Shown in pieces: positions 1 through 64,000 of a DNA stretch of 64,000 nucleotides (position 1 is the first letter of the stretch; each line of letters starts with the position of its first letter). The DNA comes from Hymenobacter sp. CRA2. GTDB taxonomy: Bacteria > Bacteroidota > Bacteroidia > Cytophagales > Hymenobacteraceae. The stretch lies in NCBI RefSeq assembly GCF_002007105.1, contig NZ_MVBC01000002.1:124001-188000 (forward strand), written 5' to 3'. Below the pieces are notes generated by a model. The model was not told where the DNA came from. It worked only from the letters and a program-made list of their open reading frames with translations, and did not search any database. A program made the position numbers and the translations under genes.

Positions 1-1
1 C

Positions 2-529
2 CACTCGCACCATAGCAAGGGCATTGTCATCCGCGGTATCTCCGACCTGTTGGAGAACAAAACCGCATCCGATCAGGCCGGTTGGCAGCCAATTGCCGCC
101 GCCAACGCCACTGCCTTCGCAGCCGAAATGCTGGCTCATCTGCTCAATGACCAAATCAGTGAGCTCCCCCCTGCACAAGCGGCCCCGGCCACCGCGCAAC
201 CGCGGTCAACAGATGTGATGTCTAGCTCTGAACCCGCCAGCGCCCCGCTGACCGAACTGTTGGGCTCCGTGTCGGCTCGCAGTGAACTCGCCACTATTCT
301 TGCTGATTTGTACGACCGAGGCCCCGAAGAGCGACAAGTGTGGAAGCGGGCGGGCGGAAAGCTAAGCTTCTTGAAACAAGCAGACCCTGCTGATACGCAA
401 TGGCATCACGCGCTGGACTATCTGGCCAAGGGGGGCAGTGGTAATATTACGCCACGCTCCCTGCTCGAAGCCGTGCAGGCGGACTTCCCAGCAAATCCTT
501 CATTACAGCGTTATTATGGATTGCTGTAA
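2..529 (+). CDS. Nucleoside phosphorylase-like protein with effector-associated C-terminal domain (5' truncated)
   Basis: The reading frame is open from the left edge, so only the C-terminal 175 or so residues are present. The first part (GIVIRGISDLL, then WQPIAAANATAFAAEMLAHL) resembles the end of phosphorylase-superfamily (PNP/UDP) domains, in which an IRGISD strand is followed by a helix rich in Ala. After a Pro/Ala-rich linker, the last 100 residues (LADLYDRGPEE, WKRAGGKLSFL, QWHHALDYLAKGGSGNITPRSLLE) look like the small helical effector-associated domains that couple such enzymes to partner proteins in bacterial conflict systems. Function as a nucleosidase in an immunity or signalling system is inferred. 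Its partner would lie to the left of the window or is lost. Confidence 0.6.
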   Translation, partial: HSHHSKGIVIRGISDLLENKTASDQAGWQPIAAANATAFAAEMLAHLLNDQISELPPAQAAPATAQPRSTDVMSSSEPASAPLTELLGSVSARSELATILADLYDRGPEERQVWKRAGGKLSFLKQADPADTQWHHALDYLAKGGSGNITPRSLLEAVQADFPANPSLQRYYGLL

Positions 530-540
530 AGGACCAGTCA

Positions 541-1146
541 TCATAAGTCCGATTCAGGTTAGTTGATGGGTCGGGTAAGGGTGTGCCGGAGTATCCGACA
601 AATGAGGCAACCCGCTTTCCTCTCCAGAAGGACGTTTGAGGAGAAGAAGCGGGGTGAAGAGCTTCACAAAGCACAAAAGATGCGTTGGCTGCAGGTAAGG
701 CTAAATGGAGCAAGGCAATTACGAGTGGACACCCACGCCCCGTAACAAAACCCATGTCGTTGGGACCGTTGCCCACGATAATTAGCGCCCCGCTGGCGAA
801 GGTATCCACGCCTTTATTGAGTATTACCCGCACTGATTCCGCAATGGTCAGAGCGGCCAACAGGTCCAGGTCGTCGCCGGTGTCTACTTCGGCGGCTGTC
901 ACTGCGTGTGACTAGCCACTGAGCGTCGTGGCCCTACTGTTCATGAAGGCAGCAGAGCCGCTGTTAAGCCAAATATACAATGTCGTAGCGCCCGCATCGG
1001 CCGTTGCCAGGTTCAGCGTCTAGGTCGGCGGCCACGTCGTTGGACTGCCCATAGGCGATGTAGTTGATGCCGCTGCTAAAATACCCTCTGATTATATAGG
1101 CAGCCTCAAACGCTTTCGCCCCGGCACGGCGAACTTGGTTGCCCAC
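541..1146 (-). pseudogene. Possible decayed remnants of a surface or repeat protein
   Basis: This stretch of about 740 bases between the first gene and 1272 has no convincing intact gene. On the minus strand one frame, roughly 902 to 541, reads TGDDLDLLAALTIAESVRVI and then GALIIVGNGPNDMGFVTGRG, which looks like a beta-repeat of a secreted protein. A second short frame, 1146 to 964, reads INYIAYGQSNDVAADLDAE. Both lack a sensible start and are separated by stops. The area is less GC-rich than its surroundings. I infer gene decay, but a chance open frame cannot be excluded. Confidence 0.22.
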
Positions 1147-1271
1147 ATTCGGACAAATGTTCTACTTCGCGAGGTCTGCGCTTGGGTCCTGCTTGGGACC
1201 AAGTGGGTACCAAAAATAGCCAACAGCATCGGGACCCACGCCTTACTTCTTTCGACCAAATCCGATTTTAG

Positions 1272-1910
1272 ATGCGTATGAGGCTTTTACCACTCTTCCC
1301 TCTTAACCTTGTAGTATTTCCCGGCGAGAAACTCAACTTGCACATTTTCGAGCCGCGCTACCGCCAGCTGGTGGCCGATTGCCTCGCCGGGGACATCACC
1401 TTCGGCATTCCGCCTTACCTCGACGACCAAGTACAGCCCATCGGCACGGAAATGCGGCTGCTGCGCGTGGAGCGCACCTACCCCAGCGGCGAGTCCGATG
1501 TTCGCACCCAGGCCATCGGGCGGTTTCGCATCAGCGAGGTTTACCGCCAGGCGCCGGGCAAGCTCTACGGGGCCGCCGCCGTAGAAGACCTGCACGACGA
1601 TTCGCAGCCCGATCCGCTGCTCAAGCAGCACATCAGCGCCGAAATCGAGAAGCTGTACGGGGCGCTGGGTCTGCAAAAGCTCTTCATCGAGCTGGCCCCG
1701 GACTACACCATCTTCGACATTGCGCATCACCTCGGGCTGTCAACGGAGCAGGAAGTAGCATTGCTGGCCTTGGACACCGAGCCGGAGCGGCAGGAGTACG
1801 TACTGGAACACCTGGCGCGCATCCTGCCCGTGGTGCTGGAGACCGAGCGCCTGAAGGAGCGGGTGCGCCAAAACGGCCATTTCAAGCACCTCACGCCGCC
1901 GAATTTTTAG
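1272..1910 (+). CDS. LON substrate-binding domain protein
   Basis: A 212-residue protein that consists of the N-terminal domain of Lon protease without its ATPase or protease parts. The diagnostic start is LPLFPLNLVVFPGEKLNLHIFEPRYRQL, here beginning at residue 5, followed by the RTQAIGRFRI strand. Stand-alone proteins of this family are common in Bacteroidota; their role is not settled, and substrate or adaptor binding is assumed. Two in-frame ATGs two codons apart (1272 and 1278) are equally possible. The gene lies in the same frame as, and 84 bases upstream of, the phosphoesterase at 1995, so co-transcription is possible. Confidence 0.88.
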   Translation: MRMRLLPLFPLNLVVFPGEKLNLHIFEPRYRQLVADCLAGDITFGIPPYLDDQVQPIGTEMRLLRVERTYPSGESDVRTQAIGRFRISEVYRQAPGKLYGAAAVEDLHDDSQPDPLLKQHISAEIEKLYGALGLQKLFIELAPDYTIFDIAHHLGLSTEQEVALLALDTEPERQEYVLEHLARILPVVLETERLKERVRQNGHFKHLTPPNF

Positions 1911-1994
1911 TCCATAACGGCGCGGGCTGGCCTGCCTCGCACTTGCCGGCTGCCCATTCTCGACCGCAACGCCCCAGCGGCCGTACACGGGGCT

Positions 1995-3227
1995 GTGACG
2001 CACCTCTACCTCTGGCTGCTCGCCGCGGCAGCCTGCCTTGTACTGGCGTGGTTGCTGCTGCGCTTTGCGCGGGAACGCCGCTACCGCCGGCGCCCGTTTG
2101 TGGCCGCTGCGGCGGCCCACTGGGCCACGCTACAGCCGCCTACCGAAGCGCCTTTGCACCGCATTTGCCTGGTGGGCGACCTGGGCGCCGTGGCTACCGA
2201 CGGCCGCGACCCGGTGCTCAACCTGTTGCAACAATGGATGCGGGAGACTAGGGCACACGGCACGGTGGTCATCCTCGGCGACAACGTCTATCCCACCGGT
2301 CTGCCGCCCGTGGGCCATCCGCAGCGCCCCTTCGCCGAGCACCGCCTCGATGCCCAACTGAACCTGCTGCGCGACTTTCCCGGGCAGGTGGTATACCTCA
2401 GCGGCAACCACGACTGGAACAAAGGCCGCCCCGACGGCTACGTTTACCTGCAGGCGCAGGAAACCTACATCCGCCACCACTTGCCGCGGGCCTTGTACCT
2501 GCCCGAAAACGGCTGCCCTGGCCCCGTAGCGCTGCCCTTGGCCGAAAACCTCGTACTGCTGGTGCTCAACACGCAGTGGTGGGTGCAGCGCGGCCCGCGC
2601 CCCCTAGGCCGCAGCCACGGTTGCACCGCCGACGACGCCCGCCAGCCCTTTGAGCAGCTACGCGAGCTGCTGGAGGAGTTTCGCGGCCGACAGGTGGTGG
2701 TGGCGGGCCACCACCCGCTGTTTTCCAATGCCGTCCACGGCGGCAAATTCACCATCAAGCAGCACGTATTCCCGCTCACGGCCGCCCACAAGCGCGCCTA
2801 TGTGCCGCTGCCCGTCATCGGGTCGCTGTTTCCGGCTTACCGCCGGGTGCTGGGCGCGGCCGAGGACATGGCCCACCCACGCTACCGCCGCATGCGCCGC
2901 CGCCTGCTGCAGGTGCTACGGCAGTTTCCGGGCACCGTGTACGCCGCCGGCCACGACCACAACCTGCAGTACTTCTTCCGGCGCGCGGTGCACTTCCTGG
3001 TCAGCGGCTCGGGCAGCAAAACGGCTTTCGTACAGGATGGCGGCAAGGCCACCTTTACCCACGAGCACAAGGGCTTCTTCAGCCTCGATTACTACGCCGA
3101 CGGCCAGCTGTGGCTGCACACCTGGGAGCCCGCCGACAACCAAGGTACGCCGGCTCCTTCGCCCTTCCGTTGGCAGCTCACGCCCCCTACTCCGCCGGCA
3201 CCAGCACGCGCAGGCTCTGCGGGTTGA
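1995..3227 (+). CDS. Membrane-anchored metallophosphoesterase
   Basis: A 410-residue calcineurin-type phosphoesterase. An N-terminal hydrophobic helix (LYLWLLAAAACLVLAWLLL) followed by Arg-rich residues suggests a membrane anchor. The metal-binding motifs appear in order: GDLG near residue 57, GDNVYPTG, GNHDW, GHHPLF and GHDHNLQ. Acid-phosphatase-like activity is likely, substrate unknown. The start is a GTG; no ATG lies upstream in frame before the previous stop. The 3' end overlaps the convergent lipid kinase gene by 41 bases. Confidence 0.88.
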   Translation: MTHLYLWLLAAAACLVLAWLLLRFARERRYRRRPFVAAAAAHWATLQPPTEAPLHRICLVGDLGAVATDGRDPVLNLLQQWMRETRAHGTVVILGDNVYPTGLPPVGHPQRPFAEHRLDAQLNLLRDFPGQVVYLSGNHDWNKGRPDGYVYLQAQETYIRHHLPRALYLPENGCPGPVALPLAENLVLLVLNTQWWVQRGPRPLGRSHGCTADDARQPFEQLRELLEEFRGRQVVVAGHHPLFSNAVHGGKFTIKQHVFPLTAAHKRAYVPLPVIGSLFPAYRRVLGAAEDMAHPRYRRMRRRLLQVLRQFPGTVYAAGHDHNLQYFFRRAVHFLVSGSGSKTAFVQDGGKATFTHEHKGFFSLDYYADGQLWLHTWEPADNQGTPAPSPFRWQLTPPTPPAPARAGSAG

Positions 3228-4092
3228 TGGTCACCTCTACCGGCGTGGGCAGGTGCAGCGGCTCGCCATCCACCTGCACGCGCACGTCCGCCACGCCCGG
3301 CAGCTCAATGCGGGCCCAGTGGCACTGCAGCCGCCGCGTGTACGCCGATTCGTCGAAGCCCTCGGTGTAGAGCTGGTATAGGATGCCCGGCGCGGCCGTG
3401 CCCGGGAAGGGCTCAATCACGCACACTTCGAAGCGGCCGTCGTCCATGCGGCTGGCCGGGTTGATGACCACGTTGCTGCCGAAGGTGCGCGCGTTGGCAA
3501 TGGTGAGCATGAAGGCTTCGCCCTCCCAGGTTTCCTGGTCGGTTACCACGCGGTAGCGGGCCGGCTCGTAGCTCATGTACTCCTGCAGGGCTACGCGTAC
3601 ATACGCCGCGGGGCCGCGGGTGCCGCCCTCGGCAAAGCGCGCGACAATCAGCGCGTTGAAGCCCAAATCGGCTAGGTGCGCTGCGAAATGCCCACCCACC
3701 GACAAGGTATCCACCGGCACCACCCGGTGCTGCCAGACTAGGCCCAGCGCCGCCTCGGGGTCTTGCGGAATGCCCAGGTCCTTGGAGAGGCCGTTGCCCG
3801 AGCCCAGCGGCAGGATGCCCATCGGTAGCTGGCTCCCGCTCAGGGCCTGCGCCACCAGGTTCACGGTGCCGTCGCCGCCGGCGGCAAATACCGCGTCGTA
3901 GGCGTGGCCCTGCAGGTGCCGACGCAGGCGGTTCAGGTCATCCTCGCCGGTGGTTTCGTAGAGCTCGGTGGTGCGGCCCCGCTCGCGGCAGACTTCCCGG
4001 ATCAGGTGCTGCACCTCGGCTTTGTCGATGTCGCCTGAAATCGGGTTCATCACGAACAGCAAGTGGCGCAGAATGGGTGGGGTATCGGGCAT
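3187..4092 (-). CDS. Diacylglycerol kinase-family lipid kinase
   Basis: A YegS/BmrU-like lipid kinase of 301 residues. The N-terminal strand LLFVMNPISG, the nucleotide-binding loop AAGGDGTVNLVAQAL and the following LGSGNGLSKDLGIP are the classic motifs of the DAGK catalytic domain; the C-terminal half is the usual beta-sandwich. The predicted role is phosphorylation of diacylglycerol or a related lipid at the cytoplasmic membrane. ATG at 4092 is preferred over the upstream ATG at 4119 because MPDTPPILRH leads directly into the first strand. It converges on and overlaps the phosphoesterase gene. Confidence 0.88.
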   Translation of the reverse strand: MPDTPPILRHLLFVMNPISGDIDKAEVQHLIREVCRERGRTTELYETTGEDDLNRLRRHLQGHAYDAVFAAGGDGTVNLVAQALSGSQLPMGILPLGSGNGLSKDLGIPQDPEAALGLVWQHRVVPVDTLSVGGHFAAHLADLGFNALIVARFAEGGTRGPAAYVRVALQEYMSYEPARYRVVTDQETWEGEAFMLTIANARTFGSNVVINPASRMDDGRFEVCVIEPFPGTAAPGILYQLYTEGFDESAYTRRLQCHWARIELPGVADVRVQVDGEPLHLPTPVEVTINPQSLRVLVPAE

Positions 4093-4137
4093 TGAGGTGG
4101 TAAAATGACGGCAAAGCAATAAACGCAGTACAAATAA

Positions 4138-4167
4138 AAACGGCCGGAACCTGGGTCCCGGCCGTTT
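4138..4167 (-). terminator. Rho-independent terminator after the M48 protease gene
   Basis: Perfect 10-bp arms (AAACGGCCGG and CCGGCCGTTT) around a 10-base loop, followed on the minus strand by TTTTTATTTG. It sits just past the stop of the M48 gene. Confidence 0.75.
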
Positions 4168-4195
4168 CCAGCGCGCACATAGTCAGCGCGTAGCG

Positions 4196-5008
4196 TTAGG
4201 GCTTTAGCCCGCCCGGCAGGCCACTGGGAAATTCCTCCTGGATTTCGCGCTGCAGCACCCCGATGCGGTTGCCCGGGTCGGGGTGGGTGCTCATAAACTC
4301 GGGGCCGCGGCCGCTCCCGCCCTGCTCCTGCAAGATCTGCATCACCTGAATCATGGCGCGCGGGTCGTAGCCAGCCTGGGCGGTGTATTTCACGGCCTGG
4401 CGGTCGGCGTCCAGCTCGTCCTCACGGCCGAAACGCAGGTTCACGACCTTGGCAATGGCGGCGGCAATGGCCGCGTTGGCCAACGAGCCACCGGGACGGT
4501 CGGGGTCGTAGGCGGCAATGCCGGCGGCCCCGGCCAGGCCCTGCGTAAGCTGGGTCTTGGCCAGCTGCTCGGCCGAGTGGCGACCGATGACGTGGCCGAT
4601 TTCGTGGCCCAGTACCCCGGCCACCTGGCCTTCGGTTTTGAGGTGCTTCAGCAACCCGGCGGTGATAAACACCTGCCCGCCCGGCAAGGCAAAGGCGTTG
4701 ATGGTGTTCTGGTCGGCCAGCAGGTGAAAATCGAAGCGGTAGGGCGAGCGGCCCGCGCCCGAAGCCTGCACCAGCGTGGCGCCGATGCGGTCAATGGCGT
4801 CCTGGGCTTGCTGATCGGGGTACAGCCCGCCGTACTGCTGCGCCATCTGGGGCGCCGCCTGCAGGCCCAGGGCTATTTCCTGCTCGGTGGTCATGTTCAC
4901 GTGTTGCACCTCGCCCGTGACGGGGTTGGTCTGGCGGTTGCAGTAGTAGGTTATCAGCGAAAACCCGGCTACCACCAGTGCTATGAGGTATCGAAGGTTG
5001 CCTCTCAT
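4196..5008 (-). CDS. M48-family metalloprotease
   Basis: A 270-residue zinc protease. The zinc motif HEIGH is at residues 135-139, followed by GRHSAEQ, and the third ligand Glu lies in GREDELDADR near residue 193. An N-terminal hydrophobic stretch (LIALVVAGFSLITYYC) ends in Cys23, which could be a lipoprotein acylation site or a simple anchor. Stand-alone M48 proteases of this BepA/LoiP-like size act in the periplasm on outer-membrane or misfolded proteins; that role is inferred here. Its own terminator follows. Confidence 0.88.
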   Translation of the reverse strand: MRGNLRYLIALVVAGFSLITYYCNRQTNPVTGEVQHVNMTTEQEIALGLQAAPQMAQQYGGLYPDQQAQDAIDRIGATLVQASGAGRSPYRFDFHLLADQNTINAFALPGGQVFITAGLLKHLKTEGQVAGVLGHEIGHVIGRHSAEQLAKTQLTQGLAGAAGIAAYDPDRPGGSLANAAIAAAIAKVVNLRFGREDELDADRQAVKYTAQAGYDPRAMIQVMQILQEQGGSGRGPEFMSTHPDPGNRIGVLQREIQEEFPSGLPGGLKP

Positions 5009-5189
5009 GGGAATGTTGAAACGTAGGAATGGAAGGAAGCCCGGCCGCAGCCGGGGGTAAGCCGTCTAACGCGGCCCCGCCAACAGGGTTGTACCGGCCT
5101 ATATAGCCAAAACTGCTTGGCTTGCGTATCAGGCAAAACGGCGCTGCCACGGGCTGGCGCCGCATTCCCGATACTCCTCCCCCTGAACT

Positions 5190-5378
5190 ATGAATCAGAA
5201 ACGCACTTTCGGTTCGCTGCTGACGCTGCTCGGCATTGCGGGCATCATTTATGGCGCCATGGGCCTGCTGGGCATGGTGGGCCTGAGCAAGATTAACTCC
5301 TTCGTCCCGCTCGGCGTCGGGCTGATCTTCTTCTTCGCCGGCATCAGCCTGGTGCGCGCCACCGGCGACCGGGCCTGA
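5190..5378 (+). CDS. Small two-helix membrane protein
   Basis: A 62-residue protein with two hydrophobic helices: residues 8-28 (GSLLTLLGIAGIIYGAMGLLG) and 39-56 (VPLGVGLIFFFAGISLV), with basic residues at the N-terminus. It resembles unnamed small inner-membrane proteins common in Bacteroidota. It ends just before a strong symmetrical terminator. No function can be assigned. Confidence 0.7.
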   Translation: MNQKRTFGSLLTLLGIAGIIYGAMGLLGMVGLSKINSFVPLGVGLIFFFAGISLVRATGDRA

Positions 5379-5390
5379 CCCCTCACCCCG

Positions 5391-5441
5391 AAAAAGGCCG
5401 GGGCCGGCTTCCAGTACAGGAAGCCGGCCCCGGCCTTTTTT
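5391..5441. terminator. Bidirectional terminator between convergent genes
   Basis: Arms AAAAAGGCCGGGGCCGGCTT and AAGCCGGCCCCGGCCTTTTT pair perfectly, extended by CC/GG, around a six-base loop. A T-run follows on both strands, so it serves the small membrane protein gene and the convergent transpeptidase-like gene. Confidence 0.88.
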
Positions 5442-5458
5442 ATGCCTGCTCAGCCAGA

Positions 5459-6229
5459 CTACTGGCCCACGCTGAAGCCGCTGCCCCGCGGCTGGAAAGC
5501 CGATAGCGCGGTGTTCATGTTCAGCCAATTGGAGGTGTAAGCCACCGAGCTGGGGCCCTGCACGTACAGCACCGAGCCGCCTTTGATGGTTTTGATGATG
5601 CTGGCGGCTTGCGCCGGGGGCAGCGCCGGGCAGCCCTGGCTGCGACCCAGGCGGCCGGTTTGCCGGATAAAATCCTGGTTTACGTAATCGGCGCCGTGCA
5701 CCACCACGGCGCGGTCGGCGGCGTTGGAGTTGTAGCGCGGGTCGAGGCCCTGTAGCTTCAGAGAGAGGCCGTGCTTGCCCTGGTAGGTCTGGCCCGTCAG
5801 ATAAAAGCCCAGACTGCTCATTTCCGAGCCTTCGCGGTTGGAAAAAGTGCGCGCAAACTCTTCGCCGGTATTTTTGCCGTGGGCCACCAGCGTGTGAAAC
5901 AGCAGCCGCGAGTGGTTCAGGTCAATCACCCAGAGGCGATTGAGCCGGCTCGAGCGGCTGAAGTCCACCACCGTCAGCACTGGTTGCTTGGCTAGGCCGC
6001 GGCTGCGCAGGTTGAAGTAGCCGATGAGGGCGTTGCGCAGCACCGGCATGCTGAGCCCCGTCGGCCCCAGCTTGGCGGCCACATAGGTACGCGCCAGGTA
6101 CTGCTCGAAAGCCACCAACGACGCCGCCTGTGCGGGCGCTACGGGGCGCACGGGGCCTTTAGCCGCCACCGGCCCAAGGCCCGACGTCAGCAGCAACAAC
6201 CCAACGAGGGCGCAACGAAAAAACTTCAT
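5459..6229 (-). CDS. Murein L,D-transpeptidase catalytic-domain protein
   Basis: A 256-residue exported protein: signal peptide MKFFRCALVGLLLLTSGLGPVAAKG, then the domain seen in murein L,D-transpeptidase catalytic family proteins. The catalytic region reads VVVHGADYVNQDF followed by GRLGRSQGCPALP, giving the His and the active-site Cys of the YkuD-like fold. Such proteins modify or sense peptidoglycan in the periplasm; the substrate is unproven. It is shorter and simpler than multi-domain L,D-transpeptidases, as usual for this subfamily. Confidence 0.83.
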   Translation of the reverse strand: MKFFRCALVGLLLLTSGLGPVAAKGPVRPVAPAQAASLVAFEQYLARTYVAAKLGPTGLSMPVLRNALIGYFNLRSRGLAKQPVLTVVDFSRSSRLNRLWVIDLNHSRLLFHTLVAHGKNTGEEFARTFSNREGSEMSSLGFYLTGQTYQGKHGLSLKLQGLDPRYNSNAADRAVVVHGADYVNQDFIRQTGRLGRSQGCPALPPAQAASIIKTIKGGSVLYVQGPSSVAYTSNWLNMNTALSAFQPRGSGFSVGQ

Positions 6230-6287
6230 GGGTGGAGAAGTAAGCCTAAAAAACCGCAGGCAGAAACCTGGCCAAAGGCAAAAATAG

Positions 6288-6295
6288 TAGATTTG
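6288..6295 (+). promoter_or_regulatory. Bacteroidota -7 box upstream of the lipoprotein gene
   Basis: TAGATTTG matches TAnnTTTG and lies 49 bases before the preferred ATG at 6344. No clear TTG -33 element is present. Confidence 0.45.
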
Positions 6296-6343
6296 TCCAA
6301 GCAGAGCCCATCCAACGGACCTGCCGCCGCTCTGGTTCCCACA

Positions 6344-6736
6344 ATGTTACAACGCGCCCTCTTCCTACTTTCGTGTACGCTCCTGCTGGGCGGCTGCGGT
6401 CAGTCCCTCGGTTCGATGCCCGGTTTCGATGCTGCCGCCTGGCGCCAGGACGTGCGCGGCTGCGCCGGCCAGCGGCAGCTGCTGCTGCGCGCCCTCGATG
6501 CCAACCGCGAAGCCCTGTACAATGCCCACGTCAGCGACGTGGCGGACTTGCTCGGCCGCCCCGACGAAGAAGAACTGCAGGAACAAACCCAGCGGGTGTA
6601 CTCCTACTACGTGGCGCCAGGCCCCCAGTGCGCCCCCGGCCGTCCGCACGCCGCTACCCGCCGGCTGATGATCCGCTTCGGCTCCCTCGGCACGGTTACG
6701 GAAGTGCTGTACTCCGCTCCTGCCCCGGCGCAATAG
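6344..6736 (+). CDS. Putative lipoprotein of unknown function
   Basis: 130 residues. MLQRALFLLSCTLLLGGCGQ is a lipoprotein signal with lipobox LGGC, so a lipid-anchored periplasmic location is predicted. The mature part (AAWRQDVRGCAGQRQLLLRA, DVADLLGRPDEEE, YYVAPGPQC) resembles uncharacterised Bacteroidota proteins with a small outer-membrane-assembly-factor-like alpha/beta fold. A TTG start at 6293 would add 17 residues without a signal-peptide character and is less likely. It converges on the secreted protein at 6812 through a very long hairpin. Confidence 0.7.
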   Translation: MLQRALFLLSCTLLLGGCGQSLGSMPGFDAAAWRQDVRGCAGQRQLLLRALDANREALYNAHVSDVADLLGRPDEEELQEQTQRVYSYYVAPGPQCAPGRPHAATRRLMIRFGSLGTVTEVLYSAPAPAQ

Positions 6737-6739
6737 CAA

Positions 6740-6803
6740 CTTCCCCGAAACGCAACGCGGGCGTCCTCAATGAAGAGGACGCCCGCGTTGCGTTTCGGGG
6801 AAG
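6740..6803. terminator. 29-bp perfect inverted repeat, bidirectional terminator-like
   Basis: Arms 6740-6768 and 6775-6803 are perfect complements with a six-base loop (AATGAA). The hairpin fills the gap between two convergent genes. Unlike the other terminators in the window it lacks a clear T-run on either strand. Confidence 0.7.
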
Positions 6804-6811
6804 AGCCCAAA

Positions 6812-7210
6812 TTAGCCCAGTCCGTTGCCGGCCGTTTCGGTGGGCGTGGGCACCACGTCGTGGGGCTGCTCATCGCGCAGCAGGCTGATCTGGGAGGGCG
6901 TCAGGATGCGGCGGCACTCCTGCTCATACTGCGCTTCCAGCTCAATCAGGCGTGCTTGCTGGGTCTTCGGGTCGTTGCGATACTGCCATTGGATTTCATC
7001 CATCCGGGCCAGCTTCAGCTGATTCACCGTACGCAGCCGGATGTACTGTGCCTCGTTGAGCCGCAGTCGGTTGGTCATCTGCCGGGTGAGCTGCTCAGCA
7101 CCGGCTTTGGTAACGTTATCGGTGGGCACACCCGCAACACGGTCGCGCATTTGGGCAGAAGCCGACATAGCTACGCCGCCCAGGAGGAGGGTAAACAACA
7201 ATTTTTTCAT
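6812..7210 (-). CDS. Small secreted helical protein (paralogue 1 of 3)
   Basis: 132 residues with a clean signal peptide (MKKLLFTLLLGGVAMSASAQ). The mature part is predicted mostly alpha-helical: LTRQMTNRLRLNEAQYIRLR, then a charged helix and LTPSQISLL. This spacing of LNEAQ and LTPSQ recalls Spy/CpxP-type periplasmic proteins with LTxxQ motifs, but the similarity is only suggestive. Two further copies of the same plan lie at 24679 and 25132. A good promoter (7277-7306) precedes it. Confidence 0.75.
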   Translation of the reverse strand: MKKLLFTLLLGGVAMSASAQMRDRVAGVPTDNVTKAGAEQLTRQMTNRLRLNEAQYIRLRTVNQLKLARMDEIQWQYRNDPKTQQARLIELEAQYEQECRRILTPSQISLLRDEQPHDVVPTPTETAGNGLG

Positions 7211-7276
7211 GTGGAGTGGAGCTTGATGGACAGGAAAGCCAAGATGCGTTGGCGTAACACAAAGCTTTGTTCAGTC

Positions 7277-7306
7277 CAAATATATATTAATAAAGTTTCA
7301 AAACAA
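7277..7306 (-). promoter_or_regulatory. Bacteroidota promoter, TTG-N19-TATATTTG
   Basis: On the minus strand a TTG (7306-7304) is followed after 19 bases by TATATTTG (7284-7277), matching the TTG/TAnnTTTG consensus of the primary sigma factor. It lies about 65 bases upstream of the ATG at 7210, in an AT-rich stretch. Confidence 0.75.
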
Positions 7307-7376
7307 CTTCCATTTATAACATTTAACCCAGCTGTAATCGTTCCAATTCCGGGAAATTCAGTATCATAATGAGAAT

Positions 7377-7409
7377 AAAAAAAGCCCCGCCGAAAAGCGG
7401 GGCTTTTTT
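7377..7409 (-). terminator. Terminator after the DUF4199 gene
   Basis: GCCCCGC and GCGGGGC arms with A/T runs on both sides; on the minus strand it ends in a long T-run. Upstream of it, 7307-7376 shows no gene. Confidence 0.8.
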
Positions 7410-7435
7410 ACTTTTTTGTCAACGCCAAGAGTCAA

Positions 7436-7906
7436 CTACTCCAATTGTTGCATCGGCTTGTGGTCGGGGCTCTTGAAATATTGCATGGCCACCAACGAAA
7501 TAATTACGCCCGACATCACACCTTGCAGCAGAATGGCCAGGAAAGCAATGGTTACCGACAGGTCAAAACCAAACAGGTCCTCGGCGCGCATGCGCTCCAT
7601 CAGGCCGGGGCTGACAACGGTAACGATGATGAAGAACAGGCCAAACACCAGGCTAGCCACAGCCGCAGCAATAATACCCGTACCGTAGCCGTGCAGATAC
7701 GGCATCCGGTCGTGGCGGGCGCGCTTGTAGTGCGCAATGGCCAGACACACGCCTACGGCCAGAATGGCACTGTTGGCGTAGCTGTATTCAATCTTGTGGG
7801 CGACGCCGAAAAGTACGGCCAGCAGGAAATAGGCGGCCATACAACCGGCCGTGTACAGGCCGTAACGTACGCCGTTGCGTTCAGGGGAAAGCAGTTGATC
7901 AGCCAT
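7436..7906 (-). CDS. DUF4199 domain membrane protein
   Basis: 156 residues with four hydrophobic segments: about 14-34, 39-56, 71-95 and 118-140. The order of helices and the YxHGYGTG loop (PYLHGYGTGIIAA) are characteristic of DUF4199 proteins of Bacteroidota, whose function is unknown. ATG at 7906 (MADQLLSPERNGVRYG) is chosen; an upstream ATG at 7972 would add a Pro/Arg-rich stretch atypical for this family. Confidence 0.85.
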   Translation of the reverse strand: MADQLLSPERNGVRYGLYTAGCMAAYFLLAVLFGVAHKIEYSYANSAILAVGVCLAIAHYKRARHDRMPYLHGYGTGIIAAAVASLVFGLFFIIVTVVSPGLMERMRAEDLFGFDLSVTIAFLAILLQGVMSGVIISLVAMQYFKSPDHKPMQQLE

Positions 7907-8163
7907 AAGGCAGGGAAAGTTTAGAGGAGTTGGAGAGAAGCGCGGGACCCGCACCTGAACCGATTGCGCCACAGCGCCTCAGCCGCAGTGCCGGGTTGGT
8001 TATTAATACTTTCATTCGTCATCCGCGGTTGTGTTTTGAGCCGAAAAAAGCTTGCAAACGCTCCGACAACGCGCTGACAATGAAGTGGCAGCCCAGGGAT
8101 TTTTTGCGCGGGCCGCGTTGTTATGCATCAGATTCCGGCGACCGGGCGCGGGTATTTTTTCTC

Positions 8164-8171
8164 TACCTTTG
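8164..8171 (+). promoter_or_regulatory. -7 box upstream of the ABC-F gene
   Basis: TACCTTTG matches TAnnTTTG and is 49 bases before the ATG at 8221. The -33 TTG is not obvious. The rest of 7907-8163 shows nothing recognisable. Confidence 0.55.
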
Positions 8172-8220
8172 CGCGATTTTCCGGGTCGGGGTCCTTCCTT
8201 ATTCCGCTTACATCTCCTGC

Positions 8221-9846
8221 ATGATCAGCACTACCAACGTCAGCCTGCGCTACGGCAAGCGCGTGTTGTTTGAAGACGTCACCATCAAATTCATGCCCGG
8301 CAACGTGTATGGCCTCATCGGGGCCAACGGCGCCGGCAAGTCCACGTTCCTGAAAATCCTCTCGGGCGAAATCGAGCCCAACACCGGCTCGGTGGACATG
8401 CCCAAGGGCGCCCGCCTCTCGGTACTGAAGCAGGATCAGTTTGCCTACGACCAGTACCCGGTGCTTCAGACGGTGATTATGGGTCACCAGCGCCTGTGGA
8501 AGGTGATGGAAGAAAAGGACGCCATCTACGCCAAGCCGGACTTCTCCGACGCCGACGGCGAGCGTGCTGCGGCCCTGGAAGGCGAGTTTGCCGACCTGGA
8601 AGGTTGGAACGCCGACTACGAAGCCGCCGAGCTGCTCTCGGGCCTCGGCATCGGCGAGGACAAGCACTACACGCTGATGGGCGACCTGGGCACCTCCGAC
8701 AAGGTACGCGTGCTGCTGGCCCAGGCCCTGTTCGGCAACCCCGACGTGCTGCTGCTCGACGAACCGACCAACGGCCTCGACGCCGAAACCGTGCTGTGGC
8801 TCGAGAACTTCCTTGACTCGTTCCAGAACACGGTTATCGTGGTAAGCCACGACCGTCACTTCCTCGACGCGGTGTGTAACTACATGGCCGACCTGGACTT
8901 CTCGAAAATCACCATGTACCCCGGCAACTACTCGTTCTGGTACGAGTCGTCGCAGCTGGCTTTGCGCCAGCGCCAGGAGGTAAATAAGAAGACCGAAGAC
9001 AAGCGCAAGGAGTTGGAAGAGTTCGTGCGCCGCTTCTCGGCCAACGCCTCTAAGTCCAAGCAGGCTACTTCGCGCCAGAAGCTGCTGCAGAAGCTCACGC
9101 TGGAAGAGATTAAGCCTTCGTCGCGCAAGTACCCGTATATCGCCTTCAAATCGGAGCGCGAGGCCGGCAACCAGCTGCTGTCGGTGGAGAATCTTTCGGC
9201 GACTATCGATGGCGAGACGGTGTTCCGCAACGTGTCCTTCTCTCTAGACAAGAAGGACAAAGTAGCCATCGTGAGCCGCGACGACCGCGCCGCCTCGCTG
9301 CTGTTCGACATCCTGTTTGAGCAGCGCAAGGCCGACAAGGGCGACTACAAGTGGGGCACTACCATCACCCCCTCTTACTTCCCGAAGGAAAACACCGAGT
9401 TCTTCGATACGGACCTGAACCTGGTGGACTGGCTGCGCCAGTACTCCACAGAGAAGGACGAATCGTTTATCCGCGGCTTCCTGGGCCGGATGCTGTTTTC
9501 GGGCGAAGAGTCGCAGAAAAAGTCGAACGTGCTGAGCGGAGGCGAGAAAGTGCGCTGCATGCTCTCCAAGATGATGATGGAAGCCGGCAACGTGCTCGTG
9601 CTCGACGACCCGACCAACCACCTGGACCTGGAAAGCATCACGGCCCTGAACAACTCGCTGCGGGACTTCCCGGGCTCCATGCTCTTCGCTTCGCACGATT
9701 TGCAGTTCATCGACACCATCGCCAACCGCATTATCGAACTCACCCCGGAGGGAATTATTGACAAGCGGATGTCGTATGAGGAATACCTTGCCGACGAGAA
9801 TATTAAGGCTCAGCGCCAGCGCATGTACCAGACGGTGGGTGCGTAA
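8221..9846 (+). CDS. ABC-F family ATPase (YbiT-like) with one degenerate nucleotide site
   Basis: 541 residues, two ABC domains joined by the ABC-F linker (FVRRFSANASKSKQATSRQK), with no membrane part. ABC-F proteins bind the ribosome and assist translation; the YbiT branch fits the length and the start (STTNVSLRYGKRVLFEDV). ABC1 has an intact Walker A (GANGAGKST, 34-42) and Walker B (LLLDEPTNGLD), but its signature is LGTSDK (156-161). ABC2 has an intact signature LSGGE (438-442), but its Walker A region reads VSRDDRAASLL (351-361) and Walker B ends in D462-D463. So one composite ATP site is complete and the other degenerate on all elements. An ATG at 7930 would add 97 unrelated residues and is rejected. 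Confidence 0.93.
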   Translation: MISTTNVSLRYGKRVLFEDVTIKFMPGNVYGLIGANGAGKSTFLKILSGEIEPNTGSVDMPKGARLSVLKQDQFAYDQYPVLQTVIMGHQRLWKVMEEKDAIYAKPDFSDADGERAAALEGEFADLEGWNADYEAAELLSGLGIGEDKHYTLMGDLGTSDKVRVLLAQALFGNPDVLLLDEPTNGLDAETVLWLENFLDSFQNTVIVVSHDRHFLDAVCNYMADLDFSKITMYPGNYSFWYESSQLALRQRQEVNKKTEDKRKELEEFVRRFSANASKSKQATSRQKLLQKLTLEEIKPSSRKYPYIAFKSEREAGNQLLSVENLSATIDGETVFRNVSFSLDKKDKVAIVSRDDRAASLLFDILFEQRKADKGDYKWGTTITPSYFPKENTEFFDTDLNLVDWLRQYSTEKDESFIRGFLGRMLFSGEESQKKSNVLSGGEKVRCMLSKMMMEAGNVLVLDDPTNHLDLESITALNNSLRDFPGSMLFASHDLQFIDTIANRIIELTPEGIIDKRMSYEEYLADENIKAQRQRMYQTVGA

Positions 9847-9859
9847 CTGCTGAAATCGG

Positions 9860-9892
9860 AAGGCCGCGGATGCAACGATCCGCGGCCTTTTC
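9860..9892 (+). terminator. Terminator after the ABC-F gene
   Basis: AAGGCCGCGGAT and ATCCGCGGCCTT pair perfectly around a six-base loop, then TTCGTT. Confidence 0.8.
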
Positions 9893-9930
9893 GTTACTTA
9901 CACTCACACGCCCTCACACGCCCTGCTCTT

Positions 9931-10848
9931 ATGAAGCGCTTTTTGCTGGTGGCCGCGCTCAGCACCGCCGCACTTTTTGCCTCCCACACCGATGCTCAGG
10001 CCCAGCGTACGGACAGCACCTACGTGAAGCCGCAGCTGCCCACCGGCCCGCCCGCTCTGCCCCCCACAGCTCCGCCCACGCGCCCGCCCCAAACCACGCA
10101 GCCCCAACAGCCCGTGCAGCAGGTACCGACGCAACCGCAGCAGCCCACGCGCCCACCCGGCGGCATCGACGACGACGGCCGCTCGGCCCAGCCGCTGCCC
10201 GGCTCCCGGCCGCAGCAGCCAGCCGCAGCGCCCACGCAGCGCCCCGGCGGGGGCATCGACGACGACGGCCGCCCCGCCCAGACGCTCCCGCAGAACGGCA
10301 CTGTGCCCGGCGCTACGGTGCAGCAGGAGTACCAGCCCAGCAAGTACTTCATCTACGGTAACCTGAGCCTCGGCCTCACCTCGAACTACGTCGGCGGCGT
10401 GTTCTACAACGTGGGGGCATCCCCGGCCCTGGGCTACCGCCTCAATTCGCGCGTGGCCGTAGGGCCCGGCCTTGTGTACTCGCACAGCGCCTACACCATT
10501 CCCAGCCGGTCGCGCGCGCCTGGCACCCCGAAGAACATCACCGGTAACAACCTTGGCCTGAAGGTCTTCGGGCAGGTGATTGTTTACAAGCAGTTCTTTA
10601 TCCACGCCGAGTACGAAGTCACTAAAGCTGAAATCATCAGCGAAGCGGTGGCCGGCAACCAGGTGTTTGTGGGCAAGACCAAAGCCACGGTGCGCACGCC
10701 CCTGCTCGGCGCGGGCTACCGGCAGCAACTCGGCGACAAGTTTGCCACCGACATTGCCATCCTGTACAACTTCAACGACGGCCTGGACAACAACATCTAC
10801 GGCCAGCCCGTGATTCGCTTCAGCCTGCTCTACGATTTGGGCAAATAA
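9931..10848 (+). CDS. Outer-membrane beta-barrel protein with Pro/Gln-rich N-terminal region
   Basis: 305 residues. Signal peptide MKRFLLVAALSTAALFASHTDAQAQ, then about 110 residues extremely rich in Pro and Gln containing two copies of GGIDDDGR (about residues 75-82 and 109-116). From residue 135 the pattern of alternating strands (FIYGNLSLGLTSNYVGGVFY to VIRFSLLYDLGK, ending in an aromatic/hydrophobic strand) is typical of an eight-stranded OmpW/OmpA-like barrel. The low-complexity part may span or bind the cell wall. Function unknown. Confidence 0.75.
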   Translation: MKRFLLVAALSTAALFASHTDAQAQRTDSTYVKPQLPTGPPALPPTAPPTRPPQTTQPQQPVQQVPTQPQQPTRPPGGIDDDGRSAQPLPGSRPQQPAAAPTQRPGGGIDDDGRPAQTLPQNGTVPGATVQQEYQPSKYFIYGNLSLGLTSNYVGGVFYNVGASPALGYRLNSRVAVGPGLVYSHSAYTIPSRSRAPGTPKNITGNNLGLKVFGQVIVYKQFFIHAEYEVTKAEIISEAVAGNQVFVGKTKATVRTPLLGAGYRQQLGDKFATDIAILYNFNDGLDNNIYGQPVIRFSLLYDLGK

Positions 10849-10862
10849 CCGCCCGGCGCGCC

Positions 10863-10912
10863 AAACACGAAAAGGGCGGCTCCCAACAATGGGAGCCGCC
10901 CTTTTCGTGTTT
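10863..10912. terminator. Bidirectional terminator
   Basis: 23-bp perfect arms (10863-10885 and 10890-10912) around a four-base loop, with AAA/TTT ends, lying between the barrel gene and the convergent small membrane gene. Confidence 0.85.
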
Positions 10913-10938
10913 TTCAGACAGAATTATCGGAAGCGGCC

Positions 10939-11100
10939 TCAGACGGCACTGCCGCGTATCAGACGCAGCACCACGGCGATGATGGCAATTACCAGCAGGA
11001 TGTGAATCAGGTTACCCATGCCGAAGCTGTTGAAGCCAAACAGGCCGAGCAGCCAGAGAATGATCAGGATGACGGCGATGATGTACAGTAGGTTGCCCAT
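10939..11100 (-). CDS. Lmo0937-type small membrane protein
   Basis: 53 residues, almost entirely hydrophobic in two helices (LLYIIAVILIILWLLGLFGF and LIHILLVIAIIAVVLRLI), separated by NSFGMGN. This is the typical plan of Lmo0937-family peptides, widespread in Bacteroidota and often stress-induced, with no known biochemical role. ATG at 11100 is the correct start; further upstream the frame runs into non-coding sequence. A perfect palindrome lies about 160 bases upstream. Confidence 0.83.
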   Translation of the reverse strand: MGNLLYIIAVILIILWLLGLFGFNSFGMGNLIHILLVIAIIAVVLRLIRGSAV

Positions 11101-11256
11101 GGCGGGGGAAGGATTTAGGTGAGAGGTGTTGGTTGAGAGAACGTCGACAGTGCACCCCGGTTGTATCCAGTTTGAAAGCCGGCCGGCAGGGCAGTCTGCG
11201 GTTTTGTACGCGGGGTTGTACAAAAGGATATGAAAGGCCAGAAAAAATATTTGCAC

Positions 11257-11276
11257 ACATAGTTGCATAACTATGT
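11257..11276. promoter_or_regulatory. Palindrome, possible operator
   Basis: ACATAGTT-GCAT-AACTATGT has perfect 8-bp arms. It stands in an AT-rich stretch of the 350-base divergent region between the Lmo0937-type gene and the dehydrogenase gene. Symmetry and size suit a dimeric regulator of MarR or TetR type; this is inference. Confidence 0.4.
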
Positions 11277-11360
11277 AGCTGACTGATTTTCTGCGCCAAA
11301 ACATTTTATGGCTTGGCCGGTTATGCCGGACCGGCTCCGTAGCATACCCCAAACAATAAC

Positions 11361-11391
11361 TTGGGTGGCCCCGCCCATTCGGTTAGTTTTG
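11361..11391 (+). promoter_or_regulatory. Bacteroidota promoter, TTG-N20-TAGTTTTG
   Basis: TTG at 11361-11363 and TAGTTTTG at 11384-11391 with 20 bases between them. It matches the primary sigma consensus and lies 60 bases upstream of the dehydrogenase start at 11451. Confidence 0.75.
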
Positions 11392-11450
11392 CCGCGGCTT
11401 GCGGTGTCAGGCCACTTTTGCTCATTTCCCTCTCCTCATTCCCACCACAC

Positions 11451-12341
11451 ATGCTGAACGTTGCCGTTATAGGCTCGGGCACCATGGGCAATGGCATTGC
11501 CCACGTGTTTGCCCAGCACGGTTTTCCGGTTACCCTGATTGACTTGAACCAGGCCGCCCTCGACAAAGCCTGGACCACCATCGGCAAAAACCTGGACCGC
11601 CAGGTAGCCAAAGGCGGCTTGAGCGAAGACGACAAAACCGCCACCCTGGGGCGCCTGCAGCGCAGCACCTCCCTGGCCGACGCCGTGCGCGACGCCGGCT
11701 TGGTGGTGGAAGCGGCCACCGAAAACGTAAATATCAAGCTCGACCTGTTCCGCCAGCTCGACGAGCTTACGCCCGCTCACTGCATCCTGGCCACCAACAC
11801 GAGCAGCATCAGCATCACCAAGATTGCTGCCGTCACCAACCGCCCCGATAAGGTTATCGGCATGCACTTCATGAACCCGGTGCCAGTAATGAAGCTGGTG
11901 GAGGTGATTCGCGGCTACGCTACCTCCGACGAGGTAACGGAGCAGATCATGACCCTGTCGCGGCAGCTGGAGAAGGTGCCCACGGAGGTCAACGACTACC
12001 CCGGTTTCGTGGCCAACCGCATCCTGATGCCGATGATCAACGAGGCCATCATCACGCTGCACGAGGGCGTGGCCGGCGTGGAGGAAATCGACACGGTGAT
12101 GAAGCTGGGTATGGCGCACCCCATGGGCCCGTTGCAGCTGGCCGATTTCATCGGCCTGGACGTGTGCCTGGCCATCCTGCGCGTGCTGCACGACGGCTTG
12201 GGCAACCCCAAGTACGCCCCCTGCCCGCTGCTGGTAAATATGGTAATGGCCGGCCGCCTCGGCGCCAAGTCGGGCGAAGGCTTCTACAGCTGGACGCCGG
12301 GCAGCAAGGAGCTGGTGGTAGCCCCGCGCTTCCGCTCGTAG
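11451..12341 (+). CDS. 3-hydroxyacyl-CoA (3-hydroxybutyryl-CoA) dehydrogenase
   Basis: 296 residues, the usual length for the single-function enzyme. The NAD-binding motif GSGTMGNGIAHVFA starts at residue 8, and the substrate region has TNTSSISITKIA followed by the catalytic HFMNPVPVMKLVEVI and the C-terminal helices (NRILMPMINEAI, MAHPMGPLQLADFIGLD, GFYSW). It oxidises 3-hydroxyacyl-CoA to 3-ketoacyl-CoA in beta-oxidation or butanoate metabolism. It stands alone with its own promoter and terminator. Confidence 0.94.
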   Translation: MLNVAVIGSGTMGNGIAHVFAQHGFPVTLIDLNQAALDKAWTTIGKNLDRQVAKGGLSEDDKTATLGRLQRSTSLADAVRDAGLVVEAATENVNIKLDLFRQLDELTPAHCILATNTSSISITKIAAVTNRPDKVIGMHFMNPVPVMKLVEVIRGYATSDEVTEQIMTLSRQLEKVPTEVNDYPGFVANRILMPMINEAIITLHEGVAGVEEIDTVMKLGMAHPMGPLQLADFIGLDVCLAILRVLHDGLGNPKYAPCPLLVNMVMAGRLGAKSGEGFYSWTPGSKELVVAPRFRS

Positions 12342-12374
12342 GCCGAGGCGGATACCGCGCGCTTGCTTACTTCT

Positions 12375-12410
12375 AAAGAGGCCCCGCTGCCAGCAGCGGG
12401 GCCTCTTTAT
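12375..12410 (+). terminator. Terminator after the dehydrogenase gene
   Basis: AAAGAGGCCCCGCTGC and GCAGCGGGGCCTCTTT pair perfectly around a two-base gap. The following 220 bases up to 12634 hold no convincing gene. Confidence 0.82.
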
Positions 12411-12634
12411 AGTTAGTAGCAGACCGATGCGGCTGGCAAGCGGCGGCCTGCCGACAGTTGAAAAGCAAGTTGTTTTTGCCAGCCACGAGCTAACCCGCTC
12501 CAAGAAAGGCGGCAACGCTGATCCAGTGGCCTTTTCACGTGCTACAGGTGCTGCTTGGCCGGCGCTTTGGCAGCTTGCAACTTTCCGGCACGAAATACGC
12601 TTAACCATATTCCACACCTTATCCCCCTCCCATC

Positions 12635-13171
12635 ATGGAAATTGCAACCTTTGGGGCCGGCTGCTTCTGGTGCGTCGAGGCCGTATTTCAGAACCTGCGC
12701 GGCGTTGAAAAAGTCGAATCGGGCTACACCGGCGGGCGCATTGCCAACCCCACCTACAAGGAAGTATGCTCGGGCCTGACGGGCCACAACGAGGCTATCC
12801 GAATCACCTTCGACCCGCAGGTCATTAGCTTCGAGGAACTGCTCGAAATCTTCTGGAAAACCCACGACCCGACGACCCTGAACCGCCAGGGCAACGACGT
12901 GGGCACGCAGTACCGCTCGGGCATCTACTACCACAACGACGAGCAAAAACGCCTGGCCGAAACCTACAAGCACAAGCTCAACGAGGCCCAGGCCTTCGAC
13001 AAGCCCATTGTGACGGAAATCCTGCCCGCCGCGCCCTTTTACAAGGCCGAGGACTACCACCAGAATTACTACAATCAGAACAGCTCGCAGCCTTACTGCC
13101 AGTTCGTGGCCAAGCCCAAGGTGGACAAGGTCAAGGCGCTGTTCGGCGACAAGCTCAAGGCTACCGCCTGA
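12635..13171 (+). CDS. msrA: Peptide-methionine (S)-S-oxide reductase
   Basis: 178 residues. The active site GCFWC is at 9-13 (nucleophile Cys10), followed by the family motifs GYTGG, HNEAIRITFDP, FWKTHDPTTLNRQGNDVGTQYRS and FYKAEDYHQNYY. MsrA reduces methionine-S-sulfoxide in oxidised proteins and free methionine in the cytoplasm. No MsrB domain is fused. The ATG gives the family's usual length, with the active site close to the N-terminus. Confidence 0.96.
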   Translation: MEIATFGAGCFWCVEAVFQNLRGVEKVESGYTGGRIANPTYKEVCSGLTGHNEAIRITFDPQVISFEELLEIFWKTHDPTTLNRQGNDVGTQYRSGIYYHNDEQKRLAETYKHKLNEAQAFDKPIVTEILPAAPFYKAEDYHQNYYNQNSSQPYCQFVAKPKVDKVKALFGDKLKATA

Positions 13172-13209
13172 GTTAGCTCGTTTCCGGCCCAACTGCTTAC
13201 CACAAACGC

Positions 13210-13247
13210 AAAGCCGCCCCAGCCATCTTGGCCGGGGCGGCTTTTTT
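13210..13247. terminator. Terminator between msrA and the SDR gene
   Basis: AAAGCCGCCCC and GGGGCGGCTTT arms followed by TTTTGCG; it lies between convergent genes. Confidence 0.8.
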
Positions 13248-13276
13248 GCGGGCAAGACCAGTACGCCCTTCGGGGC

Positions 13277-14029
13277 CTATATATTCATGCCACCGGTCAG
13301 CTCGATGCGCTGGCCATTGAGCCAGCGGGCGGCGTCGGTGCAGAGGAAGGCCACCACGCCGCCGATGTCGTCGGGCTCGGCGGTGCGGCCCAGAGCCGTC
13401 ATCTGGGCTACCCAGGCGCGGATTTCGGGCGTGTCCGTCATGGTCCCGCCCCCGAAGACGGCGCCGGGCGCCACCGCGTTGGCCGTAATACCCCGCGGCC
13501 CCAGTTCCAGGGCCAGGGCGCGCGTAAATACCTCCACGGCACCTTTCATGGCGGCATAGGCCGAGACGCCCGCGAAGGAACTGCGCGTGACGGCCGAGGA
13601 AACGTTGACGATGCGGCCGCCATCGCGCAGCAGGGGCAGCGCCCGCTGCGTGAGGAAGTACACGCCCTTGAAGTGGATGTTCAGCATCTCGTCGAACTGC
13701 CCCTCGGTCATCTCGGCAAAGGGGGCGCTCAGGCTGGTGCCGGCGTTGTTGATGAGGAAGTCGAACCGGTCGGTGTCGAAAGTGTCGCGCAGCACGGCCG
13801 TCACCTGCACAAAGAAGGCGTCGAAGGTGCTCAGGTCGGCCGCGTCCAGGGGCAGGGCCACGGCCCGGCGGCCCAGGGCTTCGATGTCGGCCACCACGGC
13901 CTGGGCCTCGGCCTGCTGGGTGCGGTAAGTCAGGATGACGTCGATGCCCTGCTGGGCCAGTTTCAGGGCCATGTCCTTGCCCAGGCCCCGGCTGCCACCG
14001 GTGAGCAGGGCGATGTTGGAAGTGCTCAT
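13277..14029 (-). CDS. Short-chain dehydrogenase/reductase
   Basis: 250 residues, classical SDR. The NAD(P)-binding motif TGGSRGLGKDMA begins at residue 10, NNAG lies near 107, the catalytic Ser is in NVSSAV and the Tyr/Lys pair in SAYAAMKG, and the C-terminus reads NGQRIELTGGMNI. Substrate unknown. It lies 94 bases downstream of the AraC-type regulator on the same strand, with a strong dyad between, so regulation by that protein is plausible. ATG at 14029 is used because it leads directly into the first strand. Confidence 0.9.
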   Translation of the reverse strand: MSTSNIALLTGGSRGLGKDMALKLAQQGIDVILTYRTQQAEAQAVVADIEALGRRAVALPLDAADLSTFDAFFVQVTAVLRDTFDTDRFDFLINNAGTSLSAPFAEMTEGQFDEMLNIHFKGVYFLTQRALPLLRDGGRIVNVSSAVTRSSFAGVSAYAAMKGAVEVFTRALALELGPRGITANAVAPGAVFGGGTMTDTPEIRAWVAQMTALGRTAEPDDIGGVVAFLCTDAARWLNGQRIELTGGMNI

Positions 14030-14039
14030 ATAGAGTGCG

Positions 14040-14067
14040 TTTGTCGCGTTAATTGGAACACGACAAA
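14040..14067 (-). promoter_or_regulatory. Near-perfect dyad upstream of the SDR gene, candidate operator
   Basis: TTTGTCGCGTT, six bases, AACACGACAAA: 11-bp arms with a single mismatch, ending 10 bases upstream of the SDR start codon and just downstream of the AraC-type gene. Confidence 0.5.
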
Positions 14068-14123
14068 GGTCCCCTGCCCCGCGGCTGGCCACGTTGTACG
14101 CCGCAATCAGCTTGTTGTACAAA

Positions 14124-15068
14124 TCAAGCCGACACGGCCTGCTGGGTGCGAAACACGCCGGGACTTACAGCGGCGTAGCGGCGGAAGAAGTGCGAGAAGT
14201 GCGCCACGTCGACGAAGCCCAGGCAGTCGGCAATTTCCCAGAGGGTCCAGTCGGTCTGGTGCAGCAGGGCCTTGGCTTCCTGGGCCACTCGCCCGGCAAT
14301 GAGGTCGGTGGTAGTGCGGTTGGTGCTGTCCTTAAGCACCTTGTTGAGGTGATTCACGTGCACGGCCAGCGCGTCGGCAAAGTCCTTGGCCGTGCGCAGC
14401 GGCACGCGCTGCTGGGGCGAGGTAAGCGGAAACTGCTGCTCCAGCAGTTCCACGAAGCGCGAGGAAAGCCGGGCGGCCGCCGAGTGCGCCGGCTGCACCA
14501 CGGCCACGGGCTGCCGCTTCTGCCCCAGGTGCAGCAGCTCCAGCACGTAGGCCCGGAGCAGGTCGTACTTGTAGGTGTAATCCGACGCCAGCTCCTGGTG
14601 CATCTGGGCAAACAGGGCCTCGGCCCGGTCGGCCTCGGCGGGCGTGAGCTGAAACACGGGGTAGCCGCTGGTGCGGAACAGGGGCAGCTCGTCGGGGGTG
14701 AGGCCGCCGAGGACGGGCAGCAGAAACTCGGCCGTGAACAGGCAAAACTGGCCCTGCTGCACCTCGGCGGGCCGCCACTGAAACGACACCTTGGGCGTGG
14801 AAAACACCAGCGCGTCGGGCTCGATGGTGATGGTCTGGTCGGCGTACTCGGTGCGGCTGCGGCTGCGCAGCAGGCTTATCTTGTAGAACGAGCGGCACGG
14901 GTACGGCGTACCGGGCTGCAGCTGAGCGGCCGGCCACAGGTCGGCCAGATCAAACACGTTGAAGTGGCCGGCTTCGCGCTGAATGCCTTTGGGCAGCAGC
15001 GCGCTCAGGTCGGTGCCGGTGCAGGGGGCCAGCTCCTGGTAGAGGGCATTCAGGTCGGTAGTGGTCAT
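14124..15068 (-). CDS. AraC-family transcriptional regulator
   Basis: 314 residues. The N-terminal 190 residues have the cupin-like sensor pattern; the C-terminal 100 residues form the two helix-turn-helix motifs of AraC: KDFADALAVHVNHLNKVLKD and TDWTLWEIADCLGFVDVAHFSHFFRRYAAVSPGVFR. It resembles regulators that control neighbouring oxidoreductases, here probably the SDR directly downstream. The effector is unknown. Confidence 0.93.
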   Translation of the reverse strand: MTTTDLNALYQELAPCTGTDLSALLPKGIQREAGHFNVFDLADLWPAAQLQPGTPYPCRSFYKISLLRSRSRTEYADQTITIEPDALVFSTPKVSFQWRPAEVQQGQFCLFTAEFLLPVLGGLTPDELPLFRTSGYPVFQLTPAEADRAEALFAQMHQELASDYTYKYDLLRAYVLELLHLGQKRQPVAVVQPAHSAAARLSSRFVELLEQQFPLTSPQQRVPLRTAKDFADALAVHVNHLNKVLKDSTNRTTTDLIAGRVAQEAKALLHQTDWTLWEIADCLGFVDVAHFSHFFRRYAAVSPGVFRTQQAVSA

Positions 15069-15401
15069 GACAGCGGAGGAATCAGCCTGAGGAACCCATC
15101 AGGATGCGGAAAGTTTGGGGCGCAGGGATGGCGGGCGGGCCGTCTGCCTGCGTTGGGGTGAGGCCGCGGCGGGCGCGGCACCCGCCATCAGTGGCCGGGA
15201 CCTGCCCGGGACAAAACCTGGGGAGTGAATGCCCGCCAAATTCCCGGGTGAAGCTACCCACCGAGCCATATTTTTTGCCTGAACTGCTGCAGGATAGGCT
15301 TCATCGACCCTAGCTGGACACCAACCCTGCGGCGTACTGGCCGTAACAACGGCACGCCGCATTACACGCCACACCCTCACCATTCACCACCAGCACCGAA
15401 T
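15069..15401. other. Intergenic region, nothing recognised
   Basis: 333 bases between the divergent AraC and isoaspartyl peptidase genes. I see no gene, clear -7 box or strong hairpin; only GC-rich sequence and a short AT patch (CCATATTTTTTGCC) near 15265. Confidence 0.5.
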
Positions 15402-16337
15402 ATGGGCAAGTGCGTTCTGATTATCCACGGCGGCGCCGTGAACACCGATCCGGCTACCATTCCGCCGGAAAAGGAAGAAAAACTCAAGCAGGGCCTGAAA
15501 CAGGCCCTGATGGCTGGCTACGAAATCCTGGAGCGCGGCGGCGTCGCGCTCGACGCGGTGGAAGCGGCCGTGAAAAGCATGGAGGATAACCCGCTGTTCA
15601 ACGCCGGGCGCGGGGGCATGTTCAACATCAACGGCGAGGTGGAAACCGAATCCTCCATCATGGATGGGGCCACGCTGCGCGGCGGGGCCGTGAGCGGCCT
15701 GAAGCTCATCAAGAACCCCGTCAGCCTGGCCCGGCTGGTGATGGAGAAGTGCAAGCACTCCTTCCTCACGGCCGAGGGCGCGCAGGAATTTGCCCTGTCG
15801 CAGGGCCTGCCCCTGCAGGATCCGAACTACTTCAAGACTGACGAGCAGCGGGACGAGTGGCTGGAAATCATTCAGGAAGCCGAAGCCGAGCACGCCAACA
15901 AGCACGACACCGTGGGCGCGGTGGCGCTGGACATGCACGGCAACCTGGCTATGGCCACCAGCACCGGCGGCATCGAGGGCAAGCTGCGCGGCCGGGTGGG
16001 CGACAGCTGCATCTTCGGGGGCGGCGGCTACGCCAACAACGAGGTGTGCGCCGTCTCGACCACCGGCGACGGGGAAATCATCATGCTGGCCGGCGTGGCG
16101 CACGAGGTATACGCCCTGCGCAAGTACAAGAAACGGAGCATCACCCAAGCCGCCCGCGAAGCCGTGGAGGTGTACGCCGATAAGCTCCAAGGCGACCGGG
16201 GCATCATCGCCCTGGACCCGGAGGGCAATGTGGCCATAGAATCGAACACCAACGTGATGCGCTGCGCCTACCAGGTAGACGGCGAGGAACCCTTCGTGGC
16301 CGTCTGGAAAGAGGAGTTGGAGCAGCATTTCAAGTAG
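15402..16337 (+). CDS. Isoaspartyl peptidase / L-asparaginase (Ntn hydrolase)
   Basis: 311 residues. LIIHGGAVNTDP at the start, NAGRGGMFN, and the autocatalytic cleavage site HDTVGAVALD with Thr170 as the future N-terminal nucleophile, followed by STGG and GRVGDSCIFGGGGYANN. Plant-type asparaginases of this family self-cleave into two subunits and hydrolyse isoaspartyl dipeptides and asparagine. The usual PIxGAGTYA segment reads CIFGGGGYA here, a mild variation. No signal peptide, so it is cytoplasmic. Confidence 0.93.
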   Translation: MGKCVLIIHGGAVNTDPATIPPEKEEKLKQGLKQALMAGYEILERGGVALDAVEAAVKSMEDNPLFNAGRGGMFNINGEVETESSIMDGATLRGGAVSGLKLIKNPVSLARLVMEKCKHSFLTAEGAQEFALSQGLPLQDPNYFKTDEQRDEWLEIIQEAEAEHANKHDTVGAVALDMHGNLAMATSTGGIEGKLRGRVGDSCIFGGGGYANNEVCAVSTTGDGEIIMLAGVAHEVYALRKYKKRSITQAAREAVEVYADKLQGDRGIIALDPEGNVAIESNTNVMRCAYQVDGEEPFVAVWKEELEQHFK

Positions 16338-16349
16338 GCTTCACCCAAC

Positions 16350-16384
16350 AAAAAAGCCCGGCTGCAATGGCCGGGCTTTTTTAT
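16350..16384. terminator. Bidirectional terminator
   Basis: AAAAAGCCCGG and CCGGGCTTTTT arms around an eight-base loop, between the convergent peptidase and dapD genes. Confidence 0.85.
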
Positions 16385-16398
16385 TGGCGGGCGGGTAG

Positions 16399-17223
16399 TT
16401 ACACGGCCACGTTATGCTCGCGCAGGGCGTCGTTGAGCGAGGTCTTCAGGTCCGTGGAGGGCTTGCGCTGGCCGATGATCAGGGCGCAGGGCACCTGGAA
16501 CTCGCCGGCCGGGAACTGCTTGGGCAGCGAACCGGGAATGACCACCGAGCGCGGCGGCACGTAGCCGCGGTACTCCTTGCCCTCGGGCGTGCTCACGTCG
16601 ATGATGCGGGTGCTGCCGGTGATGGTCACGCCCGCCCCGATAACGGCTTCCTTGCCGATGTGGCAGCCTTCGACCAGGATGCAGCGCGAGCCGATGAAGG
16701 CGCCGTCTTCCACAATTACCGGCGAAGCCTGTACCGGCTCCAGCACACCGCCCAGGCCCACGCCACCCGAGAGGTGCACGTGCTTGCCCACCTGCGCGCA
16801 CGAGCCCACAGTGGCCCAGGTGTCCACCATGGTGCCTTCGCCCACGTGGGCGCCGATGTTCACGTACGAGGGCATCATGATGACGCCGGGCGCTAGGTAG
16901 GCGCCGTAGCGGGCCACGGCCGGGGGCACCACGCGCACCTGCTGCGGGGCGTAGTTGGTCTTGAGCTTCATCTTATCGTGAAACTCAAAAATGCCTACTT
17001 CCTCGGTCTTCATTTGCTGCAGCGGGAAGTACAGAATGACGGCTTTTTTCACCCAGTCATTCACCTGCCAGGAGCCGTCTTCGGCGGCCGAAGGCTCGGC
17101 TACGCGCAGCAGGCCGCGGTCGAGGTGGTCGATAACGTTGCGGATGGCGTCCTGGGTGGCGGCGTCCTGCAGCTTGCTGCGGTCGGCCCAGGCCGCTTCG
17201 ATGAGGGTCTGAATGTCAGTCAT
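16399..17223 (-). CDS. dapD: 2,3,4,5-tetrahydropyridine-2,6-dicarboxylate N-succinyltransferase
   Basis: 274 residues, the standard DapD length. The N-terminal helical part (MTDIQTLIEAAWADRSKL) is followed by the left-handed beta-helix of hexapeptide repeats (YVNIGAHVGEGTMVDTWATVGSCAQVGKHVHLSGGVGLGGVLEP). It catalyses succinylation in the lysine/diaminopimelate pathway and so supplies the cell wall. ATG at 17223 is chosen; the ATG 33 bases upstream adds residues not seen in the family. Confidence 0.96.
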   Translation of the reverse strand: MTDIQTLIEAAWADRSKLQDAATQDAIRNVIDHLDRGLLRVAEPSAAEDGSWQVNDWVKKAVILYFPLQQMKTEEVGIFEFHDKMKLKTNYAPQQVRVVPPAVARYGAYLAPGVIMMPSYVNIGAHVGEGTMVDTWATVGSCAQVGKHVHLSGGVGLGGVLEPVQASPVIVEDGAFIGSRCILVEGCHIGKEAVIGAGVTITGSTRIIDVSTPEGKEYRGYVPPRSVVIPGSLPKQFPAGEFQVPCALIIGQRKPSTDLKTSLNDALREHNVAV

Positions 17224-17274
17224 AAAGTCAGATGTGACGAAAAGTTGTACGAGCATCGGGTGCCGACGGAGGCG

Positions 17275-17291
17275 CGAAAGTAGTAGGTTTG
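17275..17291. promoter_or_regulatory. Back-to-back -7 boxes of divergent genes
   Basis: TAGGTTTG (17284-17291, plus strand) lies six bases before the GTG of the glycosyltransferase gene. TACTTTCG (17282-17275, minus strand), a weaker match, faces dapD. A leaderless transcript for the glycosyltransferase gene would result if the plus-strand box is used. Confidence 0.4.
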
Positions 17292-17296
17292 GCTTT

Positions 17297-18487
17297 GTGC
17301 TGCCTCACTCCCGCCCTGCGCCGCTCATCCTTTTGGCTTCCGTCCTGAAGCCCGTGGACGACACGCGCATGTTCGAGAAATTCGGCCGCACCTTGGCTGA
17401 TGCCGGCTACCGGGTGGCCGTGGCGGGCCGCGGCACTGCCCAGGCTTCTCAGGCCAGCGGCATTACCCAGCGCGTACTTTTCCAAGGTCAGCGGCTCGGC
17501 TTGGATCGGCTGGCCGCGCAGGGCCGCTACTGGCGGCTGCTACGGCAAGCGCAGCCGGCCTTGGTGGTGGTGCATGCGCCCGAACTGCTGCCGCTCACAC
17601 TGCTCTGGCACCGGCTCACCGGCCGGCCCTTCCTCTACGACGTGCGCGAGAACTACGCCCTGAATATTCGCACGCAGCAGGTATACCGCGGTGGCCTGAA
17701 GCGCCTGCTGGCCCGCGCCGTAGGTTGGGTAGAGTCTCACGCAGCCCACCGCGCCGCGGCCGTGCTGCTGGCCGAGCGCAGCTACGCCCAGGAGCTGCCC
17801 TGGCTGCCCCGGCACTGCACCGTGGTACTGGAAAACAAGTACGCGCCGCCCGCCGCGCCCGCATCTGCCGCGGCGGCCGTAACTCTGCCCACCACGGAGC
17901 AACCCCTGCGCCTGCTGTTCACCGGCACCAGCTCCGCCCTCACCGGCGTGTTCGACGCCATCGACTTTGCCCGGCAGCTACGCGGCGCCTGGCCGCAGCT
18001 CACGCTTACCATCATCGGCTACTGCCAGCAACCGCCCGAGCTGGCGCGGCTGCGGCAGCTGGCCCAGGCCCACGCCGACTGGCTGCGCGTGGTGGGTGGC
18101 GCCCAACCCGTGCCGCACGCGGCTATTGTGGCCGAAATTGGGCACCACCACCTCGGCCTGCTGCCGTACCGGGAGCACCCCAGCTCCTGGCGCTGCTTGC
18201 CGACCAAGCTCTACGAATACCTCGCCAGCGGCCTGCCCGTGCTCATTCCGCCGAACCCATTGTGGACGGCTGAGGTCCAGCGCTACCAGGCAGGGCTTAC
18301 CGTAGCTTTTGACCGCCCCCTCCCCGACGCGCAGGCTCTGGCCCGACAGCTCAGCGGCCAGCGTTTCTACCCAAGCGGCCCGCCCGCAGAGGCGCTCTGG
18401 TCGTCGGAAGCGCCGCGGCTGCTGGGCGTTGTTCGGCAGGCGCTGGGGCTGCGGTCGGAAACTGCGCCTTTCCCTGCCACGTTCTAA
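17297..18487 (+). CDS. Glycosyltransferase, GT4-like
   Basis: 396 residues from a GTG start. Two Rossmann-like halves: the first begins LILLASVLKPVDDTRMFEKFGRTLADAGYRV, the second LRLLFTGTSSALTGVFDAIDFA. The C-terminal LPTKLYEYLASGLPVL matches the nucleotide-sugar binding segment (PxKxxEYLAxGxPV) of GT4 enzymes. It probably transfers a sugar during surface polysaccharide synthesis; donor and acceptor are unknown. The internal ATG (MFEKFGRT) is rejected because it would remove the first strand. It diverges from dapD, and no other glycan gene is nearby. Confidence 0.83.
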   Translation: MLPHSRPAPLILLASVLKPVDDTRMFEKFGRTLADAGYRVAVAGRGTAQASQASGITQRVLFQGQRLGLDRLAAQGRYWRLLRQAQPALVVVHAPELLPLTLLWHRLTGRPFLYDVRENYALNIRTQQVYRGGLKRLLARAVGWVESHAAHRAAAVLLAERSYAQELPWLPRHCTVVLENKYAPPAAPASAAAAVTLPTTEQPLRLLFTGTSSALTGVFDAIDFARQLRGAWPQLTLTIIGYCQQPPELARLRQLAQAHADWLRVVGGAQPVPHAAIVAEIGHHHLGLLPYREHPSSWRCLPTKLYEYLASGLPVLIPPNPLWTAEVQRYQAGLTVAFDRPLPDAQALARQLSGQRFYPSGPPAEALWSSEAPRLLGVVRQALGLRSETAPFPATF

Positions 18488-18502
18488 GCCCGGTGCTATT
18501 GT

Positions 18503-18510
18503 TATCTTTG
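18503..18510 (+). promoter_or_regulatory. -7 box upstream of fabH
   Basis: TATCTTTG matches TAnnTTTG and lies 56 bases before the ATG at 18567, just after the glycosyltransferase stop. Confidence 0.5.
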
Positions 18511-18566
18511 GCGCCTTTTTCCCCGCAAAAAAACCGCTCCGCTTCTTTCCGCACCCCATCAACATC

Positions 18567-19577
18567 ATGTCTCAACTGTATTCCGCCGAAATTGCCGGCA
18601 TGGGCCACTACGTGCCTTCCCGCGTAGTCACCAACGCCGACCTCGAAAGCCTCATGGAAACCACCGACGCGTGGATTCAGGAGCGCACGGGCATTCAGCA
18701 GCGCCGCTGGTTCAACGAAGGCGAAGACACCACCGCCAACATGGGCGCCCGCGCCGCCCGCATGGCACTGGAGCAAGCTGGCCTCACGCCCGACGACGTG
18801 CAGCTCATCGTCTTCGCCACGCTCTCGCCCGACTACCTGTTTCCCGGTTCGGGCGTGCTGCTGCAGCGCGAGCTGGGCATCAAGGACCCCATACCGGCCT
18901 TCGACGTGCGCAATCAGTGCTCGGGCTTTATCTACGCCCTCTCGCTGGCCGATCAATTCATCAAAACCGGCATGTACGAAACGGCCTTGGTCGTAGGCTC
19001 CGAAATCCACTCCTCGGGCTTGGATAAGTCGACGCGCGGCCGGGCCGTATCCGTCATCTTCGGCGACGGTGCCGGGGCAGCCGTGCTGCGCCGCAGCTCG
19101 CGCGAGGGCCACGGCATCCTGAGCACCCACCTGCACGCGCAGGGCGAGTTTGCCGAGGAGCTGATTACCAAGGAGCCGGGCTCCAACCGCGAAAACCGCG
19201 TGCAAGTGGTGCTCGATGATCCGGAGGCCATGTACCCCTACATGAACGGGCAGCAGGTGTTTAAGCACGCTGTGACGCGCTTCCCGGAGGTCATCAACGA
19301 AGCGTTGCAGACCAACGGCTACCAGCCGTCCGACATCGACCTGCTCATCCCGCACCAGGCCAACCTGCGCATCACGCAGTACGTGGGCCAGAAGATGGGC
19401 CTGGGCGCCGACAAGGTGTTCAGCAACATCCAGAAATACGGCAACACCACCGCCGCCTCGGTGCCGCTGGCCCTGAGCGAAGCCGTGCAGGAAGGCCGCG
19501 TGAAGTCCGGCGACCTGGTGTGCCTGGCCGCCTTCGGCTCGGGCTTCACCTGGGCCTCGGCGCTGATCAAGTGGTAG
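18567..19577 (+). CDS. fabH: 3-oxoacyl-ACP synthase III family protein
   Basis: 336 residues. Catalytic triad visible: Cys118 in RNQCSGFIYAL, His263 in IPHQANLRI and Asn293 in GNTTAASVPLAL. The N-terminus (IAGMGHYVPSRVVTNADL, then TTDAWIQERTGI) is typical. FabH condenses acetyl- or branched acyl-CoA with malonyl-ACP to start fatty acid synthesis. It is isolated from other fab genes, and the insert near 195-215 (KEPGSNRENRVQVV) differs from E. coli FabH, so a second-copy FabH with a specialised primer is possible. Confidence 0.9.
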   Translation: MSQLYSAEIAGMGHYVPSRVVTNADLESLMETTDAWIQERTGIQQRRWFNEGEDTTANMGARAARMALEQAGLTPDDVQLIVFATLSPDYLFPGSGVLLQRELGIKDPIPAFDVRNQCSGFIYALSLADQFIKTGMYETALVVGSEIHSSGLDKSTRGRAVSVIFGDGAGAAVLRRSSREGHGILSTHLHAQGEFAEELITKEPGSNRENRVQVVLDDPEAMYPYMNGQQVFKHAVTRFPEVINEALQTNGYQPSDIDLLIPHQANLRITQYVGQKMGLGADKVFSNIQKYGNTTAASVPLALSEAVQEGRVKSGDLVCLAAFGSGFTWASALIKW

Positions 19578-19597
19578 ACCGATAGACGTTGTTTCTA

Positions 19598-19708
19598 TCA
19601 TCCTGCCATCTGTCCTCCGCAACGCGAAGGACCTTACCGCTGCAGAACGGCCATCGACACGACGACTCCGTGCCAGCGCGATAAGGCCCTTCCCTACGCT
19701 CAGGATGA
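19598..19708. repeat. Dispersed REP-like element with TCATCCTG/CAGGATGA ends
   Basis: An approximately 111-base non-coding element bounded by inverted 8-mers TCATCCTG (19598-19605) and CAGGATGA (19701-19708). Inside it, CGCAACGCGAAGGACCTTA and, inverted, the related TAAGGCCCTTCCCTACGCTC stand near opposite ends. I recall similar CATCCTGAGC-GAAGGACCTT elements scattered in Hymenobacter genomes. Confidence 0.5.
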
Positions 19709-19721
19709 CAAAGGCCAGATT

Positions 19722-19760
19722 AGCGAGGCAGACGCAATGCGTCTGCCTCGCTTTTTTTTG
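19722..19760 (+). terminator. Terminator
   Basis: AGCGAGGCAGACGCA and TGCGTCTGCCTCGCT pair perfectly and are followed by TTTTTTT. It could end the fabH transcript beyond the REP-like element. Confidence 0.8.
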
Positions 19761-19816
19761 GGACCTTTGCCCCGATTCGCCCTAGTGCTTTCGTTTCCCA
19801 CCCAGCTTTTACCGCG

Positions 19817-20476
19817 TTGCCCAGCCACACCGAGGAAAACTACCTGAAGGCTATCTATAAGCTGTACGAAGCCGAGCCCGGCGCCGAAGTCAGCACCAAC
19901 AGCATTGCGGAAGCGCTGCAGACGCGGCCGGCATCGGTGACGGATATGCTGCGCCGCCTCGGCGAGAAAGGCCTGCTGAGCTACCAGCGCTACCGCGGCG
20001 TACTGCTCACGGCCGAGGGCCGGCGACTGGCCCTGCTCACCATTCGCAAGCACCGCCTCTGGGAAGTATTTCTGGTGCAGAAGCTGGGCTTTGCCTGGGA
20101 CGAGGTGCACGACGTAGCCGAGGAAATGGAGCACATCAGCTCCCCGCTGCTGGTGCGCCGCCTCGACGAATTCCTGGGCTTCCCCGAAGTGGACCCGCAC
20201 GGTGACCCGATTCCGCGCGAAGACGGCGCCATGCTCCGCCCCCAGCACCGCCTGCTGGCGGAGTTGCAACCGGGGCAGCAAGGCTTGGTCGTAGCCGTTA
20301 AGAATACTTCCCAACCCTTCCTGCAGTACCTCAACAAAGTAGGCCTGGGCCTGGGCAGCCGCATTGAAGTATTGGATAAAATCATCTTCGATAACTCATT
20401 AGAAATAAGCATTAATAACCTACCCAAAACCCAGATATCTGCCGAAGTAAGCCGCAACCTGTTTGTTACGTTTTAG
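19817..20476 (+). CDS. Metal-dependent transcriptional regulator, DtxR/MntR family
   Basis: 219 residues. The N-terminal winged helix (TEENYLKAIYKLYE, STNSIAEALQTRPASVTDMLRRLGEKGLL, YRGVLLTAEGRRLA) and the dimerisation/metal domain (RKHRLWEVFLVQKLGFAWDEVHDVAEEMEH) are typical, with a C-terminal SH3-like FeoA domain (KTQISAEVSRNLFVTF end). It represses iron or manganese uptake genes; no transporter is adjacent. The start used is TTG at 19817, directly before SHTEENYLKA; no ATG or GTG gives a more family-like start. Confidence 0.88.
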   Translation: MPSHTEENYLKAIYKLYEAEPGAEVSTNSIAEALQTRPASVTDMLRRLGEKGLLSYQRYRGVLLTAEGRRLALLTIRKHRLWEVFLVQKLGFAWDEVHDVAEEMEHISSPLLVRRLDEFLGFPEVDPHGDPIPREDGAMLRPQHRLLAELQPGQQGLVVAVKNTSQPFLQYLNKVGLGLGSRIEVLDKIIFDNSLEISINNLPKTQISAEVSRNLFVTF

Positions 20477-20480
20477 GCAG

Positions 20481-20588
20481 TGAATTGGTGAGATGGTGAA
20501 ATGGTGAGTGTCGTTCTGATTGCGCACAATGCGCGGTTCTGCACCTCCTAAATATCAACTCACAATTCACCATCTCACCAGTTCACCA
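20481..20588. repeat. Imperfect inverted repeat rich in GGTGA/TCACC
   Basis: The 113 bases between the DtxR-type gene and mnmE carry GTGAATTGGTGAGATGGTGA on one side and, inverted, TCACCATCTCACCAGTTCAC on the other, giving a long imperfect hairpin around TCGTTCTGATTGCGCACAAT. I recall similar GGTGAGATGGTGA sequences as repeats between genes in Hymenobacter relatives. Confidence 0.5.
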
Positions 20589-20589
20589 C

Positions 20590-21972
20590 ATGCTTCCTCT
20601 CGCCCTTTCCGATACCATCGTTGCCCTCTCCACGCCGTCCGGTGCCGGCGCCATTGCCGTGGTGCGCCTGTCGGGCCCCGCGGCCATAGGCCTGACCAAC
20701 GAGGTGTTCCGCGGCAAGGACCTCGCCGCGCAGCCGGGCCACACGCTGCATTACGGCACCATCCGCGACGAGGAAAAAATCCTGGACGAAGTGGTGGTGA
20801 GCCTGTTTCGCGGGCCCCATTCCTACACCCGCGAGGACGTGGTCGAAATCAGCACCCACGGCTCCGACTACATCGTGCGCGAGCTGCTGGCCCTGCTGGT
20901 GCGCCGGGGCGCCCGCCTGGCCGAGCCGGGCGAATTCACCAAGCGCGCCTTCCTGCACGGGGCCTTCGACCTGGCCCAGGCCGAGGCCGTGGCCGATTTG
21001 ATTGCCGCCGATTCGGCCCTGCAGCACCGCGTGGCCCTGAACCAGATGCGCGGCGGCTTCTCCCGTGAGCTGGCCGATCTGCGCCAGCGCCTCATCGATT
21101 TTGCCGCCCTGCTGGAGCTGGAGCTGGACTTCGGCGAGGAAGACGTAGAGTTTGCCGACCGCTCGGGCCTGCTACGGCTGCTCACCGAAGTGAAGACCTT
21201 GGTGCAGCGCCTGCTGCGCTCCTTTGAGCTGGGCAACGTCATCAAAAACGGCGTGACCACCGTCATTGCCGGCCGCCCCAACGCGGGCAAGAGCACCCTG
21301 CTCAACGCGCTGCTCAACGAGGAGCGCGCCATCGTGTCGGCCATTCCGGGCACCACCCGCGACTTTATCGAGGACGAAGTCAGCCTGGAGGGCATCAAGT
21401 TCCGCTTCGTGGACACGGCCGGCCTGCGCGACACCACCGACGTGGTCGAGGCCATCGGCGTGGAGCGTACCCGCCAGCGCGTGCAGCAGGCCGCCGTGGT
21501 GCTCTACCTTTTCGACCTGGGCACCGCCACGCCCGCCGAGGTTGCCGCCGATGTAGCTGCATTGCCCCTGCCCGCTGGCGCCAGCCTGCTGCTCGTGGGC
21601 AATAAGCGGGACGAAGCCCCTGCGGCAGCCGTAACCGAGCTGAAGGCGGCCTACCCAGATATGCTCCTGCTATCGGCCGCCAGCCACAACGGCCTCGACG
21701 AGCTGCGGCAGCGCCTGCTGGCCACCGTGCGCAAAGAAGGCCTCGATGCCGGAGCCGCCACCATTGTGACCAACCTGCGCCACGCCCGCAGCCTGGAAGT
21801 AGCCGCCGAGGCCCTGACGGCCGTGCAGCACGGCCTGCAGCACGGCCTGGGCACCGAGCTGGTCGCTTCCGACCTGCGCCGTGCGCTGCGGGCCCTGGGC
21901 GAAATCACCGGCGACATCAGCTCCGACGATTTGCTGGGCAGCATCTTCACGCGCTTCTGCATTGGGAAGTAG
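20590..21972 (+). CDS. mnmE: tRNA uridine-5-carboxymethylaminomethyl(34) synthesis GTPase
   Basis: 460 residues. The N-terminal folate-binding domain (DTIVALSTPSGAGAIAVVRLSGP), the central helical part and an inserted G domain (GRPNAGKSTLLNALL, then DTAGLRDT, then NKRD) are in the right order, and the C-terminus ends FCIGK, whose Cys is conserved in MnmE. With MnmG it modifies U34 of several tRNAs. ATG at 20590 begins shortly before the first strand. The upstream inverted repeat abuts it. Confidence 0.96.
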   Translation: MLPLALSDTIVALSTPSGAGAIAVVRLSGPAAIGLTNEVFRGKDLAAQPGHTLHYGTIRDEEKILDEVVVSLFRGPHSYTREDVVEISTHGSDYIVRELLALLVRRGARLAEPGEFTKRAFLHGAFDLAQAEAVADLIAADSALQHRVALNQMRGGFSRELADLRQRLIDFAALLELELDFGEEDVEFADRSGLLRLLTEVKTLVQRLLRSFELGNVIKNGVTTVIAGRPNAGKSTLLNALLNEERAIVSAIPGTTRDFIEDEVSLEGIKFRFVDTAGLRDTTDVVEAIGVERTRQRVQQAAVVLYLFDLGTATPAEVAADVAALPLPAGASLLLVGNKRDEAPAAAVTELKAAYPDMLLLSAASHNGLDELRQRLLATVRKEGLDAGAATIVTNLRHARSLEVAAEALTAVQHGLQHGLGTELVASDLRRALRALGEITGDISSDDLLGSIFTRFCIGK

Positions 21973-21994
21973 GCCCGCGCCATAGCGCGGGCCT
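21971..21994 (+). terminator. Short hairpin at the mnmE stop codon
   Basis: AGGCCCGCGC, loop CATA, GCGCGGGCCT. The left arm begins inside the stop codon; no T-run follows, so termination is uncertain. Confidence 0.45.
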
Positions 21995-22017
21995 ATGCGC
22001 CGGTTTCTACCGCTGGT

Positions 22018-22914
22018 TTATCGGTGCTGCTCGTAATGATTGACCGACAGCGCACCACGCAGATGCGCCAACTCGGCATCCGTCAGCGGCGGGGCCTGCC
22101 CGGCCGCAATGGCCTCGCGCAGTTGCTGCTCGGTACGTATGCCGAGCACCGCCGCCGTGATGGCCGGCTGCGCCAAGGCAAACTGCACCGCCGTTTCCGC
22201 CATCGGGCGCGGTGGCTGGACGGCCGTCTGCACGGCCTGGGCGGCGCGGGCTACTTCCGCGGCCGAATAGTTCAAGTAGGGCTTGGCCGGCTTGCCCGCC
22301 AGCAAGCCCTGGGCGAAGCTGCCACGGGCCAGCACGCTGATGCGGTGCTCGTGCAGCGACGCCAGACTGCTTTCCTCTGGCCGGCGGTCGAGCAGGCTGT
22401 ACTGCATCATCACGCTGGTTAGGCCGGCGCGGCGCACGTACTCGCGAATGACGTTCGGCCGGATGGAGGAAATACCGTACGCCCGGATTTTGCCCTGCTG
22501 CTTGAGCAACTCAAACGCTTCGATGGTCTCCTCAATCGGGTCCCCGATGGTGCCCCCGTGCAGCTGGTACAGGTCGATGTAGTCGGTTTCAAGGCGGCGC
22601 AGGCTGCCTTCCACCGCCTGCAGAATGTATGCCTTCGTCGGGTTCCAGTCCCAGCCCTTGCCATCGGGCCGCCACTGGTTGCCCACCTTCGTGGCCAGCA
22701 CCGCCTCTAGGCGCCGCCCGCGCAACGCCTTGCCCACGGTGACTTCGTTTTCACCCTGCTGGTACAGGTCGGCCGTGTCAAAGAAGTTGATGCCGCCCTC
22801 CAGGGCTTGGTGCAGCAGGCGGGCATTGGCCGCGTGGTCGTCGCCAAGCGACATGCAGCCGAAGCTGATTTCACTCACGCGCAGGTCGGAAGTACCGAGG
22901 GGTTGGAGCTTCAT
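22018..22914 (-). CDS. Aldo/keto reductase
   Basis: 298 residues, (beta/alpha)8 NADPH-dependent reductase. Catalytic residues: Asp and Tyr in FFDTADLYQQGENE, Lys in LATKVGNQW, His in YQLHGG; the C-terminal cofactor part reads VLGIRTEQQLREAI. It is close to the YajO/general stress type; substrate unknown. ATG at 22914 (MKLQPLGTSDLRVSEISFG) is used; the upstream ATG at 22992 lies in non-coding sequence. It converges on mnmE. Confidence 0.92.
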   Translation of the reverse strand: MKLQPLGTSDLRVSEISFGCMSLGDDHAANARLLHQALEGGINFFDTADLYQQGENEVTVGKALRGRRLEAVLATKVGNQWRPDGKGWDWNPTKAYILQAVEGSLRRLETDYIDLYQLHGGTIGDPIEETIEAFELLKQQGKIRAYGISSIRPNVIREYVRRAGLTSVMMQYSLLDRRPEESSLASLHEHRISVLARGSFAQGLLAGKPAKPYLNYSAAEVARAAQAVQTAVQPPRPMAETAVQFALAQPAITAAVLGIRTEQQLREAIAAGQAPPLTDAELAHLRGALSVNHYEQHR

Positions 22915-23231
22915 TGGACACGGATTAGAATCAGTCAATAAGCCAGGGCAAGGCGAAATTGTTGCCGCGGGTCGAGAGGCGTGCATTTGCACGGGCGAGA
23001 GCAGCAGGCCCTTGCCGTGGCCTTAGCATTCGGGAACCGACCTTAAAAATTTTTAACCTTAGCCAGAGCGGTTTAACTTTTCTAATTGGCAGTCAAGGCC
23101 AAACATCCGCCCAGCTTCATTTGTACTACACCCAGGGCGATGCAAACTCGCCGCCGGGTTGCAGGGCAAAGTGCTAATGCCGTACTTCGCCCCTGCACGC
23201 CACCCACTCCCTGTCCACTAATCAGTTTGTA
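22915..23231. other. Divergent intergenic region upstream of citrate synthase
   Basis: 317 bases. AT-rich around 23040-23100 (AAAATTTTTAACC and TTTAACTTTTCTAATTGG), which may hold the citrate synthase promoter, but I see no full TAnnTTTG box. No gene was found. Confidence 0.4.
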
Positions 23232-24524
<1,293 letters not shown>

Positions 24525-24547
24525 TCAGCCTCTTCTCTTAACTGCAT

Positions 24548-24583
24548 AAAAAAACGCCAGCCCCAAAAAGGCTGGCGTTTTTG
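24548..24583 (+). terminator. Terminator after citrate synthase gene
   Basis: AAAAACGCCAGCC and GGCTGGCGTTTTT arms around a short loop, followed by TGCG. Confidence 0.85.
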
Positions 24584-24678
24584 CGTGTGGGCCGGCTGCT
24601 GCAACAGCCTACCCTAAAGCAAAGCACTGAGTAAGCGAGAGTGAAACGTGGTGAGTGAAAGCGAATGGTTGCCGGGGC

Positions 24679-25047
24679 TCAGCGTTGTTCGGTAGATGAG
24701 CCCAGGGCCGTCATGTTGGCGCGGGTGCGCTGGTAGGCCGCCAGCTGACGCGGCCATAGAATGGCGGCCATATCCCACTCGTAGTTGTCCTGCAGCTCGG
24801 CTAGGCGCTGGTCGAGGGTAGCCGAATCATTAGCAAAGCGGCCTTTCAGCTCTTGAGTGGCCGCCAGCAGGTTCAGGTTGAGGCGGCGCACCTTCACGAA
24901 CTGGGCTTCGTTCAGGGGCACTTTCTGGGCCATCTGCTGGGTCAGCGTGGTGGCGCGGTCGTTGAGCGTGGGCTCCTGGGCCTGGGCGTGGCTGGCCGCA
25001 GTCAGCACAAGGGCCGCTGCCGCGGCCAGGCAAAACAGTTTGTTCAT
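24679..25047 (-). CDS. Small secreted helical protein (paralogue 2 of 3)
   Basis: 122 residues. Signal peptide MNKLFCLAAAAALVLTAASHAQAQ, then helices TTLTQQMAQKVPLNEAQFVKVRRLN, a charged middle helix and ILWPRQLAAYQ. It shares the pattern TxxM-x(4)-LNEAQ-(F/Y)xK(V/L)R-x-LN with the next gene and with the one at 6812. A periplasmic helical protein, function unknown. It is separated from its tandem neighbour by a terminator, so the two are probably transcribed independently. Confidence 0.75.
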   Translation of the reverse strand: MNKLFCLAAAAALVLTAASHAQAQEPTLNDRATTLTQQMAQKVPLNEAQFVKVRRLNLNLLAATQELKGRFANDSATLDQRLAELQDNYEWDMAAILWPRQLAAYQRTRANMTALGSSTEQR

Positions 25048-25084
25048 AACGGTGGAGAAATTAACGGTGAAGCATCGGGAAAAG

Positions 25085-25125
25085 AAGCAAAACAGCCCTG
25101 CCGTGTGAGCTCGGCAGGGCTGTGG
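25085..25125 (-). terminator. Terminator after the small secreted protein gene at 25132
   Basis: ACAGCCCTGCCG and CGGCAGGGCTGT arms; on the minus strand TTTTGCTTCTTTT follows. Confidence 0.8.
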
Positions 25126-25131
25126 TTGGCA

Positions 25132-25509
25132 TTAGCGGCCGCTGGGCAGGCCCAGGGCAGTCATGCTTTCCTGGCTTTGCTTATAGGCTACCAGTTGGGC
25201 CGGCCGGAGCAACATGGCCAGCTCGGTGTGGTAGCTCACCTGGGTTTCGGCCATGCGCATGTCCCGGATTTCGGGGTCAGCCGCGAAACGCTCCTTCAGG
25301 TCTTCCATCGTGCTGAGCATGCTCAGGTTGAGCTGCCGCAGCTTGAGGTACTGCCCTTCGTCGAGTTTCATCTTGCTGGCCATGGCCCGCGTCAGCGCAG
25401 TAGCCCGGGTGTGCAGGCCCTTGGGGCTGCCGTTTTCGGGGTCCGAGGCAGCTTTCGTGGCCTGGTGCAGTCCTACGGCCAAAACGGCCAACAGTAGGAT
25501 CTTCTTCAT
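25132..25509 (-). CDS. Small secreted helical protein (paralogue 3 of 3)
   Basis: 125 residues. Signal peptide MKKILLLAVLAVGLHQATKA, then TALTRAMASKMKLDEGQYLKLRQLN, a helix STMEDLKERFAADPEIRDMRM and LLRPAQLVAYKQSQESMTALG. The C-terminal MTALG also occurs in the neighbour at 24679, which supports tandem duplication. Function unknown. A near-consensus promoter lies at 25622-25652. Confidence 0.75.
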   Translation of the reverse strand: MKKILLLAVLAVGLHQATKAASDPENGSPKGLHTRATALTRAMASKMKLDEGQYLKLRQLNLSMLSTMEDLKERFAADPEIRDMRMAETQVSYHTELAMLLRPAQLVAYKQSQESMTALGLPSGR

Positions 25510-25621
25510 GGGACTGGGGTATGAAGGTTGGACAATGGAAAAAAGGGTTTAAGTGATGACAAAGAGCTAGACCCGGTTCTGGCGCAGTAGTTGGCCTACT
25601 TTGCCGGGGTTGGGTTCGGAC

Positions 25622-25652
25622 CAAATGTGAGGAAAGGAAAATGAAACTCCAA
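25622..25652 (-). promoter_or_regulatory. Candidate promoter TTG-N20-CACATTTG
   Basis: On the minus strand a TTG (25652-25650) precedes CACATTTG (25629-25622) by 20 bases; the box differs from TAnnTTTG at one position. The rest of 25510-25830 is AT-rich, with a terminator at its right end and no gene. Confidence 0.5.
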
Positions 25653-25756
25653 AAAGAAATTTTGTAACTATTTTATTCAATGACTTTTATCAAAAGCATA
25701 CATTATCCTAATTATCAGATCATTAATCCACATGCCGATAAGCACTGATATAGCAC

Positions 25757-25805
25757 AAAAAAAAGTCAAAAGGGCTGCCGCGCAGTGCGCGGCAGCCCTT
25801 TTGAC
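25757..25805 (-). terminator. Strong terminator after the PorE-like gene
   Basis: 18-bp perfect arms (25765-25782 and 25788-25805; GTCAAAAGGGCTGCCGCG) with a five-base loop and eight T residues on the minus strand. Confidence 0.9.
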
Positions 25806-25830
25806 GAGGGTTTCGGGCCAGTAAAAGGGA

Positions 25831-27771
25831 TTAGAGGATGCGGAACTCGATGCGGCGGTTCTGCTGCCGGTGCTCATCCGAATCGTTGACCACGAGGGGC
25901 TTCGATTCGCCGTAGCCGCGGAAACGCAGCCGCTCCGCCTTTACCCCGTGCTCTACCAGGTAGCTGTACACCGACTTAGCCCGGTTTTTCGACAGCACCA
26001 TGTTGTCGTCATCAGTGCCTACATCGTCCGTATGACCCGAAATTTCCACCTGCACGTCTGGGTACTGGCTCATGAACTTGATCAGCCGGTTCAGTTCGGT
26101 GCGGGAGTTGGGCTTCAGGGCGTACTCCTTAGTATCGAAGAAGAGGTTGTTGAGGACAATGGCCCGGCCGGCGCGCATCGGCTCGAGGTAAATATCGAGC
26201 GTGAGCGGGTCAAAGGAACGCTTGTCGGTGTAGTCGAAATTGAGGCTCTTCATCAGGTACTTATCCGCCACGGCGTACATGCCGTATTGGTGGCCTTCGT
26301 TGAGCACCACGGTGTAGTCGCCCTCCACCGGGTCGCTGGTCACGGCCTGGGTCAACTCGTCGGTTTTCAGGTCGTAGAGCTGCACGTCGGCCTGGATGGG
26401 CTTCTTCGTCACGGCGTCGTACACCCGGCCCTGGGCGTAGGTGCTCTGCTCGCGCGAGCGGATTTCCTTAGGCACTTCGAAGCTGAACAAATCCACCGGT
26501 CGGTCCCGCTCGGCCACGGCGGCCTCGGCCGGGCGGGTGCGGGAGCAGAAGCCGCGGCGGTTGTCGGAACTGATGAACAGCGAAGCTTCGTTTTCGAAAG
26601 TGTTGAGCGGGTAGCCCAGGTTTTCGGGCGCCGACCACTTGCCCGCATTCAGCGCGCTGCGGTACACATCGAGGCCGCCCATGCCCACCAGCCCATCGGT
26701 GACGTAGTAGAGCGTGGTGCCGCTGGCGTGGATGAACGGAGCCATGTCCTTGCCCGGCGTGTTGACCGGCGCGCCCAGGTTCCGGGCCAGGGACCAGGAG
26801 CCGTCTTCCTGCAGGGTGGTTACGTAGATGTCTTCCTGCCCCTGCCCGCCGCGGCGGTCGGAAGTGAAGTAGAGCGTGCGTCCGTCGGCCGAAAGGGTCG
26901 GCTGCGAGTCCCAGTTAGCGGAGTTGACGTTGCGGCCCAGGTTGCGCGGCTTGCTCCAGCTATTACCAGTGCGCCGCGAGATGTACAGGTCGCAGTTGCC
27001 GACGCCGCCGGGCCGGAAGCAGGAAGCAAACACCAGCGTTTTGCCGTCACCGGAAATGGAGCTGGCGCCCTCGTTGTACTGCGTGTTGATGGCCGAGGAA
27101 ATCAGCTGCGGCGTGGCAAAGGAACCGTCCTTCTCCATGCGGCTCACCACGATGTCCTCATCCGACTCACCCGTTTTGCGAATGGTGTACACGAGAAACC
27201 GGTTATCGGCTGTCACCGTGGGGAAGTACTGGAAGCGGTAGGTGTTCAGCGGGTCACCGAGGCGCTGGGGCTGCTGGCCCACCGGGTTCTGCATGGCCTT
27301 CAGGGCAAACTCGCAGTTCTGCACCTGCTGCTGGGCCTTGGGAATGTTGCGCTGGCCCTTGGGCGCCACCTTCAGAAATTTGCGGTAGCCATCCAGCGCG
27401 GGCTGGTACTCACCCAGGCCCATGGCCAGCTCCCCGAGGTAGAAGTAATCGTTCATCCGGGCGGGGTCAAACGGCATCTTCTCAACACCTTGTCGGTACG
27501 CTTCGAAGGACGGCCGTATCTGACCCATGGCCTTGTAGAGCTGGCCTTTCAGCAGAAACGGCTCCCCGAGCGAGGGAAACTTCTGGTTGAGTGCCGTCAG
27601 GGTTTCGATGGCCTTCTCGAAGTCGCGGTCCTTGGCTTGCTGCTGGGCTTTCTCCCACAGATTCTTGGCCTTGGTATTGGTAATGGGCACTTTGGCTTGC
27701 GCAACTGCCGGCTGCAAGGGCAGCAGACAACCGGCAGCCACAACCAACAAGGGCAGCAACACGCGGCGCAT
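25831..27771 (-). CDS. OmpA-family protein with TPR and beta-propeller domains, PorE-like
   Basis: 646 residues. Signal peptide with a possible lipobox (VVAAGC, Cys15), TPR-like helices about 35-150 (NLWEKAQQQAKDRDFEKAIETL), a WD40/PD40-type propeller about 175-420 with repeated motifs such as DGKTLVFAS, DGRTLYFTSDR and SGTTLYYVTD, a carboxypeptidase-regulatory-like fold about 445-530 (GRVYDAVTKKPIQADVQLYD), and a C-terminal OmpA domain (VEISGHTDDVGTDDDN and NRAKSVYSYL, ending QQNRRIEFRIL) with the Asp and Arg that bind peptidoglycan. This order equals PorE of the type IX secretion system, so anchoring that machinery is possible; many paralogues share the plan. It lies 12 bases from queE. Confidence 0.88.
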   Translation of the reverse strand: MRRVLLPLLVVAAGCLLPLQPAVAQAKVPITNTKAKNLWEKAQQQAKDRDFEKAIETLTALNQKFPSLGEPFLLKGQLYKAMGQIRPSFEAYRQGVEKMPFDPARMNDYFYLGELAMGLGEYQPALDGYRKFLKVAPKGQRNIPKAQQQVQNCEFALKAMQNPVGQQPQRLGDPLNTYRFQYFPTVTADNRFLVYTIRKTGESDEDIVVSRMEKDGSFATPQLISSAINTQYNEGASSISGDGKTLVFASCFRPGGVGNCDLYISRRTGNSWSKPRNLGRNVNSANWDSQPTLSADGRTLYFTSDRRGGQGQEDIYVTTLQEDGSWSLARNLGAPVNTPGKDMAPFIHASGTTLYYVTDGLVGMGGLDVYRSALNAGKWSAPENLGYPLNTFENEASLFISSDNRRGFCSRTRPAEAAVAERDRPVDLFSFEVPKEIRSREQSTYAQGRVYDAVTKKPIQADVQLYDLKTDELTQAVTSDPVEGDYTVVLNEGHQYGMYAVADKYLMKSLNFDYTDKRSFDPLTLDIYLEPMRAGRAIVLNNLFFDTKEYALKPNSRTELNRLIKFMSQYPDVQVEISGHTDDVGTDDDNMVLSKNRAKSVYSYLVEHGVKAERLRFRGYGESKPLVVNDSDEHRQQNRRIEFRIL

Positions 27772-27782
27772 ACAGGGGGCGG

Positions 27783-28487
27783 CTAGGGAATGTCGAGGTA
27801 CTTATGCGTCTGCAAGGACACCTGCCAGCGCGGGTTCTGCTTGACGTAATCGATGATGAGCGGCGTGACTTGGGCGGCTTTGCTCCACTCGGGCTGCAGG
27901 AACAGGCGGCACTCGGGCCCGACCTGCGCGGCGTGCTGCTCGGCCCAAGCAAAGTCGCTTTTGTGGAACACAACGACTTTCAGCTCGTGGGCATTGCGCA
28001 GCACTTCGGGTAGCGGGGCCTTGAATTTCTTGGGCGACAGGCAGATCCAGTCCCATTCGCCCGAGAGCGGGTGGGCCCCGGAAGTTTCCATCCAGGTTTG
28101 CAAGCCGGCTTCGTGCAGGGCTTTGGTCAGCGGGCCGAGGTCGTGCATGAGCGGCTCGCCGCCGGTAATGACCACGTTCTTGCCCGGGTGGGCTGAGGCC
28201 TGCGCGACGAGGTCAGCAATGGCCTGGCGCGGGTGCGCGTCGGCGTCCCAGGACTCTTTCACGTCGCACCAGTGGCAGCCGACGTCGCAGCCACCGAGAC
28301 GGATGAAGTAAGCGGCCCGGCCGGCATTGGCGCCTTCGCCCTGAATGGTGTAAAACTGCTCCATCACCGGCAAGGCGGGGGCAGTAAGCGAAGCGGCAGC
28401 GGACAGGGTAGGCAGCGGGTAAAGCAAAGCGGAAACGTAGGGCAACAAATACAGCGCGGGCTGCCCGGTAAACGAAGGTACCCCCAT
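27783..28487 (-). CDS. queE: 7-carboxy-7-deazaguanine synthase
   Basis: A radical SAM enzyme. The cluster-binding motif is GGCDVGCHWCDVKESWD, preceded by FYTIQGEGANAGRAAYFIRLGG and followed by the SAM-binding ITGGEPLMHD. It converts 6-carboxytetrahydropterin to 7-carboxy-7-deazaguanine for queuosine synthesis. The ATG at 28487 gives 234 residues; the first 20 look non-conserved, so a start near 28427 (TTG) or at 28364 (ATG before EQFYTIQGEG) is possible. The spacing to the PorE-like gene is 11 bases, so the two may share a transcript although the functions are unrelated. Confidence 0.93.
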   Translation of the reverse strand: MGVPSFTGQPALYLLPYVSALLYPLPTLSAAASLTAPALPVMEQFYTIQGEGANAGRAAYFIRLGGCDVGCHWCDVKESWDADAHPRQAIADLVAQASAHPGKNVVITGGEPLMHDLGPLTKALHEAGLQTWMETSGAHPLSGEWDWICLSPKKFKAPLPEVLRNAHELKVVVFHKSDFAWAEQHAAQVGPECRLFLQPEWSKAAQVTPLIIDYVKQNPRWQVSLQTHKYLDIP

Positions 28488-28518
28488 TCGGAGTTTCCTC
28501 AGCCTCCCAGCAGCCCGA

Positions 28519-28566
28519 CTTTAAAAATAGCATACCCCGCCGGCATTGGCAACGCCGACGGGGTAT
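28519..28566 (-). terminator. Terminator after folD
   Basis: ATACCCCG(T/C)CGGC arms around a nine-base loop with one mismatch; the minus strand continues GCTATTTTTAAAG. Confidence 0.72.
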
Positions 28567-28592
28567 TTGTCTACTTTTTAGTGCAACTGCGC

Positions 28593-29504
28593 TTAGCGCG
28601 GGTACACCTCTCCCTTGGCCGCGCGCAGCGTATTCAGCAGCAGCATGGCAATGGTCATGGGCCCGACGCCGCCCGGCACAGGCGTGATGTACGAGCACAA
28701 CGGCGCGACGCCGGCAAAGTCCACGTCGCCGCGCAGGGCCCAGCCGGCCTTCTTGCTGGCGTCCTCCACCCGGGTGGTGCCCACGTCAATAACCACCGCG
28801 CCGGGCTTCACCATGTCGGCCGTCACGAAGCCGGGGCGGCCCAGAGCGGCCACCAGAATGTCGGCCGTGCGGGTAATGCTGGCCAAATCCTGGGTACGCG
28901 AATGGCATAAAGTAACGGTGCAGTTGCCGGGCTCCAAGTTCTTAGCTAGCAGAATACTAACCGGCGTACCCACGATGTTGGAACGCCCGATAACTACGCA
29001 GTGCTTGCCGTCGGTGGGCAGCTCGTAGCGGCGCAGCAGTTCCACGATGCCCGAGGGCGTGGCGGGCAGCAGCGCGGGCAGGCCGGCCACCATGCGGCCG
29101 ATGTTCATGGGGTGGAAGCCGTCGACGTCCTTCTCCGGCTTGATGGCCTCGATGACCTTGTTCGGGTCGATGTGCTTGGGCAGGGGCAGCTGCACGATGA
29201 AGCCATCGATTTCCGGGTCGTTGTTGAGGTCCTCCACTTGCTGGAGCAACTGCGCCTCGGTGATGTCGTCTTCGAAGCGCAGCAGCGTGGAGCCGAAGCC
29301 CACGGCCTCGCAGGCCAGCACCTTGTTGCGCACGTAGGTTTCGGAGCCGCCGTCGTGGCCCACGAGCACGGCCGCCAGGTGCGGCACCTTAAGGCCGGCA
29401 GCCTTGCGCTGCTCTACGTCAGCAGCTATTTCGCGCTTGATGTTCTCGGCGGTCTGCTTGCCGTCGATGAGGCGGTAGGTAGTGGCGTCGGGAGCAGTGG
29501 TCAT
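28593..29504 (-). CDS. folD: Bifunctional methylenetetrahydrofolate dehydrogenase / methenyltetrahydrofolate cyclohydrolase
   Basis: 303 residues. Characteristic motifs: [23 protein letters not shown] with the catalytic Lys, [46 protein letters not shown] and the C-terminal [15 protein letters not shown]. It interconverts one-carbon folates in the cytoplasm. The ATG at 29504 gives the normal length with a short variable leader. Transcribed alone, it ends at its own terminator. Confidence 0.97.
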
Positions 29505-29541
29505 ATGTGAGAGAAGGGTTGAGTGTTCGAGGAGAATTTGG

Positions 29542-30084
29542 CTATGAACTGGCGTCAGCGGTTAAGCTTCTGATGTAATTCCCAATGTCACCATTAGCAT
29601 TCAGAGCAGTGGTTCTAATTCCGCCAGCGGCCATGGGCTCATACCGGGTTCTGGTAAATAGCGTGTCCAAGCACCATGCGTTATCAGTTAGCAGCCGCTG
29701 GCCATCAGCAAAGGTGATACACAGACTCAGATTTGCATCGAGCACCACGTCCACGATTTGCAAGTCAGTCAAAGAGCCAATGCTGGCCGGTTCTTTGAAC
29801 CATCCTCCTGATTTGCTGCCCTTTTTGTCTACAATTCGTCCTTGCTTCACTATCACCCACTCACTGCCGAGCTGTAGGTTCAAATCAGAGAAGTCCTGTT
29901 CTATTACCGCCCCAGTATTTGGGCGTGGCCCCAAACTGTGCAGCTTGATGGTGTGCTTCCGGCCGATGTACAGCTCATACGACTTCATCCAAGCTGCCCA
30001 TACCGGCAACCCAACCATTGCTGCAAGCACCGGCCGAAACTCGTCGGGTGACAGAAAGCCCATGGTTGGATTGGCGGCGGTCAT
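29542..30084 (-). CDS. Hypothetical protein, second gene of a two-gene unit
   Basis: 180 residues, no signal peptide or membrane segment, and I do not recognise it. Visible features are a helix [21 protein letters not shown], a strand-rich middle ([20 protein letters not shown]) and a [26 protein letters not shown] segment that looks like a beta-sandwich edge. The composition is less GC-rich than its neighbours. It starts two bases after the stop of the 62-residue gene upstream, so the two are surely co-transcribed. A toxin/immunity-type pair is conceivable but unsupported. Confidence 0.65.
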
Positions 30085-30086
30085 GC

Positions 30087-30275
30087 TTACTTCTCGCTGG
30101 TGGCTGCCGTAGCCGCTTCCGTGTTGCGGGCAATGGCTTCGCGGCCGGCTTTCAGGATAGCTTGCTCCATGGCGGGCCAGTCGTCGCGCCAGCGGAAGCG
30201 CAGCTCCTGGCCGCGACGGATGCGCTCTAGTTGGTCTTCGCTCGTGCAGTTTTGGGTCAGCGTGGTGCTATTCAT
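30087..30275 (-). CDS. Small hypothetical protein, first gene of a two-gene unit
   Basis: 62 residues from the ATG at 30275 (MNSTTLTQNCTSEDQLERIRRG); it is strongly charged and likely helical (ELRFRWRDDWPAMEQAILKAGREAIARN). An upstream ATG at 30380 would read back across the lepA terminator and is rejected. It is coupled to the hypothetical gene at 29542. No family recognised. Confidence 0.6.
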   Translation of the reverse strand: MNSTTLTQNCTSEDQLERIRRGQELRFRWRDDWPAMEQAILKAGREAIARNTEAATAATSEK

Positions 30276-30342
30276 TGGGAGTTGTTGTAAGTCACACAGC
30301 GCTTTTGCAAGAATTGCATGAAATGAAAGAAATGTAGGCGGT

Positions 30343-30371
30343 AAAAAAAACGCGCCGCAGGGGCGGCGCGT
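30343..30371 (-). terminator. Terminator after lepA
   Basis: CGCGCCGC and GCGGCGCG arms around a four-base loop, with eight T residues on the minus strand. Confidence 0.85.
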
Positions 30372-30379
30372 CTTGGGCA

Positions 30380-32167
30380 TTAGTCGATTTTCAAAACGGC
30401 CAGGAAGGCCTCTTGCGGGATTTCCACGGAACCCACCTGGCGCATCCGCTTCTTGCCCTCTTTCTGCTTCTCCAGCAGCTTGCGCTTACGCGAAATGTCG
30501 CCGCCGTAGCACTTGGCAATTACGTTTTTGCGCAAGGCCTTCACCGTTTCGCGGGCCACGATTTTCTGCCCGATAGCGGCCTGAATGGCAATTTCGAACA
30601 TCTGCCGCGGCAGCAGCTCCTTGAGCTTTTCGCAGAGGCGCTTGCCCCAGTCGTAGCTCTTGGAGCGGTGCACGATGGCCGAGAGGGCGTCCACCTTCTC
30701 GCCGTTGAGCATCACGTCCAGCTTCACCATGTCGGACTGCCGGAAACCGATCAGCTCGTAGTCCAGCGAAGCGTAACCGCGCGAAATGGTCTTGAGCTTG
30801 TCGAAGAAGTCGAACACGATTTCCGACAGCGGCAGCTCAAACGCCAGCTCTACCCGCTCGGAAGTCAGGTACGACTGGCCCTTGATGATGCCGCGCTTCT
30901 CCATGCACAGGGTGATGATGGGGCCCACAAACTCGGCGGCGGTGATGATCTGCGCCTTAATGAAGGGCTCCTCGATGTGCTTGATGAGGTTGGGCTCAGG
31001 CATCTCGCTCGGGGCCGACACCATCTTCAGCTCGTCGCGGTTCGAAATGACCTTGAACTGCACCGAGGGCACGGTGGTAATCACGGTCATGTTGAACTCG
31101 CGCTCCAGGCGCTCCTGCACAATTTCCATGTGCAGCATGCCCAGGAAGCCGCAGCGGAAACCGAAGCCCAGAGCGGCCGAGGTTTCGGGCTCCCACACCA
31201 GCGAGGCGTCGTTGAGCTGCAGCTTCTCCATGCAGGAGCGCAGCTCTTCGTATTCAGTGGTATCAACGGGGTAGATACCGGCGAATACCATCGGCTTCAC
31301 GTCCTCGAAGCCGACAATGGCCTCCTGCGTGGGCCGGGCCACGTGGGTGATGGTGTCGCCCACCTTCACCTCGCGAGCCTCCTTGATGCCCGAAATCAGG
31401 TAGCCCACGTTGCCGGCCGACATTTCGCCGCGCGGCTCCTGGTTGAGCTTGAGCACCCCGATTTCGTCGGCGCCGTATTCCTTGCCGGTGGCCAGGAAGC
31501 GTAGCTTGTCGCCCTTGCGCATGGTGCCGTTCTTGATGCGGAACAGCACTTCGATGCCGCGGTAGGAGTTGAAAACGGAATCGAAAATCAGGGCCTGCAG
31601 GGGCGCTTCCGGGTCGCCGGAGGGCGCGGGGATGCGCTCCACGATGGCGTTCAGGATTTCCTCGATGCCGATGCCGGCCTTGCCCGAGGCGTGGATGATG
31701 TCCTCGTGCTTGCAACCGATCAAATCCACGATTTCGTCCGAGACTTCCTCGGGCATGGCGTGGGGCAGATCGATTTTATTCAGCACCGGGATGATTTCCA
31801 GGTCGGCACCGATGGCCAGGTACAGGTTCGAAATGGTCTGCGCTTCGATGCCCTGCGAGGAGTCCACGATCAGCAGCGCGCCTTCACAGGCGGCAATGGA
31901 GCGCGACACTTCGTAGCTGAAGTCGACGTGACCGGGGGTATCGATGAGGTTGAGCGTGTACATTTCCCCTTTGTAGGGGAACTGCATCTGGATGGCGTGG
32001 CTCTTGATGGTGATGCCCCGCTCTCGCTCCAGATCCATGTTATCGAGCAGCTGCGCCTGCATCTCGCGCTGACTCACGGTGCTGGTAAATTCCAGCAGGC
32101 GGTCGGCCAGCGTGCTTTTGCCGTGGTCGATGTGGGCGATGATGCAGAAGTTGCGAATGTTCTTCAC
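30380..32167 (-). CDS. lepA: Translation elongation factor 4
   Basis: 595 residues. The G1 motif [16 protein letters not shown], the GITIKSHA and [15 protein letters not shown] segments and NKIDLP form the GTPase domain; the later [16 protein letters not shown] region and the LepA-specific C-terminus ([46 protein letters not shown]) identify EF-4. It promotes back-translocation or ribosome biogenesis. Length and ends are complete. Confidence 0.98.
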
Positions 32168-32296
32168 TCGGCGGGTATAAAGGCGTTATGCAACCGCGAA
32201 GGTAGCGTTTTTGGCCGGCAAAAGCTACCGGCGGACCGGTTTGCTGCTTGGCGGTACGGGGGCAACCCGCTTACATTAGCGGTAGTTCCCACGCCT

Positions 32297-33148
32297 ATGT
32301 CCGTAACGTCTACCCCTGTTTCACACGCTTCGTCCGATGTTGGGCAGAAGTCAAAGATTGCCGGCGCCAACGCCACGCTGCTTTTCATTCTGGCCTACCT
32401 GACCGCCGACGGCCTGTACCGGCTGGCGACCATCGGGGTGGCCGCGGCGCTGGGTATTCCGGGCGTGTGGCACTTCAGCGCCATCCGGTTTCGGCTGGCC
32501 GACGCGGAGTGGTGGCGCACGGCGGTGGTGGCCGTGTACGGGGCCGGGCCGCTGGCCTGCCTGGCCCTGGCGGGCGGGGCCGCGTGGTGGTTCTGGCAGC
32601 GGGCGCGTTTCAAGCGCGGCTTGTTCAAGCAATACCTGCTGTGGCTGACGCTGCACGGGCTGAATCTGTTTTTTGGCGCCCTGGTGGCCGATACGTTTAC
32701 CCAAAATGGCTTTTGGTACGTGCCCAGCTGGCTGTTTCTGGCCGGCAACATCGTCAATGTCGCGCTGGCTTTCATATTCGGCCTAGTGCTGCCGGTGCTG
32801 GGCTACCTGGCGGCCCCGCTGTTCCTGCAAAGCCACGATTCGCGCACGCTCATGCGTTACGAGCACCGCCGGCGCCTGCTACTTACCACGCTGCTGGCGC
32901 CCTGGCTGCTGGGCTCCGTCATCCTGTGCCTGGCTAAGTACCCCGACCTCAGCGTGAACGAGCGGCTGCACCTGAGCACGCTGCTGCTGGCCCTGCTGCC
33001 GCTGGCCCTGGCCTGCTCCAACGAGTTGTTCGAGTTTACCATCGAAGCCCCGCAGAAAACCCGCCTGGCGTGGGGCTTGGCCGTGCTCATGGCCCTGCTG
33101 CTCGGGGCGGGGCGGGTGGTACTTGGGCACGGCCTGACGTTCGGCTAG
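32297..33148 (+). CDS. Polytopic membrane protein of unknown function
   Basis: 283 residues with about seven hydrophobic segments (for example LLFILAYLTADGLYRLATIG, VVAVYGAGPLACLALAGGAA, FLAGNIVNVALAFIFGLVLP, LLLTTLLAPWLLGSVILCLA, LAVLMALLLGAGRVVLG). No catalytic motif is evident. It resembles uncharacterised membrane proteins seen in Hymenobacter relatives. The ATG at 32297 is used; the frame is open much further upstream only because it runs antisense to lepA. It is divergent from lepA. Confidence 0.72.
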   Translation: MSVTSTPVSHASSDVGQKSKIAGANATLLFILAYLTADGLYRLATIGVAAALGIPGVWHFSAIRFRLADAEWWRTAVVAVYGAGPLACLALAGGAAWWFWQRARFKRGLFKQYLLWLTLHGLNLFFGALVADTFTQNGFWYVPSWLFLAGNIVNVALAFIFGLVLPVLGYLAAPLFLQSHDSRTLMRYEHRRRLLLTTLLAPWLLGSVILCLAKYPDLSVNERLHLSTLLLALLPLALACSNELFEFTIEAPQKTRLAWGLAVLMALLLGAGRVVLGHGLTFG

Positions 33149-33206
33149 GCGTGACCGTTCGGCTTCGGCCTGCGTATGCGGGAGAGCAACCAACCCCAAC
33201 CGAGCT

Positions 33207-33560
33207 ATGGCCATTAAACTCAATCCCGAAGCCGTGCGATACGCGCACGAACTCATCCGCGACGGCAAAGTGCTGCACGACGAAGGGCACTGGCGGGAAC
33301 ACAACCCTGACGCCGACGCCGAAAACTCCTACCTCGACAAACACGACTACGCCGAATACGGCCGCTGGCACCTGGGCGTGGACAGCAGCGCGGGCGAGGA
33401 CACGAAGGGCCGCTACAAATTTCCCGTGGGCGACTTCAAGAAGCTGCACCGCGACGGCCTGATTGCCGCCAAGGAGCGCGCCGCCCAGCAAGGCTACCAC
33501 GACATCGAGAAAGCCGCCGACGAGCTGCTGCAGCTCGTCGATAAGCACCAGAAGAAATAG
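33207..33560 (+). CDS. Conserved small soluble protein of unknown function
   Basis: 117 residues, highly charged. Conserved-looking blocks: AHELIRDGKVLHDEGHW, YGRWHLGVDSSAGEDTKGRYKFPVGDF and LIAAKERAAQQGYHDIEKAADELL. I recall closely similar uncharacterised proteins across many bacterial phyla, so it is probably a real family; function unknown. It has its own terminator. Confidence 0.75.
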   Translation: MAIKLNPEAVRYAHELIRDGKVLHDEGHWREHNPDADAENSYLDKHDYAEYGRWHLGVDSSAGEDTKGRYKFPVGDFKKLHRDGLIAAKERAAQQGYHDIEKAADELLQLVDKHQKK

Positions 33561-33586
33561 CGCCGCGCCGGTGCCGCTTCTCCCCG

Positions 33587-33628
33587 ACCGCCGGGCTGCC
33601 TGTAGTTGGCAGCCCGGCGGTGTTGTTT
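33587..33628 (+). terminator. Terminator
   Basis: ACCGCCGGGCTGCC and GGCAGCCCGGCGGT arms, then GTTGTTTAG. Confidence 0.75.
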
Positions 33629-33691
33629 AGACCCAGGTTCGGCGGGGCACGGGGGAGTTGCGTTATAAGGCTTCTACCCACCACCTGCCGC

Positions 33692-35542
33692 ATGCATTCG
33701 TACCCACCGCTGGAAGATTACGGCCTGATTGGCAACCTGCACACCGTGGCGCTGGTGTCGAAAGCCGGTTCGCTGGACTACCTGCCGTTCACGCGCTTCG
33801 ACTCCCCCACCATCTTCGCCGCCCTGCTCGACGCCGACAACGGCGGCCGCTGGACCCTCGGCCCCAGCGACCCGGCGGTGCGCAGCAAGCAACTTTACCT
33901 GCCCGATACCGGCGTGCTGATGACGCGCTTTTACTGCGAGGCGGGCATTGCCGAGCTCACCGACTTCATGCCCGTGAAGCAGCCCGGCCAACCCGGCACC
34001 GTGGTGCGGCTGCTGCGCGTCATCAAGGGCCGGTTGGCCTTCCGGCTGCACTGCGCCCCGCGCTTCGACTACGCCCGCACGCCCCACGCCGCGGAGCCGC
34101 AGCCCGATGGCAGCCTGCTCTTCCGCAGCCTGGGCCCCGACGCGTTTCAGTTTCGGCTGCTCAGCGACTGGCCCGTGACGGCCACCCCCGAGGGCGACGC
34201 CACCGGCAGCTGGGAGCTGCAGGCCGGCGACGCGGCCAGCTTCGTTATCGAGCCCGTGGTGGCCGACGCCCCCGGTTCCGGCCTCGCCGACCTGGCGGGC
34301 TACACCGCCGCAGCCCTGCAAGGCACGCTGCAGTTTTGGCGCGATTGGGTGGAGGGCAGCACCTACACCGGGCGCTGGCGCGAAATCGTGCTGCGCTCGG
34401 CCATTACGCTGAAGCTGCTCACCTCGCTGGAATTCGGCTCTACGGTGGCCGCCGCCACCTTCGGCCTGCCCGAATGCGTGGGTGGCCCGCGCAACTGGGA
34501 CTACCGCTTCACCTGGATTCGCGACGCGGCCTTTACCATGTACGCGTTTCTGCGCCTGGGCTTCACGCAGGAGTCGAAGGACTTTCTGCGCTGGATCATG
34601 GAGCGCTGCCAGCAGCTGGCCGATGCCGGCGACCTGCAGCTGATGTACGCCGTGGACGGCAGCCCCGACCTGCCCGAGCAGGAGCTACCCCACCTCGATG
34701 GCTACCGCGGCTCCCGCCCGGTGCGCATCGGCAACGGCGCGGCCCAGCAGTTCCAGCTCGACATTTACGGGGAGCTGCTCGACACCATCTACCTCTACAA
34801 CAAGTACGGCGGCGCCATCACCTTCGACTTCTGGCAGCACGTGAGCCGGCTGGCCGATTTCGTGGCTCAGAACTGGCAGCGCCCCGACCACGGCATGTGG
34901 GAAGTGCGCGACGAGCAGCGCGCGTTTCTTTCGGGCCGCATGATGTGCTGGGTGGCCCTGGACCGCGCCATCCGCATTGCCCGCGACCGGTCGTTTCCGG
35001 CCCCGCTGGCCGAGTGGCTCCGCGTGCGCGACGAGATTTATCACGACGTGTACCACCGCTACTGGAACGAGGAACGGCAGGCCTTTATGCAGTACCCCGG
35101 CGCCGCGGCCCTCGACGCCACGGCCCTGCTATTGCCGCTCATCCGCATGTTCAGCCCCGCCGAGCCGCGCATGCAGGCCACGCTGCGCACCATCGAAAAG
35201 GAGTTGCTGCTCGACTCGCTGCTCTTCCGCTACCGCACCGACGACGGTGCCACCGACGGCCTGCCCGGCGGCGAAGGGACCTTCACCATGTGCTCGTTCT
35301 GGTTTATCGAAAATCTGTCGCGCGCGGGGCAGCTCGACCGCGCCCGGCTGTTGTTTGAGAAGCTGCTGGGCTTTGCCAGCCCGCTGGGCTTGTACTCGGA
35401 GCAGATCGGGCCCGAAGGGGTGCAAATCGGCAACTACCCCCAGGCCTTCACCCACCTGGCGCTGATCAGCGCGGCGTTTCAGCTCAACCGCGACCTGGAT
35501 GCCCGCCGCGGCGGCAGCAGCGAGGGGCGGCACTTCGTGTAA
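33692..35542 (+). CDS. Glycoside hydrolase family 15 protein (glucoamylase/trehalase type)
   Basis: 616 residues. N-terminal beta-sandwich (YPPLEDYGLIGNLHTVALVSKAGSLDYLPFTRFDSPTIFAALLD), then the (alpha/alpha)6 barrel with WDYRFTWIRDAAFTMYAF. Glu404 (DHGMWEVRDEQ) and Glu570 (LYSEQIGPEG) fit the acid and base of GH15. Bacterial enzymes of this plan hydrolyse trehalose or alpha-glucans in the cytoplasm; no signal peptide is seen. The ATG at 33692 is used because MHSYPPLEDYGLIGN is the family start. Confidence 0.92.
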   Translation: MHSYPPLEDYGLIGNLHTVALVSKAGSLDYLPFTRFDSPTIFAALLDADNGGRWTLGPSDPAVRSKQLYLPDTGVLMTRFYCEAGIAELTDFMPVKQPGQPGTVVRLLRVIKGRLAFRLHCAPRFDYARTPHAAEPQPDGSLLFRSLGPDAFQFRLLSDWPVTATPEGDATGSWELQAGDAASFVIEPVVADAPGSGLADLAGYTAAALQGTLQFWRDWVEGSTYTGRWREIVLRSAITLKLLTSLEFGSTVAAATFGLPECVGGPRNWDYRFTWIRDAAFTMYAFLRLGFTQESKDFLRWIMERCQQLADAGDLQLMYAVDGSPDLPEQELPHLDGYRGSRPVRIGNGAAQQFQLDIYGELLDTIYLYNKYGGAITFDFWQHVSRLADFVAQNWQRPDHGMWEVRDEQRAFLSGRMMCWVALDRAIRIARDRSFPAPLAEWLRVRDEIYHDVYHRYWNEERQAFMQYPGAAALDATALLLPLIRMFSPAEPRMQATLRTIEKELLLDSLLFRYRTDDGATDGLPGGEGTFTMCSFWFIENLSRAGQLDRARLLFEKLLGFASPLGLYSEQIGPEGVQIGNYPQAFTHLALISAAFQLNRDLDARRGGSSEGRHFV

Positions 35543-35612
35543 GCAACATTTTTGTGCGGGCGCGCAACCTCGGAGGGGCCGCCGCCCCTCTACCCGGAAA
35601 CCTTTGTTCCCG

Positions 35613-36479
35613 ATGATAGCCCGCACCCTGCGTTTACTGCTCCTCTTCAACATTCCTTTGGCCGCGGCGGCCCAGCATCTGGCGGGCCGCGTGGTAGCGG
35701 CCGGCTCCGAGCAGCCCGTGCCCTTTGCCACCGTCGGCATCAAAGGCCAGCCCGTAGGCACCACCGCCGACGAAGCGGGCCGGTTTGCATTTGCCCCCGC
35801 GGCCAGCCTGTCCGCTACCGATTCGGTGGTGATTTCCTGCGTGGGCTACCGCTCCCTGCGCCTGCCCGCGGCCGCGCTGCGGCAGGCCGGCGCCACGTAT
35901 CTGCTGACGCCCGTCGTGCAGACCCTGCGCGAGGTGCAGGTGCGCCACGGCCAGGTGCGCCCCGCCACCCTGGGCGGCAAAGTGGAGCGCGGCACGGCGC
36001 ATTGGAACACCGCCATCCGCGACGTATCGGCCGTGGGCGCCGACGAACGGGGCTGGGAAGTGGCCACCGTGCTGCCCGTGCGCCGCAGCTGCTACCTCGA
36101 CGGCTTCAACCTGTACATCGAAGAAAACCAGTTTCGCCAGATCCGCCTGCGCTTCATGCTCTACGCCGTGGAGCACGGCCAGCCCACCCGGCTGCTGCTC
36201 ACCGACGACATTCAATTCATGATTCCGAGCCAGCAAACCGGCTGGACGAACGTCGACCTGCGCGGCTACAACCTGCACCTGGAGCGCGGCCAGACCGTGG
36301 CCGCCGGCATTCAGTGGCTGCAGGGCGAACCGCTCACGGCCCAGAGTCACCGCTTCGGCGGGCCCGCTACTTTTCCGGCCCTGGGCCACCGCACGCTGGT
36401 CCGCGACAAAAGCGAGGCCCGGTGGCGCTCCTACCCCGCCAACGCCGGCATGTACCTCGACGTGCAGGAATACGACTAA
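35613..36479 (+). CDS. Secreted carboxypeptidase-regulatory-like protein (paralogue A)
   Basis: 288 residues. Signal peptide (MIARTLRLLLLFNIPLAAAA), then a carboxypeptidase regulatory-like beta-sandwich (LAGRVVAAGSEQPVPFATVGI, TTADEAGRFAF, SVVISCVGYRSL) to about residue 110. The C-terminal 170 residues (VRPATLGGK, GWEVATVLPV, FRQIRLRFMLYAVEHG, TDDIQFMI, GWTNVDLRGYNLHLERGQTVAAGIQWLQGE) form a second beta-rich domain shared with the genes at 36552 and 38449. No TonB-dependent barrel follows, unlike SusC proteins. AACCTTTG just upstream may be a -7 box. Function unknown. Confidence 0.75.
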   Translation: MIARTLRLLLLFNIPLAAAAQHLAGRVVAAGSEQPVPFATVGIKGQPVGTTADEAGRFAFAPAASLSATDSVVISCVGYRSLRLPAAALRQAGATYLLTPVVQTLREVQVRHGQVRPATLGGKVERGTAHWNTAIRDVSAVGADERGWEVATVLPVRRSCYLDGFNLYIEENQFRQIRLRFMLYAVEHGQPTRLLLTDDIQFMIPSQQTGWTNVDLRGYNLHLERGQTVAAGIQWLQGEPLTAQSHRFGGPATFPALGHRTLVRDKSEARWRSYPANAGMYLDVQEYD

Positions 36480-36515
36480 GCGCCGAACCGGCTGGCAATA
36501 GCTTCCCGCAAGCGT

Positions 36516-36523
36516 TACCTTTG
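36516..36523 (+). promoter_or_regulatory. -7 box upstream of paralogue B
   Basis: TACCTTTG, a full TAnnTTTG match, 28 bases before the TTG start at 36552. It suggests that the gene has its own promoter. Confidence 0.55.
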
Positions 36524-36551
36524 ATAAACACGCGTTGCTAGCTTTATCCAG

Positions 36552-37460
36552 TTGTTTACTTTCCGTCGATTCTTCCGGCTTAGTGGGTTTCCCGCTGCCT
36601 CGGTTTATCCACTTATTGCGAGCGGCTTGCTTAGCGTCAGCGCCTTAAGCACCCGTGCCCAAACCGCACCCGCGCCCCTCGAAGGCCAGGTGCTCAACGC
36701 CCGCACCGGGCAGCCCGTGCCCTTTGCCACGCTGGGCGTGCCGCGCCGGGGCCTCGGCACCGTGGCCGACGAGCAGGGCCGCTACCTGCTGCGCCTGCCC
36801 GCCGGCTCGGCCGATACCCTGATTATCACCAGCGTCGGCTTCTCGCGCGAAGTAGTGCCGCCCGCGGTCCTGGCCGCTGGGCAGCGCGTGTTTCGGCTCA
36901 TGCCCCAGGAGCAGCTTATCGACAATGTGGTGGTGGCCCACCGTGCGGTGCACCCCGCTACCCTCGGCCGCAAGCAGGACAAGGGCGACATCCGCTGGCT
37001 GGCCGGCAGCAGCGGCAAGCAGACCGTCGACGACGAATGGGGCTGGGAGCTGGGCACCGTGCTCCGGCCGAAACGCCCCGCGCTGCTGGAGGAATTCCAC
37101 GTGTTCTTGTTCGACAACCGCTACGAGCGGCTGCGCTTCCGCCTCAACCTCTACGCCCTCGAAAACGGCCGGCCCGGCCGCGCCCTCCTTGCCCAGGACA
37201 TCCAGCTTACCAGCGCCGCGCTGCAGAAGGGTTGGCTGAGCGTTGACCTGCGCCCCTACCACATTTCGCTCGACGCCCAGCCGGTGGTGGCCACCATTCA
37301 GTGGCTGCAAAGCGAGACAACCAAGCCCGAAAACAAGTACTTCAGCATCCCCGTCAAGCGCCAGCCCAAGCAGACCATGGTGGAGCGCGAAAACAGCCAG
37401 GCCCTCTGGACGCTGCACCCCATGCAGCCCAGCCTGTACTTCGATCTGCTGATGGAGTAG
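36552..37460 (+). CDS. Secreted carboxypeptidase-regulatory-like protein (paralogue B)
   Basis: 302 residues from a TTG start. A hydrophobic leader (VYPLIASGLLSVSALSTRAQ) precedes the regulatory-like domain (LEGQVLNARTGQPVPFATLG, GTVADEQGRYLL, LIITSVGFSREV) and the same C-terminal domain as paralogue A: VHPATLGRK, WGWELGTVL, ERLRFRLNLYALENG, AQDIQLT, GWLSVDLRPYHISLDAQPVVATIQWLQSE. The start is uncertain because the leader is long; no ATG occurs before the hydrophobic part. Function unknown. Confidence 0.72.
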   Translation: MFTFRRFFRLSGFPAASVYPLIASGLLSVSALSTRAQTAPAPLEGQVLNARTGQPVPFATLGVPRRGLGTVADEQGRYLLRLPAGSADTLIITSVGFSREVVPPAVLAAGQRVFRLMPQEQLIDNVVVAHRAVHPATLGRKQDKGDIRWLAGSSGKQTVDDEWGWELGTVLRPKRPALLEEFHVFLFDNRYERLRFRLNLYALENGRPGRALLAQDIQLTSAALQKGWLSVDLRPYHISLDAQPVVATIQWLQSETTKPENKYFSIPVKRQPKQTMVERENSQALWTLHPMQPSLYFDLLME

Positions 37461-37549
37461 CCGGTTTACCGGGCGGCCGAAACCGAAGCGCCGTAGACAG
37501 GCTGGCCTTTATCGCGCAACTTGCCGCCGCGTCCCTTACCTGCCCGCTT

Positions 37550-38293
37550 ATGCGCCCTGCCGACACCCGCCACCGCGGCCCCCACCCCGCCGACGTCGAA
37601 CTGTTTGCGCCCCGCTGGCTGCCCGAGCTACGCCGCGCCGTGGCCGAAATGTCTTGGCTGCTGACGCGCGGCTACCCGCCGGGCGGCACCCTCAAGCTGG
37701 TCGGCGACCGGTATGCCCTCACCGAGCGGCAGCGCTGGGCCGTAGGGCGTGCCGCCTGCACCGACGAGCAGTACACGGGCCGCACCGCCAAGCAATTGCC
37801 CGCCGCCGGCCTCGGCGGCCGCCCCGTCGCCATCGACGGCTTCAACCTGCTCATCATCCTCGAAACGGCCCTGAGCGGCGGCGTGGTGCTGCGCGGCCGC
37901 GACACGGCCCTGCGCGACCTGTCCAGCATCCACGGCACCTACCGGGCGGTGCAGGAAACCGACCGCGCCATCCGCCTCGCGGCCGCCGCGCTGCTGCCCC
38001 TCAACCCCGGTCCTATCCGCTGGTTGCTCGATCAGCCCGTATCCAACAGCGGCCGCCTCGCCGCCCGCCTGCGCGACCTGGGCCCGGAACTCGGCTTGCC
38101 CTGGACGGCCGAAGTCGTGATGAACCCCGACCACGTGCTGGCCAGCACCACCGATATCGTCGTGACGTCCGATTCGGTGGTACTGGACCGCGCCGGGAGC
38201 TGGCTCAACCTGGCTGCCTTGGCGCTGGAAGCCGCGCCGCCGCGCTGGCTGCTGGACTTTGCCCAGCCCGACACGGACATTCCCCTCGCCTAG
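37550..38293 (+). CDS. DUF434 domain-containing protein
   Basis: 247 residues. The pattern GPHPADVELFAPRWLPELRRAVAEM, LLTRGY, KLVGDRYALTERQRWAVGR, VAIDGFNLLIILETALSGG, LSSIHGTYRAV and DQPVSNSGRLAARL matches DUF434 proteins, whose DGFN and PVSNSGR motifs suggest a PIN-like or nucleotide-related fold. No signal peptide, so cytoplasmic. It sits between secreted paralogues B and C, which makes it an unlikely functional partner. ATG at 37550 is chosen. Function unknown. Confidence 0.85.
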   Translation: MRPADTRHRGPHPADVELFAPRWLPELRRAVAEMSWLLTRGYPPGGTLKLVGDRYALTERQRWAVGRAACTDEQYTGRTAKQLPAAGLGGRPVAIDGFNLLIILETALSGGVVLRGRDTALRDLSSIHGTYRAVQETDRAIRLAAAALLPLNPGPIRWLLDQPVSNSGRLAARLRDLGPELGLPWTAEVVMNPDHVLASTTDIVVTSDSVVLDRAGSWLNLAALALEAAPPRWLLDFAQPDTDIPLA

Positions 38294-38448
38294 TGAATTC
38301 CACCACCCCTGGGCCGCTCACCCGAGCGGGATTTGAGCTATAGCATCATCCGAGGCCCCTCAGCCGCAGGTTTTACCTCTCTTACTCAACCGCTTTCGGC
38401 ACCCGGCTTCATGACTGCGCGCAGCTGTTGCAACCGTTCACTTCCCGA

Positions 38449-39360
38449 ATGGGCTCCTTTCTGCGTACCCTTCATCTTAGTTATTCGATGCTGATTTCCT
38501 GGATTTATTCCTCCAGCAGCGCGGCGCTGCTTGCCGCGTTGGCCTTCCCTCCCCAACAATCCCAAACCCAGGTGCTCGACGCCAGCACCGGCGCCCCCAT
38601 ACCCTACGCCTCCATCGGGGTCCAATTCAAGCCCGTCGGCACCGTAGCCGATGCCACCGGCCGCTTCGCCCCGCAAGCCCTGGCTGCCGCTCAGCCCGCC
38701 GACACCGTGCTGGTGACCTGCGTCGGCTATGCGCCCCAAAAGCTCCTGGCTAGCCAACTAGCCGATCTGCCCGCGGTCCGGCTAACGCCACAGCCGCACG
38801 CGCTCAGCGGCGTCACCGTCCGCGCCAGCGCCTGGAAACGCCAGCGCGTAGGCCACGAGGGCTCGTTCAGCTTTACGCACTACAATTTCCACCTCAACGG
38901 CGACGCCGAGCCCGCCCGCAAGCTGGGCCGCGAAGTGGGCACGGTACTGGCCCTGCGTCCCCAAAGCGAGTTGGAAGACGTGCACTTCTACGTCGGCAAT
39001 AACTCCTTCCGCGGCGTGCGCCTGCGCCTGAACGTGCGCGCCCTCGACGCCGACGACAACCCCGCCGCCTCGCTCCTCACCCAGGACATTCACTACCAGT
39101 TGCCCGACGGTGCCAAAGGCTGGCAGCACCTCGACCTGCGCCCCTACCGCGTGCAGACGGGCCAGAACGACCGGGTAGCCGTGACCCTGGAGTGGATCGA
39201 CGGCGCCCCCGACCCCGCCCGCGACTGGCAGGTGCTGCTGATGCCCGCTCCGCTAAACCCGCTGCACCGCATGGTCTACCGCGACAAATCCGCGGACCAA
39301 TGGCACAGCCTGCGCGCCAGCCTGAGTTTGTACGTCACGGCCGTGAGCCCGCGGGACTAA
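38449..39360 (+). CDS. Secreted carboxypeptidase-regulatory-like protein (paralogue C)
   Basis: 303 residues from the ATG at 38449 (or 290 from 38488). Leader WIYSSSSAALLAALAFPPQ, then QTQVLDASTGAPIPYASIGVQ, GTVADATGRFAP and VLVTCVGYAPQKL of the regulatory-like domain. The C-terminal domain again carries REVGTVLAL, FRGVRLRLNVRALDADD, TQDIHYQL, GWQHLDLRPYRVQTGQNDRVAVTLEWIDG. It is the most divergent of the three copies and lacks the PATLG motif at the domain border. Function unknown. Confidence 0.72.
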   Translation: MGSFLRTLHLSYSMLISWIYSSSSAALLAALAFPPQQSQTQVLDASTGAPIPYASIGVQFKPVGTVADATGRFAPQALAAAQPADTVLVTCVGYAPQKLLASQLADLPAVRLTPQPHALSGVTVRASAWKRQRVGHEGSFSFTHYNFHLNGDAEPARKLGREVGTVLALRPQSELEDVHFYVGNNSFRGVRLRLNVRALDADDNPAASLLTQDIHYQLPDGAKGWQHLDLRPYRVQTGQNDRVAVTLEWIDGAPDPARDWQVLLMPAPLNPLHRMVYRDKSADQWHSLRASLSLYVTAVSPRD

Positions 39361-39463
39361 TCGAGGGCCGTATGCGCCGGAAATAGTCCGGGCTGGCCCG
39401 CTCTGGCTGACGTCAGCCGACAGCCGCTTATTAGGTATTGTAGTCCACCCACGTGTTTCACCG

Positions 39464-39471
39464 TATCTTTA
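39464..39471 (+). promoter_or_regulatory. -7 box immediately before the Uma2 gene
   Basis: TATCTTTA (one mismatch to TAnnTTTG) ends four bases before the ATG at 39476, implying a leaderless or nearly leaderless mRNA. Confidence 0.4.
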
Positions 39472-39475
39472 GCCT

Positions 39476-40078
39476 ATGCGTAATTCCCTCGAATCTGGTG
39501 GCATCCTGCTGGGCGGCTCCTACCTGGAGCGCATGAGCGACGACGAATTCTTCGACTTCTGTCAGCAGCACCCCGACCTGCGCATCGAGCGCACCGCCCA
39601 TCACGAAATCCTGCTTATGTCGCCCACCGGCAGCCGCTCCGGCAAACGAAATTTTCGCCTTAACTTCCAGCTCGGTAAATGGTGGGAACACCACCAGGAG
39701 CTGGGCGAAGCGTTTGACTCCAACACTGGCTTCCGACTGCCTGACACCTCTATCCTCTCGCCCGACGCCTCTTGGGTATCGGCTGATAAGTGGAATGCCC
39801 TCACGCCGGAGCAGCAGGACAAGTTCGCTCCTCTGTGCCCGGAGTTCGTGGTAGAGCTGAAATCCAACACCGATTCGATCAAAGCCCTGCAAGCCAAGAT
39901 GCACGACTGGCTGCGCAACGGCGCCCGGCTGGCCTGGCTGCTCGACCCAGACACCGAAACGGCCTTTATCTACCGCCCCGGCCAGCCCGAGCCCGAAACA
40001 GTGCAGGGCTTCGATAACGAGCTGTCCGGCGAAGCGGTGCTGCCCGGCTTCCGGCTGCGGCTTTCGGAGCTGCGGTGA
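39476..40078 (+). CDS. Uma2 family (DUF820) putative endonuclease
   Basis: 200 residues. The Uma2 plan is clear: YLERMSDDEFFDFCQQHPDLRIERTAHHEILLMSPTGSRSG, then LPDTSILSPDASWVS, CPEFVVELKSNTDSI and a C-terminal LPGFRLRLSELR. The Asp in SPDASW and the ExK pair in VELKS form the PD-(D/E)XK active site. Uma2 proteins are abundant in cyanobacteria and some Bacteroidota, often in mobile contexts; their role is unproven. It is the first of several nuclease-like genes here. Confidence 0.9.
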   Translation: MRNSLESGGILLGGSYLERMSDDEFFDFCQQHPDLRIERTAHHEILLMSPTGSRSGKRNFRLNFQLGKWWEHHQELGEAFDSNTGFRLPDTSILSPDASWVSADKWNALTPEQQDKFAPLCPEFVVELKSNTDSIKALQAKMHDWLRNGARLAWLLDPDTETAFIYRPGQPEPETVQGFDNELSGEAVLPGFRLRLSELR

Positions 40079-40083
40079 GGCTG

Positions 40084-40596
40084 TTACAGTCGAACGATTT
40101 TCAAATCACCAGTCCGCCAAACATCAGTATCCCACCATAAAACATCCTGAAGGTCACGTACATCTTCTGGGAAGCGCTGACCATAAGCAGAGCCGTCTGT
40201 TCGACACCACTGGGATACAAAGCATATTGGCTGAGCCGGATAGTATGCTTTCTTCTTTTCGTTAAGCTCCGGTTGCCAGAATGATATCAGGCAGGTTTCA
40301 GTCCTCTCCAACAGGCTTCGGTCAAATTTGGCAGGGTATATAATCTGGCCGAGCCAGATTTTCAGGTTAGCCTCTCTGATTTCCTGCTTTTTATGATGCT
40401 TCTCATTTATCCGCGTTCTAAATTTTCCCTCCGTGATTCCACAATACAACGCCTTATCTGTTGATGCACGGCTGTATCTTTTTTTCCCAGTCAAAAGATA
40501 TAAGCCATTGCCATCTGGTAATTCCTGGATTTGCTCATAGGTATAAGGGCCTTTCCAACGCAACACTACCGTTTCAAGAACTTCGCTGTTTTCCAT
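40084..40596 (-). CDS. GIY-YIG nuclease-like protein, AT-rich
   Basis: 170 residues. The GIY-YIG elements are GLY (31-33), YCG (51-53), Arg60/Arg62 (KFRTRI) and the metal-binding Glu100 in LLERTETCLISFWQPELN, a typical LE..LI....P.LN ending. The function could be DNA cleavage in a defence or mobile context. The gene is clearly less GC-rich than the Uma2 and mutase genes around it, a sign of transfer. ATG at 40596 (MENSEVLETVVLRW) is preferred over the one at 40638. It converges closely on the Uma2 gene (5-base gap). Confidence 0.75.
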   Translation of the reverse strand: MENSEVLETVVLRWKGPYTYEQIQELPDGNGLYLLTGKKRYSRASTDKALYCGITEGKFRTRINEKHHKKQEIREANLKIWLGQIIYPAKFDRSLLERTETCLISFWQPELNEKKKAYYPAQPICFVSQWCRTDGSAYGQRFPEDVRDLQDVLWWDTDVWRTGDLKIVRL

Positions 40597-40643
40597 AAGA
40601 TATACTTTGCCACTAATATAGGAATTAGTGCCTAACACTCGTT

Positions 40644-40675
40644 AGCCCCGCGTGTCACCCCACCGGGGCTTTTTC
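40644..40675 (+). terminator. Terminator-like hairpin without an obvious upstream gene
   Basis: AGCCCCG and CGGGGCT arms followed by TTTTTCG on the plus strand, between the divergent GIY-YIG and mutase genes. It may be left over from a gene displaced by the insertion of the GIY-YIG gene. Confidence 0.4.
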
Positions 40676-40715
40676 GTACTTTAGCCGCCCATTTCCCACT
40701 CGTTCGGAATCTACC

Positions 40716-43700
40716 ATGCACCCAGCTCCCGTAGCTCCCTATAAACCCCAGAACCACGTCCGCATCGTCACGGCGGCCGCGCTGTTCGACGGCCACGACG
40801 CGGCCATCAACATCATGCGCCGCATCATCCAGGCCAGCGGCGCCGAGGTCATTCACCTTGGCCACAACCGCTCGGTGCAGGAAATCGTGGACTGCGCCAT
40901 CCAGGAAGACGCCCAGGCCATTGCCATTACCTCCTACCAGGGCGGCCACAACGAGTTCTTCAAGTACATGCACGACCTGCTGCAGGAGCGCGGCGCGGGT
41001 CACATCAAAATCTTCGGCGGCGGCGGCGGCGTGATTCTGCCCGCCGAAATCGAGGAGCTGCAGGGCTACGGCATCACCCGTATCTACTCGCCCGACGACG
41101 GCCGCGCCATGGGCCTGCAGGGCATGATCAACGACCTGCTCGAAAAAGCCGACTTCCCCACGGGCCAGAACCTGAACGGCGAAGCCGGCCACGTCAAGGA
41201 AAAAGACGCCCGCTCGCTGGGCCGCCTGATTTCGGCCGCCGAAAACTTCCCCGACGAGTTCGAGCGCGTGAAAGGCCAGCTCATTGCCGATTTCCAGAAG
41301 GCGGAGTTCGGCAGCGACCAGCGCATCAACGCGGCTTCGTCCTCGCCCAAGAAAGCCCCCATCCTCGGCATCACCGGCACCGGCGGCGCCGGTAAGTCGA
41401 GTTTGGTGGATGAGCTGGTGCGCCGCTTCCTGCTCGACTTCCCCGACAAGACCATTGCCATCATCTCGGTCGACCCGAGCAAGCGCAAGACCGGCGGCGC
41501 CCTACTCGGGGACCGTATCCGGATGAATGCCATCAACAACCCGCGCGTGTACATGCGCAGCCTGGCCACTCGCCAGAGCAACCTCGCCCTCTCGCGCTAC
41601 GTGCAGGACGCGGTGGACGTGGTGCGCGCCGCCGACTTCGACCTCATCATCCTCGAAACCTCGGGCATCGGGCAGTCCGACACCGAAATCATCGAGCACA
41701 GCGACGCCAGCCTGTACGTGATGACGCCCGAGTACGGGGCGGCCACGCAGCTGGAGAAAATCGACATGCTCGACTTCGCCGACGTCATTGCGCTCAACAA
41801 ATTTGACAAGCGCGGTGCCCAGGATGCGCTGCGCGACGTACGCAAGCAGTACCAGCGCAACCACCAGCTCTGGGAAACCAAGCTGGACGAGCTGCCCGTG
41901 TTCGGCACCATCGCCTCGCAGTTCAACGACCCGGGCATGAACCGCCTGTACCGGGCCGTGCTCAGCACCATTGAGCGCAAAACCGGGGCAGCCTTCCTGT
42001 CCCACCTCGAAACCTCGGAGGAACAAAGCGAGAAGGTGTATATCATTCCGCCCCACCGCACGCGTTACCTCTCCGAAATCACCGAAACCATCCGCCAATA
42101 TGACCAGTGGGCCGATAAACAAGCCGAAACCGCTCAGCAGCTCTACGGACTCCGCCAAAGCCTTGACGCCGTCCGGAGCCTTGGCGCCGCAAACGGAACC
42201 GGGGGGAGCAGCCGCGACGGACTCCAGCCCGATCAGCTCACAGCCGGCCTGGAGAAAACCTTCGAGGAAATCAAACTCCGGCTGGACGGGCAAAACTGGA
42301 AACTCCTGGAAACCTGGCCGCAAAAGGTAGCCGCCTACAAAGCCCCGGAGTTCGTGTTTAAGGTGCGCGACAAGGAAATCCGCATCAAGACGCACTCCGA
42401 AACCCTCTCCCACCTGCAAGTGCCCAAGGTGGCCACCCCGCGCTACACCGCCTGGGGCGACCTGCTCAAGTGGATGCTGCAGGAAAACGTGCCCGGCGAG
42501 TTTCCCTACACCGCCGGCGTGTTCCCCTTCAAGCGCGAGGGCGAAGACCCCACCCGCATGTTCGCCGGCGAAGGCGGCCCGGAGCGCACCAACCGCCGCT
42601 TCCACTACGTGTCGGCCGGCCTGCCCGCCAAGCGCCTGAGCACCGCGTTTGACTCGGTGACGCTCTACGGCGAAGACCCCGACCACCGTCCCGACATCTA
42701 CGGCAAAATCGGCAACGCCGGGGTGAGCATCTGCTGCCTCGACGACGCCAAGAAGCTCTACTCCGGCTTCAACCTCGCCGACCCGGTTACGTCGGTGTCG
42801 ATGACCATCAACGGCCCCGCCGCCCAGCTGGCCGCCTTCTTCATGAACGCGGCCATCGACCAGCAGTGCGAGCTGTACATCAAGGAGCACGGCCTGGAAG
42901 CGGAAGTCAACCAGAAAATCGACGCTATCTACCGGGAGCTGGGCCAGGAGCGCCCGCGCTACCAGGGCCAGCTGCCCGAGGGCAACGACGGCCTGGGCCT
43001 GATGCTGCTGGGCGTGACCGGCGACCAGGTGCTGCCGGCCGAAGTGTACGGGCCCATCAAAGCGCGCACGCTGAGCCAGGTGCGCGGCACCGTGCAGGCC
43101 GACATCCTGAAGGAAGACCAGGCCCAGAACACCTGCATCTTCAGCACCGAGTTTGCCCTGCGTCTCATGGGCGACGTGCAGGAGTATTTTATCAAGGAGA
43201 AGGTCCGCAACTTCTACTCGGTCTCGATTTCGGGCTACCACATTGCCGAGGCCGGCGCCAACCCCATCACCCAGCTGGCCCTCACGCTCTCGAACGGCTT
43301 TACCTTCGTGGAGTACTACGTGAGCCGGGGCATGGACGTGAACGACTTCGCGCCCAACCTCTCCTTCTTCTTCTCCAACGGCATGGACCCCGAGTACGCC
43401 GTGATGGGCCGCGTGGCGCGCCGCATCTGGGCCAAGGCCATGAAGCTGAAGTACGGGGCCAATGCCCGCTCGCAGATGCTGAAGTACCACATCCAGACCT
43501 CGGGCCGCTCCCTGCACGCCCAGGAAATCGACTTCAACGACATCCGCACCACGCTGCAGGCGCTGTACGCCATCTACGACAACTGCAACTCGCTGCACAC
43601 CAACGCCTACGACGAGGCCATTACCACGCCCACGGAGGAATCGGTGCGCCGGGCCATGGCCATTCAGCTCATCATCAACCGGGAGCTGGGCCTGGCCCGC

Positions 43701-44183
43701 AACGAAAACCCCATCCAGGGCTCCTTCATCATCGAGGAGCTGACCGACCTGGTGGAGGAAGCCGTGATGCTGGAGTTTGACCGCATCACCGAGCGCGGCG
43801 GCGTGCTGGGCGCCATGGAAACCATGTACCAGCGCGGCAAAATCCAGGAGGAAAGCCTGTACTACGAGATGCAGAAGCACACCGGCGAGCTGCCCATCAT
43901 CGGCGTGAATACCTTCCTCTCCTCCAAAGGCTCGCCCACGGTGCAGCCGGCCGAGGTTATCCGCGCCACCGAGGAGGAAAAGCAGTACCAAATCACGATG
44001 CTGCAGGCCCTGCACGCCCGCAACCGCGACAAAGCTGAAGAAGCCCTGAAGCGCCTGCAGCAGGTGGCCGTGCAAAACGGCAACCTCTTCGAGGAGCTGA
44101 TGGAAACGGTGAAGTCCTGCTCCCTCGGCCAGATTACCAACGCCCTGTTCGAAGTAGGCGGCCAGTACCGGCGGAATATGTAA
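40716..44183 (+). CDS. icmF: Fused isobutyryl-CoA mutase (B12-dependent acyl-CoA mutase with GTPase chaperone)
   Basis: 1155 residues in one chain. Domain 1 (about 1-150) binds cobalamin: [11 protein letters not shown] with His27 as lower ligand. Domain 2 (about 210-460) is a MeaI/ArgK-type GTPase with Walker [10 protein letters not shown] at 221-229, [17 protein letters not shown] and NKFDKRG. Domain 3 (about 560-1120) is the mutase barrel: [38 protein letters not shown]. This is the IcmF fusion, in which the G domain loads and protects the B12 mutase; it interconverts isobutyryl- and n-butyryl-CoA. Phe616 in TRMFAGEG fits isobutyryl rather than methylmalonyl specificity (inference). The gene has normal high GC between two AT-rich acquisitions. 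Confidence 0.95.
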
Positions 44184-44211
44184 GCTGAGGCGGCTGCTTT
44201 GCCATATAATA

Positions 44212-44268
44212 AGCCGAGTATACTTGTTATCTTGCATATCCAGCAAGATGGCTAGTATGCTCGGCTTC
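44212..44268 (+). terminator. Long hairpin at the icmF / Hachiman boundary
   Basis: Outer arms AAGCCGAGTATAC and GTATGCTCGGCTT (one mismatch) enclose inner arms ATCTTGC and GCAAGAT. CTAGTTTTTAG follows. It probably terminates the icmF transcript and marks the point where composition turns AT-rich. Confidence 0.6.
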
Positions 44269-44336
44269 TAGTTTTTAGATAGTACAGAGCGAAGCCAAGT
44301 GAGTTAAACTTCCCTCCAAATCTTAGTTTTAATAAA

Positions 44337-45122
44337 ATGCCATTCAAGGGAGTGAAAGTAGAAGCAGAGCCTGATTTTACGTTATGTTACGTAGAGGACT
44401 TCTGTATAGAATTCAAAAGAGAAATAAGAAATTGTTTAGCCAAACTATTCAGCGGCGCAGCCAATGTAAATGACAATTCAACTCTTTTTACATATAAGTG
44501 GACTGTTAAGGAATTTTTAGAACGATATAATGGGAAAGATTTAAAGACGAAAAAAGGAATGATAGGCGAATTACTTGCGCACATATTAATAAACAAGCAT
44601 CATTTATTGCTTAAAACAGTATCAATTTTAGCTAACAAGGAAGAGAGAAGCATAAGAAAGGGCTTTGACATTATATATCTCCATGACACTGACAACTCAA
44701 TATGGTATTCGGAAGTCAAGTCTGGAAACAGCAGACTAAAGGACTCGACAACCTATAACCGAGTATTACTAAATCGAGCTAAGACTGGATTAACAAATAC
44801 TCTACTAGAAAATAGTGACTATCGATGGTTTAGTGCAATTGTCGACGCTAGATTAACTTTAGATGGTCCGGATAAAATAAAGGCTAGCGCACTCTTATCT
44901 AATGATTTTCCAAGTAAAGATCTAAGTGTTGGCACAAAGAGGAACGTAATTATAATAACAGTTTTATACCATTGTTTAACGGATAGAATCTTGTCTGATA
45001 ATATAAAAAAATTCCAGAAAAAGCTTATCAAATCAGGTACGTTCCAAAAAAGCATAATCTTTTGCATACAAAAGACGACATACAAGAAAGTTGAACGTTT
45101 TTTGATTAAAGAATCCATTTAG
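44337..45122 (+). CDS. hamA: Hachiman anti-phage system protein HamA (DUF1837 nuclease-like)
   Basis: 261 residues with the HamA/DUF1837 plan: KWTVKEFLERYNGKDLKTKKGMIGELLAHILI, then a GFDIIYLHD strand and IWYSEVKSGNSRLKDS. Candidate active-site residues are Glu78 (GE), Asp111 and the Glu126-x-Lys128 pair (SEVKSG) of a PD-(D/E)XK-like nuclease fold. In characterised Hachiman systems HamA is held inactive by HamB and released to cut DNA on infection. Very AT-rich relative to the chromosome. It ends two bases before hamB (TAG CC ATG), so the two genes are one operon. TAGTTTTA just upstream may be the -7 box. Confidence 0.85.
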   Translation: MPFKGVKVEAEPDFTLCYVEDFCIEFKREIRNCLAKLFSGAANVNDNSTLFTYKWTVKEFLERYNGKDLKTKKGMIGELLAHILINKHHLLLKTVSILANKEERSIRKGFDIIYLHDTDNSIWYSEVKSGNSRLKDSTTYNRVLLNRAKTGLTNTLLENSDYRWFSAIVDARLTLDGPDKIKASALLSNDFPSKDLSVGTKRNVIIITVLYHCLTDRILSDNIKKFQKKLIKSGTFQKSIIFCIQKTTYKKVERFLIKESI

Positions 45123-45124
45123 CC

Positions 45125-47596
45125 ATGAACAAGGAAACATTAACAATTCCGCAGTTTCGCAAGGCACTAACAAGCTCGTACTTTGAAATAGCTTACTCTA
45201 AGCTAATTTCTAATAACGCCGATTCACTAGAAGAGGAAGAAAAACATTATTTATTAAAAACGGCTATAATACTATTAAATCAAATTGATTCCAGCCTTGA
45301 AAAGCTAGGATATAGAATTATATTATCTTATTGCAACCAATTCAAATTTTATATACCACTATACGATGTATCTATAAACAAAGGGTACATTCCAATATCT
45401 AAATACATAGAGAGGAATTTTCTACAAGAAAGAAGAAGCGAATCCGAAAATCGTTTTTTCAATGTATTGCTTTCTTCTTATAAGGAAAACTTCGCACAGG
45501 ATGGAATTTACTTATCAGAAGGCCAGCTAGATTTAGCAAAATTTGCTGCTTCAGCAGAAGGCGACTTTGCATTAGTCGCACCCACCTCATACGGCAAATC
45601 AGAAATAATCATAGATAAAATAAAGAAGAATAAATCCAAGAAAGTATGTGTGATTGTACCGACAAAATCATTGCTAGCGCAAACCAAACGACGGCTAATC
45701 AACAACGGCTCAGATAATGAACTGAATAAAATAATCACGCACCCTGATATGTATTTAAACAATCAGGAAAGCTTCATTGCTATACTTACTCAGGAGAGAC
45801 TATTAAGATTAATACAAAAATTTCCCGATTTCACGCTTGATATTCTTCTTGTAGACGAAGCGCATAATTTATTAAAAGGAGACGATAGAGCAATTTTGCT
45901 AGCGCAAGTTTTATTAATAACAAGAAAAAGGAATCCAAATTCTATCATTAACTTCTTCTCTCCGTTCATAGCAGACACCCGTAGCCTAGAATCCCCATAC
46001 TTACCCAAACAACTATCATATAAGAAGACTGAAGAATTCATAAAAATTGAGAAATATTTTTCTATTGACGTCCAGAATAATAAAAACCTTGAACTCTATG
46101 ACCAATTCACAAATAAGTTTATTCCCATAACAGGCCATAGTGGCACCACCGATTTAATATTCGTTAGCAAACACAAAGCAAGCAAGAATATCATATACTT
46201 AAACAAGCCACGAGATATAGAAAATTTCTCAATAAAAGCAGCAACGACAGAGCCTGAAAGGAGCCTGAATAAAGGCATTGATGAACTTATAGCATCAATC
46301 GCAGAATACGTACATCCTGAATATTACCTTATTGATTGCATCAAAAAAGGCACAGTGTATCACCATGGCTCAGTACCTGACATTATAAGATTGTATATAG
46401 AAAGCGCTTTCTCACAGCAGCAATATTTTGAATATATCGTTACAAACTCAACCTTACTTGAAGGAGTAAATATCCCAGCTGACAAACTATTCATTCTATC
46501 ACCTAAAATCGGCAATAGATACTTCACAAAACCAGAATTAAAAAACCTTATAGGGCGAATATGCAGGTTCAGTGAAATTTTTCACAGCTCAACAGGAAGC
46601 TTACAGCGCCTGGAGCCATCAATATATTTTATTAAAGGACAATATGTTAGCAACAAGGCAAACATTAATAATTTTATAGAACGCTCATTAAGATCTGACC
46701 TAGTCATCTTGGACGACATTGATAATGTACTTCTAAAAGACATTGATGATATAGAAGACTCTGATGAGAAGTCTAAAGCAGCAGAATCGTTAGAATATCT
46801 TGAGAACATCGAACCTAACACAGTTGATAGCAATTCTGTGACTTATGCACAATCAATAATCGCGCAGTTATGCTATAAAAACAACGTTCACGATTTCGAT
46901 ATCAAGAAAAACGAAGAAATTTTAAAGAAAAATTTTGCAGAAAACCTACTATTTGATATAAATACATCATCTTACCTAATACGAGCAATAACATTACTCT
47001 TTACCAGAGACATTGATATCTTGAACGAGCATTTCAAAAGAATGACGTCCCCTAGCGTTCAGCGGTACTACACCATTCTTTTGCAATGGAAGGCAGATGC
47101 TCTACCATTTAGTCAGATGGTTATTAATCTTGTAAACCTCTGGATGTCTTCTGATAACCCATTGATCTACGTAGGCAATAAATGGGGCGACATCAACTAC
47201 GAACAGAAAAAAGGATCAAATGGATACATAAACCGTAACCAGAAAACCGAAAAACAGCTTATCAATCTCGCTATTGTAAGAACCAAGGAGGAACAGGATT
47301 ACATAGACAACTACCTAGTTAAATATATCGAAATAATAAATGGACTAGGACTTATTGAGAACATGTTTTACAATAAAATAAAATACGGAACTGACAATCA
47401 GACCATAATCTGTTTTCTTAAGAACGGCTTTACTATAGAGCTGGCTCAAACACTCACAAAAGAAATTTACCAAGATTACATAACAATAGACCTTGAAACT
47501 GATACTATTATTATCAATCCAAACATAGCTCAAGCAATGTCAGAGAATGGAGAAAACAGAATACTAGTTTTTGAGGTCAAATATCATATCAGATAA
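45125..47596 (+). CDS. hamB: Hachiman anti-phage system helicase HamB
   Basis: 823 residues, superfamily 2 helicase. Motif I PTSYGKS (153-159), motif Ia VPTKSLLAQTKRRL, DEAH box at 244-247 (LVDEAHNLL), motif III-like FFSPFIAD, then in RecA domain 2 TNSTLLEGVNIPADKLFI (motif V) and motif VI GRICRF at 477-482. An N-terminal helical region of about 130 residues and a long C-terminal region flank the motor, as in HamB. It senses damaged or phage DNA and controls HamA. Composition is as AT-rich as hamA, unlike all other long genes here, so the pair was acquired together. All motor motifs look intact. Confidence 0.87.
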   Translation: MNKETLTIPQFRKALTSSYFEIAYSKLISNNADSLEEEEKHYLLKTAIILLNQIDSSLEKLGYRIILSYCNQFKFYIPLYDVSINKGYIPISKYIERNFLQERRSESENRFFNVLLSSYKENFAQDGIYLSEGQLDLAKFAASAEGDFALVAPTSYGKSEIIIDKIKKNKSKKVCVIVPTKSLLAQTKRRLINNGSDNELNKIITHPDMYLNNQESFIAILTQERLLRLIQKFPDFTLDILLVDEAHNLLKGDDRAILLAQVLLITRKRNPNSIINFFSPFIADTRSLESPYLPKQLSYKKTEEFIKIEKYFSIDVQNNKNLELYDQFTNKFIPITGHSGTTDLIFVSKHKASKNIIYLNKPRDIENFSIKAATTEPERSLNKGIDELIASIAEYVHPEYYLIDCIKKGTVYHHGSVPDIIRLYIESAFSQQQYFEYIVTNSTLLEGVNIPADKLFILSPKIGNRYFTKPELKNLIGRICRFSEIFHSSTGSLQRLEPSIYFIKGQYVSNKANINNFIERSLRSDLVILDDIDNVLLKDIDDIEDSDEKSKAAESLEYLENIEPNTVDSNSVTYAQSIIAQLCYKNNVHDFDIKKNEEILKKNFAENLLFDINTSSYLIRAITLLFTRDIDILNEHFKRMTSPSVQRYYTILLQWKADALPFSQMVINLVNLWMSSDNPLIYVGNKWGDINYEQKKGSNGYINRNQKTEKQLINLAIVRTKEEQDYIDNYLVKYIEIINGLGLIENMFYNKIKYGTDNQTIICFLKNGFTIELAQTLTKEIYQDYITIDLETDTIIINPNIAQAMSENGENRILVFEVKYHIR

Positions 47597-47602
47597 TAGC
47601 CC

Positions 47603-47633
47603 GGCTGGTATACGTCACAGATGTATACCAGCC
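47603..47633 (+). terminator. Perfect hairpin after hamB
   Basis: GGCTGGTATAC and GTATACCAGCC, 11-bp perfect arms with a nine-base loop, starting six bases after the hamB stop codon. No T-run follows (AATATAGG). It also lies at the composition boundary. Confidence 0.55.
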
Positions 47634-47670
47634 AATATAGGTTGAACCAATACACAGAAGCCCCAGCCTC

Positions 47671-47695
47671 CCTAAGCCGCCCCAGCGGCCAGCCG
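47671..47695 (+). repeat. 25-bp direct repeat, left copy
   Basis: CCTAAGCCGCCCCAGCG-G-CCAGCCG; the same 25 bases with one mismatch recur at 48369-48393, at the stop codon of the gene between them. CCGGGCGGCGC follows both copies. Confidence 0.6.
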
Positions 47696-47758
47696 CTCGG
47701 AGTCGTCCGGGCGGCGCTACTCGTACACTGCGGGTGCATTGCGTAAATTTCGGGTGCT

Positions 47759-48373
47759 ATGGCTTACACCGATTTCACCGTTTTCGACCTGCGCCAACAG
47801 TTCGGGGTACACTTCCGGGCCGACCACCTCTTTCCGGATGCAGCACCAGTAGCCCCGAGCGACTGGCTGCGCCAGTCCATCCGTATCGGGCAGGAAGTGG
47901 GCTTCAACAGCGAAAAGTCCCGTTCCGAGCGGCTGGTGACGCCCGTGCTGCTGGAGCTGTGCGAGCTGAACAACCGCTCCTTTTCGATTTATTCGGGCAT
48001 GAGCCTCGACATCGACCCGGCCCTGGGCCTGCGCGGCGAGTGTGGCTTCATTTGCTCGTTCAGCCGCATTCAGGACTTCATCACGGCCCCGGTCTTTTGC
48101 ATTGCGGAGGCCAAGAAGCAGGATTTGGAGCAGGGCATTATCCAGTGCGCGGCCCAGCTCATTGCCGCCCGCAAGCTCAACGAGCTGGAAGGCCATTCGC
48201 CCCGCACCCTGTTCGGCTGCTCTACCACTGGTATTGAATGGCGCTTTCTTAAGTACGAAGGCAACGAATTTGTACTTGATGAAGGGCGGTATTTAGTCAG
48301 CGACTTGCCCTCCTTGCTAGGCGTATTACAGCGCATCGTTGACTTGTCGCGGGAGCAGTTCCACGCAGCCTAA
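47759..48373 (+). CDS. Hypothetical protein with degenerate PD-(D/E)XK-like pattern
   Basis: 204 residues, soluble. The block NSEKSRSERLVTPVLLELCEL, then FSIYSGMSLDIDPALGLRGECGFICSFS, then APVFCIAEAKKQDLEQGIIQCAAQLIAARKLNE resembles uncharacterised Bacteroidota proteins with a restriction-endonuclease-like fold: Glu57, a GxxD-type turn and Glu117-Ala-Lys119. The expected Asp in the turn reads Gly96 (GECGF), so the site may be inactive. GC content is chromosomal, unlike hamAB. It is preceded and followed by copies of a 25-bp repeat. Role unknown; an accessory defence role is speculation. Confidence 0.68.
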   Translation: MAYTDFTVFDLRQQFGVHFRADHLFPDAAPVAPSDWLRQSIRIGQEVGFNSEKSRSERLVTPVLLELCELNNRSFSIYSGMSLDIDPALGLRGECGFICSFSRIQDFITAPVFCIAEAKKQDLEQGIIQCAAQLIAARKLNELEGHSPRTLFGCSTTGIEWRFLKYEGNEFVLDEGRYLVSDLPSLLGVLQRIVDLSREQFHAA

Positions 48374-48393
48374 GCCGCCCCAGCGACCAGCCG
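48369..48393 (+). repeat. 25-bp direct repeat, right copy
   Basis: CCTAAGCCGCCCCAGCG-A-CCAGCCG, including the TAA stop of the gene at 47759. See the copy at 47671-47695. Confidence 0.6.
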
Positions 48394-48396
48394 GTG

Positions 48397-48430
48397 CCGC
48401 GCCGCCCGGAGGCGGCCGGGCGGCGCGGTT
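48397..48430 (+). terminator. Terminator-like hairpin
   Basis: CCGCGCCGCCCG and CGGGCGGCGCGG, 12-bp perfect arms with an eight-base loop, directly after the gene at 47759; only a short TT follows. The remaining bases to 48577 hold nothing recognised. Confidence 0.6.
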
Positions 48431-48577
48431 CGTGCTGACGGGGCGCAACCTTCCGGCAAGGCTGGTCACGAGTTATACTGCGCTAACCTCGCGCCAGGCA
48501 AAGCTCCTCCGTCCGGGCGATATTGCTTCCGGGTAAGTTCAACACAGACCGTGTCGTGATGCCCAAAGGTGATGCCC

Positions 48578-50134
48578 CTATTTGTGCGCCTCCGCCCCGA
48601 TGAGCTCCAGCCGCCGCAGCCGGGCTTCGAATGCTTCGCTGGTGGCCGTGGCTTGGGCTTCGGCCGTGACGGCGCGGGTTTTCAGCGCTTCGATCTGCTG
48701 CTGCTGCTCCTTGATGGCTTCGAGTAGCACCGGCGTGAGCTGGGCATAGTTCACGGCCTTGTAGCCCTCGGCATCGGTGCTCACCAGCTCGGGGTAGATT
48801 TTCTCCACTTCCTGGGCAAGCATCCCCACCTGCTTGGCGCCGGCCGTGCCGCCATGGCGCACCCCCAGCGCGTTCCACTCGTAGCGCACCCCGCGCAGGG
48901 CCAGCACGGAGGCCAAGGGGCTGCTGATGGCCCGCACGTTGGTCTTGAAGCGCTGGTCGGAGGTGACGGCCACGTTGTTGGCTCGTATCTGGCCGCTCAC
49001 ATCCAGCTTGTAGCTAGGCGTACCCATGCCGATGCCCACGTTGCCGTTGCCCAGCACCCGCAGCAGCGTGGCGCCCGCCACGTCCTGGTTGGCCCCCTGG
49101 CTCACGTCAAGGGCGGCGGTGGTGCCGTTGTTGGCAATCTTGACGGCCAGGCCGGAGGCGTTGGCCGCGGCGTTGGCGTTGTAAAACATGCCCACGTAGC
49201 CGGTTTGGCTGGCGGCCCAGGCCAGGGAGCCGGGGTTGCCGCCAGAGCCTTCGCTGCCGATGATGTTGCTGGCGGTATTGGCCAGCTGGGAGTAGGGCGC
49301 GGCGACGTTGATGCCCACCCGGCCCGTGTTGGTAATGGCCAGGCCCGTGCTACCACCGTTGCCCACCAGGTAGTACGGGCCCAGGTTGAAGTTGGCTCCG
49401 GCCGCCGTAATGGGCTGCCAGGTGCCGTAGCCGACGCCGTCCGACGTCAGTACCTTGCCCGCGGCCTGCGTGCCATCGACGATGCGGATGGCCGAGCCAG
49501 TGTTGTTGTAGCCCGGGTTCTGGCAGATGCCCACCCAGCGCAGGGGCGTGGTGGTGCTGCCCGCCGAGAAAAAGCCTGCCCACCCGCCGCCGCGGTAGGC
49601 CGTGGCCCAGATACCGTAGTCGTTGGCTGTCGTGGTACCCTCGGGCAGCTTGCCGTAGCCGGAGAGCATCACGCGGGAGTAGCGGGCTCCGAAGTTGCTG
49701 CGCGTGATAAGCGCGGTGCTCTGCGTGCCCACGCTGGCGGTCAGCTCGACCTGGGCAGTGGAGTCGCCCAGGGAAGTGGCCGCGGTGCCCAACAGGCGCT
49801 GCGCATTCAGGTTGAGGGTCTGGGTGGCGGTGTGGTTGCCCAGGTTGTCGCCGGCGCCGAGGGAGGTCCAGCCGGCGGTGGCTTCGTAGTACCAGAAGCC
49901 AGGCATGCCATCGGTCTGGTACACCAGCAGGCCCGCGGGCACAGGCGCGGCAATGGCCGTGCGCTGGGCCTGGGTCAGGCGGGGCACCAGCACGCCCTTG
50001 TCGGTGGCTGTTACATCCAGGGCCGCTTTGGCATTGGGGGTGGCCGTGCCGATTCCCACCGAGCCGGCCGGCGCTTGTGCTTGGACGGCAATGGCAGCCG
50101 GCAGCGCGGCCAGCAGGAGTAACAGGTGTTTCAT
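48578..50134 (-). CDS. Tail fibre domain protein with C-terminal S74 intramolecular chaperone
   Basis: 518 residues. Signal peptide MKHLLLLLAALPAAIAVQAQ, then a head typical of Bacteroidota proteins of this kind (GSVGIGTATPNAKAALDVTATDKGVLVPRLT and FWYYEATAGWTSLG), a repetitive beta-rich stalk, and the endosialidase chaperone domain: NNVAVTSDQRFKTNVRAI, GVRYEWN, AKQVGMLAQEVEKIYPELV, YAQLTPVLLEAIKEQQQQIEAL. The Ser-Asp pair in TSDQRFK is the self-cleavage site. It is likely a trimeric surface fibre rather than a prophage gene, since no phage genes are nearby. The start is chosen at the signal peptide. Confidence 0.88.
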   Translation of the reverse strand: MKHLLLLLAALPAAIAVQAQAPAGSVGIGTATPNAKAALDVTATDKGVLVPRLTQAQRTAIAAPVPAGLLVYQTDGMPGFWYYEATAGWTSLGAGDNLGNHTATQTLNLNAQRLLGTAATSLGDSTAQVELTASVGTQSTALITRSNFGARYSRVMLSGYGKLPEGTTTANDYGIWATAYRGGGWAGFFSAGSTTTPLRWVGICQNPGYNNTGSAIRIVDGTQAAGKVLTSDGVGYGTWQPITAAGANFNLGPYYLVGNGGSTGLAITNTGRVGINVAAPYSQLANTASNIIGSEGSGGNPGSLAWAASQTGYVGMFYNANAAANASGLAVKIANNGTTAALDVSQGANQDVAGATLLRVLGNGNVGIGMGTPSYKLDVSGQIRANNVAVTSDQRFKTNVRAISSPLASVLALRGVRYEWNALGVRHGGTAGAKQVGMLAQEVEKIYPELVSTDAEGYKAVNYAQLTPVLLEAIKEQQQQIEALKTRAVTAEAQATATSEAFEARLRRLELIGAEAHK

Positions 50135-50158
50135 AACGGGGAGCAACAGGGTCTGAGT

Positions 50159-50166
50159 CAAAGGTA
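50159..50166 (-). promoter_or_regulatory. -7 box upstream of the tail-fibre-domain gene
   Basis: On the minus strand TACCTTTG (50166-50159), a full TAnnTTTG match, 25 bases before the ATG at 50134. Confidence 0.55.
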
Positions 50167-50206
50167 ACCAATAGAGCGGGCTGGGATTCGATAATCGTCC
50201 GCTACC

Positions 50207-50370
50207 CGGCGCCCGCTGGCACACGCCTGCGACGCGTGCCAGCGGCCCCGCGTCTCTGACGCGCATCAGCCGCGCCGTCTGGTCGATGCTCGTTCAACGA
50301 ATCGTTCTAACGGACGCGTCGCAGACGCAAAACCGGTCGGCACGCGTCGCAGACGCGCGCCAGCTTACCG
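50207..50370. repeat. Cluster of REP-like palindromic repeats
   Basis: A non-coding stretch with several related sequences: CGCTGGCAC and GTGCCAGCG as arms of one hairpin (50218-50243), then ACGCGTCGCAGACGC twice (near 50315 and 50352), and the variants TGCGACGCGTGCC and GACGCGCATCAGCC. The core GCGTC(G/T)C(A/G)GACGC is itself nearly palindromic. This is typical of REP elements or their decayed clusters. Confidence 0.6.
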
Positions 50371-50375
50371 AGAAA

Positions 50376-50420
50376 CGCAAAACCGGCCCGCCCCTCTCCC
50401 CGAGGCGCGGGCCGGTTTCG
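50376..50420 (-). terminator. Terminator after the frameshifted gene
   Basis: AAACCGGCCCGC and GCGGGCCGGTTT, 12-bp perfect arms around a 15-base loop, with TTTTGCG on the minus strand. Confidence 0.75.
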
Positions 50421-50436
50421 TTGCCACCCTTCCCGA

Positions 50437-51101
50437 CTACTGCGGCTTTGCGGCCACCTTGCCGCCCTTGCTGCCCGTCGTCACCAGCTTGCGCGCCGGC
50501 CGGTAGCCGTCGAACAGCACCCGGTTCAGCAGCTTGAAAGCCTTCATATCCGCGTCGAGGTGGCGCACTTCGTCCATCAGCGCATCGAGCAAACCTTCCA
50601 GGGCCGCCCCGGCCAGCACCCGCTCGTTGATGGTTTTGCGCGTGGCCGGTTGGACCGCTTTATAGGTAACCAGCGCCTCGTGCAGCGGCTCCAGCGCCTT
50701 GTCCGTAAGTCCCTGCTTGGCCAGCTCCGGCACCACGGCGGGGCGGGCGGCGCTGCCCAGCACCGCATCGCCCCGATAAAGGCCAATGGCTGCAGCTTGC
50801 GCAGCTGCTTGCTGGTAAGCGTGGCAGAGGCCAGCAGGTCGTGGTCACCGAGGCGGGTAGCAATGCTGCTCAGCGGCCCCAGCAGCGTTTTCCTGGCTGC
50901 TTTGGCGTCGCCGGTGAGTTGGGCGGTGCGCTTGGCCGTGCCGCCCCGCCTCTGCTCAATCAGCGCGTACTGCGCTACTACGTCGGCGGCATTTTTGGCG
51001 GCTACCTCACTTACCGCAATGTCTGCCTGATGGTCTTGCAGATACGTCACTACTTGCCCGCACATGGCCAATTGGTCTTCCCGGTCCTGATTCATTTCCA
51101 C
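50437..51101 (-). pseudogene. Helical hypothetical protein interrupted by a frameshift
   Basis: Two frames make one protein of about 220 residues. The N-terminal part (MEMNQDREDQLAMCGQVVTYLQ to KLQPLAFIG) runs from 51101 to about 50784; the C-terminal part (GDAVLGSAARPAVVPELAKQ to the stop) continues in the next frame to 50437. The join is at a run of four G on the minus strand near 50780; one more G would give AFIGGDAVLGSAARP in one frame. Both parts are charged and helical (EVAAKNAADVVAQYALIEQRR; LLDALMDEVRHLDADMKAF). I do not recognise the family. It is a real frameshift, a phase-variable tract or a sequencing error. Confidence 0.72.
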
Positions 51102-51224
51102 GAGTATTCAATCACTGACGGAGGCGCTCCGCCCGGCGTCGTAAGTCCTTGCCTACTAAGCCCAAAGCAGCCGACCCGCTCATCAATAGCAACATTCCCA
51201 CATACCATGATTTTTTGCCTCCAA

Positions 51225-51308
51225 AACACCCACCAAGCAACCTGCAACACCCGCCGAGCAAGGCAAAACACCTCCCGACCAACCGAAAACACCCGCCGAG
51301 CAAGGCGC
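51225..51308. repeat. Four tandem copies of a 21-bp repeat
   Basis: Copies start at 51225, 51246, 51267 and 51288, exactly 21 bases apart. Units 2 and 4 share AACACCCGCCGAGCAAGGC; units 1 and 3 are variants (AACACCCACCAAGCAACC and AACACCTCCCGACCAACC). The array is in the 337-base region between the frameshifted gene and the enolase-superfamily gene, where I see no credible gene. Confidence 0.8.
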
Positions 51309-51438
51309 AGCCGGCCGCGCACCGCCCCACCCGACACTACAGGACACCCCGGCCGCCGGCCGCCGCTACTTTGCCGCAGCCATTCACCAAACGGCCGCCC
51401 GCCTGCCAGCGGCGCCCTTCCACCCTACCTCCCCCCGC

Positions 51439-52512
51439 ATGAACCGCATCAAGAGCTTCGGCGTCTTCACCGCTAAGGCCCGGCTGGCCCAGCCCATTGC
51501 CGACGCCACCCACACCCTGACGGAAATATCCTTTTTGGTGCTGCGCATCACCACCGAAACCGGCGTGGTGGGCGAGTCCTACCTACTGAGCTTCCAGTAC
51601 AGCCCGCTGGCCATTGCCGGGGCCGTCAAGGACGTCGGCGCCCTGGTGCTCGGGGCTGAGGTGTCGGAGACGGTGGGCGTGTTTGAGCGCCTGAACCACG
51701 CCAACGAGTACTTCGGCCAGGAGGGCATCAACCGCTGGGCGCAGGCCGCCTACAACATTGCCATGTGGGATGCCTGGTGCAAAATCCTGGGCCAGCCCAT
51801 CTGGAAAGTGCTGGGCACCTCCCGCACCGAAGTGCCCATCTACGGCAGCGGCGGCTGGATTTCCTACTCCGTCGAAGAGCTGATTGCCGAAGTCAGCGGC
51901 TACAAAGCCCGGGGCTTCCGGGCCGTCAAGATCAAAGTCGGCAAGCCCGACTGGCGCGAGGACCTGGAGCGCCTGCGGCTGGTGCGCGAGGCCGTCGGCA
52001 ACGACATCGGCATCATGATGGACGCCAACCAGGGCATGACCGTGCCCAACGCCCTGGCGCTGGCCCGCGCCGCCCGCGAGCTGCACATTCAGTGGTTTGA
52101 GGAGCCCATTCCGCACGACGACTTCCAGGGCTACGCCTTGCTGCGCAACCAGGCCGGCATCTCACTGGCTATGGGCGAGCGGGAATACTCCACCCTGCCC
52201 CTGCGCGAGCTGCTCACCCGCAACGCCATCGATATCTGGCAGCCCGACATTCTGCGCCTGGGCGGGGTGGAAGCCTGGCGCAACAGCGCCGCCCTGGCCG
52301 GCAGCTTCAACATCCCGGTGCTGCCCCATTACTACAAGGACTACGATATCCCCTTGCTGTGCACCATCCCGAACGGGGCCGGCGCCGAGTCGTTCGACTG
52401 GATTGACCCGCTCATCGACCACCCCCTGCAGATAACCAACGGCCTGGCCCGCCCCCACGACCGGCCGGGCTGGGGCTTCAGCTTCAAGGACGCCGTGCTC
52501 ACCGAAATCTAG
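51439..52512 (+). CDS. Mandelate racemase/muconate lactonising enzyme family protein
   Basis: 357 residues, enolase superfamily. The capping domain (MNRIKSFGVFTAKARLAQPI, GVVGESYLLSF) is followed by the barrel with the base pair KIKVG (KxK), metal ligands Asp in MMDANQG, Glu in WFEEPIP and Glu in AMGEREYS, and the His in VLPHYYKDYD. The KxK plus His arrangement fits the mandelate racemase or acid-sugar dehydratase group. It overlaps functionally with the SDR 9 bases downstream, suggesting catabolism of a sugar acid; the exact substrate is unknown. Confidence 0.9.
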   Translation: MNRIKSFGVFTAKARLAQPIADATHTLTEISFLVLRITTETGVVGESYLLSFQYSPLAIAGAVKDVGALVLGAEVSETVGVFERLNHANEYFGQEGINRWAQAAYNIAMWDAWCKILGQPIWKVLGTSRTEVPIYGSGGWISYSVEELIAEVSGYKARGFRAVKIKVGKPDWREDLERLRLVREAVGNDIGIMMDANQGMTVPNALALARAARELHIQWFEEPIPHDDFQGYALLRNQAGISLAMGEREYSTLPLRELLTRNAIDIWQPDILRLGGVEAWRNSAALAGSFNIPVLPHYYKDYDIPLLCTIPNGAGAESFDWIDPLIDHPLQITNGLARPHDRPGWGFSFKDAVLTEI

Positions 52513-52521
52513 CCCCGCCCC

Positions 52522-53301
52522 ATGCAGCCCAACTCCGATTCCAAGCTCCGCGCGCTGTTTTCCCTGGCCGGCAAGCGCGTCATCGTCACCGGTGCCTCCA
52601 GCGGCCTCGGCCTTGACCAGGCCATTACCCTGGCCGAGTGCGGCGCCGAAGTTTTCGCCCTGAGCCGCTCCGGCCGCATCAAGGTGGAGCACCCCGGCCC
52701 GGTCCCCTCCACCATCACCTTCCTGCCCCTCGACGTGACCGACGAAGCCGCCGTGCAGCGCGTGTTCGACGACATTGGCGCCGGCGGGGGCATCGACGTG
52801 CTCGTCAACAACGCCGGCATCACCCAGCGCAAGCGGGCCGAGGCGCTGACGACGGCCGAGTGGGACGCCATTCACGCGGTGAACGTGACCAGCGTATTCC
52901 GCTGCTGCCGCGCCGCCTTCCCGTACCTGCGCCAGTCCCCCCGCATCGGCCGCATCATCAACGTCGCCTCCATGGCCTCCTACCTGGGCTTTGCGGAAGT
53001 GGTGCCCTACAGCTCCAGCAAGTCGGCGGTGCTGGGCATCACGCGCGGCCTGGCCGTGGAGTGGAGCCAGGACAACGTGCTGGTCAACTCCGTGTCGCCG
53101 GGCTGGTTCCCCTCGGAGATGAGCCAGCAGGTGATGGACGCCGACCGCCGACAGAAAATCCTGCAGCGCATGCCCCTGCACCGCTTCGGCCGCCCCGAGG
53201 AGCTGTCGGCTATGGTCTGCTTCCTGGCCTCGCCGGGCGCCAGCTACATCACCGGCCAGGACTTCAGCGTCGACGGCGGGGCCCTGGCCTTTGGGTTCTG
53301 A
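52522..53301 (+). CDS. SDR oxidoreductase, KduD/gluconate 5-dehydrogenase-like
   Basis: 259 residues. [55 protein letters not shown], and the catalytic Tyr/Lys in [19 protein letters not shown]; it ends [13 protein letters not shown]. The FSLxGK(R/V) start and [13 protein letters not shown] segment are like gluconate or 2-keto-3-deoxygluconate oxidoreductases. It follows the enolase-superfamily gene by 9 bases, so the pair probably dehydrates and oxidises or reduces a sugar acid. Confidence 0.9.
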
Positions 53302-53387
53302 GCTGGCCGCTTTGCGGAGAAGACTACTTCTAGCAGGTGGCTTCTGGTTGGGCTGGCGGTATACCCGACAACGAAACCGATTCTACT

Positions 53388-53581
53388 TAACCCAAGTTGC
53401 GGAGCCAGAGATAGAAGCTAATTCCCCTCCTCAGATGATTCCGCGCATCAAGCGGCGTGGGGCCAGGGGTGGTTGACCTTACGCTAGAATGTCATCTAGA
53501 TTCTAGCCCTAACCTTTCAACTACCCCCAACCCCTCATCAGCTGAGGAGGGGAGCTAGCTCTAGCTCCGCAACTTGGGTTA
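53388..53581. mobile_element. MITE-like fold-back element
   Basis: About 194 bases without coding potential. The ends are inverted: TAACCCAAGTTGCGGAGC (from 53388) and GCTCCGCAACTTGGGTTA (to 53581), a perfect 18-bp pair continuing with (C/T)AGAG(A/C)TAG. The arms stay similar further in (CCCCTCCTCAG near 53425 against CTGAGGAGGGG near 53545; GGGGTGGTTGA against TCAACTACCCC), so nearly the whole element folds back on itself. It sits between the SDR gene and the MFS gene. I recall the AACCCAAGTTGCGGAGC end as recurrent in Hymenobacter; no transposase is present. Confidence 0.65.
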
Positions 53582-53654
53582 CTTATTAGGACGGCTCCCC
53601 AACACGGAGTAACCGGTCGATTCGTCTACGGCATCCGCCGAATCCTCGCGGCAG

Positions 53655-54890
53655 ATGCATCTTAGCGCCCCGACCTCTCCTCTGCTCCCACCCATGCTCC
53701 GGGTTTCCGCTCCCATCCCATCCCGCACCCTGCCCGTCATCGTGCTGGCCCAATTCTTCTGCACCTCGCTCTGGTTTGCCGGCAATGCCATTGCGCCGGA
53801 GTTGGCGGCCACGCTGCACCAACCCGCCGCCTTCGTGGCCCACCTGACCAGCGCCGTGCAGCTGGGCTTCATCACCGGCACGCTGGTGTTTGCCCTGCTG
53901 GCCGTGGCCGACCGGTTTTCGCCTTCCCGCGTGTTCGGGCTCAGCGCCCTGGCCGCCGCGGCCTGCAACCTGGGCCTGAACCTGCCCGATGTGGACGCCA
54001 GCAGCCTACTGGCGTGTCGGTTTCTGACCGGCTTTTTCCTGGCCGGCATCTACCCCGTGGGCATGAAAATCGCCGCCGACTACGCCCCATCCGGCCTGGG
54101 CAAGTGGCTGGGCTTCTTGGTGGGCGCGCTGGTGCTCGGCACGGCGTTTCCGCACTTGCTCAAGAGCGGCGCCGTGCAGCTGCCGTGGCAGGCCGTGGCC
54201 TGGACCACCTCGGGGCTGGCGGTGCTGGGTGGCCTGGCCATGTGGGCACTGGTGCCCGATGGCCCCTATCGCCGCGCCGGGCAGCGCCTGCAACTCACCG
54301 CGTTCTTGAGCGGCTTCCGGCTGCCGCCCTTCCGGGCGGCGGCCTTTGGCTACTTCGGCCACATGTGGGAGCTGTACACCTTCTGGGCCTTCTTGCCCCT
54401 GATGCTCACCAGCTACAACCATACCCACCCCACGGCCGCACTGCCGGTGGCCGCCTGGTCGTTTGGGCTGATCGGGGCGGGCGCGCTGGCCTGCGTGGGC
54501 AGCGGGCTGCTCTCGCGGGCGGTGCCGGCCCGCCCCCTGGCCCTGGTAGCGCTGGCCTTGTCGGGGCTGTGCTGCCTGGTGTCGCCGCTGGTGCTGCAGG
54601 GGGCTTCGTCGGCCGGGCTGCTGGCCTTTCTGCTGTTCTGGGGTCTGGTGGTGGTGGCTGATTCGCCCATGTTTTCCAGCCTGGTGGCGCAGAACGCGCC
54701 CGACACCACGCGCGGCACGGCCCTGACCATCGTCAACTGCCTGGGCTTCGCCATTACCATTGCCAGCATTCAGCTCACCAGCTGGCTGGCCGGATGGGTG
54801 CCGCCGCAGCAGCTTTTTCTGGTGCTGGCCGTGGGCCCGGTGCTGGGGCTGCTGACCCAAATCGGCCGCCGCCCGGCCCCGGCATCGTAA
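53655..54890 (+). CDS. MFS transporter
   Basis: 411 residues with 12 predicted hydrophobic helices, for example LPVIVLAQFFCTSLWFAGNA, AVQLGFITGTLVFALLAVAD, LGFLVGALVLGTAFPHLL and ALTIVNCLGFAITIASIQL. The DRFSPSRVFG loop between helices 2 and 3 is the MFS signature loop. It resembles nitrate/sugar-type facilitators of the CynX/NarK breadth, but the substrate cannot be told; proximity to the sugar-acid operon is only suggestive. ATG at 53694 (MLRVSAPIPSRTLP) is an equally likely start. Confidence 0.85.
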   Translation: MHLSAPTSPLLPPMLRVSAPIPSRTLPVIVLAQFFCTSLWFAGNAIAPELAATLHQPAAFVAHLTSAVQLGFITGTLVFALLAVADRFSPSRVFGLSALAAAACNLGLNLPDVDASSLLACRFLTGFFLAGIYPVGMKIAADYAPSGLGKWLGFLVGALVLGTAFPHLLKSGAVQLPWQAVAWTTSGLAVLGGLAMWALVPDGPYRRAGQRLQLTAFLSGFRLPPFRAAAFGYFGHMWELYTFWAFLPLMLTSYNHTHPTAALPVAAWSFGLIGAGALACVGSGLLSRAVPARPLALVALALSGLCCLVSPLVLQGASSAGLLAFLLFWGLVVVADSPMFSSLVAQNAPDTTRGTALTIVNCLGFAITIASIQLTSWLAGWVPPQQLFLVLAVGPVLGLLTQIGRRPAPAS

Positions 54891-54989
54891 CCGCCGACGG
54901 GCACACTCAGCCGCTTAGGATACGCCGCCGTTCGGGCAGCTGCGGGCCTGATTCAGCCAGAAGCCCGGCCGCCAAACTGGGCAATTGCC

Positions 54990-54997
54990 TAGCTTTG
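54990..54997 (+). promoter_or_regulatory. -7 box directly upstream of the PBP gene
   Basis: TAGCTTTG, a full match, ends six bases before the ATG at 55004; a leaderless or nearly leaderless transcript is implied. Confidence 0.5.
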
Positions 54998-55003
54998 TCC
55001 TCT

Positions 55004-56830
55004 ATGCGCACGGCTTTCAATCAGTGGAAAAAGACGCTGCTGGCGGTGTTGGTGGGCCTAAGCGCCTGCTCCTCACCCGACCAGCAATCCGGCGGGCCCA
55101 CGGCCGGGCTGGAGGACGTGCGCATCCGCTACTCCGCCCGCCGCGTGGTGCTGCCCGAGGTGCCCGAGCGTGGCCGCATCCTCGACCGCCACGACTCAGT
55201 GCTGGTGGCCACTCGCCTGCAGTACCTGTTGCAGCTGCCGCGCCGCGGCCCCCTCGATACCCTGAAACTGGGCGAACTGCTCGGCTGGGACTCCACCACC
55301 GTGCGGCGGCGCGTTGCCGAGGCGCTGCCCTACCCGGGCGCCGCCGGCACCCTGGTGCAGCTGCGCCTCAGCGCCACCGAAGCCGAGCGCCTACGCCTCG
55401 ACAGCAGCACCACGGTGCCCAACCTGACGCTGCTGGAGCAGCGCCGGCGCACCTACACCACCCCGGCCGGCGCGGCCGTGCTGGGCTACACGGCCGCCGA
55501 GGCGCAGCCGTTTTTCCGGCAGGCCAAGCGCACGGGCCGGGGCCGCTTCTACCGCCTGCGCAACGGCGGCGTGGAAAGCTACTACAACGGCCTGCTTAGC
55601 GGGCACCGCGGCTACCTGCACCCCCTGCTCGATAAGCAGGGCCGCCAGCACGGCAGCTGGGCCAAGGACACTGTCTTCCAGCAAGGCCAGGACCTGCACC
55701 TGACCATCGACGCGAAGCTGCAGGCTTACGCCGAAAAGCTGCTTGGCAACCGCAAAGGCTACCTCGTGGCCCTGGACCCGCGCACCGGCGAAATCCTGGC
55801 CTACGTGTCGGCGCCGGTGTACCAGGCCGCCACCGTCACCGCTCCCGATCAGGCCGCCATCCGCGCCGAGCTGCTGGAGCACGAAGACCTGCCGCTGCTC
55901 AACCGGCCCGCCATGCTGGCCAACCCACCCGGCTCGGTGTTTAAGCTGGTGAATGCCGCCGTGGCCCTGCAGATGCGCGCCATCACGCCCGCCTCGGCCT
56001 TTGCCTGCGACCAGTCGCTGGTGAGCTGCGTGCACCGCCACCGCCCCGCCAACACCCTGACCGCCGGCCTGAAGTACAGCTGCAACCCCTACTTCTACCA
56101 GGTCATGCGCCGCCTTATCGACTGCGTGCCCGACACCTTGGCCGGCGACACCATCGGCGCGCGCCACGCCAATCTGGCCCAGTGGCGCCGTTACGCCCGC
56201 TCGTTCGGGCTGGATTCGGTGCTGGGCGTGGATTTGCCCCGCGAGGCACCCGGCTTTCTGCCCACTCCGGCCTACTATGACAAGGCCCGCCGCACCCGCG
56301 GCTGGACCTACCGCTCCATTTACTCGCTGAGCCTGGGGCAGGGCGAAATCAACCTCACCGGCCTGCAAATGGCCAACATGGCCGCCATCATTGCCAACCG
56401 CGGCTGGTACTACCCGCCCCACTTGGTGCGCAGCGTGGGCACGAGCGGCCCGCTGCCGCGCTTCACCCGCAAGCACCGCACCCTTATCGACAGCGTGCAC
56501 TTCGCGGCGCTGATACCGGGCATGGTGGCCGTGCTGCAGCGCGGCGGCACCGCCGATGCCTCCAGCCTGGCCGACGTGGGCATCACTGTGGCCGGCAAAA
56601 CCGGCACCGTGCAAAACGACGAGGGCGACGACCACGCCGCGTTTGTGGGCTTTGCTCCGGCCAACAACCCCAAGATTGCCGTGGCGGTGTACCTCGAAAA
56701 CGCCGGCTTCGGGGCCACGGCAGCGGCCCCCTGCGCCGTAATGGTGATGGAAAAGCACCTGCGCGGCTACGTCGCGCCCAAGCGCAAGCGGTGGGAACAG
56801 CGCATCGTGCGCCGGGCCCAGGGCGAATAA
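55004..56830 (+). CDS. Penicillin-binding protein, class B transpeptidase, with lipoprotein-like signal
   Basis: 608 residues. Dimerisation region (VRIRYSARRVVLPEVPERGRILDRHDSVLVATR, the class B RGxIxDR motif) and transpeptidase domain with S311-VFK (PPGSVFKL), S359-CN and K532-TG (AGKTGTVQ). It cross-links peptidoglycan, PBP2-like. Unusually, the N-terminus reads MRTAFNQWKKTLLAVLVGLSACSSPDQQ, which looks like a lipoprotein signal with lipobox LSAC rather than a plain membrane anchor. A frame open to 54794 lacks a sensible start. No rod or division genes are adjacent, so this is perhaps an accessory PBP. Confidence 0.9.
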   Translation: MRTAFNQWKKTLLAVLVGLSACSSPDQQSGGPTAGLEDVRIRYSARRVVLPEVPERGRILDRHDSVLVATRLQYLLQLPRRGPLDTLKLGELLGWDSTTVRRRVAEALPYPGAAGTLVQLRLSATEAERLRLDSSTTVPNLTLLEQRRRTYTTPAGAAVLGYTAAEAQPFFRQAKRTGRGRFYRLRNGGVESYYNGLLSGHRGYLHPLLDKQGRQHGSWAKDTVFQQGQDLHLTIDAKLQAYAEKLLGNRKGYLVALDPRTGEILAYVSAPVYQAATVTAPDQAAIRAELLEHEDLPLLNRPAMLANPPGSVFKLVNAAVALQMRAITPASAFACDQSLVSCVHRHRPANTLTAGLKYSCNPYFYQVMRRLIDCVPDTLAGDTIGARHANLAQWRRYARSFGLDSVLGVDLPREAPGFLPTPAYYDKARRTRGWTYRSIYSLSLGQGEINLTGLQMANMAAIIANRGWYYPPHLVRSVGTSGPLPRFTRKHRTLIDSVHFAALIPGMVAVLQRGGTADASSLADVGITVAGKTGTVQNDEGDDHAAFVGFAPANNPKIAVAVYLENAGFGATAAAPCAVMVMEKHLRGYVAPKRKRWEQRIVRRAQGE

Positions 56831-56938
56831 TCGGGCGTGGAGCGCACGGACGGCAGGCGGGCCGCAAGCTCACCGGTTACGGATTATCTATATAGCTTGC
56901 CGCGGCTTTAACGTCTGTTCCCTCCATTCTCCCCATTC

Positions 56939-57889
56939 ATGCGCATCAGTCGTTTCGTTGCTTTCGGCGTGTTCCCTTTTGCCGCGGTACTGATGGCAGC
57001 GGCCTCCTCGCCGGTGCCTACCACCACGCCGCCCGCCGGTTTCACGCAGGGCGTAATCACCACCCGGGTATCGTTGCCGGGCAACCCTTATGATAAGCTG
57101 CTGAGCCAGATCGACCCGGCCAAGGGCAACGTGCAGGCGCAGGTGCAGCAGCTGGCCATGCGGCTGACGCCGGCCGAGCAGCAGCAGTTGCAGGCCGAGG
57201 CCGCCAAGCTGCCCCCGGCCCTGGTGATGGGCGCCATGATGCTGCCCCGCAAAGGCACCATCTACTGCCGGGGCCAGGAAGCCCGCGTCAGCACCGATGC
57301 GCTGTCGTACCACCTGGAAAACTACTTCGACGGGGCCAAAAACGCCGGCACCATGCTGCTGGCCTCGCAGGCCAACCCGGAGCGCGTGGCCTACACCTAC
57401 AACGCAGCGACCCTGAAAAAAACCTGGCAGAGCATCGTGGTGACCGAAGAGGACTACACGCTGAAAACCACCACCGAAACCAGCCCGGTAGCCGGCTACC
57501 CCAGCCAGAAAACTACCTACACCCTGAAACCGGGCGCGGCCCCCGCCACCGACGAGCCGGGCGGCATGAGCCAGAAGCCGGTAGCCCTGGACGTGTGGAC
57601 GTCGGTCCAGATTCCGCAGATGCTGAATTTTGCGCACCCGGTGTACGTCAAGGAGAAAAACGGCATCACGAAGTTGGTCGTGTACTTTGATAAGGAGCGT
57701 AAGCACAAGCTGGTGTACGAGTTTGCCAGCGTGCAGTCCCGACCGGTGACCCCGCAGGAGCTGCAAATCAAAGCCAATACCCCCATCCTGGACTACGCCA
57801 AAGACGAAATGCAAATCGGCATGAAGTCCCTGGCCATCATGCTGGGTGGCGGTCCGAAGAAAACCGGGGCTTCGGACGGCAACGAATAG
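56939..57889 (+). CDS. Secreted protein of unknown function, DUF4412-like
   Basis: 316 residues. Signal peptide MRISRFVAFGVFPFAAVLMAAAS; mature part with GTIYCRGQEARVSTDALSYHLENYFDGAKNAGTMLLAS and then VAGYPSQKTTYTLKPG and a DVWTSVQIPQMLNFAHP segment. The order (reporter strand, internal GYxxxK turn, then a D-W segment) resembles DUF4412 and related lipoprotein-chaperone-like folds of Bacteroidota. Function unknown. Own terminator follows. Confidence 0.72.
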   Translation: MRISRFVAFGVFPFAAVLMAAASSPVPTTTPPAGFTQGVITTRVSLPGNPYDKLLSQIDPAKGNVQAQVQQLAMRLTPAEQQQLQAEAAKLPPALVMGAMMLPRKGTIYCRGQEARVSTDALSYHLENYFDGAKNAGTMLLASQANPERVAYTYNAATLKKTWQSIVVTEEDYTLKTTTETSPVAGYPSQKTTYTLKPGAAPATDEPGGMSQKPVALDVWTSVQIPQMLNFAHPVYVKEKNGITKLVVYFDKERKHKLVYEFASVQSRPVTPQELQIKANTPILDYAKDEMQIGMKSLAIMLGGGPKKTGASDGNE

Positions 57890-57913
57890 CCGCTTTGCAC
57901 CTGCCCTGACCCC

Positions 57914-57955
57914 AAAAACGGCCCGTTCCTACCCCGGAACGGGCCGTTGTGCTTT
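57914..57955 (+). terminator. Terminator
   Basis: AACGGCCCGTTCC and GGAACGGGCCGTT arms around a six-base loop; GTGCTTT follows. Confidence 0.75.
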
Positions 57956-58051
57956 CAACTACTGCGGTGGTGCCACCCGCCGCCAGCCTTTTTTCGGCAG
58001 CAGCTGTTATAAGGCTATTCTGTCACTGCCCTCTTGCGACCAACTTTATCA

Positions 58052-58924
58052 ATGTCAACCATCACCATCGCGCCTAACTCGGCGCACCCCCTCACGGTCA
58101 ACCGCCTCGGCTACGGCACCATGCGCCTCACCGGCCCCGACATCTGGGGTGAGCCGGCCAACCGCCCCGAAGCTCTCGAAATCCTGCGCACGGCCGTGGA
58201 AAGCGGCGTCAACTTCATCGACACGGCCGACTACTACGGCGAGGACGTGACCAACCGCCTCATCCGCGAGGCGCTGTACCCCTACCGCGACAACCTGGTT
58301 ATCTGCACCAAAGTGGGTGCAACCCGCCGCCCCGACAAAAGCTGGGTGCCCTTCAACCGCCCCGAAGAGCTGCGCCAGAGCATCGACAACAACCTGCGCA
58401 CCCTGGGCCAGGAGCAGGTACAGCTGGTGCATCTGCGTCTGATGGGCCAAGGCCCGGTGCCGCTCGACGAGCAGCTCGGGGCCATGTTCGACATGCAGCA
58501 GCAAGGCAAGATTCTGCACGTGGGCCTCAGCAACGTCACGCCCGACGATTTGGAAGCCGGCCTCCGCCTCGGCCCCATTGCCACGGTGGAGAACATGTTC
58601 AGCTACGCCCAGCGCACCACCGTGCAGCTGCCCCACGGCGCCAACCCCGGCGGCGAGGAAGTGCTGCACCTGTGCGAGCAGCACCAGCTGCCGCTGATTC
58701 CCTTCTTCTCCTTGCTGCATGCCCTGCCCAAGCAGCTCAATAAAGTAGCCGAAGTGGCCCGCAAGCACGACGCCACGCCGGCGCAGGTCAATATTGCCTG
58801 GCTGCTGCACCACTCGCCGTGGCTGCTGCCTATTCCCGGGACTTCCTCGCTGGCACACCTGCGCGAAAACCTGGCAGCCAAGGCCGTTGAGCTGACTGCC
58901 GAGGATATGGAGTACCTGGGGTAG
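58052..58924 (+). CDS. Aldo/keto reductase
   Basis: 290 residues. LGYGTMRLTG, FIDTADYYGEDV with Asp and Tyr, CTKVGATRR with Lys, and LVHLRLMG with His; C-terminal WLLPIPGTSSLAHLRENLAA is the NADP-binding end. It belongs to the same superfamily as the enzyme at 22018 but to another branch (PdxI/YdbC-like), and so may reduce pyridoxal; this is inference. ATG at 58052 is used. Confidence 0.9.
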   Translation: MSTITIAPNSAHPLTVNRLGYGTMRLTGPDIWGEPANRPEALEILRTAVESGVNFIDTADYYGEDVTNRLIREALYPYRDNLVICTKVGATRRPDKSWVPFNRPEELRQSIDNNLRTLGQEQVQLVHLRLMGQGPVPLDEQLGAMFDMQQQGKILHVGLSNVTPDDLEAGLRLGPIATVENMFSYAQRTTVQLPHGANPGGEEVLHLCEQHQLPLIPFFSLLHALPKQLNKVAEVARKHDATPAQVNIAWLLHHSPWLLPIPGTSSLAHLRENLAAKAVELTAEDMEYLG

Positions 58925-58956
58925 ATAGCGCCGCAGGCCCGCGTGCCTGCTGCCGT

Positions 58957-59001
58957 AAACGAAAGAAGCGCCCGTTCCATCTTAGCGGAACGAGCGCTTC
59001 C
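58957..59001 (-). terminator. Terminator-like hairpin after the secreted protein gene
   Basis: GAAGCGCCCGTTCC and GGAACGAGCGCTTC arms with one mismatch; on the minus strand TTTCGTTTAC follows. It lies between convergent genes. Confidence 0.6.
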
Positions 59002-59019
59002 ATTGTGTTGGGCGGCGGC

Positions 59020-59523
59020 TTACTTGGCCGACGCCGGCTGACCGGCAGGTTGTTGCCGGCGGGCTTCTTCTTTCTGGTAGAAAGCAAGTTCCTGCTGGTA
59101 CGGGGCGTAGTTCCAGTTGGGGCGGACGGCCACGGCTTTGCGGTTGGCAGCTATTACGGCCTCGGTGTGAGCCGCGGTGAGGAAGGCTTTCACCGAATCA
59201 GCCTGAAATGCCACGTGGATTTCTTCCAAAGCGGCTTCCAGCGCCTGAATTTCGGCTCCGCCCTTTCCTTTAAACGTTGCGGCCTCGGTGCGCTTGCGCG
59301 GTACCGACTGCCCCCGGAAGCTAAACGGCGTCACGCCCGGACCCGCAGCAGGCGTGGCCGGTGCGGCTGCGTCGGCAGGCTGAACGTTTTTCTGGGCTTT
59401 CTTCTGCCGCGCCGCGATGGTAGCAGCGGCCGAAGCAGCTCGCACACCGCCCATCAGCAGCCCGATCTGGGCCTGCGCGTGGTGAACGAAGACGAATAGG
59501 ACAAGGGTGAAAAGGTATTTCAT
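59020..59523 (-). CDS. Secreted protein of unknown function
   Basis: 167 residues. Signal peptide MKYLFTLVLFVFVHHAQAQ; an Ala-rich helix (RAASAAATIAARQKKAQKN), a Pro/Ala linker, then FKGKGGAEIQALEAALEEIHVAFQADSVKAFLTAAHTEAVIAANRKAV, probably a helical hairpin, and a Gln/Pro-rich end. No family recognised. A C-terminal charged tail QKEEARRQQPAGQPASAK stands out. Divergent from the OmpA gene. Confidence 0.65.
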   Translation of the reverse strand: MKYLFTLVLFVFVHHAQAQIGLLMGGVRAASAAATIAARQKKAQKNVQPADAAAPATPAAGPGVTPFSFRGQSVPRKRTEAATFKGKGGAEIQALEAALEEIHVAFQADSVKAFLTAAHTEAVIAANRKAVAVRPNWNYAPYQQELAFYQKEEARRQQPAGQPASAK

Positions 59524-59781
59524 GCGGTAGGGTTAATGTGGCTAAAGTTGCACAAGGTAAGCACAGCAGCCCAACTGCACCAAGCGGCCTCGGCTGCCAG
59601 CGGCACCTGTTTTTACGGGTATGGCTACGCCGGCTCAACACACTGCCGCGTCCAGCGGCTTACCGGTCCGCCGGACGGGGCCGTGCGGCTTGCGCGCAAT
59701 GGTTACCGCCACCGATATTCGGCTGTCCCAACGGCCCACCATGCACTTTGGCCCCGCCGCTGACGTTGGATCGGTAAGCCT

Positions 59782-60915
59782 ATGAACCCTACCCGGCCTT
59801 TCCTCTCCCGCTGCCCTTTTTCTTCTGCCGGCCTGTTGCTGCTTCTGTTGCTGAGTAGCGGGGCTGCGCAGGCCCAGTCCCAATCCCTGGCTGGCATCTG
59901 GCAGGGCGTAGAAACCGACCCCGACGAACCGGGCGCTACCTGGCCGGCCGTGCTGCGGGTGCAGAACGGTAAGGGCAACAGCTTATTCGGCGTGCTGTAC
60001 CAGGAAGCCGGCGGCCGGCCGGGCGTCACGGTCACGTTTCAGGTACAGGCCACGCCCACCGGCACCGGCATGCGCCTGGAGCACCAGCGCAAGCTCAATG
60101 AAACGGGCCGCACACTCTCTGGCCACTGGTGCGAAGGCGCCATCAGCTTCACCTACAACGCGGCCGAGGAAAAGCTGACTGGCCGCGCCGATTACGACCC
60201 CGTCGGCGACTGCGACAAGGGCGTCTTTACGCTTTACCGCGTCAAGCTGAAATCGGCGGCCACGGTGCCGGCCGCCACCGAAACGGCCATTCGCGTATCG
60301 GGCCGCAACGTGCGCTGGTACGCCGACGCGGACCTGAAGCAGCCGGTCAACAGCGGCAACGAGTACCGCACCAAGCTCAGCAAGACCACCACTTTTTACC
60401 TGACGCAGAACTACTACCCCACGCGCGAAAGCGCCGTGGTGCCTATTACCATTAAGGTTGGGGGTACGGCGCCTAAGCCGGCCGCCACGCCCAAGCCCAC
60501 TCCGCCTCCTACCGAGCCGGCGCTGCCCCCGCTCGACACCACCCGCCGCGCCCCGGCTCCCGTGCCGGCGCCCCCCGTCCTGACGGAGCAGCCCGTAGTG
60601 CTGCCCACGGTGCTCTTTAAGCTGGGCACGGCCGAGCTGCTCACCGACGGCCTGCCGGCCCTCAACCAGCTGGCCGCGCAGCTGCGGGAACGGCCGGCGC
60701 TCAAGCTGCAGATTGCCGGCCACACCGACCGCATCGGCGAGTCAGATAAAAACCAGGTGCTCAGCGAGCAGCGGGCGGAGGCCGTCAAGGCGTACCTGGT
60801 GAAGGCCGGCATCGAGGCCGAGCGCCTGAGCACCATCGGCTACGGCGACACGCGGCCCCTGTACCCCTCACCCGACGCGCGCAACCGGCGGGTAGAAGTG
60901 GCGGAGGTAAAGTAA
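59782..60915 (+). CDS. OmpA-family protein with Pro-rich linker
   Basis: 377 residues. Signal peptide SAGLLLLLLLSSGAAQAQ; an N-terminal beta-sandwich (LAGIWQGVETDPDEPGATWPAVLRV, TLSGHWCEGAISFTY) that may bind a glycan, a middle Ig-like segment, a Pro/Lys-rich linker (PKPTPPPTEPALPPLD), and a C-terminal OmpA domain (VLFKLGTAELL, LQIAGHTDRIGESDKNQVLSEQRAEAVKAYL, NRRVEVAEVK). It probably links the outer membrane to the peptidoglycan. The start ATG gives a rather long but acceptable signal peptide. Confidence 0.83.
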   Translation: MNPTRPFLSRCPFSSAGLLLLLLLSSGAAQAQSQSLAGIWQGVETDPDEPGATWPAVLRVQNGKGNSLFGVLYQEAGGRPGVTVTFQVQATPTGTGMRLEHQRKLNETGRTLSGHWCEGAISFTYNAAEEKLTGRADYDPVGDCDKGVFTLYRVKLKSAATVPAATETAIRVSGRNVRWYADADLKQPVNSGNEYRTKLSKTTTFYLTQNYYPTRESAVVPITIKVGGTAPKPAATPKPTPPPTEPALPPLDTTRRAPAPVPAPPVLTEQPVVLPTVLFKLGTAELLTDGLPALNQLAAQLRERPALKLQIAGHTDRIGESDKNQVLSEQRAEAVKAYLVKAGIEAERLSTIGYGDTRPLYPSPDARNRRVEVAEVK

Positions 60916-61035
60916 GCGGCCGGGTGCCCCGCCGTGCCGCACATCAGCCGCGGTCCGCCAGCCCCGAAACCCGCCTAGATAGGCCTGCCAGCCCGCCCCG
61001 GCGCGTATCTTGACCGCCCGCTGACCGCACAACCT

Positions 61036-61863
61036 ATGGCCCTTCGGAATCTTCTTGCCACTGCCACGCTGCTGCTTGCCGGCAGCCTGCCTGGCCTTGC
61101 CCAAACCACTGCTACGCCCTGGAACAATAAGTCCTGCGCCGTGGTGCTGACCTACGACGACGCCATCGACGCCGATTTGGACCGCGTGGTGCCGGCCCTG
61201 GATTCGGTGAAGCTGCGCGGCACGTTTTACCTCATCGGTTCCTCGCCGGTGGTGGCCAAGCGCCTACCGGAGTGGCGCCGGGCGGCCCAGCGCGGGCACG
61301 AGCTCGGCAACCACGCCCTGATGCACCCTTGTGACGGCTCGTTGCCGGGCCGCTCGTTTGTCACGCCCGATAACGACCTGAGCAAATACACTGTGAGCCG
61401 GGCCGTGAGCGAAATCCGCGCCACCAACACCCTGCTCACTGCTATCGATGGCAAAACCCAGCGCACCTTCGCTTACCCCTGTGGCGACCGGCAGATGGGC
61501 GGGGTATACTTCTACGAGCAGCTGAAAAACGACTTCGTGGCGGCCCGCGGCGTCACCACCGGATTGCAGACCGCGGCGCAAGTGGACTTGAGCAACATCA
61601 ACGCCGTGATGATCAACGGGACGAGCCGCGAGCAGCTCATTGCCATGGTCAGGCAGGCCCAGCAGGAGCACAAGCTGCTCGTGTTTCTCTTTCACGGCGT
61701 GGGCGGCGGGCACAGCCTCAACGTGGACCTGCAAGCGCACCGCCAGCTGCTGCGCTACCTCAAGGCGCAGGAAAAAGATATCTGGGTGGCGCCGATGGTG
61801 GAAGTAGCCGCAAAGATCAAGGCCGCCCAGCAAAGCGGCGGCGCTGCCACCGGGACCCGGTAA
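61036..61863 (+). CDS. Polysaccharide deacetylase-family protein (NodB-like)
   Basis: 275 residues. Signal peptide MALRNLLATATLLLAGSLPGLAQ. The catalytic start is VVLTYDDAIDADLDRV (TYDDA with the catalytic Asp pair), RGTFYLIGSSP, then ELGNHALMHPC with the metal-binding His residues, FAYPCGDRQ and FLFHGVGGG near the end. Such enzymes remove N-acetyl groups from chitin-like or peptidoglycan oligosaccharides outside the cytoplasm. The substrate is not evident from the neighbours. Confidence 0.88.
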   Translation: MALRNLLATATLLLAGSLPGLAQTTATPWNNKSCAVVLTYDDAIDADLDRVVPALDSVKLRGTFYLIGSSPVVAKRLPEWRRAAQRGHELGNHALMHPCDGSLPGRSFVTPDNDLSKYTVSRAVSEIRATNTLLTAIDGKTQRTFAYPCGDRQMGGVYFYEQLKNDFVAARGVTTGLQTAAQVDLSNINAVMINGTSREQLIAMVRQAQQEHKLLVFLFHGVGGGHSLNVDLQAHRQLLRYLKAQEKDIWVAPMVEVAAKIKAAQQSGGAATGTR

Positions 61864-61963
61864 AGCGGTTGGGAGCCGGGACGGTGCAAAACCCGGTGCT
61901 GCCCTAGCAGAACTGCGGGCCGCGGCTGTACCTTACCACTATCGTCACTTGCCACGCTGCCCT

Positions 61964-62635
61964 ATGCCTACGCCCCACCCCAACACCAGCCCGAGCCAGG
62001 CCCCAGCCCTGAGCGCGGCGGAGTATTCGCTGTTTAACCAGCCGCCGCTGCCCGCTGCAAAGCCTGCCCCGGCACAAACGCCTGAGCAGCCCGAGCCAGC
62101 CCTTACCCAAACGCAACTCCCGACTCCGCTGGGCCCCATGCTGGCCTGCGCCACGGCCGAGGGCATCTGCCTGCTGGAATTCACCGACCGCCCTACCCTG
62201 GACGCACAGCTGCTGGACCTCACCCAACGCCTGGGCGCCCTTGCTGCCCCCGGCACCAATCCGCACTTCGAGACGCTGCGCGCCCAATTGGCGGAATACT
62301 TTGCTGGCACACGACAGGTATTTACCGTTCCGCTCTTGACGCCGGGTACCGAGTTTCAGCAGGCCGTGTGGGCCGAGCTGCAGCGCATTCCCTATGGCCG
62401 CACCCGCAGCTACGGCCAGCAGGCCAATGCTTTGCAGCGCCCCGCCGCCGTACGCGCCGTGGCGGCAGCCAACGGGCAAAACCGGCTGGCCATCCTCATT
62501 CCCTGCCACCGCGTCATTGGCGCCGATGGCAAGCTCACGGGCTACGCCGGCGGCCTGTGGCGTAAGCAGCGCCTACTGGCCCTGGAGCGGCAGCACCACC
62601 TGCCGGCCGAGGGCTTTCAGACCTCGCTGCTCTAA
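61964..62635 (+). CDS. ogt: Methylated-DNA-protein-cysteine methyltransferase
   Basis: 223 residues. The C-terminal domain has TEFQQAVWAELQRIPYGRTRSYGQQA (helix-turn-helix) and the acceptor site LIPCHRVIGADGKLTGYAGGLWRK. It directly repairs O6-alkylguanine by suicidal alkyl transfer. The N-terminal 50 residues are Pro/Ala/Gln-rich (QPPLPAAKPAPAQTPEQPEP) and are not part of the usual family; they may be a linker left from a larger Ada-type protein. ATG at 61964 is used rather than the TTG at 61949. Confidence 0.92.
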   Translation: MPTPHPNTSPSQAPALSAAEYSLFNQPPLPAAKPAPAQTPEQPEPALTQTQLPTPLGPMLACATAEGICLLEFTDRPTLDAQLLDLTQRLGALAAPGTNPHFETLRAQLAEYFAGTRQVFTVPLLTPGTEFQQAVWAELQRIPYGRTRSYGQQANALQRPAAVRAVAAANGQNRLAILIPCHRVIGADGKLTGYAGGLWRKQRLLALERQHHLPAEGFQTSLL

Positions 62636-62832
62636 GTAGCCCTTACTGCATTACCGGTTGCAGCCTGCTTACTACTCGGCTGAAACCAGCATCATGGGCT
62701 ACTTCGCGCATTTCTTTCGCACGATGGAGAAGTGGCTCGGGCCTGCTAGCCCCGCTACGCCGGAAGCTGGTTTGAGGCGGAACGGCAATCAAACAATGAC
62801 GCATGCATAACAATTATGTAACAACTGCGTAG

Positions 62833-62840
62833 TATCTTTG
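62833..62840 (+). promoter_or_regulatory. -7 box upstream of the 45-residue peptide gene
   Basis: TATCTTTG, a full match, 39 bases before the ATG at 62880. The 40 bases upstream are AT-rich (GCATAACAATTATGTAAC) and recall the palindrome at 11257. Confidence 0.6.
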
Positions 62841-62879
62841 CATCAAGAATCTGATCTACACCAACATAGAACATAGACA

Positions 62880-63017
62880 ATGAAAAAGACCACCGCCGTT
62901 TCGACGTTGTTGCTGCTGGGTGGCCTAGGGTCCCTGGGGCTGTGGGCAGCCCGCACCTTGCGCTTTAAGCTGCACATTGATGCGCTTGAAGAAGACTGGA
63001 GCGACTACTGCTGCTAA
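62880..63017 (+). CDS. Unrecognised 45-residue peptide with an N-terminal membrane segment
   Basis: MKKTTAVSTLLLLGGLGSLG-LWAARTLRFKLH, then IDALEEDWSDYCC, 45 residues in total. A basic start and a hydrophobic helix (8-24) are followed by a basic stretch and an acidic tail ending in two Cys. It has its own -7 box and a strong terminator, so expression is likely. No homologue comes to mind; a small membrane-tethered or secreted peptide is the most that can be said. Confidence 0.6.
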   Translation: MKKTTAVSTLLLLGGLGSLGLWAARTLRFKLHIDALEEDWSDYCC

Positions 63018-63049
63018 TCCAGTTTTTTCCGGGACTTACTTCATATCGC

Positions 63050-63080
63050 GCCGGCTCCCCATCCAGGGAGCCGGCTTTTT
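63050..63080 (+). terminator. Terminator after the small peptide gene
   Basis: GCCGGCTCCC and GGGAGCCGGC arms with a six-base loop, followed by TTTTTATT. Confidence 0.85.
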
Positions 63081-63266
63081 ATTGCCCGGCAGCCTATGCA
63101 GCCCATCCCGCCCAACGCACCGCCACCAACTCCGCCTGAGTAACAGCGGCCTCCAGCTTATCCGCAGTGAGAAGCAGATGCCCGGCAGCCAGCTGCGGGT
63201 GCTAGGGCGTGGAGGCGGCACGGCGCAAGTGAACTGCTCAGCTCATCTGATCTGAAATCGAGAAAT

Positions 63267-63274
63267 TAGCTTTG
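63267..63274 (+). promoter_or_regulatory. -7 box upstream of the esterase gene
   Basis: TAGCTTTG, a full match, 26 bases before the ATG at 63300. Confidence 0.55.
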
Positions 63275-63299
63275 CTCTTTGCCGACCTACTGCTTTTCC

Positions 63300-64000
63300 A
63301 TGCGCGCCTTGCCCTCTTTTTCCCGTTGCAGCTTATTTCTGGCCGTGGGCCTCGGCAGCTTAGGCCTCGCCCACTCAGTTCAGGCCCAGCAGCCCGCCCC
63401 GCGCGATACGTCTTTCACCGTCCACAGCGCCTACGTCAAGGCCAAAAAGCAATTCCCCGACATCACGGTGGCCCGGCCGCCGATGCCTAGGAACGTGCGC
63501 GCGGCCCTCGCTCAACCTTACTGCACCCTGCCCGGCGGCCGCACCCTGCAGCTGGACGTATTCTACCCCAAGGCCAAGCGCAAGCAGACGTATCCGGCCG
63601 TGCTCGTCATCCACGGCGGGGGGTGGGCCTCCGGCGACCGGTCGCAGCACGTGCCGCTAGCCCAGCAGCTGGCCGCCCGCGGTTACGTGGCCGTTACGGC
63701 CGAGTACCGCCTCACGCCCGAGGCCCGGTACCCCGCGGCGGTGCAGGATCTTAAAACGGCCATCCGCTGGCTGCGGGCCAACGCCCGCCGCTACGCCATC
63801 GACACCACCAAAGTGGCGGTGTGGGGTTTCTCGGCCGGGGGGCAGCTGGCTACGCTCGTGGGCACCACCAACGGGGAGGCGCAGTACGAGGCGGGCTCGT
63901 GCTACCGCTCGCACTCCAGCCGCGTGCAGGCTATTGTCGACGCCGATGGCACCCTGGCTTTCATCCATCCCGAGTCGGGCGAGGGCGACGACCGAAAGGG
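63300..64000 (+). CDS. Alpha/beta hydrolase, secreted esterase-like (3' truncated)
   Basis: The frame is open to the right edge of the window (233 residues visible). Signal peptide MRALPSFSRCSLFLAVGLGSLGLAHSVQAQ; then LQLDVFYPKAKRKQTYPAVLVIHGGGWASGDR with the oxyanion motif HGGGW, YRLTPEARYPAAVQDLKTAIRWLRAN, and the nucleophile elbow GFSAGGQLATLVG. It is a BD-FAE-type or acetyl-xylan-esterase-like carboxylesterase acting in the periplasm or outside. The Asp/His of the triad would lie beyond the edge. Confidence 0.86.
   Translation, partial: MRALPSFSRCSLFLAVGLGSLGLAHSVQAQQPAPRDTSFTVHSAYVKAKKQFPDITVARPPMPRNVRAALAQPYCTLPGGRTLQLDVFYPKAKRKQTYPAVLVIHGGGWASGDRSQHVPLAQQLAARGYVAVTAEYRLTPEARYPAAVQDLKTAIRWLRANARRYAIDTTKVAVWGFSAGGQLATLVGTTNGEAQYEAGSCYRSHSSRVQAIVDADGTLAFIHPESGEGDDRK

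Follow-up and report, generated by a model that had tools for sequence, protein, structure and literature searches.

Integron cassette arrays gather gene units at one site, and some islands integrate into the 3′ terminus of a conserved gene and leave that terminus whole. Chromosomal hotspots of gene transfer are reported to hold transferred genes at a small number of sites, where genes turn over rapidly (PMC5635113). Hachiman is an already known defence system, and in E. coli ECOR31 it is described as a two-gene operon encoding a D-E(X)K nuclease, HamA, with the catalytic pair E138/K140, and an SF2 helicase, HamB, that binds HamA through its NAH (PMC12278908). AbpAB (8zue, 9wh1) also consists of a HamA-like and a HamB-like protein, and AbpA is reported to bear an additional domain at its N terminus and to be without the HamA-type catalytic residues (PMC12278908). 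Here, we analyzed a 64,000-nucleotide stretch of a contig of Hymenobacter sp. CRA2 (the window), in which a two-gene unit at positions 44337-47596 is, judged from its profile matches, active-site residues and predicted fold, a complete Hachiman system, in agreement with the preliminary description of a complete hamA-hamB cassette adjoining icmF. Unlike the Hachiman system of E. coli ECOR31, hamAB of the window is placed in a slot behind icmF; its sequence similarity to E. coli HamAB is low, and its HamB is shorter (823 aa versus 1174 aa in 8vx9_B) and carries DEAH where E. coli HamB has DEGH according to that source (PMC12278908).

HamA matched Pfam PF08878 (HamA) at 34.0 bits against a cut-off of 25, and the score below cut-off that had been named beforehand as the refuting outcome thus did not occur. 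The PADLOC HamA profile gave a weak match (E 0.001) and no NCBIfam model matched. Residues E78, D111, E126 and K128, which the preliminary description had picked out as Glu78, Asp111 and Glu126-x-Lys128, are intact and invariant in an alignment of 10 HamA sequences. A single-sequence phmmer search of PDB with HamA retrieved no relevant chain, a profile search doing better, and the predicted model of the protein, itself of moderate quality (pLDDT 73.6, TM ~0.48), had E. coli HamA as its best PDB match (8vxy_A, E 1.4e-4, probability 1.00 by Foldseek), with an E of only 0.21 for the second Foldseek match. HamB matched PADLOC HamB1 over residues 11-808 (4.1e-72); DEAD and ResIII exceeded their Pfam cut-offs, with Helicase_C slightly under its own. 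The intact DEAH and motif VI claimed for this SF2 helicase are present among its motifs (APTSYGKS at 152-159, DEAH from 244 and NLIGRICR at 474-481), and the Walker A residues, D244, E245, G477, R478 and R481 are invariant in six sequences.

Both genes lie on the plus strand with hamA first (44337..45122, 261 aa) and hamB second (45125..47596, 823 aa), separated by 2 bp, so that they are close without the overlap reported earlier. Upstream on the same strand is icmF (40716..44183), which encodes a fused isobutyryl-CoA mutase (NCBIfam IcmF, 1790.8 bits, cut-off 1500) and whose 3′ end bounds the variable slot on the left. The GC content of hamA and hamB is ~0.34 in a region of ~0.64; in 500-bp windows it is 0.30-0.40 across 44250-47749 and mostly 0.6-0.7 elsewhere, and the profile delimits an AT-rich segment at 44151-47700, bearing out the AT-rich cassette with sharp edges that had been noticed in this GC-rich chromosome. 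In the same 500-bp windows, GC also dips to 0.46-0.49 at ~40000-40750, outside the hamAB segment. Hairpins stand at both borders, as had been claimed, one on the left (44211..44267, plus strand, -37.1 kcal/mol, z -9.1) and one on the right, 3′ of hamB (47603..47633, plus strand, -24.2 kcal/mol, z -6.0); neither was listed by a consensus terminator scan, and the left hairpin is unlike the GGGTGCTACC...GGTAGCACCC hairpin found behind icmF of many relatives. Downstream follow a PD-(D/E)xK nuclease-like gene (47759..48373, plus strand; PADLOC PD_DExK 3.6e-40, no Pfam family found) and a penicillin-binding transpeptidase gene (54794..56830, plus strand; PF00905, 154.3 bits), a recurring downstream neighbour of the slot whose DNA matches downstream of icmF in many of 68 loci.

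The C-terminal 200 aa of IcmF are present in 197 of 200 genomes of the family (E ≤ 1e-80). An AT-rich segment starts at most 300 bp from the icmF stop in 55 of 66 GC-rich family loci (52 of 63 when the window, G085 and G148 are left out) and is absent there from the other 11, compared with 2.2% and 4.8% of random points and 3/146 and 6/121 of the 3′ ends of long ORFs used as controls; this frequency marks the site as a standing variable slot. Among eight genomes of the window's genus code, the first slot occupants are all different, and the seven genomes besides the window's own have icmF DNA that is ~89-95% identical to that of the window. HamB of at least 64% identity occurs in three of the 200 family genomes, behind icmF every time. 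The proposal that the cassette was acquired recently stood in part: none of seven congeners of the window has a close HamB, which favours it, but two genomes with a different genus code have the HamB clade of the window behind icmF as well, which, like the frequency of AT-rich segments at this site, speaks against it. Together, these sequence comparisons suggest that the icmF 3′ end is a highly variable slot, occupied in most of the relatives examined by a different gene of foreign appearance.

The slot occupants are mostly unrelated to each other, as the 91 low-GC ORFs of the 68 loci fell into 70 clusters with 57 singletons. In relatives they include defence-type proteins (TIR, PLD, GmrSD, Mrr and AAA proteins), pairs that we take to be toxin-antitoxin-like, lipoprotein-like genes and many genes of unknown kind; the scan of slot proteins covered 59 of 81 references with no control set, and we claim no defence enrichment. 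For three small gene families, close copies are almost confined to the icmF slot. All 12 PD-DExK copies (at least 65% identity) and all nine MALHNK copies (at least 59% identity) are on the icmF strand at a distance of 10-8,388 bp behind that gene, and all seven METIQ copies (at least 59% identity) lie 64-69 bp behind it. These slot-bound families could alternatively be old residents that were lost from most lineages. The PD-DExK gene of the window has GECGFI where seven of nine aligned copies have GECDFI and one has GECNFI, and this copy is therefore possibly inactive. Unlike the hotspots described in PMC5635113, the icmF slot holds short gene units, of which some carry a duplicate of the 3′ end of a single metabolic gene, and it has families whose close copies sit almost only at this one site.

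The duplicated ends derive from the last ~177 bp of icmF plus its stop codon (44004..44183 in the window, plus strand), a segment that recurs as remnants behind slot genes of relatives. Extra short copies of the icmF 3′ end were found in 16 of 204 genomes (E ≤ 1e-6), with one more at E ≤ 1e-3; several are joined to the stop codon of a slot gene, and icmF 3′-end repeats are located between some gene units. Summed over nine gap-free remnants, the other six of the 15 printed being left out, mismatch to the resident icmF is 0.10-0.12 per site in the last 60 bp and 0.04-0.07 in the preceding stretch; G083 and G193, two of the nine, have no such gradient. We envisage that slot genes would enter by recombination in the last ~170 bp of icmF, that the newest would adjoin icmF, and that the displaced icmF 3′ end would remain behind older genes as a remnant. 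No second icmF 3′-end copy was found in the window, whose DNA matches that of congeners until 18 bp beyond the icmF stop, so that nothing points to hamAB having arrived with a foreign icmF end.

Integrons and 3′-end islands share with this slot the gene units at one site, the repeat directly behind some genes and the intact 3′ end of the target. As an alternative to the reading above, a site-specific recombinase encoded elsewhere in the genome might act on the icmF 3′ end through an attachment site located there, with the remnants as attachment-site halves. Judged by eye, nine of 11 aligned remnants have their starts at ~-183 to -162 relative to the icmF stop, within ~20 bp of one another, as such a site would have it; the slot is in use at 55 of 66 loci, and each of 11 genomes holds four to ten PF00589 matches away from icmF. 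However, no linked tyrosine recombinase of the integron type (IntI) was seen in a search that covered PF00589: these 11 genomes have no match up to 50 kb from icmF as far as contig ends allow, and such ends shorten the searched stretch in G105, G083 and, slightly, in G085. The repeat is a stretch of icmF coding sequence of ~170 bp, the remnants differ in their 5′ ends, two of the 11 being longer, and codons 49-56, counted from the icmF end, have a conservation of +0.11, not above the values elsewhere (up to +0.18) in the amino-acid-matched comparison. We therefore consider a recombinase acting from elsewhere rather doubtful and prefer entry by recombination within the icmF end itself.

Several candidate features were set aside. 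Codons 50-60, counted from the icmF end, looked at first like a strikingly conserved site at the DNA level, yet did not stand above other stretches once amino-acid matched. The codons of the GGAATATGTA core, considered as an attachment site, are those of the conserved IcmF C-terminus, and its exact copies beyond icmF occur at two loci only, both inside remnants. The standard icmF terminator, considered as a right border of cassettes, yielded a few stray copies. As for carriers, six plasmid records matched the icmF 3′ end, none from Hymenobacter, and 50 plasmid and four phage records matched HamB, all below 60% identity.

Slot genes might instead have resided behind icmF for a long time, passing down vertically and being lost or diverging at unequal rates, with no special insertion process. 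This would fit the single locus and patchy distribution of the slot families. It would also fit the identities of the window to Hymenobacter perfusus (0.80 over 2.4 kb of hamB, 0.85 in icmF) and to G101, whose PD-DExK copy is 87% and whose IcmF C-terminus is 90% identical. Loss alone, however, does not produce duplicate icmF 3′ ends, the composition of the slot departs from that of the chromosome, and all eight genomes of the genus code differ in their first occupant despite their similar icmF DNA, which makes long residence an unlikely explanation next to a slot filled by insertion.

Among the closest known systems is HamAB of H. perfusus LMG 26000 (L152; G085), which also lies directly behind icmF and whose HamB core is 83% identical, but its HamA is only 42% and its first 130 HamB residues 60% identical. 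Nucleotide identity between the two is 0.45-0.65 before position 45517 and 0.71-0.86 after it, a step near hamB codon 131; together with the E. coli NAH, this step delimits the probable N-terminal HamA-docking (NAH) region (codons 1 to ~131, 45125..45516, plus strand), which together with hamA makes up the block in which the window departs from H. perfusus. The HamA tree groups the window with G148 (99/96) and rejects its grouping with H. perfusus (AU p 0.022, for a group picked after the identities had been seen), whereas a quick HamB tree groups the window with H. perfusus (SH-aLRT 99). The identity step and the conflicting trees suggest that the nuclease was exchanged together with the docking domain of HamB: in one lineage, hamA and the HamA-docking start of hamB were probably replaced by a different version, the helicase motor being kept. 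Faster evolution of HamA and the HamB N terminus, with no exchange, would agree with HamA being usually slightly less conserved than the HamB core (mean 0.38 versus 0.43 in pairs with core identity of 0.40-0.55), but we regard it as improbable given that the step is sharp, that the trees conflict and that, among 65 sequences, no other pair whose cores are at least 0.75 identical falls below 0.67 in HamA identity.

That the pair is an AbpAB-like relative and not Hachiman proper is very improbable, for although the HamA profile search favoured 9wh1_A (AbpA/HamA C-terminal domain, 2.3e-12) and 8zue_A (AbpA, 1.9e-11) over HamA 8vx9_A (0.47), and the HamB scores for 9wh1_B and 8zue_B were better than the one for 8vx9_B, the 261-aa HamA has a single HamA match in Pfam in place of the AbpAB arrangement of an N-terminal nuclease domain fused to a HamA-like domain devoid of the catalytic residues, it keeps the D-ExK residues that the HamA-like part of AbpA is reported to be missing (PMC12278908), its top fold match is HamA, and PADLOC assigns HamB. 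If the system works like E. coli HamAB, its HamB helicase would monitor DNA and restrain HamA via its N-terminal domain; damaged or open DNA, for example during phage infection, would set HamA free, and the freed nuclease would then destroy phage and host DNA.

Taken together, we consider it likely that the window carries a complete, probably working Hachiman system in a variable icmF slot that genes enter by recombination, with a probable exchange of hamA and the docking block. More tentatively, and at somewhat less than even weight, Hymenobacteraceae may possess a gene-cassette system without a dedicated integrase, in which the last ~170 bp of icmF act as the docking sequence, units that each combine a short operon with an icmF 3′ end are stacked newest first behind it, a partly site-confined pool of defence and toxin-antitoxin-like genes turns over faster than species split, and the Hachiman nuclease-plus-docking block is exchangeable on a constant helicase. 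Searches of the open-access literature on Hymenobacter defence and the icmF slot yielded nothing on the slot, and we found no description there of the HamA exchange. The natural HamA mismatch offers a direct handle on which part of HamB recognises its nuclease. If the cassette reading is true, new defence genes of Hymenobacteraceae would be findable by reading the sequence behind icmF, and it would open the question of how genes gather at one site without a nearby integrase.

Directly behind icmF, the fused isobutyryl-CoA mutase gene (40716-44183, + strand), lie hamA (44337-45122, +) and hamB (45125-47596, +), an operon of Hachiman, a system that is already published together with its mechanism. 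The preliminary description had spoken of AT-rich, overlapping genes adjoining icmF; the segment holding them does have a GC fraction of about 0.35, and hamB begins 2 bp beyond hamA rather than overlapping it. The HMM search proposed there placed HamA above the Pfam HamA cut-off (34.0 against 25 bits) and matched HamB to the PADLOC HamB1 profile at 4.1e-72, upholding the cassette, while HamA reached only E 0.001 with PADLOC HamA and had no match in the NCBIfam profile scan. The residues named there, E78, D111, E126 and K128, proved invariant in an alignment of 10 HamA proteins of the family, and the corresponding D-E(X)K double mutant of E. coli HamA (E138A,K140A) is reported to ablate defence (PMC12278908). 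An AlphaFold2 model of HamA (pLDDT 73.6) had E. coli Hachiman HamA as its sole significant PDB match (E 1.4e-4; next E 0.21). In a profile search, PDB chains of AbpA outscored E. coli HamA; the window HamA, however, is a short protein with its catalytic residues intact. In PDB entries 9wh1, 9whk and 9whu the helicase chain partnering an AbpA/HamA C-terminal protein is labelled DNA polymerase theta, which looks wrong. The hairpins noticed at both cassette borders fold far better than shuffled sequence (z -9.1 and -6.0). Judged by its protein similarities, hamAB probably serves in phage defence.

HamB of at least 64% identity was found in 3 of 200 Hymenobacteraceae genomes, those of the window, Hymenobacter perfusus LMG 26000 (G085) and G148, and in all three hamAB lies directly behind icmF. 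In G148 (L034 5890-8353, - strand) hamB is broken by a stop and a frame change, and the adjoining hamA is open. The remaining seven genomes with the genus code of the window all carry icmF; no close HamB was found in these congeners, two of which have distant helicase matches (~30% identity). Among the 79 loci listed in a contig scan, the best-matching HamB other than that of H. perfusus belongs to Flavobacteriia, with 47% identity. From 81 sequences 66 HamA-HamB pairs were extracted, and a loose expression for GE...D...ExK matched 63 of them, the pattern being absent in L216, L217 and G148, where a hamB piece had been taken as hamA.

Comparison of the window with H. perfusus revealed 83% identity in HamB residues 131-823, 60% in residues 1-130 and 42% in HamA, whereas in other pairs with a HamB core at least 0.75 identical HamA is at least 0.67 identical. 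DNA identity to H. perfusus jumps at ~45517. A HamA tree of 17 rows joined the window with G148 (support 99/96) and rejected a grouping of the window with H. perfusus (AU p 0.022, for a group picked after the identities were known), whereas a quick HamB tree joined the window with H. perfusus; the two trees conflict. As an N-terminal helical bundle of E. coli HamB is described as binding HamA (PMC12278908), the differing block is the nuclease together with its probable dock, a block that was probably exchanged in one of the lineages. In the open-licence literature we found nothing recognisably on HamA exchange.

We examined the DNA behind icmF in 68 of the 197 family genomes with icmF (G085 and G148 chosen for HamB, the seven congeners, and others taken roughly from the top matches, a few skipped); with the window this gave 69 loci, and 66 after removal of the low-GC genomes L092, L094 and L095. 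An AT-rich segment (at least 400 bp, GC <0.44, starting at most 300 bp from the icmF stop) was present at 55 of the 66 and absent at 11; without the window, G085 and G148 the count is 52/63. Control frequencies were 2.2% and 4.8% at randomly placed points (G007 and G163, 400 kb of each), and 3/146 and 6/121 at 3' ends of long ORFs. The first low-GC ORF is on the icmF strand in most loci. Clustering of 91 low-GC ORFs (at least 60 aa, GC <0.50, start within 1.5 kb; 68 loci, low-GC genomes included, window excluded) gave 70 clusters, 57 of them single-member, and among 59 slot proteins scanned each Pfam or PADLOC family was hit by one member only. Named proteins include PLD, GmrSD/NsnA, TIR and AAA/HEC-01-type; five of ten chosen proteins had a PADLOC match, and we claim no defence enrichment from the 59. 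Slot genes of L149 (G083), L138 (G024) and L140 (G200) encode, among others, a transposase-like nuclease of the PDDEXK_2 family (PF12784, 117 bits), a PIN-like protein that scores below the cut-off, and what we take to be an ART-like protein, paired with a short one and without Pfam match. On the other side, adjoining the icmF start, a low-GC 184-aa ORF (40084-40638, -) has no family in three libraries and looks GIY-YIG-like by eye.

Three small gene families recur in this slot. PD-DExK, represented in the window at 47759-48373, has 31 places in 19/204 genomes; all 12 copies of at least 65% identity are on the icmF strand, 10-7,570 bp behind icmF, and of the 19 places below 65%, six have known positions, five elsewhere and one (G203, 55%) ~0.7 kb behind icmF. 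MALHNK lies 12-8,388 bp behind icmF at 9 of 10 places, the tenth (41%) being on another contig. METIQ has 18 places in 15 genomes; 15 of 16 checked (those of G201 and G015 lay outside this set) are 64-10,449 bp behind icmF and one is on another contig, the seven best matches lying at 64-69 bp. The window PD-DExK reads GECGFI where most aligned copies read GECDFI, and is possibly inactive. GC-rich repeats, REP-like by look only, flank it (47652-47716 and 48369-48428); both resemble stretches behind icmF in G006 (L026), the second also in L025 and L028. Beyond, 48578-50266 (-) encodes a protein with a Peptidase_S74 (chaperone of endosialidase) domain.

Position behind icmF alone would also suit old residents with frequent loss; the icmF remnants, and the differing occupants in genomes of a single genus code, argue for insertion of the slot genes. 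Searching 204 family genomes with the last 59 icmF codons (E<=1e-6) gave matches in 198, more than one in 18. Two of these, G194 and G198, carry icmF twice at full length, with METIQ-family genes at equal offsets behind both, a duplication or assembly effect; the other 16, all of genus code g5, have at least one short copy of the 3' end. In a follow-up of 20 genomes, the short copy lay downstream of an icmF end on the same contig and strand in 15/16, that of G195 sitting at the edge of a contig; a short copy was also seen in G136, at E<=1e-3, and a 60-bp piece in G097. In alignments with the resident icmF, 9 of 11 remnants start, as judged by eye, ~-183 to ~-162 from its stop, those of G185 and G083 extending further. 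In eight cases (G089, G024, G160, G105b, G200, G099, G148 and G097) the remnant abuts, by eye, the preceding gene's stop codon with no spacer; the gene ahead of the G105a remnant is interrupted. No remnant was found in the window.

That gene transfer concentrates at chromosomal hotspots is already a general idea (PMC5635113); no paper on the icmF slot was found in the open-licence literature. On the contigs of 11 genomes no PF00589 match lay within 50 kb of icmF, contig ends limiting the range in G105, G083 and, slightly, G085. Between relatives, the last 50 icmF codons show a lower synonymous identity than those upstream of them, and between the window and H. perfusus it falls to 0.32 in the last 20, which would fit replaced 3' ends. 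The window matches its congeners to 18 bp beyond the icmF stop; therefore hamAB entered downstream of the stop, or together with an end that is almost identical. For insertion in the family, we infer a route in which an incoming molecule carrying an icmF 3' end would cross over with the resident one, leaving icmF whole with the new gene first and pushing the old 3' end and older genes behind it.
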